A stretch of 64,000 nucleotides of DNA from Prevotella sp. (GTDB lineage Bacteria > Bacteroidota > Bacteroidia > Bacteroidales > Bacteroidaceae), in the NCBI GenBank assembly GCA_017474515.1, contig JAFVHN010000067.1:1-64000 (forward strand), read 5' to 3'. Every line of letters starts with the position of its first letter. Within the stretch, counting starts at the first letter, position 1. The notes beneath the pieces are model-generated. The model made no database searches, was not told where the DNA came from, and worked only from the letters and a program-made list of their open reading frames with translations. Both the position numbers and the translations under genes were made by a program. Shown here piece after piece: positions 1 through 64,000 of this stretch.

Positions 1-116
1 ACAGGAGTTCAGGAGTTACAGGAGTTCAGACAATAGTTCTGAAGACTCCCTTTTCGTCAGTTTGCAGAGGCTGGAAGTATTGTCTGAACTCCGGAACTCC
101 TGTAACTCCTGAACTA
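1..116. repeat. Palindromic dispersed repeat, left-end copy
   Basis: The sequence reads GTTCAGGAGTTACAGGAGTT...CAGACAATA, a short loop, then the reverse complement (TATTGTCTGAACTCC...AACTCCTGTAACTCCTGAAC). The right arm has a 7-base insertion (CCGGAGTT). A second copy in the same orientation begins at about 63919 and runs off the window end. This is a non-coding hairpin-forming dispersed repeat; its function is unknown. Confidence 0.75.
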
Positions 117-365
117 CATCAACTTGAGAAAGTCGAGTTATATAATAATTCTCAATCCCACAACTTTTTAATCATTCTCCCGTCTGTCATGACCAGTATT
201 CCATTCTGAGGTTGGATTAAATTCTTCAAAATCTCCATATTCACTTAGCGTAGGACGTACGCCGAATACCAAGCACTTTGTAGATAACAGGGCCGACGTA
301 ACGGGAAAACTGCTCTCTCATGTATTTTTTTTTTCAAAAGGAGTGATTTTCTCAGATTTTATTTG

Positions 366-373
366 TATCTTTG
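366..373 (+). promoter_or_regulatory. -7 box of the first LRR gene
   Basis: TATCTTTG matches the Bacteroidetes -7 consensus TAnnTTTG. It is the only good match upstream of the LRR gene and implies a 5' leader of about 165 nt. No clear TTTG -33 element is visible. Confidence 0.55.
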
Positions 374-445
374 CCACGTCATTGATGATTTTTGCTTATT
401 TTGCATTGCAGTACTAAGGTAAGTGAATAATTTGATATGGCAAAA

Positions 446-501
446 TCCTAGGCCGCTCGGCTCTGCCGCCTGCTAAAACAAGAACATTTTGTTGCTTAGG
501 A
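446..501 (+). promoter_or_regulatory. Possible structured 5' leader of the LRR gene
   Basis: UCCUAGGC (446-453) can pair with GCUUAGGA (494-501) over 8 bp including one G-U pair. It closes a roughly 40-nt loop in the leader between the -7 box and the start codon. This could be an RNA regulatory structure. The pairing is seen by eye and was not tested by folding. Confidence 0.3.
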
Positions 502-545
502 ACTAATAAAGAAGGTTAAACGAAAGTGCTGCGAATTTAGGGATT

Positions 546-2225
546 ATGATGAAAAAAAGAAAAATTTGGAAAAGTCTAGGAGCAATCATTCTGCTTCTGA
601 TGTTTCATGTCGATGCCATGGCCGCGCCAATTACCCACACCTTTCCTGGCGTAGTCATCACTTTTAATGATGACGGTACTGCGGTAGTAAGCCTCAGTGC
701 CAGTGGAGCCATATCTGATAATGCATATTGGCCGAACAACTTGCTTCTTCTACAATGGGATCAATTGTCCTCCATCCAATTTAAAAGCGTAAATGAAGCG
801 GTTTATAATAGTGATGACTGGGGGATAATCGAACGAATTATTAGCAAAGCCACTCGTCCCGAGGATAATGCGGTGGCACTTGATTTCTCGGGAATCAAAA
901 TTGCCGACGATAATCTCTTCTATTTCCAGAGGGTATCCAATAGAGATAGAATCACATCTGTGGTGATGCCCAATGGCTTGACAACACTTGCCGATGGAGC
1001 CTTCAACGGCTGTTCCGGTCTCAACAATGTGGGATGGAGTCCAGCCTTGACAAGTATCGGAGAGAATGCCTTCAACAATACGGGCTTAACCTCTATCACT
1101 ATCCCCGAGGGTGTGACGAGTATCGGCTATCAAGCTTTTGCATTTTGTGCTCATCTGGGCAGTATCACTTTTCCTGCCTCTCTTGAAACTGTCGGTCAGG
1201 ATGTCATCATGCACAGCCCTGTTGTCGCCTTATACTCACGTAACCCTACGCCACCCTATGCACAAGGTGACTTCTGCACCTCTGAAGACCCTGTAGCATA
1301 CGAAAATGCATACAACTGGAACTTTGAACATGATGAATTTGATTTTTATTATCATTGTATTCTTTATGTTGAACCTACAACAGAAGTTTTAAAAGCATAT
1401 AGTGAAGCTCCATATTGGCAAAAGTTCTTCATTAAAGGTGTGGTGAAAATCTACCTGCGCCCCACAGACCTGCAACGTCCACAGGTGTCGGGAAAGCAGC
1501 TACTTGAGGTGGTAAGCCCCAATGTTAACGATGGTACTCCCACCACTTTCATCATCAACACTGTCTATGTCCGGAGCATGGATGACAGCAAATGGTACAC
1601 CATCATGCTGCCATTCGCTGTTTCCTATGGAAAGTTGAATGAGGTCTTCGGCAATGGGACCCAAGTGTGGGGCTATTCCGGTGTCTATGGCAACACGCTC
1701 TGTTTCGACGAACCTGTCACAACGGCCGGAAATGGGATGGAAGCCGACACACCTTACCTGATTAAACCAGGCGTGGGGAAAGGGGAATATGAATTCAACG
1801 GGGTGGATGTGGATTACACACCATATAATGAAAGTCCGAGTCTTGCCGTGGCTGGTGGTCAGAAAGGAAATGAGCAATATACCTCAACCTTCCAAGGCAC
1901 CTACACCAACCAGAAGATACCTACATTCGCATACTACTTGAAAAACAACCGTTTCTATTATATGCCAGGCGTAAACACCTCATTGGGGTGGAAAGCCTAT
2001 GGTGGTATCATCTATGTCTCTGACGAAAGTAACGCAGAACAGGGTGCCAAAGTCAGTGTCTTTGACATGACCATTGGAGAACCAGGTGTTGCCACCGGCA
2101 TCGAATCATATCAAATGGAGACGAATACGTCTGACCAACCACTCTATAATTTGGCAGGTCAGCAGGTTCGTCAACCTAAAAGAGGCATCTATGTGAGGAA
2201 TGGAAAGAAAATCATCATCAAATGA
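546..2225 (+). CDS. Secreted BspA-like leucine-rich-repeat surface protein
   Basis: A predicted exported protein of 559 aa. It starts with a lysine-rich signal peptide (MMKKRKIW, hydrophobic core, cut near AMAA). Residues about 140-230 hold BspA/TpLRR-type repeats with the pattern 'LTSIGENAFNNTGLTSITIP', a family used by oral and gut Bacteroidales for adhesion. The rest has no domain I recognise. The C-terminus (YNLAGQQV...KRGIYVRNGKKIIIK) is a short tail typical of Prevotella surface proteins and is shared with two other genes here; it probably serves in export or anchoring. The small gene at 2239 follows 13 bases later and may be co-transcribed. The start may be either of two adjacent ATGs (546 or 549). 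Ligand unknown. Confidence 0.85.
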   Translation: MMKKRKIWKSLGAIILLLMFHVDAMAAPITHTFPGVVITFNDDGTAVVSLSASGAISDNAYWPNNLLLLQWDQLSSIQFKSVNEAVYNSDDWGIIERIISKATRPEDNAVALDFSGIKIADDNLFYFQRVSNRDRITSVVMPNGLTTLADGAFNGCSGLNNVGWSPALTSIGENAFNNTGLTSITIPEGVTSIGYQAFAFCAHLGSITFPASLETVGQDVIMHSPVVALYSRNPTPPYAQGDFCTSEDPVAYENAYNWNFEHDEFDFYYHCILYVEPTTEVLKAYSEAPYWQKFFIKGVVKIYLRPTDLQRPQVSGKQLLEVVSPNVNDGTPTTFIINTVYVRSMDDSKWYTIMLPFAVSYGKLNEVFGNGTQVWGYSGVYGNTLCFDEPVTTAGNGMEADTPYLIKPGVGKGEYEFNGVDVDYTPYNESPSLAVAGGQKGNEQYTSTFQGTYTNQKIPTFAYYLKNNRFYYMPGVNTSLGWKAYGGIIYVSDESNAEQGAKVSVFDMTIGEPGVATGIESYQMETNTSDQPLYNLAGQQVRQPKRGIYVRNGKKIIIK

Positions 2226-2238
2226 CAAGGAAGATACA

Positions 2239-2436
2239 ATGAAAAAAACATACAAAAAGCCCCTTATCTACAAGGTAAGCATGGGAAGCGAATGTATGGC
2301 ACCCGTTGTATTGTCAAAACAAAGCATCGGTGGGGACGTGGACCCTATTGGTGGCGAAGGCGATGTTGACGACGAAGGCGATGCCAAGATCCACAATTTC
2401 TCATTATGGGAAGATGACTTGTGGGAAGAAGAATAA
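2239..2436 (+). CDS. Small acidic protein of unknown function
   Basis: Encodes 65 aa beginning MKKTYKKPLIYKVSMGSE. A longer reading from 2200 would overlap the upstream gene and is less likely. The N-terminus is basic; the middle holds GGDVDPIGGEGDVDDEGDAK, rich in Gly and Asp, and the end is very acidic (WEDDLWEEE). It has no convincing signal peptide or membrane segment. Bacteroidales genomes contain many short 'MKK-Y-KP' proteins beside surface-protein genes, and their function is not established. It probably shares a transcript with the LRR gene, and the hairpin at 2479-2516 would end that transcript. Confidence 0.65.
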   Translation: MKKTYKKPLIYKVSMGSECMAPVVLSKQSIGGDVDPIGGEGDVDDEGDAKIHNFSLWEDDLWEEE

Positions 2437-2478
2437 CAGTCGCTTCCACAGCGATCTGTGTCATCAGAATACATAAAG

Positions 2479-2520
2479 CACCACCCTGCCATGACAGATG
2501 TCTTGACAGGGTGGTGTTCT
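2479..2520 (+). terminator. Rho-independent terminator
   Basis: CACCACCCTG (2479-2488) pairs with CAGGGTGGTG (2507-2516) and is followed by TTCTTT. It lies 43 bases past the stop codon of the small acidic protein gene. Confidence 0.7.
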
Positions 2521-2608
2521 TTCATAACCTTAAATACAGTTTGTAACCATATTACGGAATCGTTCTCTTTCGAACAACAACAAAGAAACAAAGCGAACGA
2601 GGACCTGA

Positions 2609-2841
2609 TTTGTCAATATTTTTTACTAAATTTTTCAACCCCCAAAGAGTTTGACCGCAAATCTCGAAGAGAGATCTTGAAGATTGAGAGGAGAAATCTT
2701 GAAGATTTCCACCCGAGATTTGCGGTCAAACTTCGGCCGTTTTATAACCTGTTGATTATCAGTACATTACAAAACGGCCATATTTTTGACAATTTTGTCA
2801 ATAATTTTTACCAATTTTATCCTATATAGTTATCCACCTTT
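2609..2841 (+). repeat. Seven-copy intergenic palindromic element, copy A (forward)
   Basis: Layout: TTGTCAATATTTTTTAC at the left, then perfect 18-bp arms AGTTTGACCGCAAATCTC (2648-2665) and GAGATTTGCGGTCAAACT (2715-2732) around a purine-rich centre. GATTATCAGT...TTACAAAACG follows, then a second TTGACAATTTTGTCAA-like stretch, ending in GTTATCCACCTTT. The same order recurs in copies D and G, and inverted in B, C and F. Non-coding. Confidence 0.85.
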
Positions 2842-2911
2842 GTTTGAATGAAAAAGGCTTTTGATTTAGCATATCCCACATCAAGTATTGTAGGAACCGA
2901 TGCAATAGGAG

Positions 2912-2988
2912 CCGACGCTTCCAAGCGTCGGACTAACTAAAAAAACTTCCGAATATGTAAAGATAGTTCCGACGCTTGGAAGCGTTGG
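2912..2988. repeat. Pair of CCGACGCTT palindromes
   Basis: CCGACGCTTCCAAGCGTCGG (2912-2931) and CCGACGCTTGGAAGCGTTGG (2969-2988) are each 20-bp palindromes, and each is flanked by GGAGCC or GGCCCC. Four relatives lie at 19380-19607. Non-coding dispersed repeat. Confidence 0.75.
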
Positions 2989-3027
2989 CCCCTATGAAGC
3001 GTCAGCTCAAAAAGGAAGGCTACTACT

Positions 3028-3077
3028 AAGGAACGGCGGCTACTGAGAAACGGCGGCTACTGAGGAACGGCGGCTAC
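3028..3077. repeat. Three short tandem repeats
   Basis: Three imperfect units of about 17 bp with the core GAACGGCGGCTACTGA lie in tandem about 90 bases upstream of the alpha-2-macroglobulin promoter. No function can be read from them. Confidence 0.6.
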
Positions 3078-3166
3078 AACTGCCATCCAGCGTTAAAGTT
3101 TCTAAAGTTTAAGGGGCAAACATCAAAATAACCGAAAGAAAACGGGGGAAACCGAATAAAAAGTCG

Positions 3167-3174
3167 TATCTTTG
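3167..3174 (+). promoter_or_regulatory. -7 box of the alpha-2-macroglobulin gene
   Basis: TATCTTTG fits TAnnTTTG and lies 27 bases before the ATG at 3201, giving a short leader of about 20 nt. Confidence 0.7.
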
Positions 3175-3200
3175 CCACATATAACAAAAACATAATCGCC

Positions 3201-6200
3201 ATGAAGAAATTTATTGTTTTTCTAATCGTATTGACCATTATGCCAACAATGATGATGGCCGACGGATACTCCAAACTCTGGAAACAGGTGGAACAGGCCG
3301 CAGAAGACGAGCTCCCTCAGGACGAAATAAAGCTCCTGCAGGAAATAGTGAAAAAAGCCAAGAAACAGCACAGCTACGGCAACCTGCTGAAGGCCGAGCT
3401 GTTGCTCAACGAGGTGATGCTGGAAATAAGCCCCGACAGCGCTGCCGTGGCTTTCAGGGCCATTGAAACCGAGACGGCAGCCATGGAAGGGCAAGACCCC
3501 GTGATGGCCGCCGTTTACAACTGTGTGCTGGGAAAGATGTACAGGGAAGGTTACAGCGCCGTCAATCCCGAGGCCAGCTACAGCGAAGGCTATGACAAGG
3601 CGAAAGAGTGCTACCGCAAGGCCATGAGCAACCCCGCCCTGCTGGCACGCCACAAGGCCGGCGAGCTGAAACCGGCGCTCGTAGAGGGCTACCACAGCTA
3701 CATCTACAACCACGACCTGCTCAGCGTCATCGGCTACGAAACCAAGGACTTTGAAACCCTCCACAACTGGTACGAGAGCCAGGGCATGAGGGCCGCCAGC
3801 ATGATGACGGCCTTGCAACTGCTGAAAAGCAAGAGCCACTACGAACGGAACTTCGAGAAAAGCCAATACCGCCAGCAACTGGACTCGCTCATCGAGAAAT
3901 ACGGCGACCTGAAGGAGTGCGGCGAGGTGGCCTGCGAACGCTATGAGCACATGACCGACTGCCGCGACACCTCCACGGGCCAGGTGGTGGACTACATTCA
4001 CGAAGTGCTCGACCGCTGGGGCGACTGGCCCACCTGCCAAGGGCTCAGGAACGACCTGGAGCGGCTCACCAACCCGTCGTTCAGCGCCGAGGTGGAGACG
4101 AACGTGCAACGGCCCGGAAAGCCCACCACGGTGAAGGTGACCTCGGCCCGCAACTTCAAAGAACTGACCTTGAGAATCACGCAGCTGGACGTTACGGCCA
4201 AGAGGAACTACTCCATACAGGTGGAAAAGACCTATCAGGAGATGCTCAAGAAGAAAATTGCCGGAACGGAGCGCATCGTGAAAAGAGCCTATAACCTGCC
4301 CCACCCCTACGACATCGTGAAAGACACGTTCCAGATAGAACCGCTGCCCGTGGGTGTCTATATGCTGGAGTTCTTCACCGACAACAAGGACATGCCCGTG
4401 TCGAGAAGCTACTATTATGTGAGCGCCCTCCACATGCTCCAGCTGTCATTGCCCAACGGCAAACAGCGCATCGTCGTGGTGGACGCCGAAACGGGCCGGC
4501 CCGTGCCCGGTGCCGCCGTGGAAGCCATGTGGAACAGGCCGAATGAGGAGAAGGCCGACGAGAAAGTGCTCTACACCAACGAGCAGGGAGAAATCATCCA
4601 TGCCTATGCTCACAAGCCCGAAAGCCTGTGGGCCAGCACGGCCGACGACAAGAGCCTGCCCTCGGAATACGACCGGTGGTACAACTATTTCCAATACCAT
4701 CCCGAAAGCCAGAAAACGGTGCCCCACGCCGAAATCTATACCGACCGCCAGATTTACCGTCCGGGTCAGACCGTTCACGCCTCAATCATGGTTTTCAACA
4801 CCGAGAAGAGCTGGGAGACAAAGGTAGCGGAACAAGTGCCGGTGAAGCTCACCCTGATGAACGCCAACAACAAGCAGGTGGCCGAAGCAGAGGTGACGAC
4901 CGACGAATATGGCACTGCCACCGCCGACTTCACCCTGCCCTCGTCGGGCCTCACGGGGCGCTTCCTCATCAAGAATTCGCTGACCTACGACAGCCGTAGC
5001 TTCAGGGTGGAAGAATACAAACGCCCCACGTTTGAAGTGGTGTTCGACGATTACAAGGAGAAATACCAGGCCGGCGACACCATCATCGTGACCGGGCGCG
5101 CACGCTCCTACGCCGGAGTGCCCGTGCAGGGAGCCGAGGTGAACTTCACCGTGAAAAGACAATACTCGTGGTGGTACAGCTGGGGGAACAACGACCATGG
5201 CACCACCATCGACGAAGGAAGGCTAACGACCGACGACGAAGGAAAATTCCTTGTAAAGGTGCCGCTGACACTGCCTCCCGGCGACAACGGCTTCTACAAC
5301 TTCAACATCCATGCCACCGCCACCGACCTGGGCGGTGAAAGTCATGAGGGAGACATGAACCTGCCCGTGGGAAGAAAAGCCGCGGCGCTGATGTGCGACC
5401 TGCCCAAACAGTCGGAAAAAGAAAAAGTGAAGGAAATCACCTTCACCCTGAGAAACGCCAGCGGACAAAACCTGGATGGCGAAGTGACCTACAAGTTTGA
5501 CGACGGAAAAGAACTGAAGGCCCCGGCCAACAAGCCCGTACCCCTGAACGCCAAGGCCATGGCCTCGGGAAAGCACGAGCTGCAGGCATGGTGCATGGGC
5601 GACACCCTCAAGGTGAATTTCGTGCTCTTCAGCCTCAACGACACCAAGCCGTGCATAGAAACCCACGACTGGTTCTACCAGACCGAAAAAACCTTCCCGC
5701 GCGACGCACAACCCGTAAGCGTGCAGATAGGAACAAGCGACGAGGACACCTATATATATTATAATGTCATCTCGGGCGACAAGGTGCTCGAAAACGGAAT
5801 GTTCAAACTGAGCGATGCAGTAAAGACCAGCCAATTTAAATACGATGATGAATACGGAAGCGGACTGCTGCTCTCCTATGCCTGGATGAAAAAAGGGAAA
5901 CTCTACACCCACACCACCACCATTGAACGGCCCCTGCCCGACAAGCGGCTGATGTTGTCGTGGACAACATTCCGCGACAAGCTGAAACCCGGACAAAAGG
6001 AGAGATGGAGCCTCAGCGTGAAACGGCCCGACGGAACGACGGCCATGGCACAGATGGTGGCCACCATGTACGACAAGTCGCTCGACCAGCTGGTGCCCTT
6101 CTCGTGGAATGTCGATCTGGGCATCTATCAGGCGCTGCCTTCCACACGGTGGAACACGCTGTCGTTCATCTCACTCAGTGAGAGCAGCAACGTGAAAATG

Positions 6201-8723
6201 AAACTTGTTGAAGTGGAAGATCTGAGATTCTCGCACATTGACAAAGCCTTGATCGACGGCTTCATCAACAACCTTGAATACCCCTCGCACCACATGATGT
6301 TAACGGGAGCTGCCTCAGGAACGCGGATGCTGGCAAAAAGGCTTGATGCACTCCCCGCCCCCATGCCGTCGGCCTACGCCATGGAAGAATCGAAAATGAT
6401 GGACGAAGATGTATCACTTGACGCTCTTTCTGACAACAGTGCAGAAAAGAAAGAGGGCAGCTCAGAGCAAGTGCGTGAGAACCTGAACGAAACGGCATTC
6501 TTCTATCCGCAGCACGTCACCGACAAAAACGGCATCATCAACCTGGTGTTCACACTGCCCGAAAGCATCACGACATGGCAGTTCAAGGCCATGGCACACG
6601 ACAAGGACATGAACTTCGGATGGCTGGAAGGCACCTGCGTGGCGAAGAAAGACGTGATGGTGCAGCCCAACATGCCGCGCTTCATAAGGCAAGGCGACAA
6701 GGCCACCATAGCGGCAAAAATCTTCAACACCTCCGACCACGACGTGAGCGGAAAGGCAAACTTGCAACTCATCGACCCGGAAACACAACAGGTGGCCTTT
6801 GAACGCACCATCGACTTCAAAGTGGCCAGGGAGAAGACCGAAAGCGTGGTGTTCCCCATCTGCTCCGACGACTTCCCGACGGAACCGCTGAGCCTCTATG
6901 TCTGCAAGATAACGGCTTCGGGCAAAGGGTTCAGCGACGGCGAACAGCACTACCTGCCCATGCTGCCCAACACGGAATGGGTGACCAATACGCTGCCCAT
7001 CACACAGCATGAGCCGGGAACCTTCACCGCCGACCTGAAGAAACTGTTCCCCGAAGGAGCATCGCAGCAGAAGCTCACCGTGGAATATACCAACAACCCG
7101 GCATGGCTGATGGTGCAGGCACTGCCCTACATCGGCAATCCCAACGAGAAAAACGCCATCAGCCTGGTGTCTGCCTACTATGCCAACAAAACGGGATTGT
7201 TCATACTGCAACAATCGCCCATCGCGAAGTCAACATTTGAACAATGGCGCATGGAGAAAGGCGAGGAAACGTCGCTCATGAGCAGCTTGCAGAAAAACCA
7301 GGACGTGAAGAACCTCGTGCTCGAGGAAACACCCTGGGTGCTCGAAGCCGAAAGCGAAACATCGCAGAAACAGGCACTGGCAAACTTCTTTGAAGAAAAC
7401 ACCCTGAATGAAAGAACGCAAAGCGCATTGCAAAAACTGAAGCAACTACAAAACGGCGACGGCTCGTTCAGCTGGTGGCCGGGAATGTTAGGGTCGCCGT
7501 GCATGACCGCTGAAGTCATGGAATACCTCGTCAGGCTCAACATGCTCATAGGAAAGCAGAGCGAAACAGAAGCCATGCTCGCTTCGGCCAACCGATTCCT
7601 GGGGAATGTCGTTGTAAAAGAGATAGAACAAATCAAGAAGGACGAGAAAGAAGGCAAGCCGGTTTACATTTATTCCTGGCATGCCCTGCAATGGCTCTAC
7701 CTGCAAGCTCTGTCGGACTTCAAGATGAGCAGCAAGGAGAAAGAGGCGAAAGAATACTTGCTGAACTACATTGAATCGAAAAAGCACGACCAAGACCTCT
7801 ATGCCAAGGCTTTGACAGCCATCATCCTGCTGAAAGACGGACAGAAGGACAAAGCCCGGACATACGTGGAAAGCCTGAAACAATATACCGTCTTCACAGA
7901 GGAAATGGGCCGCTACTACGACACCAAGAGGGCTTCCTATTCTTGGAAAGACTATCGCATTCCAACCCAGGTGGCCGTGATTGAGGCCCTGCGCACGGTA
8001 CTTCCAAACGAAGAGCAGTTTGTGGAAGAAATGAAACGCTGGCTGCTCCAGGAAAAGCGGACGCAAAGCTGGGACACGCCCATCAACAGCGTCAACGCCG
8101 TATATGCCTTCCTCAACGGCAACTCCAACATTCTTGACAGTCAAGACCCCACCACCCTGGCCGTTGACGGAAAGAAGATTGAAACCCCGAAGGCTACGGC
8201 CGGACTGGGCTATGTGAAGACGCAGGCACCGGCAAACGGACAGACTTTCACAGCCACCAAGACCAGCACAGGCACTTCGTGGGGCGCCCTGTATGCCCAA
8301 TTCACGCAGAAAACCCACGACATCAGCAGCGCCGCCTCGGAGATGCAAATCAGCCGCGACGTGCTCGTGGACGGAAAGCCCATGAAAGAAGGGCAGGTGC
8401 TACATGTGGGCGACAAGGTGAAGGTGAGAATAATTGTCAAGGCCGAGCGCGACTATGACTTCGTGCAAGTGAGCGACAAACGCGCTGCCTGCATGGAGCC
8501 GGTGGACCAGCTCAGCGGTTACCACTGGGGTTACTACATTGCCCCGAAAGACCAGGCCACCAACTATTATTTCGACATTATGAGGAAAGGCACCCACATC
8601 GTGGAGAAAGAATACTATGTGGACCGCACAGGAACCTACGAGACGGGCACTTGCACCGTGCAATGCGCCTACAGTCCCGAGTTCTCGGCCCGTGCAAAAT
8701 CCATTACATTCACAGTAAAATAA
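3201..8723 (+). CDS. Alpha-2-macroglobulin family protein without thioester
   Basis: An 1840-aa exported protein with an N-terminal signal peptide (MKKFIVFLIVLTIMP...MMMADG). Residues about 20-300 are mostly helical. Macroglobulin domains follow, with the MG2 signature 'YTDRQIYRPGQTVHASIMVFN' near residue 515. After a variable stretch rich in Glu, Ser and Met (about 1055-1090) comes the A2M core (ENLNETAFFYPQ...PESITTWQFKAMAHD), then the alpha-helical toroid (NGDGSFSWWPG, TAEVMEYLVRL) and the receptor-like C-terminal domain. Thioester members carry C-x-E-Q before the toroid. Here the equivalent stretch, residues 1307-1318, reads ALPYIGNPNEKN, so covalent trapping is not possible. Bacterial A2Ms are thought to guard the periplasm against proteases. 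It is followed by a DUF1573 gene, with no PBP1c partner nearby. Confidence 0.9.
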   Translation: MKKFIVFLIVLTIMPTMMMADGYSKLWKQVEQAAEDELPQDEIKLLQEIVKKAKKQHSYGNLLKAELLLNEVMLEISPDSAAVAFRAIETETAAMEGQDPVMAAVYNCVLGKMYREGYSAVNPEASYSEGYDKAKECYRKAMSNPALLARHKAGELKPALVEGYHSYIYNHDLLSVIGYETKDFETLHNWYESQGMRAASMMTALQLLKSKSHYERNFEKSQYRQQLDSLIEKYGDLKECGEVACERYEHMTDCRDTSTGQVVDYIHEVLDRWGDWPTCQGLRNDLERLTNPSFSAEVETNVQRPGKPTTVKVTSARNFKELTLRITQLDVTAKRNYSIQVEKTYQEMLKKKIAGTERIVKRAYNLPHPYDIVKDTFQIEPLPVGVYMLEFFTDNKDMPVSRSYYYVSALHMLQLSLPNGKQRIVVVDAETGRPVPGAAVEAMWNRPNEEKADEKVLYTNEQGEIIHAYAHKPESLWASTADDKSLPSEYDRWYNYFQYHPESQKTVPHAEIYTDRQIYRPGQTVHASIMVFNTEKSWETKVAEQVPVKLTLMNANNKQVAEAEVTTDEYGTATADFTLPSSGLTGRFLIKNSLTYDSRSFRVEEYKRPTFEVVFDDYKEKYQAGDTIIVTGRARSYAGVPVQGAEVNFTVKRQYSWWYSWGNNDHGTTIDEGRLTTDDEGKFLVKVPLTLPPGDNGFYNFNIHATATDLGGESHEGDMNLPVGRKAAALMCDLPKQSEKEKVKEITFTLRNASGQNLDGEVTYKFDDGKELKAPANKPVPLNAKAMASGKHELQAWCMGDTLKVNFVLFSLNDTKPCIETHDWFYQTEKTFPRDAQPVSVQIGTSDEDTYIYYNVISGDKVLENGMFKLSDAVKTSQFKYDDEYGSGLLLSYAWMKKGKLYTHTTTIERPLPDKRLMLSWTTFRDKLKPGQKERWSLSVKRPDGTTAMAQMVATMYDKSLDQLVPFSWNVDLGIYQALPSTRWNTLSFISLSESSNVKMKLVEVEDLRFSHIDKALIDGFINNLEYPSHHMMLTGAASGTRMLAKRLDALPAPMPSAYAMEESKMMDEDVSLDALSDNSAEKKEGSSEQVRENLNETAFFYPQHVTDKNGIINLVFTLPESITTWQFKAMAHDKDMNFGWLEGTCVAKKDVMVQPNMPRFIRQGDKATIAAKIFNTSDHDVSGKANLQLIDPETQQVAFERTIDFKVAREKTESVVFPICSDDFPTEPLSLYVCKITASGKGFSDGEQHYLPMLPNTEWVTNTLPITQHEPGTFTADLKKLFPEGASQQKLTVEYTNNPAWLMVQALPYIGNPNEKNAISLVSAYYANKTGLFILQQSPIAKSTFEQWRMEKGEETSLMSSLQKNQDVKNLVLEETPWVLEAESETSQKQALANFFEENTLNERTQSALQKLKQLQNGDGSFSWWPGMLGSPCMTAEVMEYLVRLNMLIGKQSETEAMLASANRFLGNVVVKEIEQIKKDEKEGKPVYIYSWHALQWLYLQALSDFKMSSKEKEAKEYLLNYIESKKHDQDLYAKALTAIILLKDGQKDKARTYVESLKQYTVFTEEMGRYYDTKRASYSWKDYRIPTQVAVIEALRTVLPNEEQFVEEMKRWLLQEKRTQSWDTPINSVNAVYAFLNGNSNILDSQDPTTLAVDGKKIETPKATAGLGYVKTQAPANGQTFTATKTSTGTSWGALYAQFTQKTHDISSAASEMQISRDVLVDGKPMKEGQVLHVGDKVKVRIIVKAERDYDFVQVSDKRAACMEPVDQLSGYHWGYYIAPKDQATNYYFDIMRKGTHIVEKEYYVDRTGTYETGTCTVQCAYSPEFSARAKSITFTVK

Positions 8724-8784
8724 CAGCAAAGGGCGGCAGGCCAGGCACCGATTGCCCCTGGCCTGCCCTGCCCGACAAACAGAT

Positions 8785-9846
8785 ATGAACAAGAAAACAC
8801 TACTCTTCTCGGCATTGGCCGGCTTCACGCTCTTTGCCAATGCACAAACAATCGTCACCGACAACGAAGTCATTGACCTTGGAAACATCATTTATGAAAC
8901 CCCTTCCACGGCCACGTTCCAACTGAAAAACAACGGCCACGAGCCGTTGGTGCTTCAAGACGTGAAAACCAGCTGTGGCTGCACCAAGGCCGAATATCCC
9001 AAACAACCCATCCAGCCCGGCGAATCGTTCAGCATCTCGGCCACCTACGACGCTCGGCAACTGGGCCACTTTCTCAAGGACATTGCCCTCTACAGCAATG
9101 TCTCGCCCAAGCCCTACTACCTGTCAATCAGAGGTGTCGTGGTGGAAGAACTGGTGGATTTCACCGGCACTTATCCTTTCACCATTGCCGATGTGTCGGT
9201 TGACAAGAACGACATTGAGTTCGACGACGTGAACCGCGGCGACAGGCCGATACAGAAAATCCACATCAAGAACGTCAGCACGAAATCGGTCAGCCCCACC
9301 GTCATGCACCTGCCGGAATACATGGAAGCCATCGTTTCGCCCACAACCATCATGCCCGGCAGGGAAGGTGTTGTGAGCCTGGTGCTTGACTCACGCAAGT
9401 TGCGCGACTACGGCCTGACGCAGACTTCCGTTTTCCTCGGCATGTTCCCGGGCGACAAGGTTGCCGCCAACAAGGAAATTTCCGTATCGGCCGTACTGCT
9501 CCCCGCCTTCAGGGAGCTGACCGACAACGACCTTGCCGCTGCTCCACAGCTGCGCATATCGCACGAACAGTTGGACATGGACTTCCGTGGAAAAAGCAAG
9601 AAGAGCGAGACCATCACCCTTGAGAACGTGGGGCGCACACCGCTCGACATCAGTTCGCTACAAATGTTCACCACCGGCCTCAAGGTCAAACTCAGCAAGA
9701 GCCGCCTGATGCCCAATGAAAAAGCCACGCTGAAGATTACCGGCGAGGCAAAACTGTTGAAAGCGGCGCGCAGCAAGCCCCGCGTCATCATGATTACCAA
9801 CGACCCCATGAAGCCGAAGGTCATCATCAACATCAACGTGAAATAA
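8785..9846 (+). CDS. DUF1573 domain protein, exported
   Basis: 353 aa. I chose the ATG at 8785 because it gives a clean signal peptide (MNKKTLLFSALAGFTLFANAQ); reading from 8752 adds an unlikely leader. It contains DUF1573 immunoglobulin-like repeats. The first, about residues 30-115, has the family pattern 'ATFQLKNNGHEPLVL' followed by TSCGCTKAEYP. A further copy ends the protein (ETITLENVGRTPLDI ... VIMITNDPMKPKVIININVK). Such proteins are abundant in Bacteroidetes envelopes; their biochemical role is unknown. The gene lies 61 bases after the A2M gene and is probably in the same transcript. Confidence 0.85.
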   Translation: MNKKTLLFSALAGFTLFANAQTIVTDNEVIDLGNIIYETPSTATFQLKNNGHEPLVLQDVKTSCGCTKAEYPKQPIQPGESFSISATYDARQLGHFLKDIALYSNVSPKPYYLSIRGVVVEELVDFTGTYPFTIADVSVDKNDIEFDDVNRGDRPIQKIHIKNVSTKSVSPTVMHLPEYMEAIVSPTTIMPGREGVVSLVLDSRKLRDYGLTQTSVFLGMFPGDKVAANKEISVSAVLLPAFRELTDNDLAAAPQLRISHEQLDMDFRGKSKKSETITLENVGRTPLDISSLQMFTTGLKVKLSKSRLMPNEKATLKITGEAKLLKAARSKPRVIMITNDPMKPKVIININVK

Positions 9847-9873
9847 CCATTACGCACCCATCACCCACATATT

Positions 9874-10971
9874 ATGGAACATCCAGAGAACAGTGCCGAA
9901 TACAAAGGCCTCCAAGTAAATGCCGGCGTCAACCAACAGGCCATCATCAACCCCTACCTCAGGCGCGGGCATTTCCGCCGGCGCGAATTGTCAGTTGCCG
10001 ATATGGTTGACGGCATATTGAAAGGCGACATCACCATACTGAGCCAAGCCGTCACACTGGTTGAAAGCGTCAACCCCGACCACTACGGCCGTGCACAAGA
10101 GGTTATCGACAAATGCCTGCCCTATAGCGGCAACAGTGTTCGCATAGGCATCAGCGGTGTGCCCGGAGCCGGAAAAAGCACCAGTATCGACGAATTCGGA
10201 ATACATGTACTCGACCGCTTTGGCGGAAAACTGGCAGTGCTGGCCATCGACCCCAGCTCTGAGCGCAGCAAGGGAAGCATCCTTGGCGACAAAACGCGCA
10301 TGGAGAAACTGTCGCAAAGAAAAGAAGCCTTCATCAGGCCTTCGCCAACAGCTGGTTCGCTGGGCGGAGTGGCTCGGAAAACCCGTGAAACCATCATCCT
10401 GTGCGAAGCCGCTGGATTTGATAAAATCTTCGTCGAGACAGTGGGCGTGGGGCAAAGCGAAACGGCCTGCCACTCCATGGTGGACTTCTTCCTGCTCATA
10501 CAACTGGCAGGAACAGGCGACGAGCTGCAAGGCATCAAAAGGGGAATCATGGAAATTGCCGACGGCATCGTCATCAACAAGTGTGACGGCAATAATGTTG
10601 ACAAGTGCCACATGGCCGCCACCAACTTCCGCAACGCCCTGCACTTCTTCCCCATGCCCGACAGCGGATGGCTGCCGAAAGTGCTGTGCTATAGTGGTTT
10701 CTACGGCACCGGAATACAGGAAGTGTGGGACATGATTTACCAGTATTTGGACTTCGTGAAGCAAAACGGCTACTTCTCTTTCAGGCGTAACGAACAGTCA
10801 AAATACTGGATGTATGAAAGCATCAACGAGCACCTGCGCAACTCGTTCTACCACAACAAGCTCATTGAGCAGCACATCAAGGAAGCCGAACAACAGGTGC
10901 TTCACGGTGAAATCACATCGTTCAAGGCTGCCGGCGACTTGCTGGAAATGTATTTCAAAACGCTGAAATGA
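9874..10971 (+). CDS. meaB: Methylmalonyl-CoA mutase-associated GTPase MeaB
   Basis: A 365-aa cytoplasmic G3E-type P-loop GTPase of the MeaB/ArgK family. The Walker A motif GVPGAGKST is at residues 95-103, followed by 'VLAIDPSSERSKGSILGDKTRM' features and the NKCDG guanine-recognition motif. MeaB loads and protects the adenosylcobalamin cofactor of methylmalonyl-CoA mutase. That fits the succinate-propionate route of Bacteroidales and the sodium-pump decarboxylase genes a few kilobases away. The mutase itself is not in the window. The stop codon overlaps the first ATG of ispH, so the two are probably translated in coupled fashion. Confidence 0.93.
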   Translation: MEHPENSAEYKGLQVNAGVNQQAIINPYLRRGHFRRRELSVADMVDGILKGDITILSQAVTLVESVNPDHYGRAQEVIDKCLPYSGNSVRIGISGVPGAGKSTSIDEFGIHVLDRFGGKLAVLAIDPSSERSKGSILGDKTRMEKLSQRKEAFIRPSPTAGSLGGVARKTRETIILCEAAGFDKIFVETVGVGQSETACHSMVDFFLLIQLAGTGDELQGIKRGIMEIADGIVINKCDGNNVDKCHMAATNFRNALHFFPMPDSGWLPKVLCYSGFYGTGIQEVWDMIYQYLDFVKQNGYFSFRRNEQSKYWMYESINEHLRNSFYHNKLIEQHIKEAEQQVLHGEITSFKAAGDLLEMYFKTLK

Positions 10972-11837
10972 TGCAAATAGAAATCGACAACGGCTCCGGC
11001 TTCTGCTTCGGTGTCACCACGGCCATCCGCAAGGCAGAAGAAGAACTGGCCAAAGGCACCACGCTCTATTGTCTTGGCGACATTGTCCACAACGGCATGG
11101 AGTGTGAGCGGCTGCGAAACATGGGCCTCATCACCATCAGCCACGAAGACCTGCAGAAGCTGCACGACGCGAAGGTGCTGCTCAGGGCGCATGGCGAACC
11201 GCCCGAAACCTATGAGCTGGCCCGCCGGAACAACATTGAAATCATCGATGCCACTTGCCCCGTTGTCCTTCAGTTGCAACGGAAAATCAAGAAACAATAT
11301 GAGGCCAATCCCAGTGCACAGATTGTCATTTATGGCAAACCCGGACATGCCGAAGTGCTTGGGCTGGTGGGGCAGACAAACAGCAAGGCCATTGTGGTGG
11401 CCAATGTTGACGACGTGAAGCGGCTCGATTTCAAACGCGACATCTACCTTTACTCTCAAACCACGCAGTCGCTCGACGAATTTCAGCGCATCATCTCCTA
11501 CATCCGCCAGCATATCGAGCCCGGATGCCAGTTCCAGAGTTTCGACACCATTTGCCGACAAGTTGCCAACCGCATGCCCAACATTTCCTCGTTTGCCGCC
11601 AAGCACGACCTCATTCTCTTTGTGTGCGGCAGGAAGAGCAGCAACGGCCGCGTTTTGTTCAACGAATGCCGGCGCATCAACCCCAACAGCCACCTCATAG
11701 AAGGTGCCGGAGAAATCAACCATGCCTGGCTGGAAGACGTCAATTCCGTAGGAATCTGCGGAGCCACCAGCACTCCGAAATGGCTGATGGAGGAATGCCG
11801 CGACGCATTGCAAAACATGCAGGCTGCCACCATCTAA
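10968..11837 (+). CDS. ispH: 4-hydroxy-3-methylbut-2-enyl diphosphate reductase
   Basis: 289 aa, the normal length for IspH (LytB). It carries out the last step of the MEP isoprenoid pathway, making IPP and DMAPP with a [4Fe-4S] cluster. The three cluster cysteines are visible: C13 in GFCFGV, C97 in DATCPVV and C264 in GICGATSTP. GHAEVLG and the S-T-P motif near the end are also family hallmarks. Two ATGs are adjacent (10968 and 10971); the first overlaps the meaB stop. A strong terminator follows at once. The pairing with meaB has no obvious metabolic logic and is probably only operon sharing. Confidence 0.95.
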   Translation: MMQIEIDNGSGFCFGVTTAIRKAEEELAKGTTLYCLGDIVHNGMECERLRNMGLITISHEDLQKLHDAKVLLRAHGEPPETYELARRNNIEIIDATCPVVLQLQRKIKKQYEANPSAQIVIYGKPGHAEVLGLVGQTNSKAIVVANVDDVKRLDFKRDIYLYSQTTQSLDEFQRIISYIRQHIEPGCQFQSFDTICRQVANRMPNISSFAAKHDLILFVCGRKSSNGRVLFNECRRINPNSHLIEGAGEINHAWLEDVNSVGICGATSTPKWLMEECRDALQNMQAATI

Positions 11838-11838
11838 C

Positions 11839-11874
11839 AAAAAGTCCCGATGCCGGAAAGCATCGGGACTTTTT
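11839..11874. terminator. Bidirectional terminator between ispH and rplI
   Basis: AAAAAGTCCCGATGC and GCATCGGGACTTTTT form a perfect 15-bp stem with a 6-base loop. It has A and T runs on either side and lies between convergent genes, so it can stop transcription both ways. Confidence 0.92.
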
Positions 11875-11893
11875 CATTATCATAAGTCAGATT

Positions 11894-12439
11894 TTACTCT
11901 GCTGCGGGGATGTCTTCCTCTTCCACTTCGGGAATCTCGAACTCATCTACCTCTTCCACGACGGCGGGTTCTTCCTGTACCTCCACCTCAACGGGCTGGT
12001 TCTCGGCCACCACTTTCACGGGCACCTTCACCTCAACCTCTTTGTGGAAATGCACCACGGCCTCATAGTCGCCCACTTTCTTGGCATCAGTCATGGTGAC
12101 AATCTTGCGGTCCACCTCGATGCCCTTTTCTTTCAGGGCTGCGACGACCTGAGCCGGTCCCACGCTACCATAGGTAACGCCGGTTGCCGACACCTTGGCG
12201 GCAATTTCCAGGGCGATGCCCTCGAAAGCCTTTGCACGCTCTTCGGCAGCAGCCTTGATGGCGGCCAGCTTGTGAGCCTGCTGGCGCAGGTTCTCGGCCA
12301 GCACCTTCTTTGCACTCTCACTGGCTATGACACCCTTTCCCTGAGGGATGAGGTAATTGCGGCCATAACCACTCTTCACGTTCACGATATCGTTCTTGTA
12401 ACCCAAGCCGATAATGTCTTCCTTCAGAATAATTTCCAT
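11894..12439 (-). CDS. rplI: 50S ribosomal protein L9
   Basis: 181 aa. The N-terminal L9 domain is clear (MEIILKEDIIGLGYKNDIVNVKSGYGRNYLIP), followed by the long connecting helix and the C-terminal rRNA-binding domain. The last ~30 residues form an acidic tail (VEVEVQEEPAVVEEVDEFEIPEVEEE) that makes the protein about 30 aa longer than the usual ~150. It is the last gene of rpsF-rpsR-rplI. Confidence 0.96.
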   Translation of the reverse strand: MEIILKEDIIGLGYKNDIVNVKSGYGRNYLIPQGKGVIASESAKKVLAENLRQQAHKLAAIKAAAEERAKAFEGIALEIAAKVSATGVTYGSVGPAQVVAALKEKGIEVDRKIVTMTDAKKVGDYEAVVHFHKEVEVKVPVKVVAENQPVEVEVQEEPAVVEEVDEFEIPEVEEEDIPAAE

Positions 12440-12456
12440 GCTAAATCCTCCTTTTC

Positions 12457-12723
12457 TTACTTCATCATGTCGGTTACGTAGGGAAGCAGTGCTATCTGGC
12501 GGGCACGCTTAATGGCCTGAGCCACACGACGCTGGTACTTCAGCGATGTTCCAGTGATGCGGCGGGGAAGAATCTTTCCCTGCTCATTGAGGAACTTCTT
12601 GAGGAACTCGGGATCCTTGTAGTCAATGTACTTGATGCCGCTCTTCTTGAAACGGCAATACTTCTTCTTCTTCGTGTCGATAGAAGGAGCGGTGAGATAA
12701 CGGATTTCAGACTGTTCTGCCAT
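12457..12723 (-). CDS. rpsR: 30S ribosomal protein S18
   Basis: 88 aa with the S18 core ([48 protein letters not shown]). S18 binds S6 on the small-subunit platform. It sits between rpsF (3-base gap) and rplI, the usual order. Confidence 0.97.
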
Positions 12724-12726
12724 AAT

Positions 12727-13077
12727 TTAAGCCTCCTCTTCTGCTTTTTTACCAAGTTTTGCACGACGCTTTTCGGCGTACTGAGATGCATACTTGTCGA
12801 GTTTCACTGTGAGGAAACGGATGACCTTCTCATCGCGGCGGTATCCTGTTTCCAGGGTTGCAATCACTTCTGGCTCTGCCATGAACTCCATCAGGAAGTA
12901 GAACCCGGTGGATTTCTTGTCAATAGCATAAGCCATCTTCTTCAGTCCCCAGGCCTCTTCGTTCACAATCTCTGCACCCTTGTCGGTGAGAATTTTCTTG
13001 AACTTGGCGACCGTTTCCTTTGTCTGCTCATCAGACAAAACGGGAGTTAAAATGAAAACGGTTTCGTAATGATTCAT
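12727..13077 (-). CDS. rpsF: 30S ribosomal protein S6
   Basis: 116 aa. The start at 13077 ([18 protein letters not shown]) matches the family; reading from 13146 would begin upstream of the promoter. The S6 fold is shown by '[19 protein letters not shown]' and '[18 protein letters not shown]'. It is the first gene of the three-gene ribosomal operon, with its promoter at 13124-13131. Confidence 0.96.
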
Positions 13078-13123
13078 TGTTGTTTTTAAATGATAAAAAA
13101 TGTATTTTTGCAAAATGCGGGTG

Positions 13124-13131
13124 CAAAGGTA
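13124..13131 (-). promoter_or_regulatory. -7 box of rpsF-rpsR-rplI
   Basis: On the minus strand this reads TACCTTTG, followed by CACCCGCATTTTG. It lies 47 bases before the rpsF start. Confidence 0.8.
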
Positions 13132-13175
13132 CAAATAATTTTTCAATTAATCCTTCGCGATTCGTATTTTTTTTG

Positions 13176-13183
13176 TATTTTTG
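13176..13183 (+). promoter_or_regulatory. -7 box of small membrane protein gene
   Basis: TATTTTTG lies 22 bases before the ATG at 13205. It is divergent from the rpsF promoter about 45 bases away. Confidence 0.6.
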
Positions 13184-13204
13184 CCCGAAAAAAGTGGCTG
13201 TAGC

Positions 13205-13384
13205 ATGAAAATTAGTCCCAAAGTCCCCTGTTATCTTCTCATTTTGGCCGGAATACTTCTATTTTGTGCCAGTTTCATCTTTGGCCTTACCGAGGTTAAT
13301 GCCGTTCAGTTCACGGCCTTTGCCCTCATCCTTTCGGGTGTAGTCTGGCTGGTGTGGAAAGCCAAAAAGGGAAGCCGCTATTGA
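13205..13384 (+). CDS. Small two-TM membrane protein, unknown
   Basis: 59 aa: MKISPKVPCYLLILAGILLF, a second hydrophobic segment (VQFTAFALILSGVVWLVW) and a basic end (KAKKGSRY). It is probably a two-helix inner-membrane protein with both ends in the cytoplasm. The upstream in-frame region from 13181 overlaps the -7 box and is not translated. It has its own promoter. No family recognised. Confidence 0.6.
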   Translation: MKISPKVPCYLLILAGILLFCASFIFGLTEVNAVQFTAFALILSGVVWLVWKAKKGSRY

Positions 13385-13449
13385 TTCCCATCGCCCCGTT
13401 TCTCGTATGTTGCGATGGCCGTCCCCGTATGTTGCGATACGAGGACGAT

Positions 13450-14055
13450 TTATATTTTATTCACGTCAACAAACCCATTCATGACGGCATAGATGGTCAG
13501 CGCCGACACGCTGCGCACCCCCACTTTTTCCATGATGTTCTTTCGATGGGTGATGACCGTAGAAAGGCCGATGTGCAACATATCGGCAATCTCCTTATTT
13601 ATATGTCCCCTCACGATGAGTGCCATGACCTCCATCTCCCGGTCGGTGAGCACTCTTTTCTCAGGGGTCGGAAACCCCTGTGGAGGATGGTTCTTGCCAT
13701 GAGGGTGAGCATGCTGAACCATGCTGAGAATTGAACGCACGAGAACCCGCTCCGGCACATTCACACAAAGGCTATGGAAATCGGAAAGACCGCTGCCATT
13801 GGAGGGAGAAAGAACGATGGTTCGACGGCGGCGCTCCAGGAAGAACGGGCGATTTTCGAGCACGATGTTCATCGCCACGAAGTAATGGAAAAAGTCATCT
13901 GGATTGTTGGCCATGAGCTCACTGAATGACCCGAAACAACAAATTTCGGCAAAAGGCACCACATCTTGCAACAGTTGCCTTAACCCCATAACCGCCAACG
14001 TATTAGGGTCCACGATGGCGGCCATAGGGCGGCGGGGCATCTCATGTTCGCTCAT
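13450..14055 (-). CDS. LuxR-type response-regulator-like transcription factor
   Basis: 201 aa. The C-terminus is a clear LuxR/GerE helix-turn-helix (LTDREMEVMALIVRGHINKEIADMLHIG...VITHRKNIMEKVGVRSVSAL, about residues 133-190). The N-terminal ~110 residues look like a receiver (AAIVDPNTLAVMGLRQLLQ), but where the phospho-accepting Asp is expected the sequence is FHYFVAMNIVLE with no Asp. It is likely an atypical regulator not controlled by phosphorylation. It lies 27 bases after the sodium-pump beta subunit gene, on the same strand, so it is probably co-transcribed and may regulate that unit. Confidence 0.85.
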   Translation of the reverse strand: MSEHEMPRRPMAAIVDPNTLAVMGLRQLLQDVVPFAEICCFGSFSELMANNPDDFFHYFVAMNIVLENRPFFLERRRRTIVLSPSNGSGLSDFHSLCVNVPERVLVRSILSMVQHAHPHGKNHPPQGFPTPEKRVLTDREMEVMALIVRGHINKEIADMLHIGLSTVITHRKNIMEKVGVRSVSALTIYAVMNGFVDVNKI

Positions 14056-14082
14056 TGGCGTTCAACAATTCCATTTAACCGA

Positions 14083-15240
14083 TTAACTCAGGAAACCGAG
14101 CAACGCACCGGCAGCCACGGCCGAGCCGATGACACCGGCCACATTCGGGCCCATGGCGTGCATCAGCAGGAAGTTGTGACGGTCGTATTCCAAACCCATG
14201 TTGTTGGAAATCCTGGCTGCCATGGGAACGGCGCTCACGCCGGCATTGCCGATGAGGGGGTTGATTTTCTTGTCCTTCGGCAAGAAGAGGTTCATAATCT
14301 TCACAAATCCCACACCGCTGATGGTGGCCAGGACGAACGCACAGGCACCGATGGCAAAAATGAAGATGGTGTTCATGGTGAGAAATTCGCTGGCCTGAGT
14401 GGAGCAGCCCACGGTGAGGCCCAACAACATCACCACAATGTCGTTGAGTGCCGAGCCGGCGGTCTTGGCAAGGCGCGTGGTCTTTCCCGACTCCTTGAGC
14501 AGGTTGCCGAAGAAGAGCATGCCCAGCAGGGGCAGACCCGAAGGCACGATGAAAGTGGTGAGCAGCAGTCCCACAATGGGGAACAAAATGCGCTCTGTCT
14601 GGCTGACGTGTCTCACGGGCTTCATGCGGATGAGGCGCTCCTTCTTGGTGGTCATCAGTCGCATGATAAAAGGCTGAATGACAGGCACCAAGGCCATATA
14701 GGAATAAGCGCACACGGCAATGGCACCCATCAGGTTGGGCGCGGTCTTCGACGACAGGAAGATGGCCGTGGGGCCGTCGGCACCGCCGATAATGGCTATG
14801 CCCGCTGCCTGGTTGGGCTCAAAGCCCAGGGCCAGGGCCGACATATAGGCGCCGAAGATGCCGAACTGGGCGGCCGCGCCGATAAGCACCAACTTGGGGT
14901 TGGCAATGAGCGCCGAGAAGTCGGTCATGGCACCGATGCCGAGAAACACCAGCGGAGGATACCAGCCTTGCCTCACACCCTGATAGAAGATGTTCAGCAC
15001 CGAATTGTCCTCATACAGGCCGATTTCCAGTCCGGCATCGCCACGGAAAGGAATGTTTCCCAAGATGATGCCCAGTCCGATGGGAACCAGGAGCAGGGGC
15101 TCGAAATCTTTCTTGATGGCAAGCCAGATGAAGAACGCTCCCACGGCAATCATGATGAGGTTCGGAACGGTAGCGTTCAGAAAGCCGGTATATGAGAGGA
15201 ACTCATTGAAATTATGGACGATAAATTCTGTGAAACTCAT
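14083..15240 (-). CDS. Sodium-pumping decarboxylase beta subunit
   Basis: 385 aa, strongly hydrophobic with about ten membrane segments. Signatures of the OadB/MmdB/GcdB family include 'GIGAMTDFSALIANPKLVLIGAAAQFGIF', 'GIAIIGGADGPTAIFLS' and 'NAGVSAVPMAARISNNMG'. The subunit decarboxylates carboxybiotin and exports Na+ across the inner membrane. The biotin carrier gene lies 29 bases upstream, then the gamma subunit gene. With MeaB nearby, a methylmalonyl-CoA decarboxylase is likelier than oxaloacetate decarboxylase, but the alpha subunit that decides the substrate is not present. Confidence 0.94.
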   Translation of the reverse strand: MSFTEFIVHNFNEFLSYTGFLNATVPNLIMIAVGAFFIWLAIKKDFEPLLLVPIGLGIILGNIPFRGDAGLEIGLYEDNSVLNIFYQGVRQGWYPPLVFLGIGAMTDFSALIANPKLVLIGAAAQFGIFGAYMSALALGFEPNQAAGIAIIGGADGPTAIFLSSKTAPNLMGAIAVCAYSYMALVPVIQPFIMRLMTTKKERLIRMKPVRHVSQTERILFPIVGLLLTTFIVPSGLPLLGMLFFGNLLKESGKTTRLAKTAGSALNDIVVMLLGLTVGCSTQASEFLTMNTIFIFAIGACAFVLATISGVGFVKIMNLFLPKDKKINPLIGNAGVSAVPMAARISNNMGLEYDRHNFLLMHAMGPNVAGVIGSAVAAGALLGFLS

Positions 15241-15269
15241 AATTCTCTTGTTGTCGATGTTTTGTTATG

Positions 15270-15716
15270 TCAACCTATAGTGACAAGGGTGGTGCCCTCC
15301 ATGACGGTGTCGCCCTGCTTCACCAGGACGGAAGTGATGGTGCCGGTGGCTTCGGCCTCGATGTTGTTCTGCATCTTCATGGCCTCCAGGATAATGACGG
15401 TGTCGCCGGTTTTCACGGTCTGGCCCACGGCCACCTTCACCTCAGTGATGGTTCCGGGCAGTGGAGCGGTCACTTTCTTGCCTGCTCCCGGAGTGGCGGC
15501 CGGAGCGGCCGGAGCCTGCTGAACGGGCTGGGCGGCAGGAGCGGGGGCAACGGGAGGCGTGACTGGTTTCTTCGCACGGGGTGCAGCCTTGATGGGCTGT
15601 TTCATTTCCACCTCAAAGGGAATGCCGTTGACCGTCACCTTGGCAATGTTGCCTTCCACATCTTCTATCTCCACGTCGTAGTCAACGCCTTGCAGTTTAT
15701 ATTGATACTTGTTCAT
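15270..15716 (-). CDS. Biotin carboxyl carrier subunit of sodium-pump decarboxylase
   Basis: 148 aa. An N-terminal ~55-residue domain (MNKYQYKLQGVDYDVEIEDV) is joined by a Pro/Ala-rich flexible linker to a biotinyl domain with the EAMKM motif; its lysine carries biotin. The swinging arm shuttles CO2 from the carboxyltransferase alpha subunit to the beta subunit. It is placed between the gamma and beta subunit genes. Confidence 0.94.
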   Translation of the reverse strand: MNKYQYKLQGVDYDVEIEDVEGNIAKVTVNGIPFEVEMKQPIKAAPRAKKPVTPPVAPAPAAQPVQQAPAAPAATPGAGKKVTAPLPGTITEVKVAVGQTVKTGDTVIILEAMKMQNNIEAEATGTITSVLVKQGDTVMEGTTLVTIG

Positions 15717-15764
15717 TGTATTTATGGTTTAAAGTGTTTATGTTCAGGAGTTTATGAATGGTTG

Positions 15765-16718
15765 TTAATTTACTTCGTTGTTCCACATTGTGTGGCGGCG
15801 GCGAATGGTGATGATGCCGCTCTCCTCGTCGTGGATGTTGTCGGTGTATTGTTTCAGTGCCAGGGCGATGACGGCCATGTAAACCTCCTTGTCGATGCCG
15901 CCCGTTTCCAGCCCGTCTTTCAGTATCACCTTGGTCTTGTGGGCTGCTTCGTGCAGTTTCTCCTCGGCTTCCACTGCCGCCTTGATGGGCTGAATGCCGG
16001 CCGCTTTCTTGATGGCCTTCCGGTGGGTGACGATTTTTCCGAAGATGGTGAAGAAGACATAGAGCAGTGTCAGGCAGAAGAAGACGATGCCCATCGACAA
16101 CACGGTGATGCCCAGTCCGTAGGGGTCGTCGCGCTTGAGCCTTGCTATCTTCGACTCGTTCACCTCAATGTAGTTGCCGATGCCGGGCGTCACGGCCTCG
16201 GCAGGCTTCACGTCCCACTGGGCGTTGCCGTCCTTGGTACGTGCAAACGACTTGTCGGCATCCAGTGCCGGCACCGACACCGAGTCGAGCAGGTCCACGC
16301 CGTTGGCATCATAGAGCGCCACCCACACGGCCTCGCCCGCCTTCACGTCGGTGCGCAGGTGGAGTCCGCCCTTTGCCGGGTTGGAGTTGAGGAAGAGCAC
16401 CAGATGGTCCTGTCCGCTCATCGAGGTGCGTTTCTCCCCGTTGGGAATGGGGCTCATCATAGCGATGCGCTCCGGTGCTTTCAAGGTCTTGTCGAGCACC
16501 TTGCGGTTGGTGGTCACGAACATGCCCCTTACGTTGTAGGTTGTGTAAGACGTGTTGGCAAGTTCTATCCAAGGCAGATGCTGTCCAAATTCGTCCTGCA
16601 GGCTGGCGGCGTTGTTGGTCATCACTTCGTTTATCTTGATGTTCTTGGCACCCTGGCCAAACATCACCGAAGTGGCTGAGAGCAACAGTCCGCTAAGCAG
16701 TAATCCAAATTTATTCAT
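15765..16718 (-). CDS. Lamin-tail-like domain fused to OadG gamma subunit
   Basis: 317 aa. A signal peptide (MNKFGLLLSGLLLSATSVMFGQG) is followed by a lamin-tail-like beta-sandwich at about residues 25-170. It shows the typical INEVMTNN start, 'DEFGQHLPWIELAN', 'VRGMFVTTN' and 'DSVSVPALDADKSFAR'. A single membrane helix comes next (GLGITVLSMGIVFFCLTLLYVFFTIF, about 200-225), then a charged cytoplasmic part. The helix and tail match the OadG gamma subunit that anchors the pump. The extracytoplasmic domain is absent from classical OadG proteins and may bind an envelope partner. Confidence 0.85.
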   Translation of the reverse strand: MNKFGLLLSGLLLSATSVMFGQGAKNIKINEVMTNNAASLQDEFGQHLPWIELANTSYTTYNVRGMFVTTNRKVLDKTLKAPERIAMMSPIPNGEKRTSMSGQDHLVLFLNSNPAKGGLHLRTDVKAGEAVWVALYDANGVDLLDSVSVPALDADKSFARTKDGNAQWDVKPAEAVTPGIGNYIEVNESKIARLKRDDPYGLGITVLSMGIVFFCLTLLYVFFTIFGKIVTHRKAIKKAAGIQPIKAAVEAEEKLHEAAHKTKVILKDGLETGGIDKEVYMAVIALALKQYTDNIHDEESGIITIRRRHTMWNNEVN

Positions 16719-16773
16719 TTCTGTACGTGTATGTTAGATATTTTTTGTTAAAGGGTTTATCGCATCTTGGGCT

Positions 16774-18459
16774 TCAAGCTGCACAGAAGAAGAGCACGAG
16801 TATCTGTGCCGTGAAAATTCTAAGGAACATCGTCAAAGGATAGACGGTGGAATACCCCACGGCGGGAGCATCTTTCGAGCATGAGGCGTTGGCGTAGGCC
16901 AGGGCCGGCGGGTCGGTATATGCACCGGCAATCATGCCCATGATGGTGAAATAGTTGAAGTTGAAACGGCGGCGTGCCACGGCTCCCACGATAAGAATGG
17001 GAATAACGGTAATGAGAAATCCCGACAGCACATAGAGCAAGCCGTCGCCCTGCACCAGGGTGTTCCAGAAACCGGCTCCGGCCTTGATGCCCACACTTGC
17101 CAGGAAGAGCACGAGGCCTATTTCGCGAAGCATCATGTTTGCCGACGTGGTGGTGTAGGTGACCAGGTGGATTTTATAGCCATAGCGCCCCACGAGGATG
17201 GCCACGATGAGCGGTCCGCCGGCAATGCCGAGCCGCAGGGGAACGGGCATGCCGGGAATGGCAAACGGCAGGGAGCCAAAAATGACACCCAGGATGATGC
17301 CGATGAAAATGGTGGCAATGTTGGGATTGTTGAGCCGGCGCACCGAGTTTCCCATCAGGCTGGTGACGCGGTTGACGGCATCTTCGGGGCCCACCACCAT
17401 GATGCGGTCGCCCACCTGCAGGGGCAGGCTGGGGCTGGCAAAGAGGTCGATGCCGTGGCGCGTCACCCTGGTGACGTTCACCCCGTGAACATTCGAGAAG
17501 TGCATATTGCCCAGCGTCTTGCCGTTCACCGACGGGTTGGTCACCACGATGCGCTTGCTCACCATGGGCATGTCCTGCTCCTCCCAGTCGATGTCTGTCT
17601 CGGGGCCCATGAAAGCGACGATGGCCTCCTGGTCGGTCTCGGCACACACAATGTTGAGGATGTCGCCAAGATGGAAAACAGTGTCGCGGTTGGGAATGAC
17701 GACATGGCCGTTTTGCAACATGCGCGAGCATACAAAGTCGCGGTTCAGGAAATTGTGCACCTGGAGCATGGTCTTCCCCTCCAGGGCGGCGTTGGTGACC
17801 TTCAGTCGCAGACGGTAGGGCTTGGTGGCGGTGTTGGCGGCATCGTCCTGGCGTAGCCGCTCTTCCTCCTCCTGCAACTTGATGCGGCAGAAGTAGCGAA
17901 TGGCAATGGTGGCCCCGATAATGCCCAGAACGCCAAGGGGATAGGCGCAGGCGTAACCCGAGGCAATCTGTGGAACATCATCGCCGAAAACATTCGACAG
18001 GGCTTCGTTGGCGGCACCCAGGCCCGGCGTGTTGGTCACGGCACCATAGAGCGTTCCCACAAGCATGGGGAGGCTGTGGCTGTTGCCGGTGTCGAAGAAA
18101 AGGAAATAGCAGCCGAACATGACAAGGATGTTGAGAAGGATGATGAGGGCGGCCAGGCCGTTCATCTTGATGCCCGAGGCGCCGAAACTCTCGAAGAAGC
18201 CGGGGCCTACCTGCATGCCTATCATGAAGACAAAAAGCACGAGCCCGAACTCCTGGAGGAAAGTAAGCACCTGTATGGGGCCGGTAAATCCTATATGCCC
18301 GGCCAAAATGCCGGCAAAGAGTACGAAAGTGACGCCCAGCGAAATGCCGCCCACTTTCAATTTTCCAAGCAACACACCCACGGAAATCACCAACGAGTAG
18401 AGCAGCACCACATGTGCCACCGAGTTGGTGTCCGTGAAAATCTCAACTAACCAATTCAT
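16774..18459 (-). CDS. Putative AspT/YidE-family transporter
   Basis: 561 aa. Two five-helix membrane halves flank two cytoplasmic TrkA-C (RCK_C-like) domains. The first half has '[18 protein letters not shown]' and '[20 protein letters not shown]'; the second has '[20 protein letters not shown]' and '[19 protein letters not shown]'. This is the aspartate:alanine exchanger-like family (YidE/YbjL/AspT). The substrate is unknown; a dicarboxylate or amino acid is plausible given the decarboxylase genes downstream on the same strand (55-base gap). It has a 150-nt leader from the promoter at 18620. Confidence 0.85.
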
Positions 18460-18482
18460 AACAATCTGTTCACCTTTCTCTT

Positions 18483-18613
18483 AACACGCCATTGGGCAGA
18501 ATCCAAAAGCCGGCCTTGGCGGGCTTTTCCTATGGCTGCGTCGGTGGTCTTTCTGACAAGCAGAAAGGCCTGCGCCCCTTTTCACGGGAAGACGTTCTTG
18601 GCACAGCCAAATT
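18483..18613 (-). promoter_or_regulatory. Leader of the transporter operon with two hairpins
   Basis: The minus-strand leader can form GGCCTTTCTG-CTTGT-CAGAAAGACC and AAAAGCC...GGCTTTT hairpins. A leader this long before an operon could hold an attenuator or RNA switch. No known riboswitch consensus was recognised, and no folding was run. Confidence 0.3.
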
Positions 18614-18619
18614 TGGGTG

Positions 18620-18627
18620 CAAAGGTA
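18620..18627 (-). promoter_or_regulatory. -7 box of the transporter/decarboxylase unit
   Basis: On the minus strand TACCTTTG is followed by CACCCAAATTTGG. It is the only good -7 box upstream of the five-gene minus-strand run 18459-13450. Confidence 0.75.
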
Positions 18628-18881
18628 CGGAATATATTGCTCATTCAGCAACTTTTGTGCAAGTTTTTTGTGTCATTTTTTAACTTTTAGCATTTTTAAC
18701 TCTGTCGGCAAGGGGTGTTTTGCGCAAGTTACGCGTTTGCTTATCTTTTCGGGAACATTGGAGTTCGGGAGTGCTTGAGTTCGGACGTCGGTTTAGAGCG
18801 TGATGGTTTTCCCGTTTTTTTGCTTTCTTTCCGCCAAGCCGACAATCGGTTGAGGGAGCCGAAAAGAGGGGTAGCGATGTA

Positions 18882-19100
18882 GGCAAAAATTGGTAAAAAT
18901 ATTTGACAAAATTACCAAAAACAAGACCGTTTTGTAACTAATTGATAATCAGTATGTTTAAAAGTTGCCGAAGTCTGACCGCAAATTTCGGATGGAAATC
19001 TTCAAGATTTCTCCCCTCAATCTTCAAAATCTCTCCCTGAAATTTGCGGTCAAACTCCTTGGGAGAAGCAAATTCTTTTGAAAAATCTTGACAAAATTCA
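18882..19100 (-). repeat. Seven-copy intergenic palindromic element, copy B (reverse)
   Basis: Inverted order relative to copy A: ATTTGACAAAATT, CGTTTTGTAAC...TGATAATCAGT, arms AGTCTGACCGCAAATTTC (18972-18989) and GAAATTTGCGGTCAAACT (19039-19056), then AAAAATCTTGACAAAATT. One arm carries a single mismatch. No TTATCCACC end is visible. Confidence 0.82.
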
Positions 19101-19242
19101 TTTCGCGTTCGAGTGATTATGGGGAGTTCGGGGGCCAGTACCTATAAGAGCCGATGCTTTCTAGAAACCGATGCTTTTTAGGAACTGACATATAGGAGCC
19201 AACGCTTTTATATGAACCGATACTTTTATAGGAGCTGACGCC

Positions 19243-19372
19243 TCTTTAAAAACCGACATATAGGAGCCGACGCTTCTTTAAAAACCGACATATAAGAGCC
19301 GACGCTTCTTTAAAAACCGACATGTAAGAGCCGACGCTTCTTTAAAAACCGACATATAAGAGCCGACGCTTC
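19243..19372. repeat. 32-bp tandem repeat array, first block
   Basis: Units starting at 19243, 19275, 19307 and 19339 share TCTTTAAAAACCGACATATA and then (A/G)GAGCCGACGCT; each is 32 bp. More degenerate versions extend back to about 19140. There are no spacers, so it is not a CRISPR array. Confidence 0.8.
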
Positions 19373-19379
19373 TTAGGAG

Positions 19380-19607
19380 CCGACGCCTCCGAGCGTCGGA
19401 GTAAATAAATCTCTCCGAATAAGAATTCAAAGTTAGTCCGACGCTTGGAAGCGTCGGCTCCTATCGAGGTGGAGTAAATTTTTCTCTCCGAACAAGAATT
19501 CAAAGTTAGTCCGACGCTTGGAAGCGTCGGCTCCTAATGAGCGGCGAAGTAACTAAACATCCTCCGAGCAACGGAAATAAAGTTAGTCCGACGCTTGGAA
19601 GCGTCGG
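19380..19607. repeat. Cluster of four CCGACGCTT palindromes
   Basis: CCGACGCCTCCGAGCGTCGG (19380-19399) is followed by three identical CCGACGCTTGGAAGCGTCGG copies at 19438-19457, 19511-19530 and 19588-19607. These three are each preceded by AAAGTTAGT and followed by CTCCTA, and are spaced about 75 bp apart. Confidence 0.85.
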
Positions 19608-19608
19608 C

Positions 19609-19800
19609 TCCTACGAGGTGTTGGCTCCGATATTGGCGTATCCTACGAGGCGTCGGCTCCGAAATTGGCGTATCCTACGAGGCGTCGGCTCAGAAATTGG
19701 CGTATCCTACGAGGCGTCGGCTCCGATATTGGCGTATCCTAAAAGGTGTCGGCTCCGATATTGGCGTATCCTACGAGGTGTCGGCTCCAAAATTAGAGTA
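19609..19800. repeat. 32-bp tandem repeat array, second block
   Basis: Six contiguous 32-bp units with consensus TCCTACGAGG(C/T)GTCGGCTCC followed by GATATTGGCGTA, starting at 19609, 19641, 19673, 19705, 19737 and 19769. The GTCGGCTCC core echoes the flank of the neighbouring palindromes. The period is not a multiple of three and overlapping frames are open only because of the repeat, so this is not coding. Confidence 0.88.
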
Positions 19801-19880
19801 TCCTAAAGAAGCGTATCCCAAAATCTTTTCTCTATTTGCAATAAACGCCCGCTATTTTTGGATATTCGGGAAAAAATACG

Positions 19881-19888
19881 TATTTTTG
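19881..19888 (+). promoter_or_regulatory. Candidate -7 box for the lipoprotein gene at 20016
   Basis: TATTTTTG fits the consensus and is followed by CAAGCG. It is 127 bases upstream of the start, so the assignment is tentative. Confidence 0.4.
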
Positions 19889-20015
19889 CAAGCGAAGAAG
19901 CGATAAAAACGTCTTTTGAAAGCTAAAGGAGCCGTGATGTTCAGACCCAGCGTCAAAACTTCTCCTCTCCTACTTTTCTAAACTTCAAGAAAGTATGACT
20001 TAAAATAAAATAGGT

Positions 20016-20531
20016 ATGCGCATTTTTCTTACTTTGGCAATGGCCATTCTATGTATTGGCTGTACCAGCAAATCATTGCCGGAAGGCGGCATCAGTGATT
20101 CCGACTGGAACGAAACGACGAAAATCATTTATCGTTTTGGCGATTCTTCCTTGCCGCCCGATTATCATCGGAGCTACACCATCACGGTCACCGAAGACCT
20201 GATTACGGTCAGCATCGACAGCTACGGCGACGAACTGCTGGCCCGCGAATTTCCGTTCTCTGCCGAGAAATTTCAAGCCCTCAAAGAGAAATTGGCAAAG
20301 AGCGGAATGAAGAAACACCTGATGAAAGGCGAAGACGGATGTACCGGCGGCACCACGGAAAGCGTCAGCCTCTACAAGCCGCAGGAGAAGTTTTTCGACG
20401 CTTACGTTTACCATTGCTCGGGCGACAGCGGCGATTTATACATGCCGGCAGGCACTACGGAACTTTTCACCGGCCTCATTCCCGGAGGTATTGAAGAGCT
20501 GATAAAAAGCACCCGAAAGCACCGTGAATAA
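20016..20531 (+). CDS. Putative lipoprotein, unknown function
   Basis: 171 aa with a lipoprotein signal (MRIFLTLAMAILCIGC; predicted lipidated Cys16). The mature part holds a YTITVTEDLITVSIDSYGDELL stretch, a helical KFQALKEKLAKSGMKK and a small Cys/Gly region (DGCTGGTTES). No family is recognised. It is probably on the inner face of the outer membrane or on the surface. It stands between a repeat-rich gap and a gene with its own promoter. Confidence 0.7.
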   Translation: MRIFLTLAMAILCIGCTSKSLPEGGISDSDWNETTKIIYRFGDSSLPPDYHRSYTITVTEDLITVSIDSYGDELLAREFPFSAEKFQALKEKLAKSGMKKHLMKGEDGCTGGTTESVSLYKPQEKFFDAYVYHCSGDSGDLYMPAGTTELFTGLIPGGIEELIKSTRKHRE

Positions 20532-20627
20532 CGCGCCACTCCCTTTGTTTTTTGATTAAAACACCACGAACGCAAACGTTTTAGCATTATTTTGCAAACT
20601 CGGCTTTGCAATACCGTATTTTATTCG

Positions 20628-20635
20628 TATCTTTG
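20628..20635 (+). promoter_or_regulatory. Promoter of small membrane protein / nifJ
   Basis: TATCTTTG with a TTTG -33 element at 20605-20608, spaced 19 bases. It lies 41 bases before the ATG at 20677. No separate promoter is evident before nifJ, so it may serve both genes. Confidence 0.75.
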
Positions 20636-20676
20636 CATCGATTTAAAACAAATCATCATTTTTAGGTATTGCCGAG

Positions 20677-20931
20677 ATGAATTATTCGAAGACAGAAATG
20701 CTATTGCTTGCCATCGCCTGGGCGACACTTACGGGCGGCATCGTGTTCGGTGCACTGGTGAGCAAAGGCATTCTTGAGTCGCACAAAGACATGTGCGAGC
20801 CCGAGGCAATAGTGACATTTGCGGCAAGCGTCTTTCTTTCCCTGGCAGCATGGGGCTTGCTGATGCTGGCCGTAAGCTATTCCCGAAGGTTGCGGAAGAT
20901 AGAAAGAATGCTGGAAGAAATGAAGAACTGA
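20677..20931 (+). CDS. Small two-TM membrane protein upstream of nifJ
   Basis: 84 aa: a first helix (MLLLAIAWATLTGGIVFGALV), a short loop with DMCEPEAI, a second helix (TFAASVFLSLAAWGLLMLAV) and a cytoplasmic basic/amphipathic end (RRLRKIERMLEEMKN). The function is unknown. It precedes nifJ by 41 bases on the same strand, and the two are probably co-transcribed. Confidence 0.65.
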   Translation: MNYSKTEMLLLAIAWATLTGGIVFGALVSKGILESHKDMCEPEAIVTFAASVFLSLAAWGLLMLAVSYSRRLRKIERMLEEMKN

Positions 20932-20972
20932 CGTAATATAAACAAATTAAATACATTTATCTTTTAATCAAA

Positions 20973-23900
20973 ATGGCTAAAGAAAAGAAATTTATCACCT
21001 GTGATGGCAACGAGGCAGCGGCTCATGTTAGCTATATGTTCTCGGAGGTAGCAGCTATCTACCCCATCACCCCGTCTTCGCCCATGGCGGAGCATGTTGA
21101 CGAATGGGCTGCCCGTGGTCGCAAGAACCTGTGGGGCCAGACCGTCTTGGTTCAGGAAATGCAGTCGGAGGCCGGTGCCGCCGGAGCCGTTCACGGTTCG
21201 CTGCAGGCCGGTGCCCTCACCACCACATTCACCGCCTCTCAGGGTCTGCTCCTGATGATTCCCAACATGTACAAGATTGCCGGCGAGCTGATTCCCACCG
21301 TGTTCGACGTCAGCGCCCGCACACTTGCTTCACATTCACTCTGCATCTTCGGCGACCACCAGGATGTGATGTCGTGCCGCCAGACCGGTTTTGCCATGCT
21401 CTGCGAGGGTGGCGTGCAGGAGGTCATGGACCTCACCGCCGTGGCTCACCTGGCAACACTGGAGACCTGCGTGCCCTTCGTGAACTTCTTCGACGGCTTC
21501 CGCACCTCCCACGAGTATCACAAGATTGAACTCATGGACCAGGAGGACATCCGCCCGCTCGTCAAGGAAGAGTACATCAAGCGTTTCCGCGACCGTGCCA
21601 TGTCGCCCGAGCGTCCCATCACGCGCGGTACTGCCGAGAACCCCGAGACCTTCTTCACTCACCGCGAGGCTTGCAACCCCTACTACGACAGCGTGCCCGA
21701 AGTGGTTGAGAAGTACCTGGGCGAAATATCCAAGATTACGGGCCGCGAGTATCACCTCTTCTCATATTATGGAGCTGAGGATGCCGACCGCATGATCATC
21801 CTGATGGGCTCGGCCACCGATGCCGCACGCGAAGCCATCGACTACCTGAACGCCAACGGCCAGAAGGTGGGCATGATCAGCGTTCACCTCTATCGCCCGT
21901 TCAGCGTGAAACATCTGCTGGCCAGCGTTCCCAAGAGCGTGAAGCGCATTGCCGTGCTCGACCGCACAAAGGAGCCCGGAGCCAACGGCGAACCGCTGTA
22001 CCTCGACGTGAAGGACGCCTACTACGACGTAGAGGACCGTCCGCTCATCGTGGGAGGACGCTACGGACTGGGTTCACACGACACCACTCCGGCACAAATC
22101 ATCAGCGTGTTCAACAACCTTGCCATGCCCGAGCCCAAGAACCATTTCACCATCGGCATCGTGGACGACGTGACCTTCACATCGCTGCCCGCCGTTGAGG
22201 AAATTGCACTCGGCGGAAAGGGAATGTTCCAGGCCAAGTTCTTCGGACTGGGTGCCGACGGTACCGTGGGAGCCAACAAGAACAGCGTGAAAATCATCGG
22301 CGACAACACCGACAAGTACTGCCAGGCTTACTTCTCCTACGACTCGAAGAAGTCGGGAGGCTTCACCTGCTCGCACCTGCGCTTCGGCGACACGCCCATC
22401 CGCTCCACTTACCTGGTGACCACGCCCAACTTCGTGGCTTGCCACGTGCAGGCTTACCTCCACATGTATGACGTGACCCGCGGCCTGCAGAAGAACGGCA
22501 CGTTCCTGCTGAACACCATCTTCGAGGGCGACGAGCTGGCCAACTTCATGCCGAACAAGGTGAAGCGCTACTTCGCACAGAACAACATCACCGTCTATAC
22601 CATCAATGCCACCAAGATTGCACAGGAGATTGGACTTGGCAACCGCACGAACACCATCCTGCAGAGCGCTTTCTTCCGCATCACGGGCGTCATTCCCGAG
22701 GAACTGGCCATCGAGCAGATGAAGAAGTTCATCGTGAAGTCATACGGTTCGAAGGGTGAAGACGTGGTGAACAAGAACTATGCTGCCGTGGACCGCGGAG
22801 GCGAATACAAGCAGTTTGAGGTGAAGCCCGAATGGGCCAACCTGCCCGACGACGCCGAGAAGGCCGACGACGCTCCCGCATTCGTCAAGGAGCTGGTGCG
22901 CCCCATCAACGCACAGGCCGGCGACCTGCTGCCCGTCAGCGCATTCACGAAGTTCGGCACCGCCGACGGCTCATGGGAAGTGGGCACCGCCGCCTACGAG
23001 AAGCGCGGCGTGGAGGCTTTCGTGCCGGCATGGAACTCCGAGAACTGCATCCAGTGTAACCAGTGCGCATATATCTGTCCTCACGCTGCCATCCGTCCCT
23101 TCGTCCTCACCGACGACGAACTGGCCGGCTTCGAGGGCCTCGACACCCTTGAGATGAAGGCTCCCGCCGCCATGAAGGGCATGCACTTCGTCATCGAGCC
23201 CAGCGTGCTCGACTGCCTGGGATGCGGCAACTGCGCCGACATCTGCCCGGGACATCCGAAGAAGGGCAAGGCACTCACCATGGTGCCCTTCAATCCCGAC
23301 AAGGCCGAAATGAAGAAGATGGCCGCCGACTGGGACAAGCTGGTGAAGGTTCCCAGCAAGCAACACCTCGTGGACATCCGCAGCAATGTGAAGAACTCTC
23401 AGTTCGCACAGCCGCTCTTCGAGTTCTCGGGAGCTTGCTCCGGTTGCGGTGAGACTCCGTATGTGAAACTCATCAGCCAGTTGTTCGGCGACCGTCAGAT
23501 GATTGCCAACGCCACGGGCTGCTCGAGCATCTATTCGGCTTCCATTCCCTCAACTCCTTACACCAAGAACGAGAAGGGACAGGGACCGTGCTTCAACAAC
23601 TCTTTGTTTGAGGACTTCTGCGAGTTTGGTCTCGGCATGGCCCTCGGTAACAAGAAGATGAAGGAGCGCGTGGCCAAGCTGCTCGCCGACGCTTCTGAAG
23701 GTGCTCCCGAGGAATTCAAGGCTCTCGCCAACGAATGGATTGCCAACATGGACGATGCCGACAAGACCAAGGAGATTGCCCCGAAACTGCGCGAGGCCAT
23801 CAAGGGCGGTGCCGAGGCCGGTTGCCCCTTCTGCAAGGAACTGCAGACCCTCGACCACTACCTGGTGAAGCGCTCACAATGGATTATCGGCGGCGACGGT

Positions 23901-24539
23901 GCCTCCTACGACATCGGTTACGGCGGCCTCGACCATGTCATCGCTTCGGGTGAGGATGTCAACATCCTCGTGCTCGACACCGAGGTCTATTCCAACACCG
24001 GCGGACAGGCATCGAAGGCCACACCGCTCGGAGCCATCGCACAATTCGCCGCTCAAGGCAAGCGCATCCGCAAGAAGGACCTCGGCATGATTGCCACCAC
24101 CTACGGTTACGTCTATGTGGCACAGATTGCCATGGGCGCCGACCACGCTCAGTGCCTGAAGGCCATCCGCGAGGCAGAGGCTTGGCACGGGCCCAGCATC
24201 ATCATTGCCTACGCTCCGTGTATCAACCATGGCCTGAAGGCCAAGGGAGGCATGGGAAAGAGCCAGGCAGAGGAGAAGAAGGCTGTGGAATGCGGTTACT
24301 GGCACCTCTGGCGCTTCAACCCCGCTCTCATTGAGGAAGGCAAGAACCCGTTCTCACTCGACAGCAAGGAGCCCAACTGGGACAACTTCCACGACTTCCT
24401 CATGGGCGAGGTGCGCTACCTCTCCGTCAAGAAGGCCTACCCCAACGAGGCCGAGGAACTCTTCGCCGAGGCACAGCGCATGGCACAGCTCCGCTACAAG
24501 AGCTATGTGCGCAAGACGCAGGAGAACTGGGAAGAATAA
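20973..24539 (+). CDS. nifJ: Pyruvate:ferredoxin (flavodoxin) oxidoreductase
   Basis: 1188 aa, the usual single-chain PFOR. It oxidises pyruvate with CoA to acetyl-CoA and CO2 and reduces ferredoxin; a central enzyme of anaerobic fermentation. Visible domains: the N-terminal pyrimidine-binding domain (AIYPITPSSPMAEHVDEWA), a two-[4Fe-4S] ferredoxin domain (C692, C695, C698, C702 and C748, C751, C754, C758) and the TPP domain (SGCGET, GDGASYDIGYGGLDH, NTGGQASKATPLGA). The proximal cluster cysteines are in GACSGCGETPY. Codon use is strongly biased to C/G-ending codons, which suggests high expression. A clean terminator follows. Confidence 0.97.
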   Translation: MAKEKKFITCDGNEAAAHVSYMFSEVAAIYPITPSSPMAEHVDEWAARGRKNLWGQTVLVQEMQSEAGAAGAVHGSLQAGALTTTFTASQGLLLMIPNMYKIAGELIPTVFDVSARTLASHSLCIFGDHQDVMSCRQTGFAMLCEGGVQEVMDLTAVAHLATLETCVPFVNFFDGFRTSHEYHKIELMDQEDIRPLVKEEYIKRFRDRAMSPERPITRGTAENPETFFTHREACNPYYDSVPEVVEKYLGEISKITGREYHLFSYYGAEDADRMIILMGSATDAAREAIDYLNANGQKVGMISVHLYRPFSVKHLLASVPKSVKRIAVLDRTKEPGANGEPLYLDVKDAYYDVEDRPLIVGGRYGLGSHDTTPAQIISVFNNLAMPEPKNHFTIGIVDDVTFTSLPAVEEIALGGKGMFQAKFFGLGADGTVGANKNSVKIIGDNTDKYCQAYFSYDSKKSGGFTCSHLRFGDTPIRSTYLVTTPNFVACHVQAYLHMYDVTRGLQKNGTFLLNTIFEGDELANFMPNKVKRYFAQNNITVYTINATKIAQEIGLGNRTNTILQSAFFRITGVIPEELAIEQMKKFIVKSYGSKGEDVVNKNYAAVDRGGEYKQFEVKPEWANLPDDAEKADDAPAFVKELVRPINAQAGDLLPVSAFTKFGTADGSWEVGTAAYEKRGVEAFVPAWNSENCIQCNQCAYICPHAAIRPFVLTDDELAGFEGLDTLEMKAPAAMKGMHFVIEPSVLDCLGCGNCADICPGHPKKGKALTMVPFNPDKAEMKKMAADWDKLVKVPSKQHLVDIRSNVKNSQFAQPLFEFSGACSGCGETPYVKLISQLFGDRQMIANATGCSSIYSASIPSTPYTKNEKGQGPCFNNSLFEDFCEFGLGMALGNKKMKERVAKLLADASEGAPEEFKALANEWIANMDDADKTKEIAPKLREAIKGGAEAGCPFCKELQTLDHYLVKRSQWIIGGDGASYDIGYGGLDHVIASGEDVNILVLDTEVYSNTGGQASKATPLGAIAQFAAQGKRIRKKDLGMIATTYGYVYVAQIAMGADHAQCLKAIREAEAWHGPSIIIAYAPCINHGLKAKGGMGKSQAEEKKAVECGYWHLWRFNPALIEEGKNPFSLDSKEPNWDNFHDFLMGEVRYLSVKKAYPNEAEELFAEAQRMAQLRYKSYVRKTQENWEE

Positions 24540-24570
24540 GCCCAAGGCATTTCTTTAAACCATCACTAAC

Positions 24571-24614
24571 GGGAAAGGCATCCACCACAAGGATGCCTTT
24601 CCTGTTTTTTTTTG
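24571..24614 (+). terminator. Terminator of nifJ
   Basis: GGGAAAGGCATCC and GGATGCCTTTCCTG form a 12-13-bp stem around CACCACAA, followed by a run of nine T residues. Confidence 0.93.
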
Positions 24615-24698
24615 TATGGCAATGGCCACTCTCTGATATGCCTCATCGTTATATATAATTTTAAAAAAAAAACATTTGGTATTGTCAATTAATTGTAA

Positions 24699-24706
24699 TA
24701 CATTTG
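24699..24706 (+). promoter_or_regulatory. Promoter of the second LRR gene
   Basis: TACATTTG with TTTG at 24675-24678, 20 bases upstream. It lies 46 bases before the ATG at 24752. Confidence 0.7.
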
Positions 24707-24751
24707 CACATAATAATATAAATTATGTGTCAAACTAAAAACATTACAACA

Positions 24752-27340
24752 ATGAAAACAATTAGATTAACGGGAGGAACCATTAAATCCTTCATCCTTA
24801 CAGCCCTTTTGTGCTTGACGACAGCCATGTATATGCAGGCCGGCATCAACGAGACCTTTTATATCCTCTATGATTACCATTTCTACATTGCCGGCAAAAA
24901 ACTTGTTCTTTGCAGCGACGGAGAATCTGGCCATTACGATAATATTAACGATTATTGTAACGACCTCGACCTTGGTGGGGGAACGATATCAATAACCTAT
25001 AAAAATGGTGTTTGGCTTGTACAGCTGACCGACGTCACCATCTACAGCTCAAAAGCCATCTACCACGAAGACAACGATTTGGGGGACGACCTTATCATTG
25101 AATTCTATGGAAACAACAGGATTTATTATTCAACCAGCCAGCCTGTTACATGCAAGAAAAACACCACATTCAAAGTGATGAGCGGCGTGACCACCATTGA
25201 AGGAACAAATGGCGGTGCCGGCATCTACATTGACAAAAACACGATTTGCAATTTAGAGACAGCCGCCAATGCCTCACTTACAATCGAGTCTTATAAAGCC
25301 CAGGCCATCAAGGGGAAAGCCAACAATAGCAGCCGCGTGCATTTCTATGGGGGCACCTTCTTCCTCCGTGGGGCGAAGGGCGACCTGGTTGACTTGGCCT
25401 TGGTTGACGACTACTGCATGGGGCATGCAGACCAGAACATCGACCTCTATACCACCGGTAACGATCAATACCCCATTGTGAGCAACGTGCAGTCGATGGG
25501 TGACTTCAAGGACATTGACACCGCCGACTATTCCACGAGCGGCTCGAATGTTTACCGCGATGCCGCCATCATGGACCCCGACGCTTACTTTAGCGAAAGC
25601 TATAAGAGCATTATCGACGCCGACGGCCCCGTGTGCCGGGAAATAGTGATTTCAAACACCTACGCCGCCGCCGTGAACAGCAACTTCTTCCCAGACTCCA
25701 AGTTCCGAAGCAAAATGTATGACCTTTTGGGTGAGTTCATTTACAGACCACAGGCGGAGATCACCACCGACCTTGACGTGACGGGAGAAGGAATTTCCAG
25801 TCTCAGCGGAATACGCTTCCTGCCAAATCTGGAATACCTTCACTGCGCCATGAACAATCTCAAGACCCTCGACCTCAATTATAACACAAAGCTGAAATAT
25901 GTTGACTGCACTTACAACAGTCTGAAAAGCATTGACACGTCCTCACTAAACAGCCTGACCACCCTTCTCTGCGAATATAATGAACTGACCTCCCTGAAAA
26001 TAGGAAACAACCTACAGTATCTGACATGCCCACACAACAAACTGTCGAATATCCAAAACCTAACCAACCTCAGCAAACTAAAATCGCTAAGATGTAACAA
26101 CAATGAATTCACGTCGCTAAGCCTCTCCAGTTTATCCCAGCTCGAGGAACTCATCTGCAGGGACAACCCCAAGCTCTACAAACTAACCATCTGGGACTGC
26201 CCCAAGCTCACGGACTTTTCATTCAATGGACTGTCGGCACTGAAAGAGCTTGATATCAAAAACATGCCCCTGCTGACCGAACTGAGCTTCCCCTGCACCT
26301 CCTATACCGATTACTACACCGGCGAAACCGTCATCTCCTCCGAAACCCCCAACCTCCAGAAAATCACCGTCCGCAACTCCGGGCTGACCACCCTCTCCGC
26401 TTCAGGATACCCCACCCTCACCCAAATAACATGCCAGAACAACAATTCCCTGGCCAACATCTATTGCAGCAGTGATGGCCTCACGAACCTGTCTATACAA
26501 AACTGCCCCGCCAACAACGTGGTTTGCACCTATAACAGCCAACTCAATCAGATCGACCTGAGCGCATGCACTAACGTAAAAGAGGTGGACTGCTCTAACA
26601 ACGCAAGCATGGCACAAATCTACTTGCCCCCCACGGCAAAAACGACGCTGGAAAAACTAACGTGCGACAATACCAAGATAACTTCATTGGCACTGTCGGG
26701 CTTCACAAAACTCAAGCAGCTGAACTGCGCCAACAACTTTAACCTCTCCACGATCAGCCTTTACGGCTGCAGCGGCCTGCAAATCCTGTCGCTCATTCTC
26801 GCTTCCAACCTTCATTCGCTTAACCTCAGCACCTGCACTTCGCTGACCTCGATGAATTGCCAATATACAGGCATCTCCTCGCTTGACCTCAGTAAATGCC
26901 GACTACTGGAAAGTGTCTGGGCCACCAGCCACCAGATGACATCGCTCCTGCTGCCGCAGAACTCTTCCACCCTTCACTATGTGGCCTGCTGGGAGAACAA
27001 CATCAAAGGAGAAGACATGAACGCACTCTTCAACAGCCTGCCCAACAGAACTGGCAAAGACGCAGGAACCATCGTCGTAGTCAACACCAGCTCTTCATCT
27101 GAAAACAACGAATGCTATTCCCGTCACGTCAACGCCGCAAGGCAGAAGAACTGGAACACATGCCAGTACCTCAACTGGAGCGAAGCGCCCTACGAGGGAC
27201 TTTCCAACCCCACCGGCATCAACTCCGCACCCACCAACCCCGACGACGAAGACGCACCGCGCTACAACTCAAGCGGCCAACGGGTGGGAAAAGACTACAA
27301 GGGCATCGTAATCATCAACGGAAGGAAAGTGCTGAAGTAA
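24752..27340 (+). CDS. Secreted leucine-rich-repeat surface protein
   Basis: 862 aa. The start at 24752 (MKTIRLTGGTIKSFILTALL) gives a proper signal peptide ending near MQAG. Residues about 20-250 hold repeated 'ITGG/VTTIEG'-like beta segments. From about residue 340 to 780 there are many LRR units of the type LxxLxCxxNxLxxLDLxxN, for example 'LEYLHCAMNNLKTLDLNYN', including Cys-rich forms seen in Bacteroidetes surface LRRs. The C-terminal tail is RYNSSGQRV...YKGIVIINGRKVLK, like the other surface proteins here. It is probably an adhesin or a sensor of host or food polymers. It is monocistronic, with its own promoter and terminator. Confidence 0.87.
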   Translation: MKTIRLTGGTIKSFILTALLCLTTAMYMQAGINETFYILYDYHFYIAGKKLVLCSDGESGHYDNINDYCNDLDLGGGTISITYKNGVWLVQLTDVTIYSSKAIYHEDNDLGDDLIIEFYGNNRIYYSTSQPVTCKKNTTFKVMSGVTTIEGTNGGAGIYIDKNTICNLETAANASLTIESYKAQAIKGKANNSSRVHFYGGTFFLRGAKGDLVDLALVDDYCMGHADQNIDLYTTGNDQYPIVSNVQSMGDFKDIDTADYSTSGSNVYRDAAIMDPDAYFSESYKSIIDADGPVCREIVISNTYAAAVNSNFFPDSKFRSKMYDLLGEFIYRPQAEITTDLDVTGEGISSLSGIRFLPNLEYLHCAMNNLKTLDLNYNTKLKYVDCTYNSLKSIDTSSLNSLTTLLCEYNELTSLKIGNNLQYLTCPHNKLSNIQNLTNLSKLKSLRCNNNEFTSLSLSSLSQLEELICRDNPKLYKLTIWDCPKLTDFSFNGLSALKELDIKNMPLLTELSFPCTSYTDYYTGETVISSETPNLQKITVRNSGLTTLSASGYPTLTQITCQNNNSLANIYCSSDGLTNLSIQNCPANNVVCTYNSQLNQIDLSACTNVKEVDCSNNASMAQIYLPPTAKTTLEKLTCDNTKITSLALSGFTKLKQLNCANNFNLSTISLYGCSGLQILSLILASNLHSLNLSTCTSLTSMNCQYTGISSLDLSKCRLLESVWATSHQMTSLLLPQNSSTLHYVACWENNIKGEDMNALFNSLPNRTGKDAGTIVVVNTSSSSENNECYSRHVNAARQKNWNTCQYLNWSEAPYEGLSNPTGINSAPTNPDDEDAPRYNSSGQRVGKDYKGIVIINGRKVLK

Positions 27341-27413
27341 CAATCACCGGCAAGCAACCGCTCAACCGGTTTCACTACTCCCGACATCATTCCGTGTCGA
27401 GATTATTCAACAG

Positions 27414-27446
27414 AAAAAGGAGCGCCTCTCTCGGGCGCTCCTTTTT
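27414..27446 (+). terminator. Terminator of the second LRR gene
   Basis: AAAAAGGAGCGCC and GGGCGCTCCTTTTT form a strong stem with loop TCTCTC and end in a T run. Confidence 0.92.
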
Positions 27447-27561
27447 CTATTAAATCAAAAAGTGAAACAACAAAGTCACTTCATTTCATCATTGTTTATC
27501 AAGGTAATTATGCTTTTAGTTTTTCATTATTCTTTACATTCCGACGGGTAGCGACATGGGT

Positions 27562-27779
27562 GAAAATTGGTAAAAATACTTGACAAAATCAACCTATTTT
27601 GCACGCTTACTATAAATAGCTGAGTTTCAATGATTTGAAAAACACCCTTGGTTTGACCACAATTTTCGGGGAGAAATCTTGAAGTTTTCTCCTCTCAATC
27701 TTCAAGATTTCTCCCCGAAAATTGCCGCCAAGCCTCTTGGGGCGACCAAAAATCCATGAAAAATTTTGACAAAATTATT
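27562..27779 (-). repeat. Seven-copy intergenic palindromic element, copy C (reverse, diverged)
   Basis: Arms GGTTTGACCACAATTTTCGG (from 27650) and the mirrored CCGAAAATTGCCGCCAAGCC (to 27734). Their inner extension (GGAGAAATCTTGAAG / CTTCAAGATTTCTCC) is perfect, giving a longer internal hairpin than in copies A, B or D. AATACTTGACAAAATC lies on the left and AAATTTTGACAAAATT on the right. The GATTATCA/GTTAC box is degraded. Confidence 0.75.
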
Positions 27780-27814
27780 TCGCTTGCGCAAAATGACAAA
27801 TGCCATTTTCCGTT

Positions 27815-27894
27815 TGTAGGGACATACTTTATGTATGTCCGAAATTTCCCATGTGTGCACGGGTGAGCGGACATACATAAAGTATGTCCCTACA
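27815..27894. repeat. Nested palindrome, 27-bp perfect arms
   Basis: TGTAGGGACATACTTTATGT continues to 27841 and is mirrored perfectly at 27868-27894, with 26 bases between. Each arm contains its own palindrome GGACATAC-TTTAT-GTATGTCC. It lies between convergent genes and may terminate transcription, or be a relic of a mobile repeat. Confidence 0.8.
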
Positions 27895-27933
27895 CGGGGC
27901 AGAATTCTGGGTAACTTTCTATTTGAACTATTC

Positions 27934-28785
27934 CTAAAAAAGCTCTTTCAATTTTGTTACAACATCCTCAGGGAGCAAGGCTCCGGAATGCCCTTTCGAC
28001 CAGGCAATTGAAGGGATTGCTTCCTGTAGCTTCTCAAGCGGAATGCAAGGTAAAGACCTTGGCTCTGAAGGATTTGAACAAACCATATCAACATACATCC
28101 TACGCCTGGTTGTGCCGGCCCAGTCGTCGGCAGGATATGGGTCGGAAATAAACTGCCCGTTGAAGACGATACCGGCCTTGTCATCGCCGACGCGCATCAT
28201 ATAAAATAAGTCACCCTTTCGGGCCTCTTCCCACTCATAAATGCTCCAATTCAAACGGAACATGCCATTTTTCATGTTTGCCACGCACTCTTCATAATCC
28301 TTTTCTGTATAAGAACTGATTGCTGGATTCCACCGCATCAAATATGTTTTTGGTTCTTTTGGCACAGGGATTACCTCAAAATACAAATGCCATACACAGC
28401 TGTCACCCTGGGGATTTTCAACAACAGGTTTTCCTAACCCTTGGTAATTGAACCGGATACCCGGTTCTTTCGTTACGCCGATAATGCGCGTCAGACAGCT
28501 TTCCTCGCCGTCTGAAAGCACCAAAAAACTAAGAGATTTCTTGATGGCATAAGGAAAAACGCCTCCATTATAATAATAACAGCTGTGGTAGGTGGTTGGC
28601 ATTTCGTCTGTAATCAATATCAGATGTCCATCGATATTCTCTAAAACCAACCTCTGGTTGTCTTCATTGATTTGTAAGCCAATGTGCGTAATGTCGCCGG
28701 TTCGAACCTTTTCTATAACTTCACCGTCCACATCGACGGAAAAGGCCAATTCGTCAATATTTACTTCTTTGTCATTGTCTTTCAT
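27934..28785 (-). CDS. Unknown protein with C-terminal PUA/EVE-like domain
   Basis: 283 aa; the ATG at 28785 (MKDNDKEVN) is chosen over an upstream TTG. The N-terminal ~140 residues (DELAFSVDVDGEVIEKVRTG...) are not recognised. From about residue 145 the pattern is YLMRWNPAISS...F.LNWSIYEWEEARKGDLFYMMRVGDDKAGIVFNGQFISDPYP..DW, then YVDMVC, PLEKLQEAIPSIAW and SGALLPEDV. That order resembles the PUA/EVE-like domain found beside HNH nucleases (WNP, GD.F.MRVG, GIV..G...S.PY, SG). Such domains are thought to bind modified nucleic acid bases. No nuclease is fused or adjacent. The assignment comes from pattern memory only. Confidence 0.6.
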   Translation of the reverse strand: MKDNDKEVNIDELAFSVDVDGEVIEKVRTGDITHIGLQINEDNQRLVLENIDGHLILITDEMPTTYHSCYYYNGGVFPYAIKKSLSFLVLSDGEESCLTRIIGVTKEPGIRFNYQGLGKPVVENPQGDSCVWHLYFEVIPVPKEPKTYLMRWNPAISSYTEKDYEECVANMKNGMFRLNWSIYEWEEARKGDLFYMMRVGDDKAGIVFNGQFISDPYPADDWAGTTRRRMYVDMVCSNPSEPRSLPCIPLEKLQEAIPSIAWSKGHSGALLPEDVVTKLKELF

Positions 28786-28814
28786 ACTCAATAAGTATAA
28801 TAAATTCTATTCTT

Positions 28815-29834
28815 CTACAATTCGCTGATGGCCTGTCTGACAATACGTTCTGCCTCCGGCATGGAGCAGTAGAGACGGCCTCCGGACGCGTTGAGGTGGC
28901 CTCCGCCGTTGAAGTATTTCTCGGCAATCTTGGTGCACGAGAAGTCATCGACGGAGCGCAGGCTCACCCAGATGAGGTTGTCGCGCTCGGTGTCTTCGCG
29001 CAACGAGATGCTCAACTGCATGCCCTTGATTTGCAGGGGCATGTTGACCAGACCCTCGGCGTCGCCTTTCAGGTAGTGGAAGCGGCGGAGGTCGCTACGC
29101 GTAAGGCTGAAGAAGCAGGCATGCTTGTCGCTGAATATCTGCAATTTCTGATAGAGCACATATCCAATGAGGCGTATGCGCCACTCGCTGTAGTTGTTAT
29201 AGACGTTGCGATAGATTTTGTCCTTGTTGATGCCTTTTGTGAGCAACTGGCTGATAATGAAATAAATGTCGGGCGAGGTGCTGTTATAGGTAAAGCCGCC
29301 GGTGTCGGTCATCATGCCGCAATAGAGGGGCACGGCGGTTTTCTTCCCCATGGCGTCGAAGCCGCCAAGCTGCCAGATGATGCGGAAGACAACTTCACTG
29401 GTACTGGTGACCTCGGTATGGGAAACGCACAAGGTGCAGGGGACGTCGGGGTCAGGGTGATGGTCAAACAACACTTTGGTGGCTGTGGAGGCCTGTAGCA
29501 GTTCGCCTTGCTTGTCCATGCGCTCGGGGCGGTTGAAGTCGAGGCAGAAGATAAGGTCGGCCTGCCTGAAGGCCTCCTCCACCCGCTCGGGGTGCTTGTC
29601 GTAGCGTACCACTTTCTCGGTGTTGGGCAGCCACTGAAGGAAGTCGGGATATTTGTCGGGAATGGCCACAAGTGGTTCTTTGCCGCAACTGCGCAAATAC
29701 TCGGCCCAGCCCAGCGACGAGCCGAGGGCGTCGCCGTCGGGGTTCTGGTGGCTGCACACCACGATATGTTGCGACTCGTTGATGAGCCGGCGCAACAGAG
29801 CCAGTTCTTCGTCGGTCAGAAGGTTGATGTCCAT
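28815..29834 (-). CDS. DHH/DHHA1 phosphoesterase, NrnA-like
   Basis: 339 aa. DHH motifs are present: SHQNPDGDALGSS (metal-binding), CLDFN, LFDHHPDP, and the DHHA1 substrate-binding GGGHLNASGG near the end. The family comprises oligoribonucleases (nanoRNases) and 3'-phosphoadenosine-5'-phosphate phosphatases; either or both activities are likely. Cytoplasmic. A terminator-like hairpin ends only 13 bases before its start codon, so it is either independently transcribed from within that region or reached by read-through. Confidence 0.88.
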   Translation of the reverse strand: MDINLLTDEELALLRRLINESQHIVVCSHQNPDGDALGSSLGWAEYLRSCGKEPLVAIPDKYPDFLQWLPNTEKVVRYDKHPERVEEAFRQADLIFCLDFNRPERMDKQGELLQASTATKVLFDHHPDPDVPCTLCVSHTEVTSTSEVVFRIIWQLGGFDAMGKKTAVPLYCGMMTDTGGFTYNSTSPDIYFIISQLLTKGINKDKIYRNVYNNYSEWRIRLIGYVLYQKLQIFSDKHACFFSLTRSDLRRFHYLKGDAEGLVNMPLQIKGMQLSISLREDTERDNLIWVSLRSVDDFSCTKIAEKYFNGGGHLNASGGRLYCSMPEAERIVRQAISEL

Positions 29835-29835
29835 G

Positions 29836-29876
29836 ATAAAAAAAGAGGCCCACCCACGGGAGACGCCGGGTGGGCC
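29836..29876 (-). terminator. Terminator between nucleotidyltransferase and NrnA-like genes
   Basis: On the minus strand GGCCCACCC-GGCGTCTCCCGT-GGGTGGGCC is followed by TCTTTTTTT. The T run directly precedes the start codon of the phosphoesterase gene. Confidence 0.85.
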
Positions 29877-29890
29877 ATGTTGTGTCTGTT

Positions 29891-30832
29891 TCAGAAAAGT
29901 TTTTCAGGATAAATGCCGTCGTCAACGAGTTTCTTGATGCGGGCCACAGTGTCTTCGCGGTCGGCGGCATAGGTAACGCCAAACCATTTCGACGTGGTGT
30001 CGAGCACCTTCACCGTAGCGGTGTTTTCCTGAATGAGTTTGTTGACCATCAAGGGGATGAAGAATTCAGCCTTGAGATTGGTCATGTTTGCCGGGTCTTG
30101 CAGGAACTCCTTGAAATAGGCTTCAGAGAAATCGAAATAATCGGGTGTGAAGCCCCACATGTTCATTGAAACGGGGGTGTTGTCTTCCACCACTACCCAT
30201 CGGCCCTGCTCGTCCTTGAAGCGAATGGGCTGTGCGGCATCTCCGGCGCTTGTTCCGTCTTCGGCGCAACGCACAATTTCGGTGCGCTCTACCACGGTGG
30301 TCAGGTTGTCGGCATCGTCTTTTGAGCAGATGCCGCGTGCCACGGTGCCGTTCTCGCTCAGGGTGTTGCCCACGCGGAAGCCCACCATGGCATATTGTCC
30401 GTGGGCACCTTCGGGCAGTGCAGCCAGGAACTTGCCCATGACCATGAATGCGTCGCGGTTATAGAAGTCGTCGCAGTTGATGACGCAGAACGGCTCCTTG
30501 ATAACATCCTTGCCCATCAGCACGGCGTGGTTGGTGCCCCAGGGTTTTACGCGGCCTTCGGGAACGGTAAAGCCTTCGGGCAGGGCGTCGAGGGCCTGGA
30601 AACAAAGTTCACAGGGGATTTTATCCTCATATTTTGAAAGAATCTGTGTACGGAACTGCTCTTCAAAGTCCTTCCGGATAACCCATACCACCTTGCCGAA
30701 TCCGGCCTGAATGGCATCGTAGATGCTGTAGTCCATGATGGTTTCTCCGTTGGGTCCAAGGCCGTCGAGCTGCTTCAGCCCGCCATAGCGGCTACCCATA
30801 CCTGCTGCCAGCAGGAATAACGTTGGTTTCAT
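29891..30832 (-). CDS. Sugar-nucleotide-type nucleotidyltransferase
   Basis: 313 aa. The N-terminus LFLLAAGMGSRYGGLKQLDGLGPNGETI is the classic NTP-binding signature of NTP transferases (LAAGxGxRxxxxxK), and CVINCDDFYNRDAF supplies the metal-binding Asp. The pathway is not clear from context; family members make NDP-sugars or related activated intermediates for envelope glycans. It ends in a strong terminator. Confidence 0.85.
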   Translation of the reverse strand: MKPTLFLLAAGMGSRYGGLKQLDGLGPNGETIMDYSIYDAIQAGFGKVVWVIRKDFEEQFRTQILSKYEDKIPCELCFQALDALPEGFTVPEGRVKPWGTNHAVLMGKDVIKEPFCVINCDDFYNRDAFMVMGKFLAALPEGAHGQYAMVGFRVGNTLSENGTVARGICSKDDADNLTTVVERTEIVRCAEDGTSAGDAAQPIRFKDEQGRWVVVEDNTPVSMNMWGFTPDYFDFSEAYFKEFLQDPANMTNLKAEFFIPLMVNKLIQENTATVKVLDTTSKWFGVTYAADREDTVARIKKLVDDGIYPEKLF

Positions 30833-30909
30833 AATGATTTGTTTTATAAGGTTAAAATTATTATACTCATTCGCTCGTGTTTAAAATTCAGGAGCTCAGA
30901 GGAAAAAAA

Positions 30910-32337
30910 TCACTTCTTCTTTTTCTTCAGTTCAAGTTTCGGAATTTTCAGTTTCATTCCTTCCTGCACCTCAGCCACATTGTTGTGGCACTGTATGTAG
31001 CATGCCATTTCAGAGCCGAGGTATGTCCTTGCAATGCTTTGCATGGTCTGGCCTTTCCTCACGGTGATTGTCTGGTCGGTGCCCACGATACGGTAGGCGC
31101 CGTGGGTCATGATGAGCCGTGCACGGTCAAGGACCTGATTGCCCGAAGTCTTGGGTTGCGGAGCGGGTTTTGTCTCATTGGCCTTCTCTGCCTGCTTGTC
31201 TTTTTTCGCCTGCAGCTCTTCCTGCTGTTTTCTATTGGCCTCCTCCTGTTTCCTTTGTTCTTGTAGTTTTTTCAACGAGTCGGCAATCTGTTCGTTTCTT
31301 TTGGTTACAGAGTCAGCCTTAACCTTTATTGCCGCAATCTCGGCCAATCGCAAGGAGTCCTTGATGCGTGCGGAGTCCACACCTTCCTTTTCCGGAATGG
31401 AATCGGCCATCGCCACCGGCTCACTGGCGAGATGCTGTTTGGGTGCAAATTTAGAGCCCACGAAACATCCCAAGGCAAAGGCGAATGCTGCTACGAAGAT
31501 TGAGGTAAGCACGCTGCCCCAAATGTTCTTTTTTCCTTTCATTTCAGTATCTTCATTATTTGTATCTTCATCAACGGTTTCTTCCGACTGGGTTTCTTCA
31601 TCATTGTTATTTTCTGGAACGGAGTCCTCCGTCGTCGGTTCCGTACCGTTGTCAGGGGTGTCATCCATCAGCGGGGTGATGGCCTCCGCTTCGGGTATTG
31701 ACACAACATCTTCAGGTGTTGGTTCAACTTCTTCAGGTGTTGGTTCAACTTCTACAGGTGTTGGTTCAACTTCTACGGGAATTTCGGCCACCTCTTCCCC
31801 ACCGTGTTCAGTTTCCTCGGCAGTATCAACCGGCGGTTGTTCAACCTGAGTTTCTTCCCCTTCCGTCTTTGGTTCTTCATTGATGACCACCGGCTCGTCG
31901 TCGTCCCAATCTCCGGGGAACGGTGCTTCTTCGGCTTCCTCAAGTGGCTCTGCCAAAAGGTTTTCACCGCCGTCATTGGCATAGTCGGTGGTTTCCTTAA
32001 GGTCGGAAAAAACCACGCCGTCGTTCAGCACAACGGTGTCGAACTGTGAAAACGGCTTGTTGACCAAGTCCTTCATCACGGCGTCGGGGGTGAACGAAAT
32101 CTTCTCGCGCCCCTCAATGAGAATGCGTTCTCCGTTATTGACATTTACGCTTTCCCTACCCTTCACCTCGATGACTTTGAAGGTTCCCAATCCCTTCACC
32201 TTCACCATTTTGTCCTTCTTCAGCCCTTCGCTGATCAAGTCGGCAAAGTGTTTCACGAAAGCTTCGGCCTCGCTTTGTCCGATGCCGTGTTTTTCGGCAA
32301 ATACGTCGATGATTTCTGCCTCTGCGCCTCTATTCAT
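30910..32337 (-). CDS. HU-like DNA-binding domain, membrane helix and LysM-like domain in one protein
   Basis: 475 aa. Residues 1-95 are an HU/IHF-type domain (HGIGQSEAEAFVKHFADLISEGLKKDKMVKVKGLGTFKV...GREKISFTPD). An acidic, Pro-rich linker follows, with repeats VEPTPVEVEPTPEEVEPTPE. A single membrane helix (IWGSVLTSIFVAAFAFALGCFVG) is at about 272-294, then a charged coiled-coil-like stretch (ADSLKKLQEQRKQEEANRKQ). The C-terminus is LysM-like (ITVRKGQTMQSIARTYLG...VAEVQEGMKLKIP). The simplest reading is a DNA-binding head in the cytoplasm tied through the inner membrane to a peptidoglycan-binding tail. The start overlaps the preceding HU gene by 8 bases. Confidence 0.85.
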   Translation of the reverse strand: MNRGAEAEIIDVFAEKHGIGQSEAEAFVKHFADLISEGLKKDKMVKVKGLGTFKVIEVKGRESVNVNNGERILIEGREKISFTPDAVMKDLVNKPFSQFDTVVLNDGVVFSDLKETTDYANDGGENLLAEPLEEAEEAPFPGDWDDDEPVVINEEPKTEGEETQVEQPPVDTAEETEHGGEEVAEIPVEVEPTPVEVEPTPEEVEPTPEDVVSIPEAEAITPLMDDTPDNGTEPTTEDSVPENNNDEETQSEETVDEDTNNEDTEMKGKKNIWGSVLTSIFVAAFAFALGCFVGSKFAPKQHLASEPVAMADSIPEKEGVDSARIKDSLRLAEIAAIKVKADSVTKRNEQIADSLKKLQEQRKQEEANRKQQEELQAKKDKQAEKANETKPAPQPKTSGNQVLDRARLIMTHGAYRIVGTDQTITVRKGQTMQSIARTYLGSEMACYIQCHNNVAEVQEGMKLKIPKLELKKKKK

Positions 32338-32623
32338 TTTCCTGTCCTCCCTGCTTCAACTCCTTCTTGATGGCGGCAATGGGTTTGAAATTCAGGACCA
32401 GTTTCGGCGGCACAAGCATTTTCTGCCGCGTCACGGGATTGACCACGATTCTTTCCATGCGCTTCTTCACGTCAAAGGTTCCGAAATTGGGAAAGGTGAC
32501 GGCCTTTCCCTCCTGGAAATTCTCGTTCATGGCGTCAATCAAGCTGAACACCATTTTCTGGGTTTCTTCCTGCGTCGCCCCTGTGCGCTTGGCCAACCCC
32601 TGAATGAAGGTTTTATTGTTCAT
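32330..32623 (-). CDS. HU family DNA-binding protein
   Basis: 97 aa, close to the normal ~90 for HU/IHF. It has 'TGATQEETQKMVFSLIDAMNENFQEGKAVTFPNFGTFDVKKR', and the beta-arm carries 'VVNPVTRQKMLVPPKLVLNF', with the conserved Pro expected to intercalate in DNA. The start overlaps the rimO stop by 4 bases and its end overlaps the next HU-like gene, so rimO-HU-HU/LysM are translationally linked. Confidence 0.92.
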   Translation of the reverse strand: MNNKTFIQGLAKRTGATQEETQKMVFSLIDAMNENFQEGKAVTFPNFGTFDVKKRMERIVVNPVTRQKMLVPPKLVLNFKPIAAIKKELKQGGQENE

Positions 32624-33918
32624 AACACTGTTCCGTATAAGTCAAACTCTGACGAGTCGGTTATTTTAACGTTGTAAAAACGCCCCTGCCTCAACGGGCG
32701 GTCGGCATCATAACGTATCAGGACCTCGGGGTCCACCTCGGGTGACGAGAACTCGGTGCGTCCCACGTAGTAGTTGTTTTCTTTCCGGTCGATGATGACT
32801 TTCATCACCTTCCCCACCTTTCCGGCCCCCACTTCGGTGCTTATTTCCTGTTGCAAGGCCATCAGCCTGTCAAGGCGTTGCTGTTTCACCTCCTCGGGCA
32901 CATTGTCTTCAAGGTGCAAGGCACTGTAGGTGCCCTCCTCTTCCGAGTAGGCAAAGGCTCCCATGCGCTCAAATCGTGCCCATTTGGTGAAGTCCATGAG
33001 CTCCTCAAAGTCCTCGTCGGTTTCTCCGGGAAAGCCCACCATCAGCGTTGTACGTAAGTGAATGCCAGGCACTTTCTCCCGGATGCGGTTGATGAGCCGG
33101 TAGGTTTCGTCTTTTGTTACATGCCGTTGCATGGCTGCCAGGATGGGGTCGGAAATGTGTTGCAGGGCAATGTCGAGATAGCGGCATACATTCTCTTTCT
33201 CGCGCATCACGTCGAGCAGGTCCTCGGGGAAATGGGTGGGATAGGCATAATGCAGCCTGATCCATTTCACCCCCGGAATGTCGGCCATGTCGGAAACCAG
33301 CCCGGCAATGCTCTGGCGCCCATAGAGGTCAACGCCGTAGTAGGTCAGTTCCTGTGCGATGACCTGCAACTCCTTCACTCCCTGCGCCACCAATTCGCGC
33401 ACCTCGTTCAGAATGTCCTCGCGGGGTCGGCTTCGGTGTCGTCCCGTAATGATGGGAATGGCGCAGTAGGCGCAATGGCGATCGCACCCCTCGCTGATTT
33501 TCAGGTAGGCATAATGCTTCGGAGTGGTCAGGTGGCGCATGGGCGAACAAGCCTCAAAGCGTGCCATGCCCAGGTCGTCGAGCAGCTGCAGGTAGTCGAA
33601 CTTCCCGTAGAACTTGTCCACCTCGGGGATTTCGGCCTCCAGTTCCGCCTTGTACCTTTGCGACAGGCAACCCATCACGAAGAGCTGCTTCAGCCGCCCC
33701 TGCCTTTTGCGCTCAGCCATCTCCAGGATGGTGTTGATGCTTTCCTCCTTGGCATCACCGATAAATCCGCACGTGTTGACCACGGCGATGTCGCCCCGGG
33801 GGTTCTTGCTGTCGTGGGTGCAACGGTAGCCGTTCAATTCGAACCTCCGCATGAGCAACTCACTGTCCACCAGGTTTTTCGAGCATCCCATGGTGATGAT
33901 GTCAACCGTATTCCTCAT
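32620..33918 (-). CDS. rimO: Ribosomal protein S12 methylthiotransferase RimO
   Basis: 432 aa. It methylthiolates the conserved Asp of ribosomal protein S12 using two [4Fe-4S] clusters. The N-terminal UPF0004 domain has the cluster cysteines in MGCSKNLVDSE, NTCGFIGDAKEES and VMGCLSQRY. The radical SAM motif CDRHCAYC is at C146, C150 and C153, and a C-terminal TRAM domain begins near residue 370. The ATG at 33918 is preferred over the GTG at 33921. It lies 6 bases after ftsY. Confidence 0.95.
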   Translation of the reverse strand: MRNTVDIITMGCSKNLVDSELLMRRFELNGYRCTHDSKNPRGDIAVVNTCGFIGDAKEESINTILEMAERKRQGRLKQLFVMGCLSQRYKAELEAEIPEVDKFYGKFDYLQLLDDLGMARFEACSPMRHLTTPKHYAYLKISEGCDRHCAYCAIPIITGRHRSRPREDILNEVRELVAQGVKELQVIAQELTYYGVDLYGRQSIAGLVSDMADIPGVKWIRLHYAYPTHFPEDLLDVMREKENVCRYLDIALQHISDPILAAMQRHVTKDETYRLINRIREKVPGIHLRTTLMVGFPGETDEDFEELMDFTKWARFERMGAFAYSEEEGTYSALHLEDNVPEEVKQQRLDRLMALQQEISTEVGAGKVGKVMKVIIDRKENNYYVGRTEFSSPEVDPEVLIRYDADRPLRQGRFYNVKITDSSEFDLYGTVL

Positions 33919-33924
33919 CACCGG

Positions 33925-34878
33925 TCAGTCTTTGAACAGCGAGTCCACAAATTCTGTCCTGTTGAACAACTGCAGGTCTTCCATGCCCTCTCCCAGCCCG
34001 ATGTACTTCACCGGCACTTTCAGCTGGTCGGAGATGCCGATTACCACGCCGCCCTTGGCCGTGCCGTCGAGCTTTGTGATGGCCAGGCTGGTAATCTGGG
34101 TGACGGCGGCAAACTGGCGTGCCTGCTCAAAGGCATTCTGTCCGGTTGACCCGTCAAGCACCAGGAGCACTTCGTCGGGTGCATCGGGCAGCACCTTTTT
34201 CATCACTTCCTTGATTTTCTTCAGCTCGTTCATCAGGCCCACCTTGTTGTGCAGACGTCCGGCGGTGTCGATGAGCACCACGTCGGCATTGTTGGCCTTG
34301 GCCGAGCTGAGGGTGTCGAAAGCCACGCTGGCGGGGTCGCTGCCCATTTTCTGTTTTACCACGGGCACGCCGACGCGCTCTCCCCAGATGCTCAGCTGCT
34401 CCACGGCAGCGGCACGGAAGGTGTCGGCAGCGCCGAGATAGACCTTCTTGCCGGCCTGTTTCAGTTGCCAGGCCAGCTTGCCGATGGTGGTGGTTTTTCC
34501 CACGCCGTTCACGCCTACCACCAAAATGACGTAGGGTTTGTGGTCGGTGGGGAGGTCCCAGTTGTCGCCGTCACCGGTGTTGTTTTCACTCAGCAGCGAG
34601 GCGATTTCCTCGCGCAACATGCCGTTCAGCTCTTTCACCGACACATACTTGTCGCGTGCCACGCGCTCCTCTATACGCCGTATGATTTTCAGCGTGGTGT
34701 CCACGCCTACATCACTGGTAATGAGCACCTCTTCGAGGTTGTCGAGCACTTCGTCATCGACGGTGGATTTGCCTGCTACGGCACGCGCCAGTTTCGAGAA
34801 CACGCTCTGCTTGGTCTTTTCCAGTCCGTTGTCGAGCGTCTCCTTTTTTTTCTTGTTAAAGAATCCAAAAAGTCCCAT
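33925..34878 (-). CDS. ftsY: Signal recognition particle receptor FtsY
   Basis: 317 aa. It docks SRP-bound ribosomes to the inner membrane for co-translational insertion. The start at 34878 (MGLFGFFNKKKKETLDNG) is chosen because an upstream GTG would overlap the -7 box. The short N-terminus replaces the long acidic A domain of E. coli, as is usual outside enterobacteria. The NG domain is complete: GVNGVGKTTTIGKLA (G1), DTFRAAAVEQL (G2), DTAGR (G3), TKLDGTAKGG (G4) and GLGEGMEDLQ (G5). Confidence 0.95.
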   Translation of the reverse strand: MGLFGFFNKKKKETLDNGLEKTKQSVFSKLARAVAGKSTVDDEVLDNLEEVLITSDVGVDTTLKIIRRIEERVARDKYVSVKELNGMLREEIASLLSENNTGDGDNWDLPTDHKPYVILVVGVNGVGKTTTIGKLAWQLKQAGKKVYLGAADTFRAAAVEQLSIWGERVGVPVVKQKMGSDPASVAFDTLSSAKANNADVVLIDTAGRLHNKVGLMNELKKIKEVMKKVLPDAPDEVLLVLDGSTGQNAFEQARQFAAVTQITSLAITKLDGTAKGGVVIGISDQLKVPVKYIGLGEGMEDLQLFNRTEFVDSLFKD

Positions 34879-34895
34879 ATTGCAATATTTCGCCA

Positions 34896-34903
34896 CAAAG
34901 TTA
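34896..34903 (-). promoter_or_regulatory. -7 box of ftsY
   Basis: The minus strand reads TAACTTTG, 17 bases before the ftsY ATG, giving a very short leader. It indicates that ftsY-rimO-HU can be transcribed apart from the ribosomal genes upstream. Confidence 0.65.
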
Positions 34904-35012
34904 CGAAAAAACGAGCGCAGAACAAAAAGAACTCGTTATTTTTTTCTTTTATTTTTTCCAAGGGGGCGGTGGAATTCCCAGAAAAACGAGAGAAACCAGA
35001 AGTTCTGGAGAA

Positions 35013-35075
35013 AATCTAGAGAATCTAGAGCTTCTAGAAAATCTAGAACTTCTAGAACTTCTAGAGAATCTAGAA
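35013..35075. repeat. 9-bp minisatellite
   Basis: Seven exact-length units of the form (AAT/CTT)CTAGA(G/A) follow each other without gaps, so every unit contains CTAGA. A degenerate eighth unit lies to the left. The array sits between the ftsY promoter and the DUF4295 gene. Confidence 0.85.
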
Positions 35076-35171
35076 AAGAGCAACGCGCCCCGCAGCCCGT
35101 TAACCGCGAGGCACGCACAAAAGGCCACGAGAACATCGCAGCCTTTCTATGGTATAAGGTGATGATAAAAA

Positions 35172-35330
35172 TCAGTTCTTGAAGAAGTCCTTCACGTCGT
35201 CGTTGGGAACCATGCGCTCGTCGAAGATATAAGCGCCGGTTTTCGGACTCTTCACCATCTTGATAACTTTTGTATATGCACGACCCTCTTTCGAACCATC
35301 GCGGAGGGTTGCCACTGTTTTCTTTGCCAT
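35172..35330 (-). CDS. DUF4295 family small basic protein
   Basis: 52 aa, beginning MAKKTVATLRDGSKEGRAYT and ending FDERMVPNDDVKDFFKN. This small family is found almost only in Bacteroidetes, always next to rpmB and rpmG as here, and is taken to be ribosome-associated; its role is unproven. It is third in rpmB-rpmG-DUF4295, 2 bases after rpmG. Confidence 0.9.
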   Translation of the reverse strand: MAKKTVATLRDGSKEGRAYTKVIKMVKSPKTGAYIFDERMVPNDDVKDFFKN

Positions 35331-35332
35331 AA

Positions 35333-35524
35333 TTACTTAATTTCCTTGTGAACGGTCATTTTCTTGAGGATGGGGTTGTACTTCTTCAACTCCATGCGCT
35401 CGGGGGTGTTCTTGCGGTTCTTAGTGGTAACGTAGCGGCTGGTTCCGGGAAGTCCACTGTTCTTCATCTCAGTGCACTCCAGGATGACCTGTACCCTGTT
35501 ACCTTTAGCCTTCTTTGATGCCAT
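35333..35524 (-). CDS. rpmG: 50S ribosomal protein L33
   Basis: 63 aa with the L33 pattern '[15 protein letters not shown]...[23 protein letters not shown]'. Only one Cys remains, so it is a zinc-free (C-) form. It lies 5 bases after rpmB. Confidence 0.95.
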
Positions 35525-35529
35525 GGTAA

Positions 35530-35793
35530 TTATTCTCCTATTACTTTTATGTCTTTCCAGTTTACATAGCCTTTCTCCACAGCGCGCTTGAGTGCTGCGT
35601 CGAGCCCCACCTTGTTGATGAGCCGCAATCCGGCTGCGCTGATCTTCAACTTAATCCAGCACTGCTCTTCCACATAGTAGAATTTCTTGCTGAACAGGTT
35701 CACGTCAAAGGTGCGCTTTGTGCGATGTTTCGAGTGCGAAACATAGTTGCCCGTCTGGGCTTTCTTTCCGGTGATTTGACAAATCTTTGACAT
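35530..35793 (-). CDS. rpmB: 50S ribosomal protein L28
   Basis: 87 aa with the L28 signature ([27 protein letters not shown] and [20 protein letters not shown]). It is the first gene of the small ribosomal unit, with its promoter about 50 bases upstream. Confidence 0.96.
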
Positions 35794-35844
35794 TTCTCTC
35801 TACGTTTTTCTATACGTTTTTTGATACTTATTCCAAACAGGGTG

Positions 35845-35852
35845 CAAAATTA
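35845..35852 (-). promoter_or_regulatory. -7 box of rpmB operon
   Basis: The minus strand reads TAATTTTG followed by CACCC, a context also seen at the rpsF, rpsP and transporter promoters. Confidence 0.7.
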
Positions 35853-35996
35853 CTAACTTTTTCCGAAACGACAAAAAAAAACTGTCAATAATCTTTTCAA
35901 TTAAGTTTTTTTTCGTTTTTCCGGTCTGAAGTGGCTGTTTCATGGTGCCTAAAGCGCCTTTTCACAGCCCCACCCTTCCCTTTTCCACTAATCAAG

Positions 35997-36027
35997 AAGT
36001 GCTGCGGCTAATAGGGTCGCAGCACTT
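35997..36027 (-). terminator. Hairpin after rpsP
   Basis: AAGTGCTGCG (35997-36006) and CGCAGCACTT (36018-36027) form a 10-bp stem 26 bases past the rpsP stop. No good T run follows, so termination strength is uncertain. Confidence 0.55.
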
Positions 36028-36052
36028 CCTATTGATTGGTTTCAGTCAGTGC

Positions 36053-36568
36053 TTAAGCCTCTGCGGGAGCCTCTTCAGCGGCAGCGGCCTCGGCCTTTGC
36101 CACAGCCTCGGCAGCTTTCTTCTCGGCCACCTTCTGTGCGATGGCCTCGTTCACCTTCTTCTCGGCGGCGAGCTTCTTCTCGGCCAGGTCTTTCTTTGCC
36201 TTGGCCTCACTCTGGCGCACAGCCTCGAAGCCCTTTTCCTTGGCCTCTTTCCATGCGTCGAACTTCTTCTGAGCGGCATCCTCGTCGAAAGCGCCCTTGC
36301 GAACGCCACCACGGAGGTGCTTCATCAGGTACACGCCCTCGTTCTTCAGCAGGTTGCGAACGGTGTCGGTGGGCTGGGCGCCTACTTCCACCCAGTACAG
36401 GGCGCGGTCGAAATTCAAATCTACGGTGGCGGGATTGGTGTTGGGGTTGTAAGTACCAATCTTTTCAGTGAAACGACCATCACGTGGTGCTCTTGCGTCA
36501 GCGATGACGATGCGGTAAACGGCATAGCCCTTACGGCCGCCACGCTGCAGTCTGATTTTTGTTGCCAT
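36053..36568 (-). CDS. rpsP: 30S ribosomal protein S16 with long C-terminal extension
   Basis: 171 aa, about twice the usual S16. The first ~85 residues are the S16 fold ([33 protein letters not shown]...IGTYNP). The rest is a lysine/glutamate/alanine helix ([21 protein letters not shown]) with an acidic end, as in other Bacteroidetes S16 proteins. Single gene with its own promoter. Confidence 0.95.
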
Positions 36569-36639
36569 TTTTTAATCTAAATGTTTTGGATTGTAAATAA
36601 ATAATGTAATCTCATGCCCTCATCTCGTGAGAGCGGGTG

Positions 36640-36647
36640 CAAAGGTA
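36640..36647 (-). promoter_or_regulatory. -7 box of rpsP
   Basis: The minus strand reads TACCTTTG followed by CACCCGC, 72 bases before the rpsP start. Confidence 0.78.
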
Positions 36648-36766
36648 CGGAGTTTTTGGCAAATAGCGCCTCTCCCCCACTCCCAAAAGCAAATTCTTAT
36701 GATTTTTTAACCAATCGACGGAAAAAAAAGGCAAAACGCATATATATTCATTTGCCGGAACTTCCG

Positions 36767-36998
36767 TTTGTCAAGATTTTTCATGCTTGTTTCAGACATG
36801 AGGAAGGTTTGACCGCAAATTTCAAGGAGAGATTTTGAAGTTTGAGAGGAGAGATTTTGAAGTTTGAGGAGTGAAATTTGCGGTCAAACTCTTCGCGATT
36901 TTAAACCATCTGATTATCAATTAGTTAGAAAACGCCGTGTTTTTCGTGAAAATTGTCAAGATTTTTCATAATTTCTATACACCTTGTTATCCACCTTT
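36767..36998 (+). repeat. Seven-copy intergenic palindromic element, copy D (forward)
   Basis: The most complete copy: TTTGTCAAGATTTTTCATG, arms GTTTGACCGCAAATTTC (36807-36823) and GAAATTTGCGGTCAAAC (36873-36889), GATTATCAATTAGTTAGAAAACG, a second TTGTCAAGATTTTTCATAAT, then ACACCTTGTTATCCACCTTT. The centre contains GAGAGATTTTGAAGTTTGAG twice in direct orientation. It lies between divergent rpsP and glnS. Confidence 0.88.
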
Positions 36999-37043
36999 AT
37001 TTATGCATAAAAGGGCTGTTGTCGGTGTATAGATTCTAATATA

Positions 37044-37196
37044 ATAAGGTACTCTCACTCGGAAATGAAAATAAAAGCAAGCTTTTCTTTTGCATTTCGC
37101 TCGTTTATCCGTACCTTTGGATAAGGTACTCTCACTCGGAAATGAAAATAAAAGCAAGCTTTTCTTTTGCATTTCGCTCGTTTATCCGTACCTTTG
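37044..37196 (+). promoter_or_regulatory. Tandemly duplicated glnS promoter segment
   Basis: Bases 37044-37119 and 37121-37196 are identical over 76 bp. Each copy has an imperfect hairpin (AAATGAAAATAAAAGC / GCTTTTCTTTTGCATTT) and a -7 box TACCTTTG (37112-37119, 37189-37196), with TTTG 19 bases upstream. The second box lies 22 bases before the glnS ATG. Both could be active, giving two start sites 77 bases apart. Confidence 0.88.
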
Positions 37197-37218
37197 CACC
37201 AAAATGTAAAAGAAAACA

Positions 37219-39006
37219 ATGGAAGAAAACAAGAAATCAACGGCTGCAGCCCCCGTGGGCGGCGAAAAGAAAGAGGAGCGCAAGAGCTTCGTGGAGCAAA
37301 TCATTGAAAAAGACCTGGCCGAGGGCAAGAACCACGGCCGTCTGCAAACGCGGTTCCCGCCAGAGCCCAACGGATATTTGCACATCGGTCACGCCAAGGC
37401 CATCGCCATGGACTTCGGCGCGGCGAAGAAATACGGCGGCATCTGCAACCTGCGCTTCGACGACACCAACCCCGTGAAGGAAGACACCGAATATTTTGAA
37501 AGCATAGAGTCCGACATCCGATGGCTGGGATATGAGTGGGCAAACATTTACTACGCCAGCGACTATTTCCAGGAGCTGTGGGACTTTGCCGTATGGCTCA
37601 TACGCCAAGGCCGCGCATACGTTGACGAACAGAGTGCAGAGGAAATAGCACGCCAGAAGGGCACCACCACCCAGCCGGGCACAAACAGCCCCTACCGCGA
37701 CAGGCCCGTGGAGGAGAACCTGCGGCTCTTTGAGTTGATGAACAGCGGCAAGGCGCAACCCGGCACCTACGTGCTTCGCGCCAAAATCGACATGGCACAT
37801 CCCAATATGCTTTTCCGCGACCCCCTGCTCTACCGCGTAATGAACATTCCGCACATCAGGACAGGCAACAAGTGGAACGCTTACCCCATGTATGACTTCA
37901 CCCACGGGCAGAGCGACTACCTGGAGGGCGTCACCCACTCGCTCTGCACGCTGGAGTTTGTGGAGCACAGGCCCCTCTACGACCTCTTTGTCACCTGGAT
38001 GAAAGAATACAAGGGCGACACCGAGGACATTGAGGACAACCGCCCGAGGCAGACGGAGTTCAACAAGCTCAACCTGTCGTACACACTGATGTCGAAGCGC
38101 AACCTGCTGGCACTGGTCAACGAGCACCTGGTGAGCGGATGGGACGACCCCCGCATGCCCACCATCTGCGGCTTCCGCCGGCGCGGATACAGCCCCGAGA
38201 GCATTGTGAAATTCATCGACAAGATAGGCTACACCACCTACGACGCCCTCAACGAGATGGAACTGCTGGAAAGCGTGGTGCGCGACGACCTCAACAGCCG
38301 CGCCACCCGCGTGAGCGCCGTGCTCAACCCCGTGAAGGTGGTCATCACCAACTATCCCGAGGGAAAGACCGAGCTGCTCACGGCCATCAACAACCCCGAG
38401 AACGAGGCTGAAGGCACCCACACCGTGGAGTTCGGCCGCGAACTGTGGATTGAACGCGACGACTTCATGAAGGAGGCCGAGAAGAAATTCATGCGCCTGG
38501 CTCCCGGCAAGGAGGTGAGGCTCAAAAACGCATACATCATCAAATGCGACGAGGAACATCCCTACGACGAAGATGCCGACGGAAACGTCACCGCCATCTA
38601 TTGCACCTATGACCCCGAGTCGCGCAGCGGACTGCCCGGTTCTAACCGGAAAATCAAGGGAAAGACGCTGCACTGGGTAGGCTGCCACGATGCCGTGAAG
38701 GCCGAGGTGAGGCTCTACGACCGCCTGTGGAAGGTGGAAAACCCGCGCGACGAATTGGCCGCCATCAGGGAGGCACAGCAGTGCGACGCCGTCACCGCCA
38801 TGAAACAAATCATCAATCCCGATTGCCTGCAGGTGCTCAGCGAGTGCTATGTGGAGCCTTTCGCAGCAAAGATGAAGCCCGGGCAATACCTTCAGTTCCA
38901 GAGAATTGGCTATTTCATGGCCGACCCCGACACCACCGACCAGCACCCGGTGTTCAACAAAACCGTGGGATTGAAAGACACCTGGGCCAAGAAAGCCCGC
39001 AACTAA
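37219..39006 (+). CDS. glnS: Glutaminyl-tRNA synthetase
   Basis: 595 aa class I synthetase that charges tRNA-Gln directly. PPEPNGYLHIGHAKA carries HIGH at H55-H58. LMSKRNL (M291-R294) is the GlnRS form of KMSKS. The anticodon-binding beta-barrels follow (NPVKVVITNYPEGKTE, YCTYDPESRSG). A ~30-residue N-terminal extension (MEENKKSTAAAPVGGEKKEE) is charged and probably flexible. It is followed after 38 bases by a TPR gene. Confidence 0.96.
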   Translation: MEENKKSTAAAPVGGEKKEERKSFVEQIIEKDLAEGKNHGRLQTRFPPEPNGYLHIGHAKAIAMDFGAAKKYGGICNLRFDDTNPVKEDTEYFESIESDIRWLGYEWANIYYASDYFQELWDFAVWLIRQGRAYVDEQSAEEIARQKGTTTQPGTNSPYRDRPVEENLRLFELMNSGKAQPGTYVLRAKIDMAHPNMLFRDPLLYRVMNIPHIRTGNKWNAYPMYDFTHGQSDYLEGVTHSLCTLEFVEHRPLYDLFVTWMKEYKGDTEDIEDNRPRQTEFNKLNLSYTLMSKRNLLALVNEHLVSGWDDPRMPTICGFRRRGYSPESIVKFIDKIGYTTYDALNEMELLESVVRDDLNSRATRVSAVLNPVKVVITNYPEGKTELLTAINNPENEAEGTHTVEFGRELWIERDDFMKEAEKKFMRLAPGKEVRLKNAYIIKCDEEHPYDEDADGNVTAIYCTYDPESRSGLPGSNRKIKGKTLHWVGCHDAVKAEVRLYDRLWKVENPRDELAAIREAQQCDAVTAMKQIINPDCLQVLSECYVEPFAAKMKPGQYLQFQRIGYFMADPDTTDQHPVFNKTVGLKDTWAKKARN

Positions 39007-39044
39007 GTTCCCCCGAAGACCAATAAGCCTCAAAGCCACGCCCA

Positions 39045-40469
39045 ATGCACTCAGACGACTATTTCACCGACAAGGAATTTCTGGCCGTCCTCAAGGATTA
39101 TGAGGACTGCCGGAGGCGTGGCGTGCCCTGCATCATCAGTTCCGACGACTACACCGACATTGCCGAATATTACCACATCCACGACGGCGACATCCGGCAC
39201 GCCGAGGAGGTCATCGACACCGCCATTGAGCTGTATCCCGGCGCCGCCGCGCCGCTGGCTTTCAAGGCCCGGCTGTGCCTGCTCAGGGAAGAGAGCACCG
39301 AGAAGGCCATGAATTGGCTGGAGCAGACCGAGGACAAAACGGACTGGGAGTATTACTACACACGGGCAGAAATCATGCTCGTGGAAAACCAGCCCGAACA
39401 GGCCGACGAATACCTGCGCCAATGCTTCGAAAGCCTTGATGACGAGGACGATGAGGAAGACTTTGTGTTCGACGTGGCCAACCTCTTCTGCGACTACAAC
39501 TACATGGAGGAGGCGGCGAAATGGATTGAGAAAGCCAACGACAAGAGCGACCCCGACTACAAGGACGTGAAGGCCCGCATTCTCATCAGCCACGGGAAAT
39601 ATGAGGAGGGCGAGCGCATGCTCAACAAGCTCATCGACGGCAACCCCTTCGCCGCGCCCTACTGGAACTCGCTGGCCACCTCGCAGTTCCAGCGCAACGC
39701 CTTCAACGAAAGCATCAGCAGCAGTGAATATTCCCTGGCCCTCAACCCCAACGACGACGAGGCCCTGCTCAACAAGGCCAACGCCCTTTATCAGCTGGGC
39801 AGCTATGAAGAAGCCGCAAAATACTATGAGCGATACATCAAAGTGAGGAGCGATGACGAGGCCGGAGAACTGTTCCTGGCCATCTGCCTGCTATGTTGCA
39901 ACCGCATCACCGAGGCCGAGACGCACCTCAGAAAAGCCGAGAAACTGGCCGACAAGACCAAGAGAAACCAATTTGAGATTTACCAGGAACTGGCTTTCAC
40001 CCTGAGCCGGCTGGGAAAGGTTGACGAAGCCCTCGACTACGTGGACAAGGCCGACAACCAGGAAGACCGCCATGACGAAATGACGGTGCTGAAGGGCCAC
40101 ATCATGCTGGAGCACGGGCACATGGAAGAGGCGCAGGCTTTTTTCGAGGAAGCAATGGCCGAAAGCCAGTCGTCACCACACATCCTGCTGAAAATCGCCG
40201 TCTCAATCTATGACAACGGTTTTCTCATCCTGGCACAGAAAATGTTCAAGGTGCTACTGGAAAATGTGGACACTAAGACATGGAACGAGGGCTACAGCTA
40301 CATGGCGGCATGCGCCAAGGAAAGGGGCAACAACGAGGAATGGCTGAAATACTTGAAAATGGCCGTCGAGAAAAACCCCATGGAGGCGCAGTCAGTGCTT
40401 TGCGATTACTTCCCCGAGGGCATGGAGGCCGCCGAATATTACGACTATGCTTGCGAGAATATGCTATAG
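39045..40469 (+). CDS. TPR-repeat protein
   Basis: 474 aa, acidic and soluble, with no signal peptide. Tetratricopeptide-like helical pairs run through most of its length, for example 'AEEVIDTAIELYPGAAAPLAFKARL', 'NESISSSEYSLALNPNDDEALLNKANALYQLGSYEEAAKYYERYI' and 'MEEAQAFFEEAMAESQSSPHILLKIA'. It is probably a scaffold for protein-protein contacts; partners are unknown. It lies between glnS and a DedA gene on the same strand, and no separate promoter is evident. Confidence 0.88.
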   Translation: MHSDDYFTDKEFLAVLKDYEDCRRRGVPCIISSDDYTDIAEYYHIHDGDIRHAEEVIDTAIELYPGAAAPLAFKARLCLLREESTEKAMNWLEQTEDKTDWEYYYTRAEIMLVENQPEQADEYLRQCFESLDDEDDEEDFVFDVANLFCDYNYMEEAAKWIEKANDKSDPDYKDVKARILISHGKYEEGERMLNKLIDGNPFAAPYWNSLATSQFQRNAFNESISSSEYSLALNPNDDEALLNKANALYQLGSYEEAAKYYERYIKVRSDDEAGELFLAICLLCCNRITEAETHLRKAEKLADKTKRNQFEIYQELAFTLSRLGKVDEALDYVDKADNQEDRHDEMTVLKGHIMLEHGHMEEAQAFFEEAMAESQSSPHILLKIAVSIYDNGFLILAQKMFKVLLENVDTKTWNEGYSYMAACAKERGNNEEWLKYLKMAVEKNPMEAQSVLCDYFPEGMEAAEYYDYACENML

Positions 40470-40517
40470 ATGCAAGAAACGCGGCTCAACTTTTTTAACT
40501 TTTCACCTTTTTAAATA

Positions 40518-41141
40518 ATGAATTGGATAACAACACTTTTAGGACATCTCAACTACCCCACCATCTTTTTTCTCATGATGCTTGAGAGCACGGTCGTACC
40601 CGTTCCCTCAGAGCTTGTGGTAAGCCCCGCCGCATACCATGCCGCCAGCGGAAGCCTCAACATCTGGCTGGTCATCCTTTTTTCAACGTTGGGCGCCGAC
40701 CTGGGTGCCACCATCAACTATGTGGTGGCCTATTTCGTGGGACGGCCATTGGTTTATCGTTTCGCCAACAGCCGGCTGGGGCATCTTTGCCTGCTCAACC
40801 AGGCCAAGGTGGAGAAGAGCGAAAAATACTTCTACGACCACGGCATGGTGGCCACCATCACGGGCCGACTTATTCCCGGCATCAGACACCTTATCAGCAT
40901 TCCCGCCGGACTGTCAAAGATGCACTTCGGATGGTTCCTGCTCTACACCACACTGGGAGCCGGCGTGTGGAACTGCATCCTGGCAGCACTGGGATGGTAC
41001 CTGCACGCCATTGTGCCGGAAGATCAGCTGAACGACAAAATCATGGAATATGGCGACTACATCAAGTATGCCATCATCGGACTGGTGCTTATCGGCGTGG
41101 CCTACGCCGCCCTGCGCCATTATATGAAGAAAAAGAAGTAG
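40518..41141 (+). CDS. DedA family membrane protein
   Basis: 207 aa. The SNARE-associated/DedA domain is clear: MMLESTVVPVPSELVVSPA, ADLGATINYVVAYFVGRP, FYDHGMVATITGRLIPGIRHLISIPAGLSKM with the conserved GR..P..R motif, and a final membrane helix with a KKKK end. DedA proteins are inner-membrane lipid-carrier flippases or scramblases. This one is likely linked to recycling of undecaprenyl or phospholipid carriers. A strong convergent terminator follows. Confidence 0.92.
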   Translation: MNWITTLLGHLNYPTIFFLMMLESTVVPVPSELVVSPAAYHAASGSLNIWLVILFSTLGADLGATINYVVAYFVGRPLVYRFANSRLGHLCLLNQAKVEKSEKYFYDHGMVATITGRLIPGIRHLISIPAGLSKMHFGWFLLYTTLGAGVWNCILAALGWYLHAIVPEDQLNDKIMEYGDYIKYAIIGLVLIGVAYAALRHYMKKKK

Positions 41142-41184
41142 TCCATCTTTTCTGAAAAGTGCAGTTTTTTTCTTCTGAATTCCT

Positions 41185-41238
41185 AAAAAACCAAGACGGG
41201 GCAAAGCCTTAAAATGGCTTTGCCCCGTCTTGGTTTTG
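41185..41238. terminator. Bidirectional terminator between dedA-like gene and glmS
   Basis: AAAACCAAGACGGGGCAAAG and its exact reverse complement form a stem of more than 20 bp around TTAAAAT, with A and T runs outside. It serves both convergent genes. Confidence 0.93.
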
Positions 41239-41252
41239 TTTACCAATGATGA

Positions 41253-43097
41253 TTACTCCACGGTGACCGACTTGGCCAAGTTGCGCGGCTGGTCCACATT
41301 TTTGCCCTTGCACACGGCAATATGGTAGGCCAGCATCTGAAGGGGAATGGTTGCAATGAGCGGTTCGAGGCACTCCAGCGTGTCGGGCAGCTCAATCACC
41401 TCGTCGGCAATGCTGGCAATGGTTTCGTCGCCCTTGCTCACCAAGGCAATGACTTTTCCCTGCCGTGCCTTGATTTCCTGGATGTTGCTCAACACCTTCT
41501 CGTACATGGCGTTATGTGTGGCCACCACCACCACCGGCATGTCGGAGTCGATGAGGGCAATGGGGCCGTGTTTCATCTCTGCTGCGGGATAGCCCTCGGC
41601 GTGTATATAGCTGATTTCCTTCAGTTTAAGGGCACCTTCAAGCGCCACGGGATAGCTGAAGCCACGGCCCAGATAGAGGAAATTGCGGGCGTAGGTGAAG
41701 ATGCGGCTCAAGGCGGCAATCTGGTCGTTGAGCTTCAACACCTCCTCCATTTTCTGAGGTATGAGGCTCAGTTCCTTCACAATTTGCAAGTATTCTTCTT
41801 CCTTCACGGTGCCACGCTCTTTACCGAGGGCCAGGGCCAGCATGGTGAGCACGGTGACCTGTCCGGTGAACGCCTTGGTGGAGGCCACGCCGATTTCGGG
41901 TCCCACGTGAATATACGAACCGGTGTGCGTCGTCCTTGGGATGCTGGAGCCCACGGCGTTGCAGATGCCGTAGATAAACGCTCCATGCCGTTTGGCCAGC
42001 TCCACGGCGGCCAGCGTGTCGGCGGTTTCGCCGCTTTGCGAAATGGCAATGACCACGTCGCCCTTGTTAATGACCGGATTGCGATAGCGGAACTCGGAAG
42101 CATATTCCACCTCAACGGGAATGCGGCAGAGGTTTTCTATCATCTGCTTGCCGATAAGTCCGGCGTGCCACGATGTGCCGCAAGCCACGATGATGAACCG
42201 CGGGGCATTGAGCAACTGCTCTTTGTAGTCGATGACGGCACTCAGGGTGACGTGGTCGGCCTCTGTGTTCACCCTGCCACGCATGCAGTTGGTAAGACAA
42301 TCGGGCTGCTCGAAGATTTCCTTCAACATGAAGTGCGGATAGCCGCCTTTCTCTATCTGTCCCAGACTGATGTCAACCGTCTTTATCTCGGGCGAAAAGA
42401 CTGTATTATAGATGTTTACGATTTTCAGTGCCTCGTCTTTTTTTATGACGGCGATGTTTCCGTCTTCAAGATATACCACCTTGTCGGTGTATTCAACGAT
42501 GGGGCTGGCATCGGAACCGATGAAGAACTCCCCGTCGCCGATGCCCACCACCAGCGGGCTTTGCTTCTTGGCGGCTATGAGCATGTCGGGGTGGTTCTTG
42601 TCGAGCAACGCAATGGCATAGGCACCAATAACCTCGTGAAGGACCAGTTGCACGGCGGTGAGCAAGTCGAGGTTCTTTTTCTTCTGCACATATTCCACAA
42701 ATTGCACGATGACCTCGGTGTCGGTGTCGCTCCGGAACTGTATGCCCTTCTTTTGAAGTTTCTGCTTCAGGTCGGCATAATTCTCGATGATGCCGTTATG
42801 GATGATGGCCAGGTTCTGCGACTCGGAATAATGGGGATGGGCATTCCTCGACGAGGGCTCGCCATGGGTGGCCCAGCGGGTGTGGGCAATGCCTACGCTA
42901 CCTGATATGTCTTTGTCGTTGCAATAGTCGGTAAGGTTGCAGACCTTGCCTTTTGTCTTGAAAACGTCCAAGCGGCCGTTGTCGTGAATGAGCGCCACGC
43001 CGGCACTGTCGTATCCCCTGTACTCCAGCCTTTGTAAGCCCTTGATGAGGATGGGATATGCGTCGCGCGTTCCTATGTATCCTACAATTCCGCACAT
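41253..43097 (-). CDS. glmS: Glutamine--fructose-6-phosphate aminotransferase
   Basis: 614 aa. It makes glucosamine-6-phosphate for peptidoglycan and lipid A. The start at 43097 leaves Cys2 as the N-terminal nucleophile (MCGIVGYIGTRDAYPILIKGLQRLEYRGYDS); the longer upstream reading would bury it and is wrong. The Ntn-type glutaminase covers ~1-240. Two SIS isomerase domains follow (CGTSWHAGLIGKQMIE, AISQSGETADTLAAV, YLGRGFSYPVALEGALKLKEISYIHAEGY), and it ends in the conserved DQPRNLAKSVTVE. The divergence point lies 32 bases from the polysaccharide export gene end on the same strand, so the two may be co-transcribed. Confidence 0.96.
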   Translation of the reverse strand: MCGIVGYIGTRDAYPILIKGLQRLEYRGYDSAGVALIHDNGRLDVFKTKGKVCNLTDYCNDKDISGSVGIAHTRWATHGEPSSRNAHPHYSESQNLAIIHNGIIENYADLKQKLQKKGIQFRSDTDTEVIVQFVEYVQKKKNLDLLTAVQLVLHEVIGAYAIALLDKNHPDMLIAAKKQSPLVVGIGDGEFFIGSDASPIVEYTDKVVYLEDGNIAVIKKDEALKIVNIYNTVFSPEIKTVDISLGQIEKGGYPHFMLKEIFEQPDCLTNCMRGRVNTEADHVTLSAVIDYKEQLLNAPRFIIVACGTSWHAGLIGKQMIENLCRIPVEVEYASEFRYRNPVINKGDVVIAISQSGETADTLAAVELAKRHGAFIYGICNAVGSSIPRTTHTGSYIHVGPEIGVASTKAFTGQVTVLTMLALALGKERGTVKEEEYLQIVKELSLIPQKMEEVLKLNDQIAALSRIFTYARNFLYLGRGFSYPVALEGALKLKEISYIHAEGYPAAEMKHGPIALIDSDMPVVVVATHNAMYEKVLSNIQEIKARQGKVIALVSKGDETIASIADEVIELPDTLECLEPLIATIPLQMLAYHIAVCKGKNVDQPRNLAKSVTVE

Positions 43098-43129
43098 AAT
43101 GCTATCGTGTTGCCTGTGAGTTACTTTTG

Positions 43130-43906
43130 CTATTTGGTAATGGCCACCACCAGCGAGGTGATGGATGTGGCAATACCGATAAGGCCGTACCAAATGGTGT
43201 TGTTGGCAATGGCCTGGCGATTGATCTTTGTCCTGTTGGGCTCAATGTAGAGGATGTCGTTCTGCTGCAAATAATAATAGGGCGAATTGAGAATGTCGGC
43301 TTTGCTGATGTCGAGCCTGTGGATGGACTTCTGCCCCTGGGCATCTTCGCGGATGAGCAAGATGTTGTCGCGGCGGCCGGTCATGGTAAGGTCGCCGGCA
43401 CTGGCCAAGGCCTCGATGATGTTCATCTTCTCGGTGGTCACGGGCACGATGCTTGAACCCGTTTCGCCAATCAGCGTGACGTGGTAACTAGACATACGCA
43501 CAGTGACGACGGGTTTTTCGGTCTTCGACATATAGGGCGAAATCTTGTCGAGAATGAGCGCCTCACATTCACGGCTGGTAAGGCCTTCCACGTGAAGCAT
43601 GCCAATCATGGGCAGGTTGATCATTCCGTCGTTGTCAACCAGGTAGCCGTAAAGGCTGGCCGAGTTGCCCATGCCCTGTATGTTGGTGAAGTTCTTGTTG
43701 AAGGGCTTGGCGGCTTCGGGGTCTGAGGTGCTCACGTTGATGGTCAGCATGTCCTTGGGCATGATGCGGGCATCGTAGAGCCACTTGGAGGGAGCAAGGT
43801 TCAGCGTGTCAACGCCCTGGAAATAAACAATGTCTTTAGTGCTGCCACAGCTGCCCATTGCCAGGGCCATGACAACGACAATAATGGAAAAAAGTGCCTT
43901 TTTCAT
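43130..43906 (-). CDS. Polysaccharide export lipoprotein (Wza-like)
   Basis: 258 aa. A lipoprotein signal (MALAMGSC, Cys20) is followed by a Poly_export domain (YDARIMPKDMLTINV, INLPMIGMLHVEGLTSRECEALILDKI) and an SLBB-like beta-grasp (TVRMSSYHVTLIGETGSSIVPVTTEKMNIIEALASAGDL). It ends in one C-terminal membrane helix (IWYGLIGIATSITSLVVAI). Such outer-membrane proteins form the export channel for capsular or exopolysaccharide. No polymerase or glycosyltransferase genes are next to it, which is unusual. Confidence 0.88.
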   Translation of the reverse strand: MKKALFSIIVVVMALAMGSCGSTKDIVYFQGVDTLNLAPSKWLYDARIMPKDMLTINVSTSDPEAAKPFNKNFTNIQGMGNSASLYGYLVDNDGMINLPMIGMLHVEGLTSRECEALILDKISPYMSKTEKPVVTVRMSSYHVTLIGETGSSIVPVTTEKMNIIEALASAGDLTMTGRRDNILLIREDAQGQKSIHRLDISKADILNSPYYYLQQNDILYIEPNRTKINRQAIANNTIWYGLIGIATSITSLVVAITK

Positions 43907-43948
43907 TTATTCTCGGTTTTAATGTTAATGTTTTATTAAATACTTGTG

Positions 43949-43956
43949 CAAAAGTA
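43949..43956 (-). promoter_or_regulatory. -7 box of polysaccharide export gene / glmS
   Basis: The minus strand reads TACTTTTG followed by CACAAGTATT, 43 bases before the start at 43906. Confidence 0.7.
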
Positions 43957-44094
43957 CTTTTTTTTTCCCAATCTGACAAATAAATCCTTTTTTATTCTTT
44001 TAGGGACAATAAAATCAGGCGTAAAGGGTCGGCATTTTGGCCAATGCCGGTGGTTTTGAAAAGAGTTTTATCGGCTTTACTTAGCATCTCACAT

Positions 44095-44223
44095 AGTTTG
44101 ACGGCAAATTGAGGGCAGCAAATTGGCAATTTGACAGGTACAAATTGGCACTTTGATGCCCTCAATTTGCCGTCAAACTTTTCTACATCTTATGAACATC
44201 GATTACCAACAAGTTACACAATC
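44095..44223 (+). repeat. Seven-copy intergenic palindromic element, copy E (forward, partial)
   Basis: Arms AGTTTGACGGCAAATTGAGG (from 44095) and their perfect 22-bp complement ending CCGTCAAACT at 44179, then GATTACCAACAAGTTACACA. The outer TTGTCAAG and TTATCCACC boxes are missing. The arm variant GACGGC (instead of GACCGC) also occurs on the left of copy G. Confidence 0.75.
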
Positions 44224-44260
44224 GCCCGGAAAGCCGCCATTGTCATAGGTATATTCATTC

Positions 44261-44298
44261 TACAAACAGGCCGACGGGATTCCGCCGGCCTGTTTGTA
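44261..44298. terminator. Hairpin past the decayed surface-protein gene
   Basis: TACAAACAGGCCG and CGGCCTGTTTGTA form a 13-bp stem with an ACGGGATTCCGC loop, 50 bases beyond the gene's stop. The flanking T run is poor. Confidence 0.6.
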
Positions 44299-44348
44299 TC
44301 CAAGGTGCTATAGCAACATAACCCCTTATCGCAGGGTTCTAAACCATA

Positions 44349-47153
44349 TTATTTGATAACGATCTTACGTCCCTTGTTGACATATATGCCGCGCAGGGTG
44401 GGCTTGCCGCTCAGACGGCGACCGTCCACAGTGTACCATGCGTCAGCCTTGTCTGTGTTTTCCGAGAAATCGGTGGTTGTCATCATCGTAGGCACTTCAT
44501 AGGGGCCGAACATGACTCTGCGGGCACTTGCACTGCCATCGTCGTTGGGCTTCACCCAGAAGTAGGCACGACACGACTCCTGCTCGCGCGGAGTCTCCGA
44601 ATAGCCAAGCTGGTTGTCGCTGTCAAGAATGACAATCTCGTTGATGTTGCCTTCATCGATGGTGAAGGGCGAGTAGTGGCCCACGAACTTCACGTTGCCG
44701 TCGGTGCCTTCCACCGCTGTCGGAGCAGCGTTGTCGATGGTCACGCCATAGAACACGGGATTGACGATGTCGGTACCATCTTCTATCTTGGGAACCACCT
44801 TGCCATCGCGCACTTCCCAGCCGCTGCCCAGCATGCTTGCAAGTTGGCTGCCGGTGGCGGTGGTATAGGTGCCGCGCTCACCAATGTCCTGCGTCTTGTA
44901 GCAGTTGGTGATGGTGCGCGTGTCTCCACTCTTTATCATGTCCACGCCGTTGCTGCCTTCATAGTTACCATCCGCCAGACAGTTGATGATGGTATGACGG
45001 CCTGTGTCGCCCCAGCCGTAGATGATGCCCGTGTAGGTGGTGGCTCCGCTGATACTGCCCGAGAAGAGGCAGTCCTTGATGGTGGTGGCCGTCTTGGTGC
45101 CGTGGCCGAGGATGCCGCCGCAATGGGTGTGGGTGGTGCCACCGCAGGTGATGGTGGCTGCCACCTCGCAGTTGTTGATGTTGTTGACCATCAGGATGCC
45201 GCTGGTGGAGTAGTCGGTGGCCGTCTTGGCGAAGCCCACGAGTCCGGAACAGTGCATCGTACCATTGATGGTGCCCGTGGTCTTCACGTTCTTGATAGTG
45301 GCGCCGTAGATATAGCGGAAGGGGGCAGTGCCCTGATTCTGGGTGTCGGAAATGTTGACGTTCAGCGTGTGGCCTTGCCCGTCGAAGATGCCCATGAAGG
45401 GATGGGAGTTGGTTCCCACCGGCAATGAAATATCGATGTCGGCAGTCAGTTGCACAATTTTGTCAGCATAGGTCTCGGTACCGTTGTTCACATTCGCGGC
45501 GAAAGTGTTCCACTCTGCCTCGGTGCCGATTTTGACATAGTTGCCGTCCCACCTCACGATGTAAGGCTTGCCGGCCTCGATGCCGGTAAGGTCGTCGCCA
45601 AACGTCAGCGCCAGCATGCCGTTGATGAAGTCGGCCGAACAGAGTGTCTTCACTGTAGCGCCTTCTAGCGGTGTTCCGCTGAGGCTGGGAAGGCTGAACG
45701 GCAGACAGAGGGTGTTCCAGTCGCCGTTTTTGCGGAGTGTGCGGCCGGAGAGGGTGGCGACGCACGTCCTGCCGTCGTTCGTGCTGAGCACCGCACTGTT
45801 GTCGGCATCGTTGGCCAAAACGACTTTCACTGGCACCAGCGTCTTGCCCGAGAGGATGCCATTGTCGGTCACCTTGCCACTTGGATAGTAATTGTTCTGG
45901 GTGTCGAGAAAGTCCTTCTGGAGTGTCACCGTGCCATGATAGTTGGTGGCGTAGATGCTCACATCATTGGTATAGTCAAGCGAGATGGTTGCTCCCTTGG
46001 AATCACCTATGCCTGCGGGTTGAGTACCTAAAGCGGAGGTCTCCCCACGCATAGCCCTGATGTTGCCGCCGGTGATGTTGATGATGCTACCACTTGCACC
46101 ATATCTGCCACAAATGCCATAGCCAACTACACCGCCTGTTGCAGTGACCGTGCCACCGGTGATGGTAAACGTCTTGCCATCGGCAAGTATGATATTCGCA
46201 GAACCAAGCACAGTGAGGCGGAAGTCCGAAATGTTCACGTCCTTTGATACCACATACCATCCTGAGGGCAACACAGCATTGGTGTTGTTGATAATTTTGG
46301 CGGTCACGGTCTTCGTGGTGCCGTCGAGGTCGGTGTATCGAGCCGTTGTCGTCGCAAATTCACCCCCCCATGAGGTGGTTGAGTTTGTCTTCTGACATAA
46401 AGAGGTTATCTCCGTTAAGGTTGCCACTGATAACAGGATTACCGCTCATGTTGAGTGTACCACTCTCGTAGAAAAAGCCATTACCTACACAATTACGGTC
46501 GTTTTCTCCTAAAGATTTGTTTTGGGTGATGGTACCACCTGTGATGGTGGCTGTGCCGCTGCTACAAACACCACCACCGTAAGCGGCTTCATTTTCCTTG
46601 ATGGTACCACCATTGATTGTGAGTGTCGCTTCGTTGCAAATGCCACCACCCCTCTTCGCATAATTTTGACAGATGACTCCACCATTGATAATAACAATGC
46701 CGCCGTTGTGGTTCCAAATGCCGGCGCCCTCGTTGGTACTGTGGTTATCGCGGATGGTGCCGCCATTTAAGATAAACGTACCAGCATTATATTAATTGCT
46801 CCACCATGATCTGTGTAGCCACCTTTTATAATACCGCCGCCATTTTTTATAATACCGCCGCCATTGATAGTCAGTGAACTACCGCTGAGAATTTTAAAAA
46901 CATGACCATACTGAGCCACACTGCTCAAACCTCGGTTAATCGTTTTACCGTTCAGTTCAATCACCACCGACTTGTTGTTTTCAACCACCACTTCACTGGT
47001 GATATTGATGTCATTAAGAAGCATGATTGGACTATTACCGCTTCGGATGTAACGTTTTAGTCCTTCTTCATCGATGGCCGTAAAATACCCCGCCCATGCG
47101 CCTTGCATCGCGCCAATGAGCACGAGGAGGAAAATAAGGAAAGTTTTCTTCTT
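44349..47153 (-). pseudogene. Decayed surface adhesin (beta-helix and GLUG-like repeats)
   Basis: Three open segments join into one protein of about 930 aa. The 5' part (KKKTFLIFLLVLIGAMQGAWAG) is a signal peptide whose ATG has been replaced by GAC with an in-frame TAA just upstream. The second part is read through 'INGGTIKENEAAYGGGVC'-type right-handed beta-helix repeats. It is out of frame because of two extra bases in AATATAAT near 46790. The third part (692 aa from 46427) has GLUG-like motifs (CSGLVGFAKT, CGGILGHG, TGIIYGWG) and the tail WYTVDGRRL...RGIYVNKGRKIVIK. A run of seven G (minus strand, 46363-46369) is one base too long for the frames to join. The lost start makes inactivity likely. 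Confidence 0.75.
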
Positions 47154-47498
47154 GTCTTATCTGTTTTATATTGTTAATTATCAATTATCTCACCATGCCG
47201 ATACTGGCAAAGGTGGTATTCTTTCCTACGCCGCACTTGAGATTGACAAAAGGATAATCTTGGATTTTTTCAAGGGGATTATTTTTGGTTGTAAAGGTCT
47301 TTTTTTTATTTATTTTCAAAATATTTGAAGGAAAAATTGTAAAAATTAAGAAAAAAATTTAGTTTGTTCATAGTAAAATGCAACTATAAATGGATTCCCC
47401 GAAAGCGTATCTTTCTCACGCATAAAAACTTGACACAAAAAGGAGCGACAGGCCTAATTAGTCGTCGTTCACTATTTATACCGGCTATTTACCAAAAA
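47154..47498. other. Gene-free stretch upstream of the decayed adhesin gene
   Basis: AT-rich with no open frame of note. A near-match to the -7 box (CACCTTTG, minus strand, ending near 47206) may be the worn promoter of the decayed gene. Nothing else recognised. Confidence 0.4.
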
Positions 47499-47523
47499 TC
47501 CCGGTGAAGGGGATTCACCGGGA
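47499..47523 (-). terminator. Terminator of uxaC
   Basis: TCCCGGTGAA and TTCACCGGGA pair around five or so bases, and the minus-strand exit has a TTTTT run. It is 30 bases past the uxaC stop. Confidence 0.85.
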
Positions 47524-47552
47524 CTTACTTAGTATGTTCTTTTTTGTTGTAA

Positions 47553-48953
47553 TCAGAACTTAAAATAGTTCTTTGCGTTGTTGTAGCTGATGTCTTCCAC
47601 CATGCGCGAAAGGCTCTCCATATCGTAGGGGATGAGACCCTTTTCCACGTCGTTGCCAAGCAGGTTGCAAAGCAAGCGGCGGAAATACTCATGTCGCGGA
47701 TAGCTGAGGAACGAACGGCTGTCGGTGAGCATTCCGACGAAGCGGCTGAGCAGTCCGAGCACCGAGAGGGCGTTCATCTGCTTGGTCATGCCGTCAAGCT
47801 GGTCGTTGAACCACCATCCGCTTCCGAACTGGATTTTCCCGGGACACGAGCCGTCCTGGAAATTGCCGAGCATGGTGGCAATCACCTCGTTGGCGCAGGG
47901 ATTGAGCGTATAGAGAATGGTGCGGGTCAGCTTGCCTTCCATGTTCAGCTCGTTGAGGAAATGGCTCATGGCCTTGGCGGTGGTAAACTCGCCGATGCTG
48001 TCGAAACCGGTGTCGGGACCGAGCTTGTTGTACATCAGCGTGTTGTTGTCGCGGATGGCACCATAGTGGTACTGCTGTGTCCAGCCGGCATCGTTGTCCA
48101 TTTCGGCGCACAGTCTGAGGAAGCAGTGCTTGTACTGACGTACCTCATAGGCCGAGAGCACCTGCTTGCGCATGGCCTTCTCGAAGATGATTTCTATCTG
48201 GCTGTCGGTGTAGGGCTCATCATAGAATTCCTCTATGCCGTGGTCGGAGAGACGCGAACCGTTCTCATGGAAGAAGTCGTGGCGCTTCTGAAGGGCGTCC
48301 ATCATGTCCTTGAAAGAAGTGATGGTCACTCCGGCCACCTCGCCCAACTGGTTCACATAGTCAGCATATTCGGGCTTTTCAATGTTCATGGCCTTGTCGG
48401 GACGCCATGCCGGAATCATCTTGATTTCAAAGCCGCTCTCGCGTGTCTGCTTGTGGAAGCGAAGGTCGTCAACGGGGTCGTCGGTGGTACACACCGTCTC
48501 CACATTGTAACGGCGCATGAAACCGCGTGCCGTATAACCGGGCTGCTTCAGTTTCTCGTTGCACTCGTCGAAGATTTCCCTGGCCGTCTTGGGGCTCAAC
48601 AGTTTGTCAATGCCGAAAGCGGTCTTCAGCTCCAAGTGCGTCCAGTGGTAGAGGGGGTTTCTGAAGGTATAGGGAACCGTCTCGGCCCATTTCTCGAACT
48701 TCTCCCAGTCGCTGGTGTCCTGGCCGGTGCAGAAGCGCTCGTCAACGCCGTTGGTCCTCATGGCACGCCACTTGTAGTGGTCGCCGCCCAGCCACAGCTC
48801 GGTAATGCTCTTGAACTGATGGTCGTTGGCCACCATTTCGGGAATAAGATGACAGTGATAGTCAATAATGGGCATTTTTGCCGCATGATTGTGGAAAAGT
48901 TCCTGCGCGGTCTGTGTTTCCAGCAGGAAGTTTTCGTCCATAAATTTCTTCAT
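47553..48953 (-). CDS. uxaC: Glucuronate isomerase
   Basis: 466 aa, the normal length. It isomerises D-glucuronate to fructuronate and galacturonate to tagaturonate in hexuronate breakdown. The start at 48953 (MKKFMDENFLLETQTAQELFHNHAAKMPIIDYHCHL) gives the DYHCHL metal-site motif; the longer reading crosses the promoter. Other family marks: CTTDDPVDDLRFHK, RPDKAMNIE and QFGSGWWFNDQLDGM. No uxaB or uxuA neighbour is present. It has its own promoter and terminator. Confidence 0.95.
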   Translation of the reverse strand: MKKFMDENFLLETQTAQELFHNHAAKMPIIDYHCHLIPEMVANDHQFKSITELWLGGDHYKWRAMRTNGVDERFCTGQDTSDWEKFEKWAETVPYTFRNPLYHWTHLELKTAFGIDKLLSPKTAREIFDECNEKLKQPGYTARGFMRRYNVETVCTTDDPVDDLRFHKQTRESGFEIKMIPAWRPDKAMNIEKPEYADYVNQLGEVAGVTITSFKDMMDALQKRHDFFHENGSRLSDHGIEEFYDEPYTDSQIEIIFEKAMRKQVLSAYEVRQYKHCFLRLCAEMDNDAGWTQQYHYGAIRDNNTLMYNKLGPDTGFDSIGEFTTAKAMSHFLNELNMEGKLTRTILYTLNPCANEVIATMLGNFQDGSCPGKIQFGSGWWFNDQLDGMTKQMNALSVLGLLSRFVGMLTDSRSFLSYPRHEYFRRLLCNLLGNDVEKGLIPYDMESLSRMVEDISYNNAKNYFKF

Positions 48954-48991
48954 AGATTTGTTCTTTAAGTAATTAATTGGTATATCTGTTG

Positions 48992-48999
48992 CAAATATA
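48992..48999 (-). promoter_or_regulatory. -7 box of uxaC
   Basis: The minus strand reads TATATTTG, 38 bases before the start. It is divergent from the ansA promoter, about 35 bases away. Confidence 0.7.
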
Positions 49000-49033
49000 C
49001 ACCATTTTTTTTTGATAAACGAAGAATTTAAGC

Positions 49034-49041
49034 TATATTTG
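49034..49041 (+). promoter_or_regulatory. Promoter of ansA
   Basis: TATATTTG with TTTG at 49011-49014, a 19-base spacer; 19 bases before the ATG. Confidence 0.78.
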
Positions 49042-49060
49042 CAAAAAATATCCGTAAACG

Positions 49061-50134
49061 ATGTCGTATCAAGACACAAGGCAGTTGTTTGAGCGCACGG
49101 GCCGCGTTCTGCTCATCTACACCGGCGGCACCATCGGCATGGGGCGCAACCCCCTGACCGGTGCCCTCGAGCCGCTTGACTTCAAGCAACTTGCCGGCCA
49201 GATGCCCGAACTGGAGGCCATTCCCACGGGCATCGACGTTTACCAGTTCACCCCGCCCATCGACTCTTCCGACATGACGCCACGCCTGTGGGCGCACCTC
49301 GTAAGGATTATAGCCACGCGCTATCATCTTTACGACGGTTTTGTCATCCTCCACGGCACCGACACGATGGCCTTCACTGCGTCGGCCCTCAGCTTCATGC
49401 TCGAAAACCTCACCAAGCCGGTCATCCTCACCGGTTCGCAACTTCCCATCGGCCAGCTGCGCACCGACGGCAAGGAGAACCTCATTACCAGCATTGAAAT
49501 TGCTTCTGCCAGCCGCCCCGACGGTTTTCCCATGGTGCCCGAAGTGTGTATTTATTTCAGTGGCAAGCTGTTGCGCGGAAACCGCTCGACAAAGACAAAT
49601 GCCGACGGCTTCAATGCTTTCGAGAGTTTCAACTATCCCCACCTGGCCGATGCCGGCATAGAAATCACCTATCACGAAGAGCACATCCTGAAGCCCGACT
49701 ACCGCCTTCCGATGATTCCGCATTATGCCACCGACCCCAACGTGGTGGTGTTCACGCTTTTCCCCGGCCTTCAAGACAGCCTTGTCCGCCATTTCCTCGA
49801 CTCGCGCGAACTGCGCTCCGTCGTCATGCGCACCTACGGGAGCGGCAACGCCCCGCAACGCCCGTGGCTGCTGAAGATGCTGAAAGAGGCGGCCTACCGC
49901 GGCATTACCGTGGTGAACATCAGCCAGTGCGCCTTGGGAACGGTGGAGATGGCGCGATACGACACGGGCTTCCAGCTGAAAAGCGCCGGCGTCATCAGCG
50001 GGCGCGACTGCACGGTGGAAAGTGCCGTCACCAAGCTCATGCACCTGCAAGGGCACTACACCGACAGCCAGATCATCCGCCAAATGATGAACCGCAACAT
50101 GAGGGGCGAAATCACCATCCCCTCGGAAGAATAA
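49061..50134 (+). CDS. ansA: Type I L-asparaginase
   Basis: 357 aa, cytoplasmic (no signal peptide). It hydrolyses asparagine to aspartate and ammonia. The first active-site motif YTGGTIGMG contains the catalytic Thr, and the second is HGTDTMAFTASALSFM with the Thr-Asp pair. 'PVILTGSQLPIGQLRTDGKEN' is typical of the bacterial type I enzyme. It is followed 39 bases later by rubrerythrin, on the same strand. Confidence 0.93.
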   Translation: MSYQDTRQLFERTGRVLLIYTGGTIGMGRNPLTGALEPLDFKQLAGQMPELEAIPTGIDVYQFTPPIDSSDMTPRLWAHLVRIIATRYHLYDGFVILHGTDTMAFTASALSFMLENLTKPVILTGSQLPIGQLRTDGKENLITSIEIASASRPDGFPMVPEVCIYFSGKLLRGNRSTKTNADGFNAFESFNYPHLADAGIEITYHEEHILKPDYRLPMIPHYATDPNVVVFTLFPGLQDSLVRHFLDSRELRSVVMRTYGSGNAPQRPWLLKMLKEAAYRGITVVNISQCALGTVEMARYDTGFQLKSAGVISGRDCTVESAVTKLMHLQGHYTDSQIIRQMMNRNMRGEITIPSEE

Positions 50135-50173
50135 CAAGAAAGTATTTTCTAACTCATTAACAATAAAAGCATT

Positions 50174-50716
50174 ATGAAAGAACTGAAAGGAACAAAAACG
50201 GAAAAGAACCTGCAGGAAGCTTTTGCCGGCGAGAGCATGGCCCGCAACAAGTACACCTATTTTGCCAGCAAGGCCAAGAAAGACGGATTTGTGCAAATAG
50301 CAGCCATCTTCGAGGAAACGGCAGCCAACGAGAAGGAGCACGCCAAAATGTGGTACAAATACCTCAACGGCGGAAAGGTGAGCGACACCGCCACCAACCT
50401 GGAGGCTGCCGCTAACGGCGAGAACTTCGAGTGGACGGACATGTATGAGCGCATGGCTCGCGAGGCCGAGGAAGAAGGTTTCGACGAGATTGCCGAGAAA
50501 TTCCGTGGCGTGGCAGCCATCGAGAAACACCATGAGGAGCGCTACCGCCGCCTGCTCGACAATGTGAAGGGCGAAAAGGTGTTCTCGCGCGACGGCGACG
50601 TCATCTGGCAGTGCGCCAACTGCGGGCATATCGTCATCGGTCAGAAGGCTCCCGAGGTTTGTCCCGTTTGCGACCATCCCCAAGCCTATTTCCAGATTAA
50701 GGCCGAAAACTATTAA
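50174..50716 (+). CDS. rbr: Rubrerythrin
   Basis: 180 aa. A ferritin-like diiron domain (ExxxR and ExxH pairs: '[20 protein letters not shown]', '[14 protein letters not shown]', '[14 protein letters not shown]') is followed by a C-terminal rubredoxin-like [Fe(SCys)4] domain ([27 protein letters not shown]). It reduces hydrogen peroxide and is a main oxidative-stress enzyme in anaerobes. A terminator hairpin follows, then the hairpin array. Confidence 0.96.
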
Positions 50717-50743
50717 CGTCAGCTTGTAGCAGATGAGTGACGT

Positions 50744-50783
50744 AGCCCGGTGTTCACCTCTTGGTGGCGCCGGGATTTTTTTT
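50744..50783 (+). terminator. Terminator of rubrerythrin gene
   Basis: GCCCGGTG...CGCCGGG with an inner CACC/GGTG pairing forms a hairpin followed by eight T. Confidence 0.85.
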
Positions 50784-50784
50784 A

Positions 50785-51342
50785 ACCACGGATTTACACG
50801 GACTGACACGGAAATAAAATCCGTGAGAGTACGTGTTCGTCCGTGGAAAATAATAACCACGGATGAACACGGACTGACACGGAAAAAAATAGTCCGTGAG
50901 AGTCCGTGTTCGTCCGTGGAAAAAAACAAACACAGATGGACACAGACTGACACGGAAGAAAGTACGTGAGAGTCCGTGTTCGTCCGTGGGAAAAACAAAC
51001 ACGGATGGACACGGACTGACACGAAAGAAAGTCCGTGAGAGTCCGTGTTCATTCGTGGAAAATAATAACCACGGATGAACACGGACTGACACGAAAGAAA
51101 GTCCGTGAGAGTCCGTGTTCGTCCGTGGAAAAAAAACAAACACGGATGGACACGGACTGACACGAAAGAAAGTCCGTGAGAGTCCGTGTTCGTTCGTGGA
51201 AAATATTAACCACGGATGAACACGGACTGACACGGAAAAAAATAGTCCGTGAGAATCCGTGTTCGTCCGTGGGAAAAAACAAACACGGATGGACACGGGC
51301 TGACACGGAAAAATCCGTAAAAGTCCGTGAGCATCCGTGGTT
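50785..51342. repeat. Eight-unit hairpin tandem array
   Basis: Eight units of about 70 bp. Each is itself an imperfect palindrome: CCACGGATGAACACGGACTG, a short A-rich loop, then AGTCCGTGAGAGTCCGTGTT and CGTCCGTGG. Units start near 50785, 50856, 50930, 50998, 51068, 51140, 51209 and 51283. Two alternating sub-types (CCACGGATGAAC and ACACGGATGGAC starts) suggest duplication by pairs. Open frames crossing it on the minus strand come from the repeat and are not genes. Confidence 0.9.
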
Positions 51343-51362
51343 GGAAAATATAATGCACAAAA

Positions 51363-51386
51363 GAGCCGCTGCATGGGCAGCGGCTC
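51363..51386 (-). terminator. Terminator of the Ala/Glu-repeat lipoprotein gene
   Basis: GAGCCGCTGC-CCAT-GCAGCGGCTC with TTTTGTG on the minus strand, about 36 bases past the stop. Confidence 0.85.
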
Positions 51387-51422
51387 TCCTTTGTTAGTTA
51401 CAACGAATTAGGTGTAGCTTAA

Positions 51423-51734
51423 TTACTCAGCCTTCTCTTCAGCGGGAGCAGCCTCCTCAGCGGGAGCAGCCTCTTCAGCAGGAGCAGCTTCCTCAGCAGG
51501 AGCAGCAGTCTTAGCCTTCACGATGGAGTCGAGAGCGACAGCGAACAGGGAATCCTTCTCAGCGAGGGTGGTGTCAACCAGTGCCCAAGCAGCGGCAGAG
51601 TCCTCAGCGGTAACTTCCACAACGGGAGCCTCTTCAACTTCGGGAGCAGCGGGAGCCTCAGCGGGCTTGTTCTCTGTGCAGGCGGTGAACGAAATAGCTG
51701 CGAATGCTACAGCCATAAATGTGTACTTTTTCAT
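51423..51734 (-). CDS. Small lipoprotein with AAPAEE repeats
   Basis: 103 aa. The start at 51734 (MKKYTFMAVAFAAISFTAC) gives a lipoprotein signal with Cys19. The mature chain is acidic and Ala/Pro-rich (ENKPAEAPAAPEVEEAPVVEV), then a helix (AEDSAAAWALVDTTLAEKDSLFAVALDSIVKAK). It ends in four AAPAEE repeats encoded by near-identical 18-base units. It is probably a flexible envelope spacer; the function is unknown. Repeat number may vary between strains. It has its own promoter. Confidence 0.75.
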   Translation of the reverse strand: MKKYTFMAVAFAAISFTACTENKPAEAPAAPEVEEAPVVEVTAEDSAAAWALVDTTLAEKDSLFAVALDSIVKAKTAAPAEEAAPAEEAAPAEEAAPAEEKAE

Positions 51735-51786
51735 TTTCTTTGCTTTTTTAAATCTGTAAAACAATCATTTGTTTATTAAAACGCTG

Positions 51787-51794
51787 CAAAGGTA
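51787..51794 (-). promoter_or_regulatory. -7 box of the AAPAEE lipoprotein gene
   Basis: The minus strand reads TACCTTTG followed by CAGCG, 52 bases before the start. Confidence 0.75.
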
Positions 51795-52291
51795 AGCATT
51801 TTTTTGATACGACAATCGTTTTTTATGATTTTTTTTTACCCTAAAATGTAACTTTTTAGCAAAACGCTGATAATCAATGATATACAAAATGTTAATCTCT
51901 GTTAATCTTTTGATTATCTGGGGAAATTTCTAATTTTTTACTTTTTGTGCCCGTTCACAACAACAAGTCTCCCGTTTTTTTTCGAGTTCCGGTGGAGATA
52001 TTTTTTCACTTTGTACGGCCCGTATGCGCTTAACGCCGGGCGGACAATACGGCATGGTTGGCAAACAATCATCCTACACCTTATTATATATATAAGAGGG
52101 CGCATTATTGCCGTTTCTGCACTTCCGATTGCTTTCGAACATCAATGATACAAGTTTCTACAAAGGAAATCGTGCGACATAAGGCTTATTATGAATTGGA
52201 AAATCCGATGGTCAAGGCAGCCGACTTGCAAATTCGGCTGAAGGGGGATAGAAAAATTCATCCGAATAGTTATTTATTCATCTTTTTTATG
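51795..52291. other. Gene-free stretch before the toxin-antitoxin pair
   Basis: AT-rich at the left, with T runs. A GATAATCAAT box near 51870 resembles the inner box of the seven-copy element but lacks its palindrome. A short open frame at 52145-52321 (MIQVSTKEIVRHKAYYELEN) lacks supporting features and overlaps the promoter. Nothing else recognised. Confidence 0.35.
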
Positions 52292-52299
52292 TATATTTG
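52292..52299 (+). promoter_or_regulatory. -7 box of the toxin-antitoxin operon
   Basis: TATATTTG, 19 bases before the antitoxin ATG at 52318. The leader is about 12 nt, which rules out the longer reading from 52297. Confidence 0.7.
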
Positions 52300-52317
52300 C
52301 AACGACAAACAAACATT

Positions 52318-52554
52318 ATGATGACAACAGCTGTTTCTATCAACATCAAGCTTCCAAGTGCAGACATTTCTTTCGTAAAAGAACTTGCAAGCAGAATGGG
52401 CTGGTCGGTTTCCGACGTCACGCCAGCAGACAATCTTTTCGATCCCGAAAGTGGCCAATACCTCAACGACGAGACCATGCAGGCCATCCGTGATGTGGAG
52501 GCCGGGAAGGTAACACGTTGCAAGGACATGAGTGAATTGCTGGCTTTGATATGA
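52318..52554 (+). CDS. DinJ/RelB-type antitoxin
   Basis: 78 aa. The N-terminal half (MMTTAVSINIKLPSADISFVKELASRMGW) could form a ribbon-helix-helix DNA-binding fold. The acidic C-terminal half (NDETMQAIRDVEAGKVTRCKDMSELLAL) is the usual toxin-wrapping region, and its 'AI-DVEAGKV' phrase is frequent in antitoxins paired with YafQ. The start at 52318 follows the promoter. The stop overlaps the toxin ATG (ATGA), so the pair is coupled. It is expected to repress its own promoter. Confidence 0.8.
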   Translation: MMTTAVSINIKLPSADISFVKELASRMGWSVSDVTPADNLFDPESGQYLNDETMQAIRDVEAGKVTRCKDMSELLALI

Positions 52555-52835
52555 AAATATACGACTTGGAATATGGTGGCCAGTTTCTAAAAGACCTGAA
52601 ACTGGCTAAACGCAAAGGGCTTAACTTGAAAGACCTCAGCGACACCACTGATTTGCTTCAAGAGGGTAAGACTCTGCCTAATAGTTATAGAGACCATGCC
52701 CTTACTGGTAACTATAAAGGTTTTCGCGAATGTCATATTAATCCCGACTGGCTCCTTATTTACAAGAAGAAAGAAGCCATAAAGGTGGTTTCATTGTACA
52801 GGACAGGCACACACTCAGACCTTTTTAAGAAATAA
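52551..52835 (+). CDS. YafQ-family mRNA-interferase toxin
   Basis: 94 aa of the RelE/ParE superfamily, YafQ type; it is expected to cut mRNA at the ribosomal A site. Residues that match the YafQ active site are all present: H49, H62, D66, W67, R84, H88 and F92, within GNYKGFRECHINPDWLLIY and LYRTGTHSDLF. The basic N-terminal helices (FLKDLKLAKRKGLNL) fit rRNA contact. It appears intact and functional. Confidence 0.88.
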   Translation: MKIYDLEYGGQFLKDLKLAKRKGLNLKDLSDTTDLLQEGKTLPNSYRDHALTGNYKGFRECHINPDWLLIYKKKEAIKVVSLYRTGTHSDLFKK

Positions 52836-52842
52836 TGGAAGA

Positions 52843-53071
52843 TGGATAACCAGGGGTGTAAAAATTTTGAAAAATCTTGACAAAACAGGCAAATTTTCAA
52901 GACCTTTGTAACTTACTGATTATCAATAGCTTTTAAAAAGACACAAGTTTAACCGCAATTTTCGGGGAGAAATCTTCAAGATTTCTCGTCTCAAACTTCA
53001 AGATCTCTCCCCGAAATTTGCGGTCAAACTATTGAAGGGGTTGAAAAATCCATGAAAAATCTTGACAATTT
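52843..53071 (-). repeat. Seven-copy intergenic palindromic element, copy F (reverse)
   Basis: Begins with TGGATAACCAGGGGTGTA, the reverse complement of the TTATCCACC end. AAAATCTTGACAAAA and TTTGTAAC...TGATTATCAAT follow, then arms AGTTTAACCGCAATTTTCGG (from 52946) and CCGAAATTTGCGGTCAAACT (to 53030), ending in TGAAAAATCTTGACAATTTT. The inner arms extend to GGGGAGA/TCTCCCC. Confidence 0.85.
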
Positions 53072-53171
53072 TCACCAAGCCTGCCCCACCCTTTCCGGTC
53101 CATTTTCATGTTCTGTGCCTCCGCATTTCTTTTTTTATTTCCCAAAGCGCGTTTGTGTCAGATTTTCTTCG

Positions 53172-53179
53172 TACATTTG
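53172..53179 (+). promoter_or_regulatory. -7 box of the DUF1015 gene
   Basis: TACATTTG followed by CATGC, 38 bases before the ATG. A TTTG lies 16 bases upstream of it. Confidence 0.72.
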
Positions 53180-53217
53180 CATGCAAAATCAACGTATCAC
53201 ATTTTTAATTTTCAACC

Positions 53218-54465
53218 ATGGCAAGAATAAAACCATTCAAGGGCATCCGGCCGCCCCGAGAGCTGGTGGAGAAAGTGGAGTCGCGCCCCTACGACGTGCT
53301 CAACTCTGAGGAGGCGCGCGCCGAGGCCGGCGACAACGAGATGAGCCTCTACCACATCATCAAGCCCGAAATCGACTTCCCCGTGGGCACCAGCGAGTAC
53401 GACGAGCGCGTATATCGCCAGGCCGCACTCAACTTCCAGAAATTCCAGGACCGCGGCTGGCTGGTGCAGGATGCCGACGACCACTACTACATCTACGCCC
53501 AGACCATGAACGGAAAGACGCAATACGGACTGGTGGTGGCCGCCTGGGTGAACGACTACATGGAGGGCCGCATCAAGAAGCACGAGCTGACACGCCGCGA
53601 CAAGGAGGAAGACCGCATGAAGCACGTCCGCGTGAACGATGCCAACATAGAGCCGGTGTTCTTCGCCTATCCCGACAACGCCGTGCTCGATGCACTCATC
53701 ATGCGCTATGCCGCCACCGCGCCCGAATATGACTTCGTGGCACCCATCGACGGCTTCCGCCACCAATTCTGGATTATCAGCGACACGGCAGACCTCAACA
53801 CCGTCACCGAGGAGTTTGCCAAGATGCCCTCGCTCTATATTGCCGACGGCCACCACCGCTCGGCAGCGGCTGCCCTCGTGGGTGCCGAGAAGCAACGGCA
53901 GAACCCCGGCCACCGGGGCGACGAGGAGTACAACTTCTTCATGGCCGTATGCTTCCAGGCATCGCAGCTCACCATCCTCGACTACAACCGCGTGGTGAAA
54001 GACCTCAACGGCCTTTCTTCCGAGGAATTCCTCAATGCCCTCGCCCGGAATTTCGTTGTTGAGAACAAAGGCGGCGACATCTACAAGCCGGCACGCCTCC
54101 ATGAGTTTTCGCTCTATCTCGACGGCCAGTGGTACTCGCTCACGGCCAAGGAGGGCACCTACAACGCCGACGACCCCATCGGGGTGCTCGACGTGGACAT
54201 CTCGAGCCGCCTCATCCTCAACGACATCCTCGGCATAGGCGACCTGCGCACCAGCCAGCGCATCGACTTCGTGGGCGGACTACGAGGTCTGGGCGAGCTG
54301 AAACGGCGCGTGGATAGCGGCGAAATGCGCATGGCACTCGCCCTCTATCCCGTATCGATGAAGCAAATCATGGACATTGCCGACAGCGGAAAAATCATGC
54401 CGCCAAAGGCTACATGGTTCGAGCCGAAACTACGCTCGGGGCTTGTCATCCACAAGCTTTCGTAA
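53218..54465 (+). CDS. DUF1015 family protein
   Basis: 415 aa, the family's usual size. Family marks: MARIKPFKGIRPP at the start, ESRPYDVLNSEEAR, 'LYIADGHHRSAAAALVG' and 'NFFMAVCFQASQLTILDYNRVV'. DUF1015 proteins are widespread, often near serine-biosynthesis genes, and have no proven activity. A kinase or HTH-like role has been suggested by others, and I cannot decide from sequence. It is followed by a YigZ gene one base after its stop. Confidence 0.9.
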   Translation: MARIKPFKGIRPPRELVEKVESRPYDVLNSEEARAEAGDNEMSLYHIIKPEIDFPVGTSEYDERVYRQAALNFQKFQDRGWLVQDADDHYYIYAQTMNGKTQYGLVVAAWVNDYMEGRIKKHELTRRDKEEDRMKHVRVNDANIEPVFFAYPDNAVLDALIMRYAATAPEYDFVAPIDGFRHQFWIISDTADLNTVTEEFAKMPSLYIADGHHRSAAAALVGAEKQRQNPGHRGDEEYNFFMAVCFQASQLTILDYNRVVKDLNGLSSEEFLNALARNFVVENKGGDIYKPARLHEFSLYLDGQWYSLTAKEGTYNADDPIGVLDVDISSRLILNDILGIGDLRTSQRIDFVGGLRGLGELKRRVDSGEMRMALALYPVSMKQIMDIADSGKIMPPKATWFEPKLRSGLVIHKLS

Positions 54466-54466
54466 G

Positions 54467-55051
54467 ATGAACGACGAATTTAAGACCGTGGCAGGCAAAG
54501 GCGAGGGCTACTACACCGAAAAACGCAGCAAGTTCCTCGCTTTTGCCCATCATGTGGAAACGGCCGGACAGGTGAAAGAGCTGGTGGACGCCTATAGGAA
54601 GAAATACTACGACGCCCGCCATGTCTGCTATGCCTATATGCTGGGGCCTGAACGCACCGACTTCCGCGCCAACGACGACGGCGAGCCGAGCAGCACCGCC
54701 GGCAAGCCCATTCTCGGGCAAATCAACAGCCTGGAGCTCACCGACACACTCGTGGTCGTGGTGCGCTACTACGGCGGCGTGAACCTGGGAACGGGAGGGC
54801 TCATTGTGGCCTACCGCGAAGCCGCCGCACAGGCACTGGAAAAAGCCGGCACGAAGACATGCCAGGTGGAGGAACTGGTGACCTACGACTTCCCCTACGT
54901 CATGATGAACCAGGTGATGAAAATCGTGAAAGACATGTCGCCGCGCATCGTCGAACAAAGTTTCGACAACACCTGCCGCATGGTGCTGGCCATCAGGAAG
55001 TCGGAAGCCCAGCAACTGAAAGACCGCCTCGCCAAGCTCAGCTTCGGATAG
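54467..55051 (+). CDS. YigZ/IMPACT family protein
   Basis: 194 aa. The start at 54467 (MNDEFKTVAGKGEGYYTEKRSKFLAFA) is family-typical; the longer frame from 54377 lies inside the DUF1015 gene. The signature 'KYYDARHVCYAYMLG' and 'NDDGEPSSTAGKPILGQINSLELTDTLVVVVRYYGGVNLGTGGLIVAYREAA' marks the UPF0029 domain. A C-terminal DUF1949-like domain follows. In other bacteria YigZ binds ribosomes or nucleic acid and may act in translation control. Confidence 0.92.
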   Translation: MNDEFKTVAGKGEGYYTEKRSKFLAFAHHVETAGQVKELVDAYRKKYYDARHVCYAYMLGPERTDFRANDDGEPSSTAGKPILGQINSLELTDTLVVVVRYYGGVNLGTGGLIVAYREAAAQALEKAGTKTCQVEELVTYDFPYVMMNQVMKIVKDMSPRIVEQSFDNTCRMVLAIRKSEAQQLKDRLAKLSFG

Positions 55052-55120
55052 CGGCCGGAAGAAATGGCATCTTGAAGAAAAAAGAAAAGGAAATAATCAC
55101 CCCACAAACAAACTACAGCC

Positions 55121-55597
55121 ATGAAAAAAATATTGTTTTTTGCACTGACACTCACCCTTTTAGGCTGTGCCACCACCGCCGAGCAGGCCGCCCAAAAAGC
55201 GGAAAAGGCAAAAAAAGTTGCCGCGGCACTCGCCGACAGGCACTTCACCGTGGAGGTGCAGCGCATGCACCCGCTCAGGGGAAGAGCCGTCAACGTGTCC
55301 TACGGCTACGAACTGACGGTGAAGGGCGACACGCTCGTCAGCTACCTGCCCTATTTCGGAAGGGCCTACAATGTGCCGCTGGGCGGCGGAAAAGGGCTGA
55401 ACTTCACCAACCGCATCGACACCTACCGCACCTGGCAACCCAAGGCCGGGCTGACGCATATTGAAATTTCCACCACCAACGAAGAGGACACCTACCAATA
55501 CTCGCTCGACATCTTCGACAACGGCAGCACATCCATCAGCGTGCAAATGCGCCAGCGTGAATGGATTAGCTACGACGGCAACGTGGAGGTGGAATAA
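55121..55597 (+). CDS. DUF4251 family lipoprotein
   Basis: 158 aa. The signal peptide ends in a lipobox (ILFFALTLTLLGC, Cys16). The mature protein starts with an Ala/Lys helix (AEQAAQKAEKAKKVAAALADRHF), then the DUF4251 core (VSYGYELTVKGDTLVSYLPYFGRAYNVPLGGGKGLNFT). These envelope proteins are common in Bacteroidales and have no known role. It lies 69 bases after the YigZ gene on the same strand. Confidence 0.85.
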   Translation: MKKILFFALTLTLLGCATTAEQAAQKAEKAKKVAAALADRHFTVEVQRMHPLRGRAVNVSYGYELTVKGDTLVSYLPYFGRAYNVPLGGGKGLNFTNRIDTYRTWQPKAGLTHIEISTTNEEDTYQYSLDIFDNGSTSISVQMRQREWISYDGNVEVE

Positions 55598-55609
55598 GCG
55601 GGGCCGCGG

Positions 55610-56284
55610 TCAATAGACGCGCGGCCCGAAGATTGTGGTGCCCACGCGAATCATCGTGGACCGGCACTCAAGGGCAATTTTGTAGTCGTGGCTCATGCCC
55701 CACGACCTCTCGCAGAAGGCATCGTCGTGGGCGAAGTGGCGCGCCTTCACTTCATCGAAGAAGTCGGCGGCCATGGTCATTTCGCGCCGTATCTGGTTTT
55801 CGTCATCCACAAACGAGGCCATCATCATCAGCCCGCATATTTGCACATGGTCCAGTTGGCGCCATTCGCCCGCGTCGAGCAGTTGGCGGCAGGCATCGAG
55901 CGTAAGGCCGTACTTGGTTTCTTCCTCGGCGATGTGCAACTCCAACAAGACTTTGATGGTGCGTCCGCAGTTCTTTGCCTGCTTGTTGATTTCGCGCAGC
56001 AGCTTCATGGAGTCAACCGCCTCTACCATTGATATATAGGGCGCAATGTATTTCACCTTGTTCGTTTGCAGGTGGCCTATGAAATGCCACTCTATATCTT
56101 GCGGAAGCGAGCCGTGCTTTTGGCGCAGCTCCTGCTCATGGCTTTCGCCGAAGATGCGCTGGCCCAGCTCGTAGGCCGCCTCGATATACTCATTGGGGTG
56201 GTATTTGCTGATGGCCACCAGCCTGACGCCCGGCGGAAGGTCGGCCAACACACGGCTCAGGTTTCCCTTAACGTCATACATCAT
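55610..56284 (-). CDS. PLP-binding homeostasis protein (YggS family)
   Basis: 224 aa. The PLP lysine is K27 in RLVAISKYHP. Further marks: 'IFGESHEQELRQKHGSLPQDIEWHFIGHLQTNKVKYIAPYISMVEAVDS' and the phosphate-binding 'WGMSHDYKIALECRSTMIRVGTTIFG'. It controls free pyridoxal phosphate and amino acid balance rather than catalysing a known reaction. It is followed upstream by the DUF4494 gene on the same strand. Confidence 0.93.
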   Translation of the reverse strand: MMYDVKGNLSRVLADLPPGVRLVAISKYHPNEYIEAAYELGQRIFGESHEQELRQKHGSLPQDIEWHFIGHLQTNKVKYIAPYISMVEAVDSMKLLREINKQAKNCGRTIKVLLELHIAEEETKYGLTLDACRQLLDAGEWRQLDHVQICGLMMMASFVDDENQIRREMTMAADFFDEVKARHFAHDDAFCERSWGMSHDYKIALECRSTMIRVGTTIFGPRVY

Positions 56285-56304
56285 CGTGCTGTCTTACAAG
56301 GTTT

Positions 56305-56799
56305 TCACTCCTCCACGGGCACCTCGCCGGCGCCTTGTTCCCCGTCGGTTTTCACCGACCGGTATTCGTAAACGTCCATCAGCATGGTTTCTGCCACCGA
56401 GGCAATCTCAAAGTCGATCATCGTGCCGCTCATCACGGCCTCGATGTTCTTCACGGCCTCCAGGAGCGATCCGGCCTGCACCAGGTAGTAAACGTTGGAG
56501 CGCTTCTCCTTGCCGCTTTTCTCGTCGATGGTGATGAACTGAAGTTTCGACTTGTACCATTTGTCGGCACTTTCGGAATCGCTGAAGAAAATCTCCTTAT
56601 AGGTGGCTTTCTTGATGTCGGAAACATCAAATTCGCCGCTGATATACGACGACATTTCCTCGGTGATGCGCCGCTCGGCCTCGGTAAAGCTGAGGGCGTC
56701 AACCACATAGGCCTCGGTCACTTTCTTCTGCATGCCGTCGTCCATGGTTTTCTCATACTTGATTTTGGTTTCAAACCATTCTGCTGTTCTTGTTCTCAT
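56305..56799 (-). CDS. DUF4494 family protein
   Basis: 164 aa, cytoplasmic and acidic. The family pattern is clear: 'WFETKIKYEKTMDDGMQKKVTEAYVVDALSFTEAERRI' and 'DKWYKSKLQFITIDEKSGKEKRSNVYYLVQA'. The family is restricted to Bacteroidetes and is often next to YggS, as here. It has an unknown function, perhaps nucleic-acid binding. It ends 20 bases before yggS and probably shares its transcript. Confidence 0.85.
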   Translation of the reverse strand: MRTRTAEWFETKIKYEKTMDDGMQKKVTEAYVVDALSFTEAERRITEEMSSYISGEFDVSDIKKATYKEIFFSDSESADKWYKSKLQFITIDEKSGKEKRSNVYYLVQAGSLLEAVKNIEAVMSGTMIDFEIASVAETMLMDVYEYRSVKTDGEQGAGEVPVEE

Positions 56800-56830
56800 T
56801 GTTTATATTATATTTAAATGTATTGTTCGA

Positions 56831-56883
56831 TTTTCACTCTGACCTCTTCATTTTTCACTTTTCACTCTTCACTTTTCACTTTA
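56831..56883. repeat. AGTGAAAAGTGAAG dispersed repeat, single arm
   Basis: Minus strand: AAAGTGAAAAGTGAAGAGTG. It begins inside the last codons of menA and supplies its TGA stop. The same motif with both arms lies at 60850-60948. Confidence 0.75.
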
Positions 56884-57808
56884 AGAGTATTCCGATGCTG
56901 CACAACAGGCCGTAGATGAACATGTTGCGGGCTGTTTCGCCCAAGATGGCGTTCAGCCCCTTTCCGTGGTCGATGCGCACCATGCGGCGATAAGTGCCGA
57001 CATGAAAAACCAGGTAGATGAGTGTCAACACGCAGGCCCACACATGTCCACCGGAGAGGTAGGCCAGGCCGACCACCCACGCCGCGGGAGCCAGCAGGAG
57101 ATAGGCTTTCCGGCTCTGCGCCTTGCCCAGCCTGACGGCCAGCGTGCGCTTTCCCGCCCGCGTGTCGTTGTCGATGTCGCGGTAGTTGTTGATCATCAGC
57201 AGGGTGTCGATGACCAGCCCGCAGGCCACGGAACCGGCAAACACCTCCCAGGTGAGCTGCCGTGTAAGGAGGTAATAGATGGCGCAGACGGGCACTATGC
57301 CGAAAAACACCAGCACGAGCACGTCGCCAAGGCCGAGATAGCTGAGGTGGGTGGTGTAAAGAAAGCAAAAAATCACGCACGCCAGCCCAACCACAATCAT
57401 GGCCGGCCCGCCGAAAAATGCCAACGGAAGGCCCACGAGACAGCCCACGGCGGTGGTGACGGCAATGGCGCGGCGCATCGCCCGCGCCGACACCCACCCC
57501 ATGGCACAGGCGCGGCGCGGTCCCAGGCGCGTTTCGTCGTCGTTGCCTTTCATAAAGTCGAAATAGTCGTTCACGAAGTTGGCGTCCACCTGCATGACAA
57601 ACGCGAAGAGCAGGCAGAGCAACGAAATAACCAATTTCTGCCCGAGCAATCCCGGACAGACATCAACGGTGGTGCCCGTGGCCAGCAGTGCCTGCCAGCC
57701 CAGCGACAACCCTATCAATACCGGCACGGCAGCACCGGCAAGCGTCTTTGGCCTTGACGCCAGCACCCAGGCACGCCACGAACCGGGCTTTACAAATGCT
57801 TCTTCCAT
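56876..57808 (-). CDS. menA: 1,4-dihydroxy-2-naphthoate polyprenyltransferase
   Basis: 310 aa membrane prenyltransferase of the UbiA superfamily. It joins a polyprenyl chain to DHNA in menaquinone synthesis, needed for fumarate respiration. The Mg-diphosphate motif is 'DANFVNDYFDFMKGNDD' (NDxxDxxxxxD) near residue 80. The second Asp-rich motif lies in 'DTLLMINNYRDIDNDTRAGKRTLAVRLG'. About eight membrane helices. The stop codon lies within a dispersed repeat. Confidence 0.92.
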   Translation of the reverse strand: MEEAFVKPGSWRAWVLASRPKTLAGAAVPVLIGLSLGWQALLATGTTVDVCPGLLGQKLVISLLCLLFAFVMQVDANFVNDYFDFMKGNDDETRLGPRRACAMGWVSARAMRRAIAVTTAVGCLVGLPLAFFGGPAMIVVGLACVIFCFLYTTHLSYLGLGDVLVLVFFGIVPVCAIYYLLTRQLTWEVFAGSVACGLVIDTLLMINNYRDIDNDTRAGKRTLAVRLGKAQSRKAYLLLAPAAWVVGLAYLSGGHVWACVLTLIYLVFHVGTYRRMVRIDHGKGLNAILGETARNMFIYGLLCSIGILLK

Positions 57809-57831
57809 AAGAATCAGTCGAAAATGTTTGC

Positions 57832-57859
57832 AAAAGTAACAAATTACCCGTATATTTGC
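57832..57859. promoter_or_regulatory. Overlapping divergent promoters of menA and the HD-domain gene
   Basis: The minus strand reads TACTTTTG at 57839-57832 (menA), and the plus strand reads TATATTTG at 57852-57859 (HD gene). The -7 boxes are 12 bases apart, so RNA polymerase cannot bind both at once. Confidence 0.75.
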
Positions 57860-57891
57860 AAATAATTTCCCGATTAAACATCAATTCTGCC

Positions 57892-58536
57892 ATGAACGAC
57901 AACACCGTCAGCCTCGACTTAATGGAGTTTATTGAGCGCGACATCCTGCCTCAATACAACGCTTTCGACCGTGCCCACAACCTTTCGCACGCCACGCAGG
58001 TCATCCGCCGCTCGCTGGAAATAGGGCGCAGGATGGGTGCCAACATGAACATGGTGTACGCCATTGCCGCCTACCACGACCTGGGACTCTCGGGGCCGCG
58101 TGCCGTCCACCACATCACGAGCGGCAAGATTCTGACCAGCGACGCACGGCTGAAACGGTGGTTCACCGACGAACAGCGGCGCATCATGCGCGAGGCCGTG
58201 GAAGACCACCGCGCATCGGCCAGCCGCGCACCACGCTCCATCTACGGGCGCATCGTAGCCGAGGCCGACCGCGACCTGTCGGCCGACCACGTCTTCCGAC
58301 GCACCATTCAGTTCGGGCTCTCCAACTATCCGCAACTCGGAAAGGAGCAACAGTGGCAAAGGTTTTGCCAACACCTGAAAGAGAAATATTCCGAAAGCGG
58401 GTACATCAAGCTGTGGATTCCACAATCGCCCAACGCCGAGAACCTTCAGAAAATCAGGAACATCATCAAGCAGCCCAAGGAACTGCGCGAAATCTTCGAC
58501 AAAATCTACGATGAAGAGAGCCAACCGGCGAAGTAA
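57892..58536 (+). CDS. HD-domain phosphohydrolase
   Basis: 214 aa. The HD metal-binding set is visible: H in AHNLSHATQV, HD in AAYHDLG, and DHRAS and EADRD further on. That suggests an HD-type nucleotide or pyrimidine phosphohydrolase (HDIG-like). The substrate is unknown. The start at 57892 (MNDNTVSLDLMEFIE) is preferred over 57856 because the latter overlaps the -7 box. The C-terminal third is charged and helical (NAENLQKIRNIIKQPKELREIFDKIY). A terminator follows. Confidence 0.82.
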   Translation: MNDNTVSLDLMEFIERDILPQYNAFDRAHNLSHATQVIRRSLEIGRRMGANMNMVYAIAAYHDLGLSGPRAVHHITSGKILTSDARLKRWFTDEQRRIMREAVEDHRASASRAPRSIYGRIVAEADRDLSADHVFRRTIQFGLSNYPQLGKEQQWQRFCQHLKEKYSESGYIKLWIPQSPNAENLQKIRNIIKQPKELREIFDKIYDEESQPAK

Positions 58537-58550
58537 CCCCCTCATCAGCC

Positions 58551-58588
58551 AACCATGAAAAATGTCAAAATTTTTCATGGTTTTTTTT
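58551..58588 (+). terminator. Terminator of the HD-domain gene
   Basis: AACCATGAAAAA and TTTTTCATGGTT pair with loop TGTCAAAA, followed by a T run. Its right half is also the left end of repeat copy G. Confidence 0.85.
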
Positions 58589-58793
58589 ATTCCCCATCAG
58601 GCTTGACGGCAAATTTCGAAGAGAGATTTGGCAAATTGAGGGGAGAAAATTGGCAAATCTCACCCCTCAATTTGCGGTCAAACCCGAAGCGATTTTCAAT
58701 CCATTGATTATCAATACGTTACAAAGCCCCTGTAAAAATGTCGATTTTGTCAAGATTTTTCATAATTTCTACACCCTTGGTTATCCACCTTTT
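58563..58793 (+). repeat. Seven-copy intergenic palindromic element, copy G (forward)
   Basis: TGTCAAAATTTTTCATGG, arms GCTTGACGGCAAATTTC... and ...TCAATTTGCGGTCAAAC (to 58683), TGATTATCAATACGTTACAAAG, TTTTGTCAAGATTTTTCATAAT and a GGTTATCCACCTTTTT end. The left arm is GACGGC type, as in copy E, and the right arm GACCGC type. Confidence 0.83.
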
Positions 58794-58952
58794 TCAGGCA
58801 TTTTCAGGTCTGCAAACGGTGGGCTCTGCCAACACCGGCCAAGCCCGGAAGATGCCGCCCCCACGGATGGTGAACATCAACGAAAAGGATGATTTAAGGT
58901 GGGCGTAAAGTAAAAAATCCATACTTTTCTTTTCACTTTTACCTAAAATTCG

Positions 58953-58960
58953 TACCTTTG
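58953..58960 (+). promoter_or_regulatory. -7 box of the DUF4923 gene
   Basis: TACCTTTG followed by CCGTCG, 34 bases before the ATG. Confidence 0.75.
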
Positions 58961-58994
58961 CCGTCGTTAATGACAAACCCCTAATTTACATAGA

Positions 58995-59636
58995 ATGAAA
59001 AAGAAATCTATCATTGCAGCTGCGCTGGCATTTGCTCTTGCCAGCTGCGGCACCATGGGCACCACGAGTAACGGACAAGGCGGGCTGGGCGACATCCTGG
59101 GAGCCGTCTTGGGAGCTGCCACCAACGGCGGAACCATCACCAACGTATTGCTCGACGTCATCGGACTGAACAAGATGTCCGAGGCCGACATCCTCGGCAC
59201 CTGGCGCTATGCTGAGCCGGGCATCGCCTTTACCTCGCAGAATGCCCTGCAAAAGGCTGGCGGACAGGTCATTTCAGGAACGCTGAAGCAGAAACTGTTG
59301 CCCACGTACCAATCGGTGGGCGTATCGTCGTCGAACACCACGTTCACGTTTGCCCAAGACGGCACATTCTCGGGCAAGCTGCTCGGAAAAGCGCTCTCGG
59401 GCACCTATACTTTCAACCCCGAGTCGGGAGCCATTCAGCTGAAGACACTGCTCTTCTCAACCCCCGCCTACCTGACGCGCACCAGCTGCGGCATGAGCCT
59501 TACCTTTGAGTCGAAAAAACTGCTGCAGGCCATACAGATAGTGGGTGCCATGAGCGGCAACCAGACGCTGGGCGCCATCTCTGAGGTGGCTGGCAGCTAC
59601 GACGGCATCAGGCTGGGATTCGACATGTCGCGGTAA
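58995..59636 (+). CDS. DUF4923 family lipoprotein
   Basis: 213 aa. The lipoprotein signal MKKKSIIAAALAFALASC has Cys18. A Gly-rich stretch (GGLGDILGAVLGAATNGG) precedes a calycin-like beta-barrel of the DUF4923 kind ('ILGTWRYAEPGIAFTSQNALQKAGG', 'TFTFAQDGTFSGKLLGKALSGTYTF', 'GIRLGFDMSR'). It is predicted outer-membrane-associated; the function is unknown. Codon use is like that of strongly expressed genes here. Confidence 0.85.
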   Translation: MKKKSIIAAALAFALASCGTMGTTSNGQGGLGDILGAVLGAATNGGTITNVLLDVIGLNKMSEADILGTWRYAEPGIAFTSQNALQKAGGQVISGTLKQKLLPTYQSVGVSSSNTTFTFAQDGTFSGKLLGKALSGTYTFNPESGAIQLKTLLFSTPAYLTRTSCGMSLTFESKKLLQAIQIVGAMSGNQTLGAISEVAGSYDGIRLGFDMSR

Positions 59637-59646
59637 CTTTTATTAG

Positions 59647-59722
59647 CCACGGAAATTCACTGGCTGACACGGATTTATCTGAATTGTTTAAATAATGCCG
59701 GCCAGTGGATTTCCGTGGTTTT
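59647..59722 (+). terminator. Hairpin between DUF4923 and CE2 genes
   Basis: CCACGGAAATTCACTGGC (59647-59664) and GCCAGTGGATTTCCGTGG (59701-59718) pair over 18 bp with one G-T, then TTTTT. The CCACGG...GACACGG wording resembles one unit of the array at 50785, so it may be a solitary member of that repeat acting as a terminator. Confidence 0.7.
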
Positions 59723-59741
59723 TACGATTGAGATTTTGAAT

Positions 59742-60845
59742 ATGAAAAAGAGGTTATTACTGGCGGTCTGCTTTGTCTTCGCGGCATCGTTTCTGACTGT
59801 CAATGCCATTACGCGGCCGGTTTGGGGAACGTTCGTCAAGCCCAGCGACCCCGCCATCCAGTATGTGGGGCGCATCAATTTCACCAACCCCGACCGCCCA
59901 CTTTTTGTATATCCCGGCATTCAGATAACGGCCAACTTCAGCGGCACCAGCCTCCGCATGATGGCAAAGCCTGAAAGCGGATATTTCATGGCGCAGGTTG
60001 ATGACGGCATGCCCTTCAAGGTGGCGTTTCGCGGAAAGCAGGACAGCATCGTCACACTGGCCACGGCATTGCCCAAGGGTGAGCACCGGATATGCCTGAA
60101 CTACTGCATAGAAGGCTATGAGCTGAGGCCCGAGTTCTGGGGCTTCTGGCTCGACGAGGGCTGCTCGCTGCTGCCCCCCACCCCGCTGCCTCAAAGGCGC
60201 ATCGAGTTCATTGGCAATAGCATCACCTGCGGCTATGGCAACGAGAGCCTTTCGCGCGAAGAACACTATAGCTATGAAACGCAAAACCACTACTACAGCT
60301 ATGCCGCACGCACGGCGCGGGCCCTGAATGCGCAATACATAGCGGTGGCTCGAAGCGGAATAGGCATCTATCGCAACTATGGAGGACCCAAGACGGGCAA
60401 CGCCGACAACATGCCGGCCGAATATCCTTTCACCTGCTATCACGACAAGTCGCAACGCTGGGACTTCAGCCGATTCACCCCACAGGTGGTGTGCCTTAAC
60501 CTGGGCACCAACGACACGTCAACGGGCATCTGCGACAAGAAAAAGCTTATTGAGGCCTACGGCGACTTCTACAACACGCTGAGGGGCCATTATCCCGGGG
60601 CTAAGATTGTGTTGCTCACCGGCTCCATGCTGAACGGCAAGGAACTGGAAACCGTGAAGGAAGCCCTCGACACGGTGGCCGCCGAGGCAAAGAAAAAGGG
60701 CGACAACGAAGTCTATCGCTTCGACATGTCGCCCCAAGACGGAAGTCTGATGATGGGTGCCGACTGGCACCCCAGCTACTGGCAGCATGAGAAGATGGCC
60801 AACGAACTGACCGCCTTCCTGCGTAGCCTTATGAAATGGTTTTAA
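59742..60845 (+). CDS. SGNH-type carbohydrate esterase (CE2-like)
   Basis: 367 aa, exported (MKKRLLLAVCFVFAASFLTVNA). A beta-sandwich N-domain (about 25-145; 'YVGRINFTNPDRPLFVYPGIQITANFSGTSLRM') precedes an SGNH esterase domain. Ser160 is in EFIGNSITCGYGNE, the glycine/asparagine blocks in CLNLGTNDTSTG, and Asp341/His343 in DWHPSYWQHEKMANEL. This two-domain layout is that of carbohydrate esterase family 2, which removes acetyl groups from xylan or mannan. The start at 59742 is chosen for its signal peptide. Confidence 0.88.
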   Translation: MKKRLLLAVCFVFAASFLTVNAITRPVWGTFVKPSDPAIQYVGRINFTNPDRPLFVYPGIQITANFSGTSLRMMAKPESGYFMAQVDDGMPFKVAFRGKQDSIVTLATALPKGEHRICLNYCIEGYELRPEFWGFWLDEGCSLLPPTPLPQRRIEFIGNSITCGYGNESLSREEHYSYETQNHYYSYAARTARALNAQYIAVARSGIGIYRNYGGPKTGNADNMPAEYPFTCYHDKSQRWDFSRFTPQVVCLNLGTNDTSTGICDKKKLIEAYGDFYNTLRGHYPGAKIVLLTGSMLNGKELETVKEALDTVAAEAKKKGDNEVYRFDMSPQDGSLMMGADWHPSYWQHEKMANELTAFLRSLMKWF

Positions 60846-60849
60846 GTGA

Positions 60850-60948
60850 AAAGTGAAGAGTGAAAAGTGAAGAGTGAAGAATTTGCTGCCGCCATCGTTT
60901 TAGGTCCGGTAGGAAATTCTTCACTCTTCACTTTTCACTCTTCACTTT
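60850..60948. repeat. AGTGAAAAGTGAAG repeat with 35-bp perfect inverted arms
   Basis: AAAGTGAAGAGTGAAAAGTG continues to 60884 and is mirrored exactly at 60914-60948, with a 29-base loop. It lies between the convergent CE2 and AlaX genes and can serve as a strong terminator for both. Its left end abuts the CE2 stop codon. Confidence 0.88.
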
Positions 60949-60949
60949 A

Positions 60950-61456
60950 TTAAACAATCAGTTTAAATCTTATTCTGAACGAGCGTTTTGCCTCATCCCA
61001 GTTGGTGCCGAGCATTTCAAAGCGGCCTATCTGAGCGGTGGAGCGAACGTGTTTGCCTATGCACGGGCACACATCGTAGTCGCCGATGCGCACCAGCCGG
61101 ATGGTTTCTCCCGCACCATCGGGCAGGCGGTCAAGGCTGATGCGACTGTCGGGCGAACCCTCCTCGGCATCGAAAACCATTCCCTCAAGCTCTGCGCGGG
61201 TTACAAACTCGTAAGTCACGGGCAGGTCTTCGGCAATGAGTTCATTCATTTGCCGCTCTATGTCGCGCTCGGCCTTGCGGTCGGGCTTCTGGTCAAGCAA
61301 AAAACTAATCTTGCTTTTCTTCCTCTCAATGTGGGCATTTGCCGAGCGCTCACAACCGAACATGCGCCCCATCAGCTGGTTAAGCAAGTGTTCGGCAGTA
61401 TGTGCGGGCGGAAATTCGTCCTTGTTGTGCTCGTTGAGTAACAATTCTTCTGACAT
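60950..61456 (-). CDS. Alanyl-tRNA editing protein (AlaX-like)
   Basis: 168 aa. A free-standing editing domain that removes amino acids wrongly joined to tRNA-Ala (Ser or Gly). Zinc ligands are visible: HTAEH (H19, H23) and CPCIGKH (C132, H136). The size corresponds to the short AlaX type. 'PRLLHAPG'-like sequences of longer AlaX are absent. It is part of a minus-strand run with the SanA-like and GH13 genes. Confidence 0.87.
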   Translation of the reverse strand: MSEELLLNEHNKDEFPPAHTAEHLLNQLMGRMFGCERSANAHIERKKSKISFLLDQKPDRKAERDIERQMNELIAEDLPVTYEFVTRAELEGMVFDAEEGSPDSRISLDRLPDGAGETIRLVRIGDYDVCPCIGKHVRSTAQIGRFEMLGTNWDEAKRSFRIRFKLIV

Positions 61457-61512
61457 GGCTTATTGATGAATAACAGATTATTTCGTGGGATGGCGCAGAT
61501 GTTTGCCTATAT

Positions 61513-62145
61513 TCATTGGGATGGCCCCAGATGGCGCGGCTGCTTGTCGGTGAAAAAGTCGATGAACAACTTCACGCGTGCCAGCCGTTCACGCAAAAAG
61601 CCGTGCACATGCTTGTGAGGCGGCACGTTGCGGGCATTGAGCCCTATGGCGTCTATACCGAAATGGGAGGCTATGCACAGTGCCCGTTCGTTGTGAAACT
61701 GCTGGCTGACAATGGTAAACGTGTCAACTCCGAACACCTTCTTCGCCCTCACCATGGAGTCGAGGGTGCGCAGTCCCAGCGAGTCGAGCACCATCACACT
61801 GTCGGGCACGCCCCGGCAGAGAAGCGAATCGTGCATGGCCTGCGTTTCGTTATATTTTCCGTTGTGGCTATCGCCGCTAAGGAGCAGGCGCTCCACCTTG
61901 CCGGCCTTGTACAGCTGCGCGGCGGCATCCATGCGCCCTCGGAAATAGAGGCTGATGTCGCCATTGTGCAGCCTTGGCGCAGCCCCGAGCACCAGTCCCA
62001 CCCTACGGAAGGGCAAACTTTCTACATCGTCAAAATGTTTTCCCTCAGCGGCTTTCAAAGTGAAGAACTCGCAGAAAGCCATCACTACCATCAGCGAAAA
62101 GACGGTTGCCACGACCCATTTACGCAACTGCTTTTTCTTCTTCAT
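61513..62145 (-). CDS. SanA/YdcF-like DUF218 membrane protein
   Basis: 210 aa. An N-terminal membrane anchor (KWVVATVFSLMVVMAFCEFF) is followed by a periplasmic DUF218 domain: 'VGLVLGAAPRLHNGDISLYFRGRMDAAAQLYKAGKVERLLLSGDS', 'ETQAMHDSLLCRGVPDSVMVLDSLGLRTLDSMVRA' and 'TIVSQQFHNERALCIASHFGIDAIGLNA'. Relatives (SanA, ElyC) affect envelope integrity and vancomycin tolerance. The substrate is unknown. Confidence 0.88.
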   Translation of the reverse strand: MKKKKQLRKWVVATVFSLMVVMAFCEFFTLKAAEGKHFDDVESLPFRRVGLVLGAAPRLHNGDISLYFRGRMDAAAQLYKAGKVERLLLSGDSHNGKYNETQAMHDSLLCRGVPDSVMVLDSLGLRTLDSMVRAKKVFGVDTFTIVSQQFHNERALCIASHFGIDAIGLNARNVPPHKHVHGFLRERLARVKLFIDFFTDKQPRHLGPSQ

Positions 62146-62169
62146 ATAATAACCACGGAGGTTGTTATG

Positions 62170-63834
62170 TCATCCCAGCGGGAAATGAATGACGCATCCT
62201 CCCCACGCCTCCATTTCTACATGCACGGACTGTTCGGGCTTCAACAAAGCCTTGACGGACTGCCCGCCGAGCAAGTCGGTGCCCATGGCCTCCACCTGCG
62301 GAATGTCGAGGAAGTCGAAAGCATGTTGCGGCAAGATGATGTCAGCACAGCACTTTTCGTTCGAGAAGTTTGCCACCACGAGCAACATGTCGCCGCCGTG
62401 CTTGCGCAAGAAGGCATACTGCCTGTCGGCGAGCGCCGGGTTCACATACATCAGGTCGAAGGTCTTGCCCAGCGCCGCGGCAGGATGGTCGCGGGCCACG
62501 GTCAGTATTTTCTTGTAGCAGGCCTCCAGTTCCTTTTCCTCCTTCGTCATTTTCCTGCGGTCGAAATAACCGTTCAAGGTCGATTTCACCGACCAGTAGT
62601 CGAAGATGGTGGTGCGCCCGTCGGTGCCGCTGAAGCCCTCGGCGTCCATGCCCTTTTCGCCAAACTCCTGTCCGGCATAGACCATTACGGGATTATTTTG
62701 CAACAATGCGCACACCAGCATTGCCGGGATGCCCTTGCGTGCCTCACCGGCGAAAAAGGTTGACGCCACGCGCTGCTCGTCGTGGTTTTCCAGGAAGTAT
62801 AGCGTATGGTCGCGAATATCGTCGGTGGCCTGCCACTGCCTGGTGATGTCTGCCGCGGGGCGGTAACCGCACACCACGTCGCGCAGACAATCGTACATGC
62901 CCACCTTGTCGTAGAGGTAGTCGAAGCCGGCCCAGATGTAGTTTCGGTACTGTCCGGGGTCGTAAACCTCGCCCACGAAGAAGCAATCGGGGTGGCAGAA
63001 TTTCACCTTATCGATGGCCCATGCCCAGAAGGCGGCGGGCACCATTTCCGCCATGTCGCATCGGAAGCCGTCGATGCCCTTTGCGGCCCAGAAGAGCAGG
63101 ATGTCCGTCATCTTCCCCCAGGTGTCGGGCAGCGGGTCGAAGTGCTCCGAGCGGCCCCCGGCGTCGCAGTAGTCGATGCCGTAGTTGAGTTTCACCGTCT
63201 CATACCAGTCGTTGGCGCACGGGCGGTGCGAAAACTGGTCGTTGCCCGTGGCCTTCGCCGGCACTTCGCTATAGGGCGTTCCTTGCCCCGAGGGGCCGAT
63301 GGCCGACAGGTCGAGGGCATGGCCCCAACAATAATAGAAATTGTTGCGCGGCGAGAAGTGCATGGAGGTGTCGTCGCACTGCCCCAGGTCTTTCACACCC
63401 TCGGGGCGGCACACGCTATGGTACTGACGGGCCACATGGTTGGGCACGAAATCTATAATCACCTTGAGTCCGGCCTGATGGATGCGCTCCACGAGGGCCT
63501 CAAATTCAGCCATTCGCCCCTCCACGTTTTCGGCCAGGTCGGGGTCCACGTCGTAATAGTCGGCAACGGCGTATGGCGACCCTGCCACGCCCTTCACCAC
63601 ATCGGGGTGCTGGCGCGGAATGCCAAAGGCGCTGTAGTCGGTGACGGTGGCATGCCTGAGGATGCCTGTCAGCCACACATGGGTGGCCCCCAGGTCCCGA
63701 ATACGTCGGAGCACGCGCCCGTCAAGGTGGTTCAGCTTCGTGCAACCGTTCTCGGATAAAGTTCCGCCGGGCTTGTTGGCAGTGTTTTTATTGCCAAAAA
63801 CCCGCGTGAACATCTGATAGACAACGAGTTTCAA
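62170..63834 (-). CDS. GH13 alpha-amylase family enzyme
   Basis: 554 aa, no signal peptide, so cytoplasmic. The catalytic triad of GH13 is complete: Asp260 (GFRCDMAEM), Glu289 (FVGEVYDP) and Asp352 (ENHDEQR), with the first conserved region VIIDFVPNHVAR. The substrate is probably a malto-oligosaccharide or glycogen. The reading begins at a TTG (63834: LKLVVYQMFTRVFGN); the stop just upstream contains no ATG, and the first in-frame ATG is at 63813, so the start is uncertain. No promoter was identified. Confidence 0.88.
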   Translation of the reverse strand: MKLVVYQMFTRVFGNKNTANKPGGTLSENGCTKLNHLDGRVLRRIRDLGATHVWLTGILRHATVTDYSAFGIPRQHPDVVKGVAGSPYAVADYYDVDPDLAENVEGRMAEFEALVERIHQAGLKVIIDFVPNHVARQYHSVCRPEGVKDLGQCDDTSMHFSPRNNFYYCWGHALDLSAIGPSGQGTPYSEVPAKATGNDQFSHRPCANDWYETVKLNYGIDYCDAGGRSEHFDPLPDTWGKMTDILLFWAAKGIDGFRCDMAEMVPAAFWAWAIDKVKFCHPDCFFVGEVYDPGQYRNYIWAGFDYLYDKVGMYDCLRDVVCGYRPAADITRQWQATDDIRDHTLYFLENHDEQRVASTFFAGEARKGIPAMLVCALLQNNPVMVYAGQEFGEKGMDAEGFSGTDGRTTIFDYWSVKSTLNGYFDRRKMTKEEKELEACYKKILTVARDHPAAALGKTFDLMYVNPALADRQYAFLRKHGGDMLLVVANFSNEKCCADIILPQHAFDFLDIPQVEAMGTDLLGGQSVKALLKPEQSVHVEMEAWGGCVIHFPLG

Positions 63835-63918
63835 TATTTTACTTTTTAATGTAGTTCAGAAGATAGTGATGACAACAACAAATATTTATCATTCAAGTTT
63901 CGCATTTGCTCAACTTCT

Positions 63919-64000
63919 TGGAGTTACAGGAGTTCAGGAGTTACAGAAGTTCAGACAATAGTTCTGAAAGCTCCCTTTTCGTCAGTTTACAGAGGTTGTA
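63919..64000. repeat. Palindromic dispersed repeat, right-end copy (cut off)
   Basis: GGAGTTACAGGAGTTCAGGA...CAGACAATAGTTCTGAAAGC CTCCCTTTTCGTCAGTTT repeats the first half of the copy at 1-116, in the same orientation. The right arm lies outside the window. Confidence 0.8.

Follow-up and report, generated by a model that had tools for sequence, protein, structure and literature searches.

A lineage-restricted family of short, probably mobile intergenic repeats in Prevotella and its resemblance to PINSR

Seven copies of one element in the window

The window analysed here is the whole 64-kb stretch, which lies on contig 104 of a Prevotella genome assembly of 3.51 Mb in 118 contigs. Seven copies of a structured element of about 230 bp are distributed along it in both orientations, as the original prediction had claimed, four on the plus strand and three on the minus strand. 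The copies, with the evidence by which each was placed, are as follows.

2608..2838, plus strand: copy 1, full (profile, gene context)
18866..19096, minus strand: copy 2, full, tail variant CGCTACCC (profile, gene context)
27544..27774, minus strand: copy 3, full, tail variant CGCTACCC (profile, gene context)
36766..36996, plus strand: copy 4, the copy given in the original prediction, full (profile, gene context)
44055..44285, plus strand: copy 5, block (44096-44178) and dyad only, ends and tail degenerate (profile)
52840..53070, minus strand: copy 6, full (profile, gene context)
58560..58790, plus strand: copy 7, full (profile, gene context)

All seven predicted places were matched by an nhmmer profile derived from 24 copies of the same genome, those of the window included, with E-values between 1.7e-66 and 3.3e-22. 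A profile-free search for TTGTCAAGATTTTTCA with at most three mismatches yielded 12 matches compared with 0.95 expected; for the 14-base arm alone the corresponding numbers were 17 and 8.65, which is weak evidence. The ordered set of parts was found where it had been predicted in six full copies, and copy 5 consists of the hairpin block and the dyad. The arrangement of the parts in copy 4 is given below.

36766..36783, plus strand: left end (GT)TTGTCAAGATTTTTCA, family consensus TTTTGTCAAGATTTTTCA (exact 16-base match at 36768-36783)
36784..36806, plus strand: spacer, with the weak family consensus GATTTTT..CCCCAAAAAG (alignment)
36807..36889, plus strand: hairpin block of the words TTTGACCGCAAAT, ATTTTGAAGTT, ATTTTGAAGTT and ATTTGCGGTCAAA at 22-bp spacing (sequence, fold)
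36898..36932, plus strand: dyad ATTTTAAACCATCTGATTATCAATTAGTTAGAAAA, family form ATTTTCAAnCnnYTGAWWWTCAAnnnnTTACAAAA (sequence, alignment)
36951..36968, plus strand: second end repeat (AA)TTGTCAAGATTTTTCA in direct orientation (exact 16-base match at 36953-36968)
36969..36998, plus strand: weakly conserved tail ending in GTTATCCACCTTT (exact in this copy)

A full copy of the family has TTTTGTCAAGATTTTTCA as its left end and TTTTGTCAA as its second end; between them are an 83-bp hairpin block, made of four words spaced 22 bp apart (namely TTTGACCGCAAAT, two inner words and ATTTGCGGTCAAA), and the dyad TTGAWWWTCAAnnnTTACAAAA. The inner words are of two types, one CTTGAAG-like and one TTGGCAA-like. 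The layout was assessed over 103 copies, obtained from 125 matches in loci of the same genome after four without a block or with insufficient flank were set aside and multiple matches to one copy were merged; these copies were gathered with a pattern requiring an 81-base block, and their block length is no evidence. The evidence that the block length is nearly fixed comes from the arm-pair places among the matches listed, 50 of 50 of which span 81 bases under a pattern that allowed 61-86. The distance from the start of the left end to the block is exactly 42 bases in 90 of the 103 copies, and that from the block to the start of the second end is 62 or 63 bases in 97. In the initial alignment three poor blocks of the 36 located were omitted, and in the second alignment three cut blocks.

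The left border of the element is sharp, with the information content dropping to background outside the left end in the 103 copies. On the right side conservation fades through the tail near TATCCAYC, which is the least conserved part of the element. A shared GTTATCCACCTTT end resembling a DnaA box had been proposed: the end is exact in three of the seven window copies and present with two mismatches in a fourth, but it is weak over the 103 copies, and we rejected the DnaA-box reading on account of this weak conservation of the tail. As read from the alignment, the element ends are direct repeats and no terminal inverted repeats are present. Given its length and its variable words, the element is unlikely to be coding.

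Several other repeats were observed in the course of this work. A sequence CTCACTCGGAAATGAAAA occurs twice, 77 bp apart, at window positions 37054-37148, just downstream of copy 4. A short open reading frame at window positions 19537-19806 has a tandem-repeat peptide, which suggests repeat DNA read as protein. A TTTAGCGAAGCG-like motif, perhaps a target or a neighbouring repeat, sits a short distance outside the left end in 15 of the 103 copies; none of the tested right windows contains it. A degenerate relative at L030:12668-12849 carries a tandem array of 22-bp units AGATTTGGCAAATTAACACC with a dyad behind it and is possibly an older array form.

Abundance in one genome and the same layout in other Prevotella

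Exact arm pairs number 115 in the genome, compared with none for the reversed-pattern control. All 150 scored candidates pass a covariance model built from 33 copies (best E 9.8e-27), which sets a floor of at least 150 copies. The 36 blocks located in 454 kb extrapolate to about 280 copies per genome, from stretches that were partly picked for containing copies. As had been claimed, the copies lie between genes: none of 29 overlaps a gene called by our own simple gene caller. By their flanking genes, 13 of the 29 are located between tandem, 10 between divergent and 6 between convergent genes, with four copies at the edges of stretches left out of the count. There is no preference with respect to gene direction, and a role as terminator or attenuator was rejected for lack of such a pattern. 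Orientation relative to GC skew was not consistent in eight stretches with small numbers of copies, and a replication-strand role was likewise rejected.

The exact patterns of the family were found in this genome alone in the collections surveyed. The arm-pair pattern was found in one of 301 family genomes and the left-half pattern in one of 200 genus genomes, in both cases the genome of origin, and the arm-pair pattern is absent from the viral collection, so that viral carriage was rejected. Eighty loci around a conserved gene in relatives contained a single weak profile match (E 0.0027); because many rumen Prevotella are among these relatives, we presume that the host is a rumen Prevotella. 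The search with the covariance model proposed earlier returned weak matches, with E-values up to 0.1, in 12 of 60 other genomes. Absence from related genomes had been named as an outcome that would count against the prediction, and the answer is divided: the exact patterns are absent from the other genomes sampled, but the layout is present in other Prevotella.

By reading, we recognised the layout with other words, 22-bp spacing and a related dyad in genomes G092, G314, G321, G305, G316 and G380 and its kin. Identity between positions 22 bp apart is the highest of all lags in each of the five families tested (0.47, 0.63, 0.64, 0.79 and 0.69, with means of 0.22-0.24 at other lags); the value of 0.47 is that of the 103 copies of our family, in which lag 13 comes next at 0.40. 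A dyad around TTGAtwATCAA accompanies the words in our family, G092, G314, G321, G305 and G316, and in a looser form in G380. The strict form of this dyad was found in just 2 of 301 family genomes, which counts against a class-wide presence.

Two copies in G092 are bounded by ends TTTGTAAATWWTTTTC at a distance of 175 bp and contain the dyad TTTTGTAATATATTGACTATCAATGCATTGTAAAA, complete or nearly so, as well as a 22-bp-phased hairpin of words unlike those of our family; a third copy has both ends, and two further loci have block and dyad. The five copies occupy homologous loci (L278, L280, L284, L291 and L298) and travel with duplicated gene pairs, which counts against the mobile reading. The gene beside the element matches HU-HIG in Pfam (tested at L284 alone), and the gene on its other side has no Pfam match. 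In searches with each genome's own elements, which scored up to 40 candidates each, G305 gave 49 matches, G314 44 and G321 12, with some places counted twice; G316 gave one weak match with a query that did not contain its own element. G357 carries 22-bp arrays, and three 20-kb stretches of G570 contain no such repeat, a further point against a class-wide presence. The right part of L294 contains a tandem array TACCCAGCGAATAAGTCCTACCG of about 23 bp beside a G092 hairpin, with a unit length like that of BrickBuilt. The array words of G305 and G380 are similar (CAAAACCTATGCTTTTG and GCAAAACCTACGCTTTTAC) despite different species.

In G380, which we take to be P. intermedia or a relative of it, 18 regions within 140 kb contain a repeat about 188 bp long, with a left end resembling that of our family, four 22-bp words and a related dyad. 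Its words are of two exchangeable types. Of the 33 rows of G380-type copies, 24 could be fully classed; in 23 of these, the complement of the first word stands at position 2 or 3, and the remaining one has complementary words 2 and 3. Word 4 of this repeat was found in five of 398 genus genomes (139 matches in G380, 120 in G315, 5 in G652, and 1 each in G458 and G490) and is absent from the genome of our family. The right modules of the two families are similar, with a score of 15 that none of 2000 shuffles reaches, and the similarity of the left modules is weak (reached by 68 of 2000 shuffles).

Structure, insertion and alternative roles

If the copies were inserted, the sequences outside their two ends should be alike, and they are. 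Flank windows at -58..-42 on the left and +100..+140 on the right, compared directly, score 4.94 compared with 4.41 in permutations (z 5.49, reached in 0 of 2000), and six direct control pairs of windows gave z between -1.04 and 1.30. The comparison in inverted orientation likewise exceeds its permutations (z 3.10, 5 of 2000), so that insertion into palindromes may contribute part of the signal. Exact flank matches of at least 8 bases occur in four copies compared with 0.7 expected; the longest are of 8 bases (9 in one wider window), not all of them abut the border, and most single copies have no clean flank repeat. The similarity of the flanks supports insertion with a target duplication that would since have decayed. 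An alternative in which copies entered pre-existing TTTTGTCAA sites was rejected, as 45 of the 47 end matches in 454 kb are at located copies; of the other two, one is at a copy cut by an edge and one is unrelated. No orthologous empty site was found: among the genus members sampled, 24 of which were left unscored, the nearest reach about 80% identity in one gene stretch, and in 80 relatives tblastn at E 1e-10 matched none of seven neighbours of the PFOR gene in the window. The original prediction had offered a non-autonomous mobile element, a family of small RNAs and a chromosome-organising site, and the first of these is the best supported, because of the flank similarity, the intergenic scatter without a gene-orientation pattern and the amplification in one lineage. 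We therefore read the element as a non-autonomous mobile element that would be moved by an enzyme supplied from elsewhere.

Which enzyme this might be was considered for the Y1 transposase and integrase families, among which no autonomous partner was found. One scenario would make the element a MITE or REP moved by the Y1 transposase of the genome, or a derivative of an insertion sequence or tyrosine integrase. The genome does possess a Y1 transposase gene, but it is a single gene, its 3.3-kb locus contains no copy of the element, and the palindromes that adjoin it (GTAGGGACATAC) are different and GTAG-tagged; the Y1 transposase was rejected as the mover. These palindromes, present on both sides of the gene as GTAGGGACATACTTTATGTATGTCC (L116:1354-1899), constitute a GTAG-tagged REP family with two copies in the window (27820-27889) and 14 matches on both strands in 454 kb. 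A dyad-like motif is located upstream of the start of a putative integrase gene in L036; however, at 30 integrase loci, taken from the 36 matches listed, the dyad is not enriched (2 in 0.10 Mb compared with 27 in 1.68 Mb), and a tyrosine integrase was rejected as well. Together with the lack of terminal inverted repeats and of any known insertion sequence apparent in the element on reading, this renders the scenario quite improbable.

The predicted folding of the block could point to a different explanation, that the copies are structured RNAs or mRNA-stabilising hairpins that spread in the manner of REPs and act after transcription. The block at 36807..36889 folds as RNA with -36.2 kcal/mol (z -9.8), all seven blocks of the window fold better than shuffled sequences (z -5.2 to -11.7), six of them as a single long hairpin, and the two inner words are of the same type in 95 of the 97 copies in which both could be classed (6 more are unclassable). 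Against this explanation, no Rfam family exceeds its gathering threshold in the window, the copies favour neither 3' ends nor one orientation, and in 80 of the 103 copies the inner words have G-G or C-C at their centres. The true register pairs in 85.6% of cells compared with 24 to 56% in slid registers, but shuffled 3' letters still pair in 83.9% on average (at most 84.7), which indicates that most of the block pairing comes from near-invariant columns. A test for compensatory changes in the arms, proposed earlier, did reveal an excess of double changes (130 compared with 88, at most 109, in shuffles), mainly in the inner words. These words are near-palindromic, so that a direct and an inverted copy differ solely at the central base, and this base indicates a direct copy in 76 of the 95 same-type inner pairs. 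The covariation is accounted for by word copying, or by repair of an imperfect hairpin, at least as well as by selection for pairing. The earlier notion that structure is selected is borne out only in part: the inner words co-vary, but mostly as direct repeats, and the outer arms barely vary and carry little information. A role as RNA appears very improbable to us.

The direct arrangement of the inner words is also what one sees in operator arrays, and the element could be a phased protein-binding array that organises the chromosome, in which the 22-bp spacing would place the four near-palindromic words on the same side of the helix, where a dimeric protein could bind them, and binding would be the reason why the copies are kept. 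The 22-bp phasing in five families with different words (those of G305 and G380 being similar), the nearly fixed block length in our family, and the five G092 copies adjoining homologous genes, of which the one tested matches HU-HIG, are consistent with this possibility. It is opposed by the lack of a relation to gene direction and of consistent orientation relative to GC skew (the latter in small numbers), by the absence of the sequence from other species, by a G652 copy (L334) with three words rather than four, and by the flank similarity, which indicates insertion. We regard a binding array as unlikely.

Relation to PINSR and other described repeats

PINSR is an intergenic repeat of 188 bp, present 177 and 184 times in two strains of P. 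intermedia, about three quarters of its loci being common to both strains and about a quarter different; it is judged non-coding, without terminal inverted repeats and unexplained in source and function, and confined to the P. intermedia/nigrescens clade of four species, as reported in 2015 (PMC4755523). We found nothing on PINSR in the literature beyond that report. From a comparison with this description rather than with a PINSR consensus, we infer that the G380 repeat is probably PINSR. The distribution of word 4 of the G380 repeat is compatible with the four reported species. Two features disagree with this: the G380 repeat has imperfectly inverted ends, TGTAAAGATAATTC and GAAAAATATTTACA (11 of 14 positions by hand count), and the density of 18 regions in 140 kb extrapolates to about 340 copies, not 177-184.

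Our family is similar to PINSR, as described in that report, in being short (about 200-230 bp compared with 188 bp), intergenic, probably non-coding, restricted to one lineage and present in many copies (at least 150 compared with about 180), and in having no terminal inverted repeats, its own ends being direct repeats. It differs in its host lineage, which is outside the clade to which PINSR is reported to be restricted. In comparison with the G380 repeat, the word types are different (ATCTTGAAGAT/ATTTGGCAAAT in our family and AAAGCGGCTSTTTT/AAAGCGTAGGTTTT in G380), and the left end recurs on the right in direct orientation in our family, whereas in G380 it does so in an imperfect inverted form.

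These comparisons lead us to propose, with a probability of roughly 0.6, that the element belongs to a lineage-specific family of short non-coding mobile repeats that forms one branch of a wider Prevotella class, probably including PINSR. Insertion would generate each copy together with a short duplication of its target, which would have decayed since, and the conserved ends and the dyad would be the sites recognised by an enzyme supplied from elsewhere in the genome. What counts in the words would be spacing and pairing rather more than the actual letters, which would let them be exchanged, and they may be kept alike by hairpin repair or by copying from one word to another. A more tentative extension, which we consider possible rather than probable, is a single Prevotella superfamily in which ends and dyad remain recognisable and the block of 22-bp words is rewritten in each lineage in matching sets. 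Its middle might evolve as words are copied inside one element or from one element to another, with the two-turn geometry kept constant, and one conserved enzyme might read all members, with PINSR and our family as two of the branches. If our family follows the PINSR plan, one odd repeat becomes a genus-wide class, and the recognisable ends, if the reading is true, allow a search for the moving enzyme. The arrays, naturally varied in their words but uniform in spacing, would lend themselves to a test of protein phasing versus hairpin repair as the basis of the 22-bp period.

Other described repeats also resemble our family. BrickBuilt of Porphyromonas gingivalis is likewise intergenic and species-restricted, non-coding as our family probably is, and built of tandem units (of 23 nt, with a leader and a tail) that are predicted to form long hairpins (PMC4596501). 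It occurs in 19 copies of 1 to 22.8 units, with terminal inverted repeats like those of IS5-family elements (PMC4596501), whereas our family has four units in nearly all copies and no terminal inverted repeats were seen. GTAG-tagged REPs with their RAYTs are also palindromes in high copy number in one genome (PMC3733652). They are described as 20-40 bp long and often close to their transposase gene, and the same text assigns GTAG repeats to other phyla and, for Bacteroidetes, names CGTC repeats (PMC3733652); our element has neither a GTAG tag nor an association with the Y1 gene, beside which the palindrome is a different sequence. It differs from MITEs in having no IS-type terminal inverted repeats on reading of the alignment. 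No title on repeats or MITEs in Prevotella or Bacteroidetes, in a literature search judged mainly by titles, describes our family. The original assessment that it does not belong to a described family thus agrees with the literature titles as far as the sequence is concerned, but a very similar kind has been described in PINSR. Our family is new and its kind is already known but unexplained, and the present results are evidence that this PINSR-like kind is wider than reported, and mobile.
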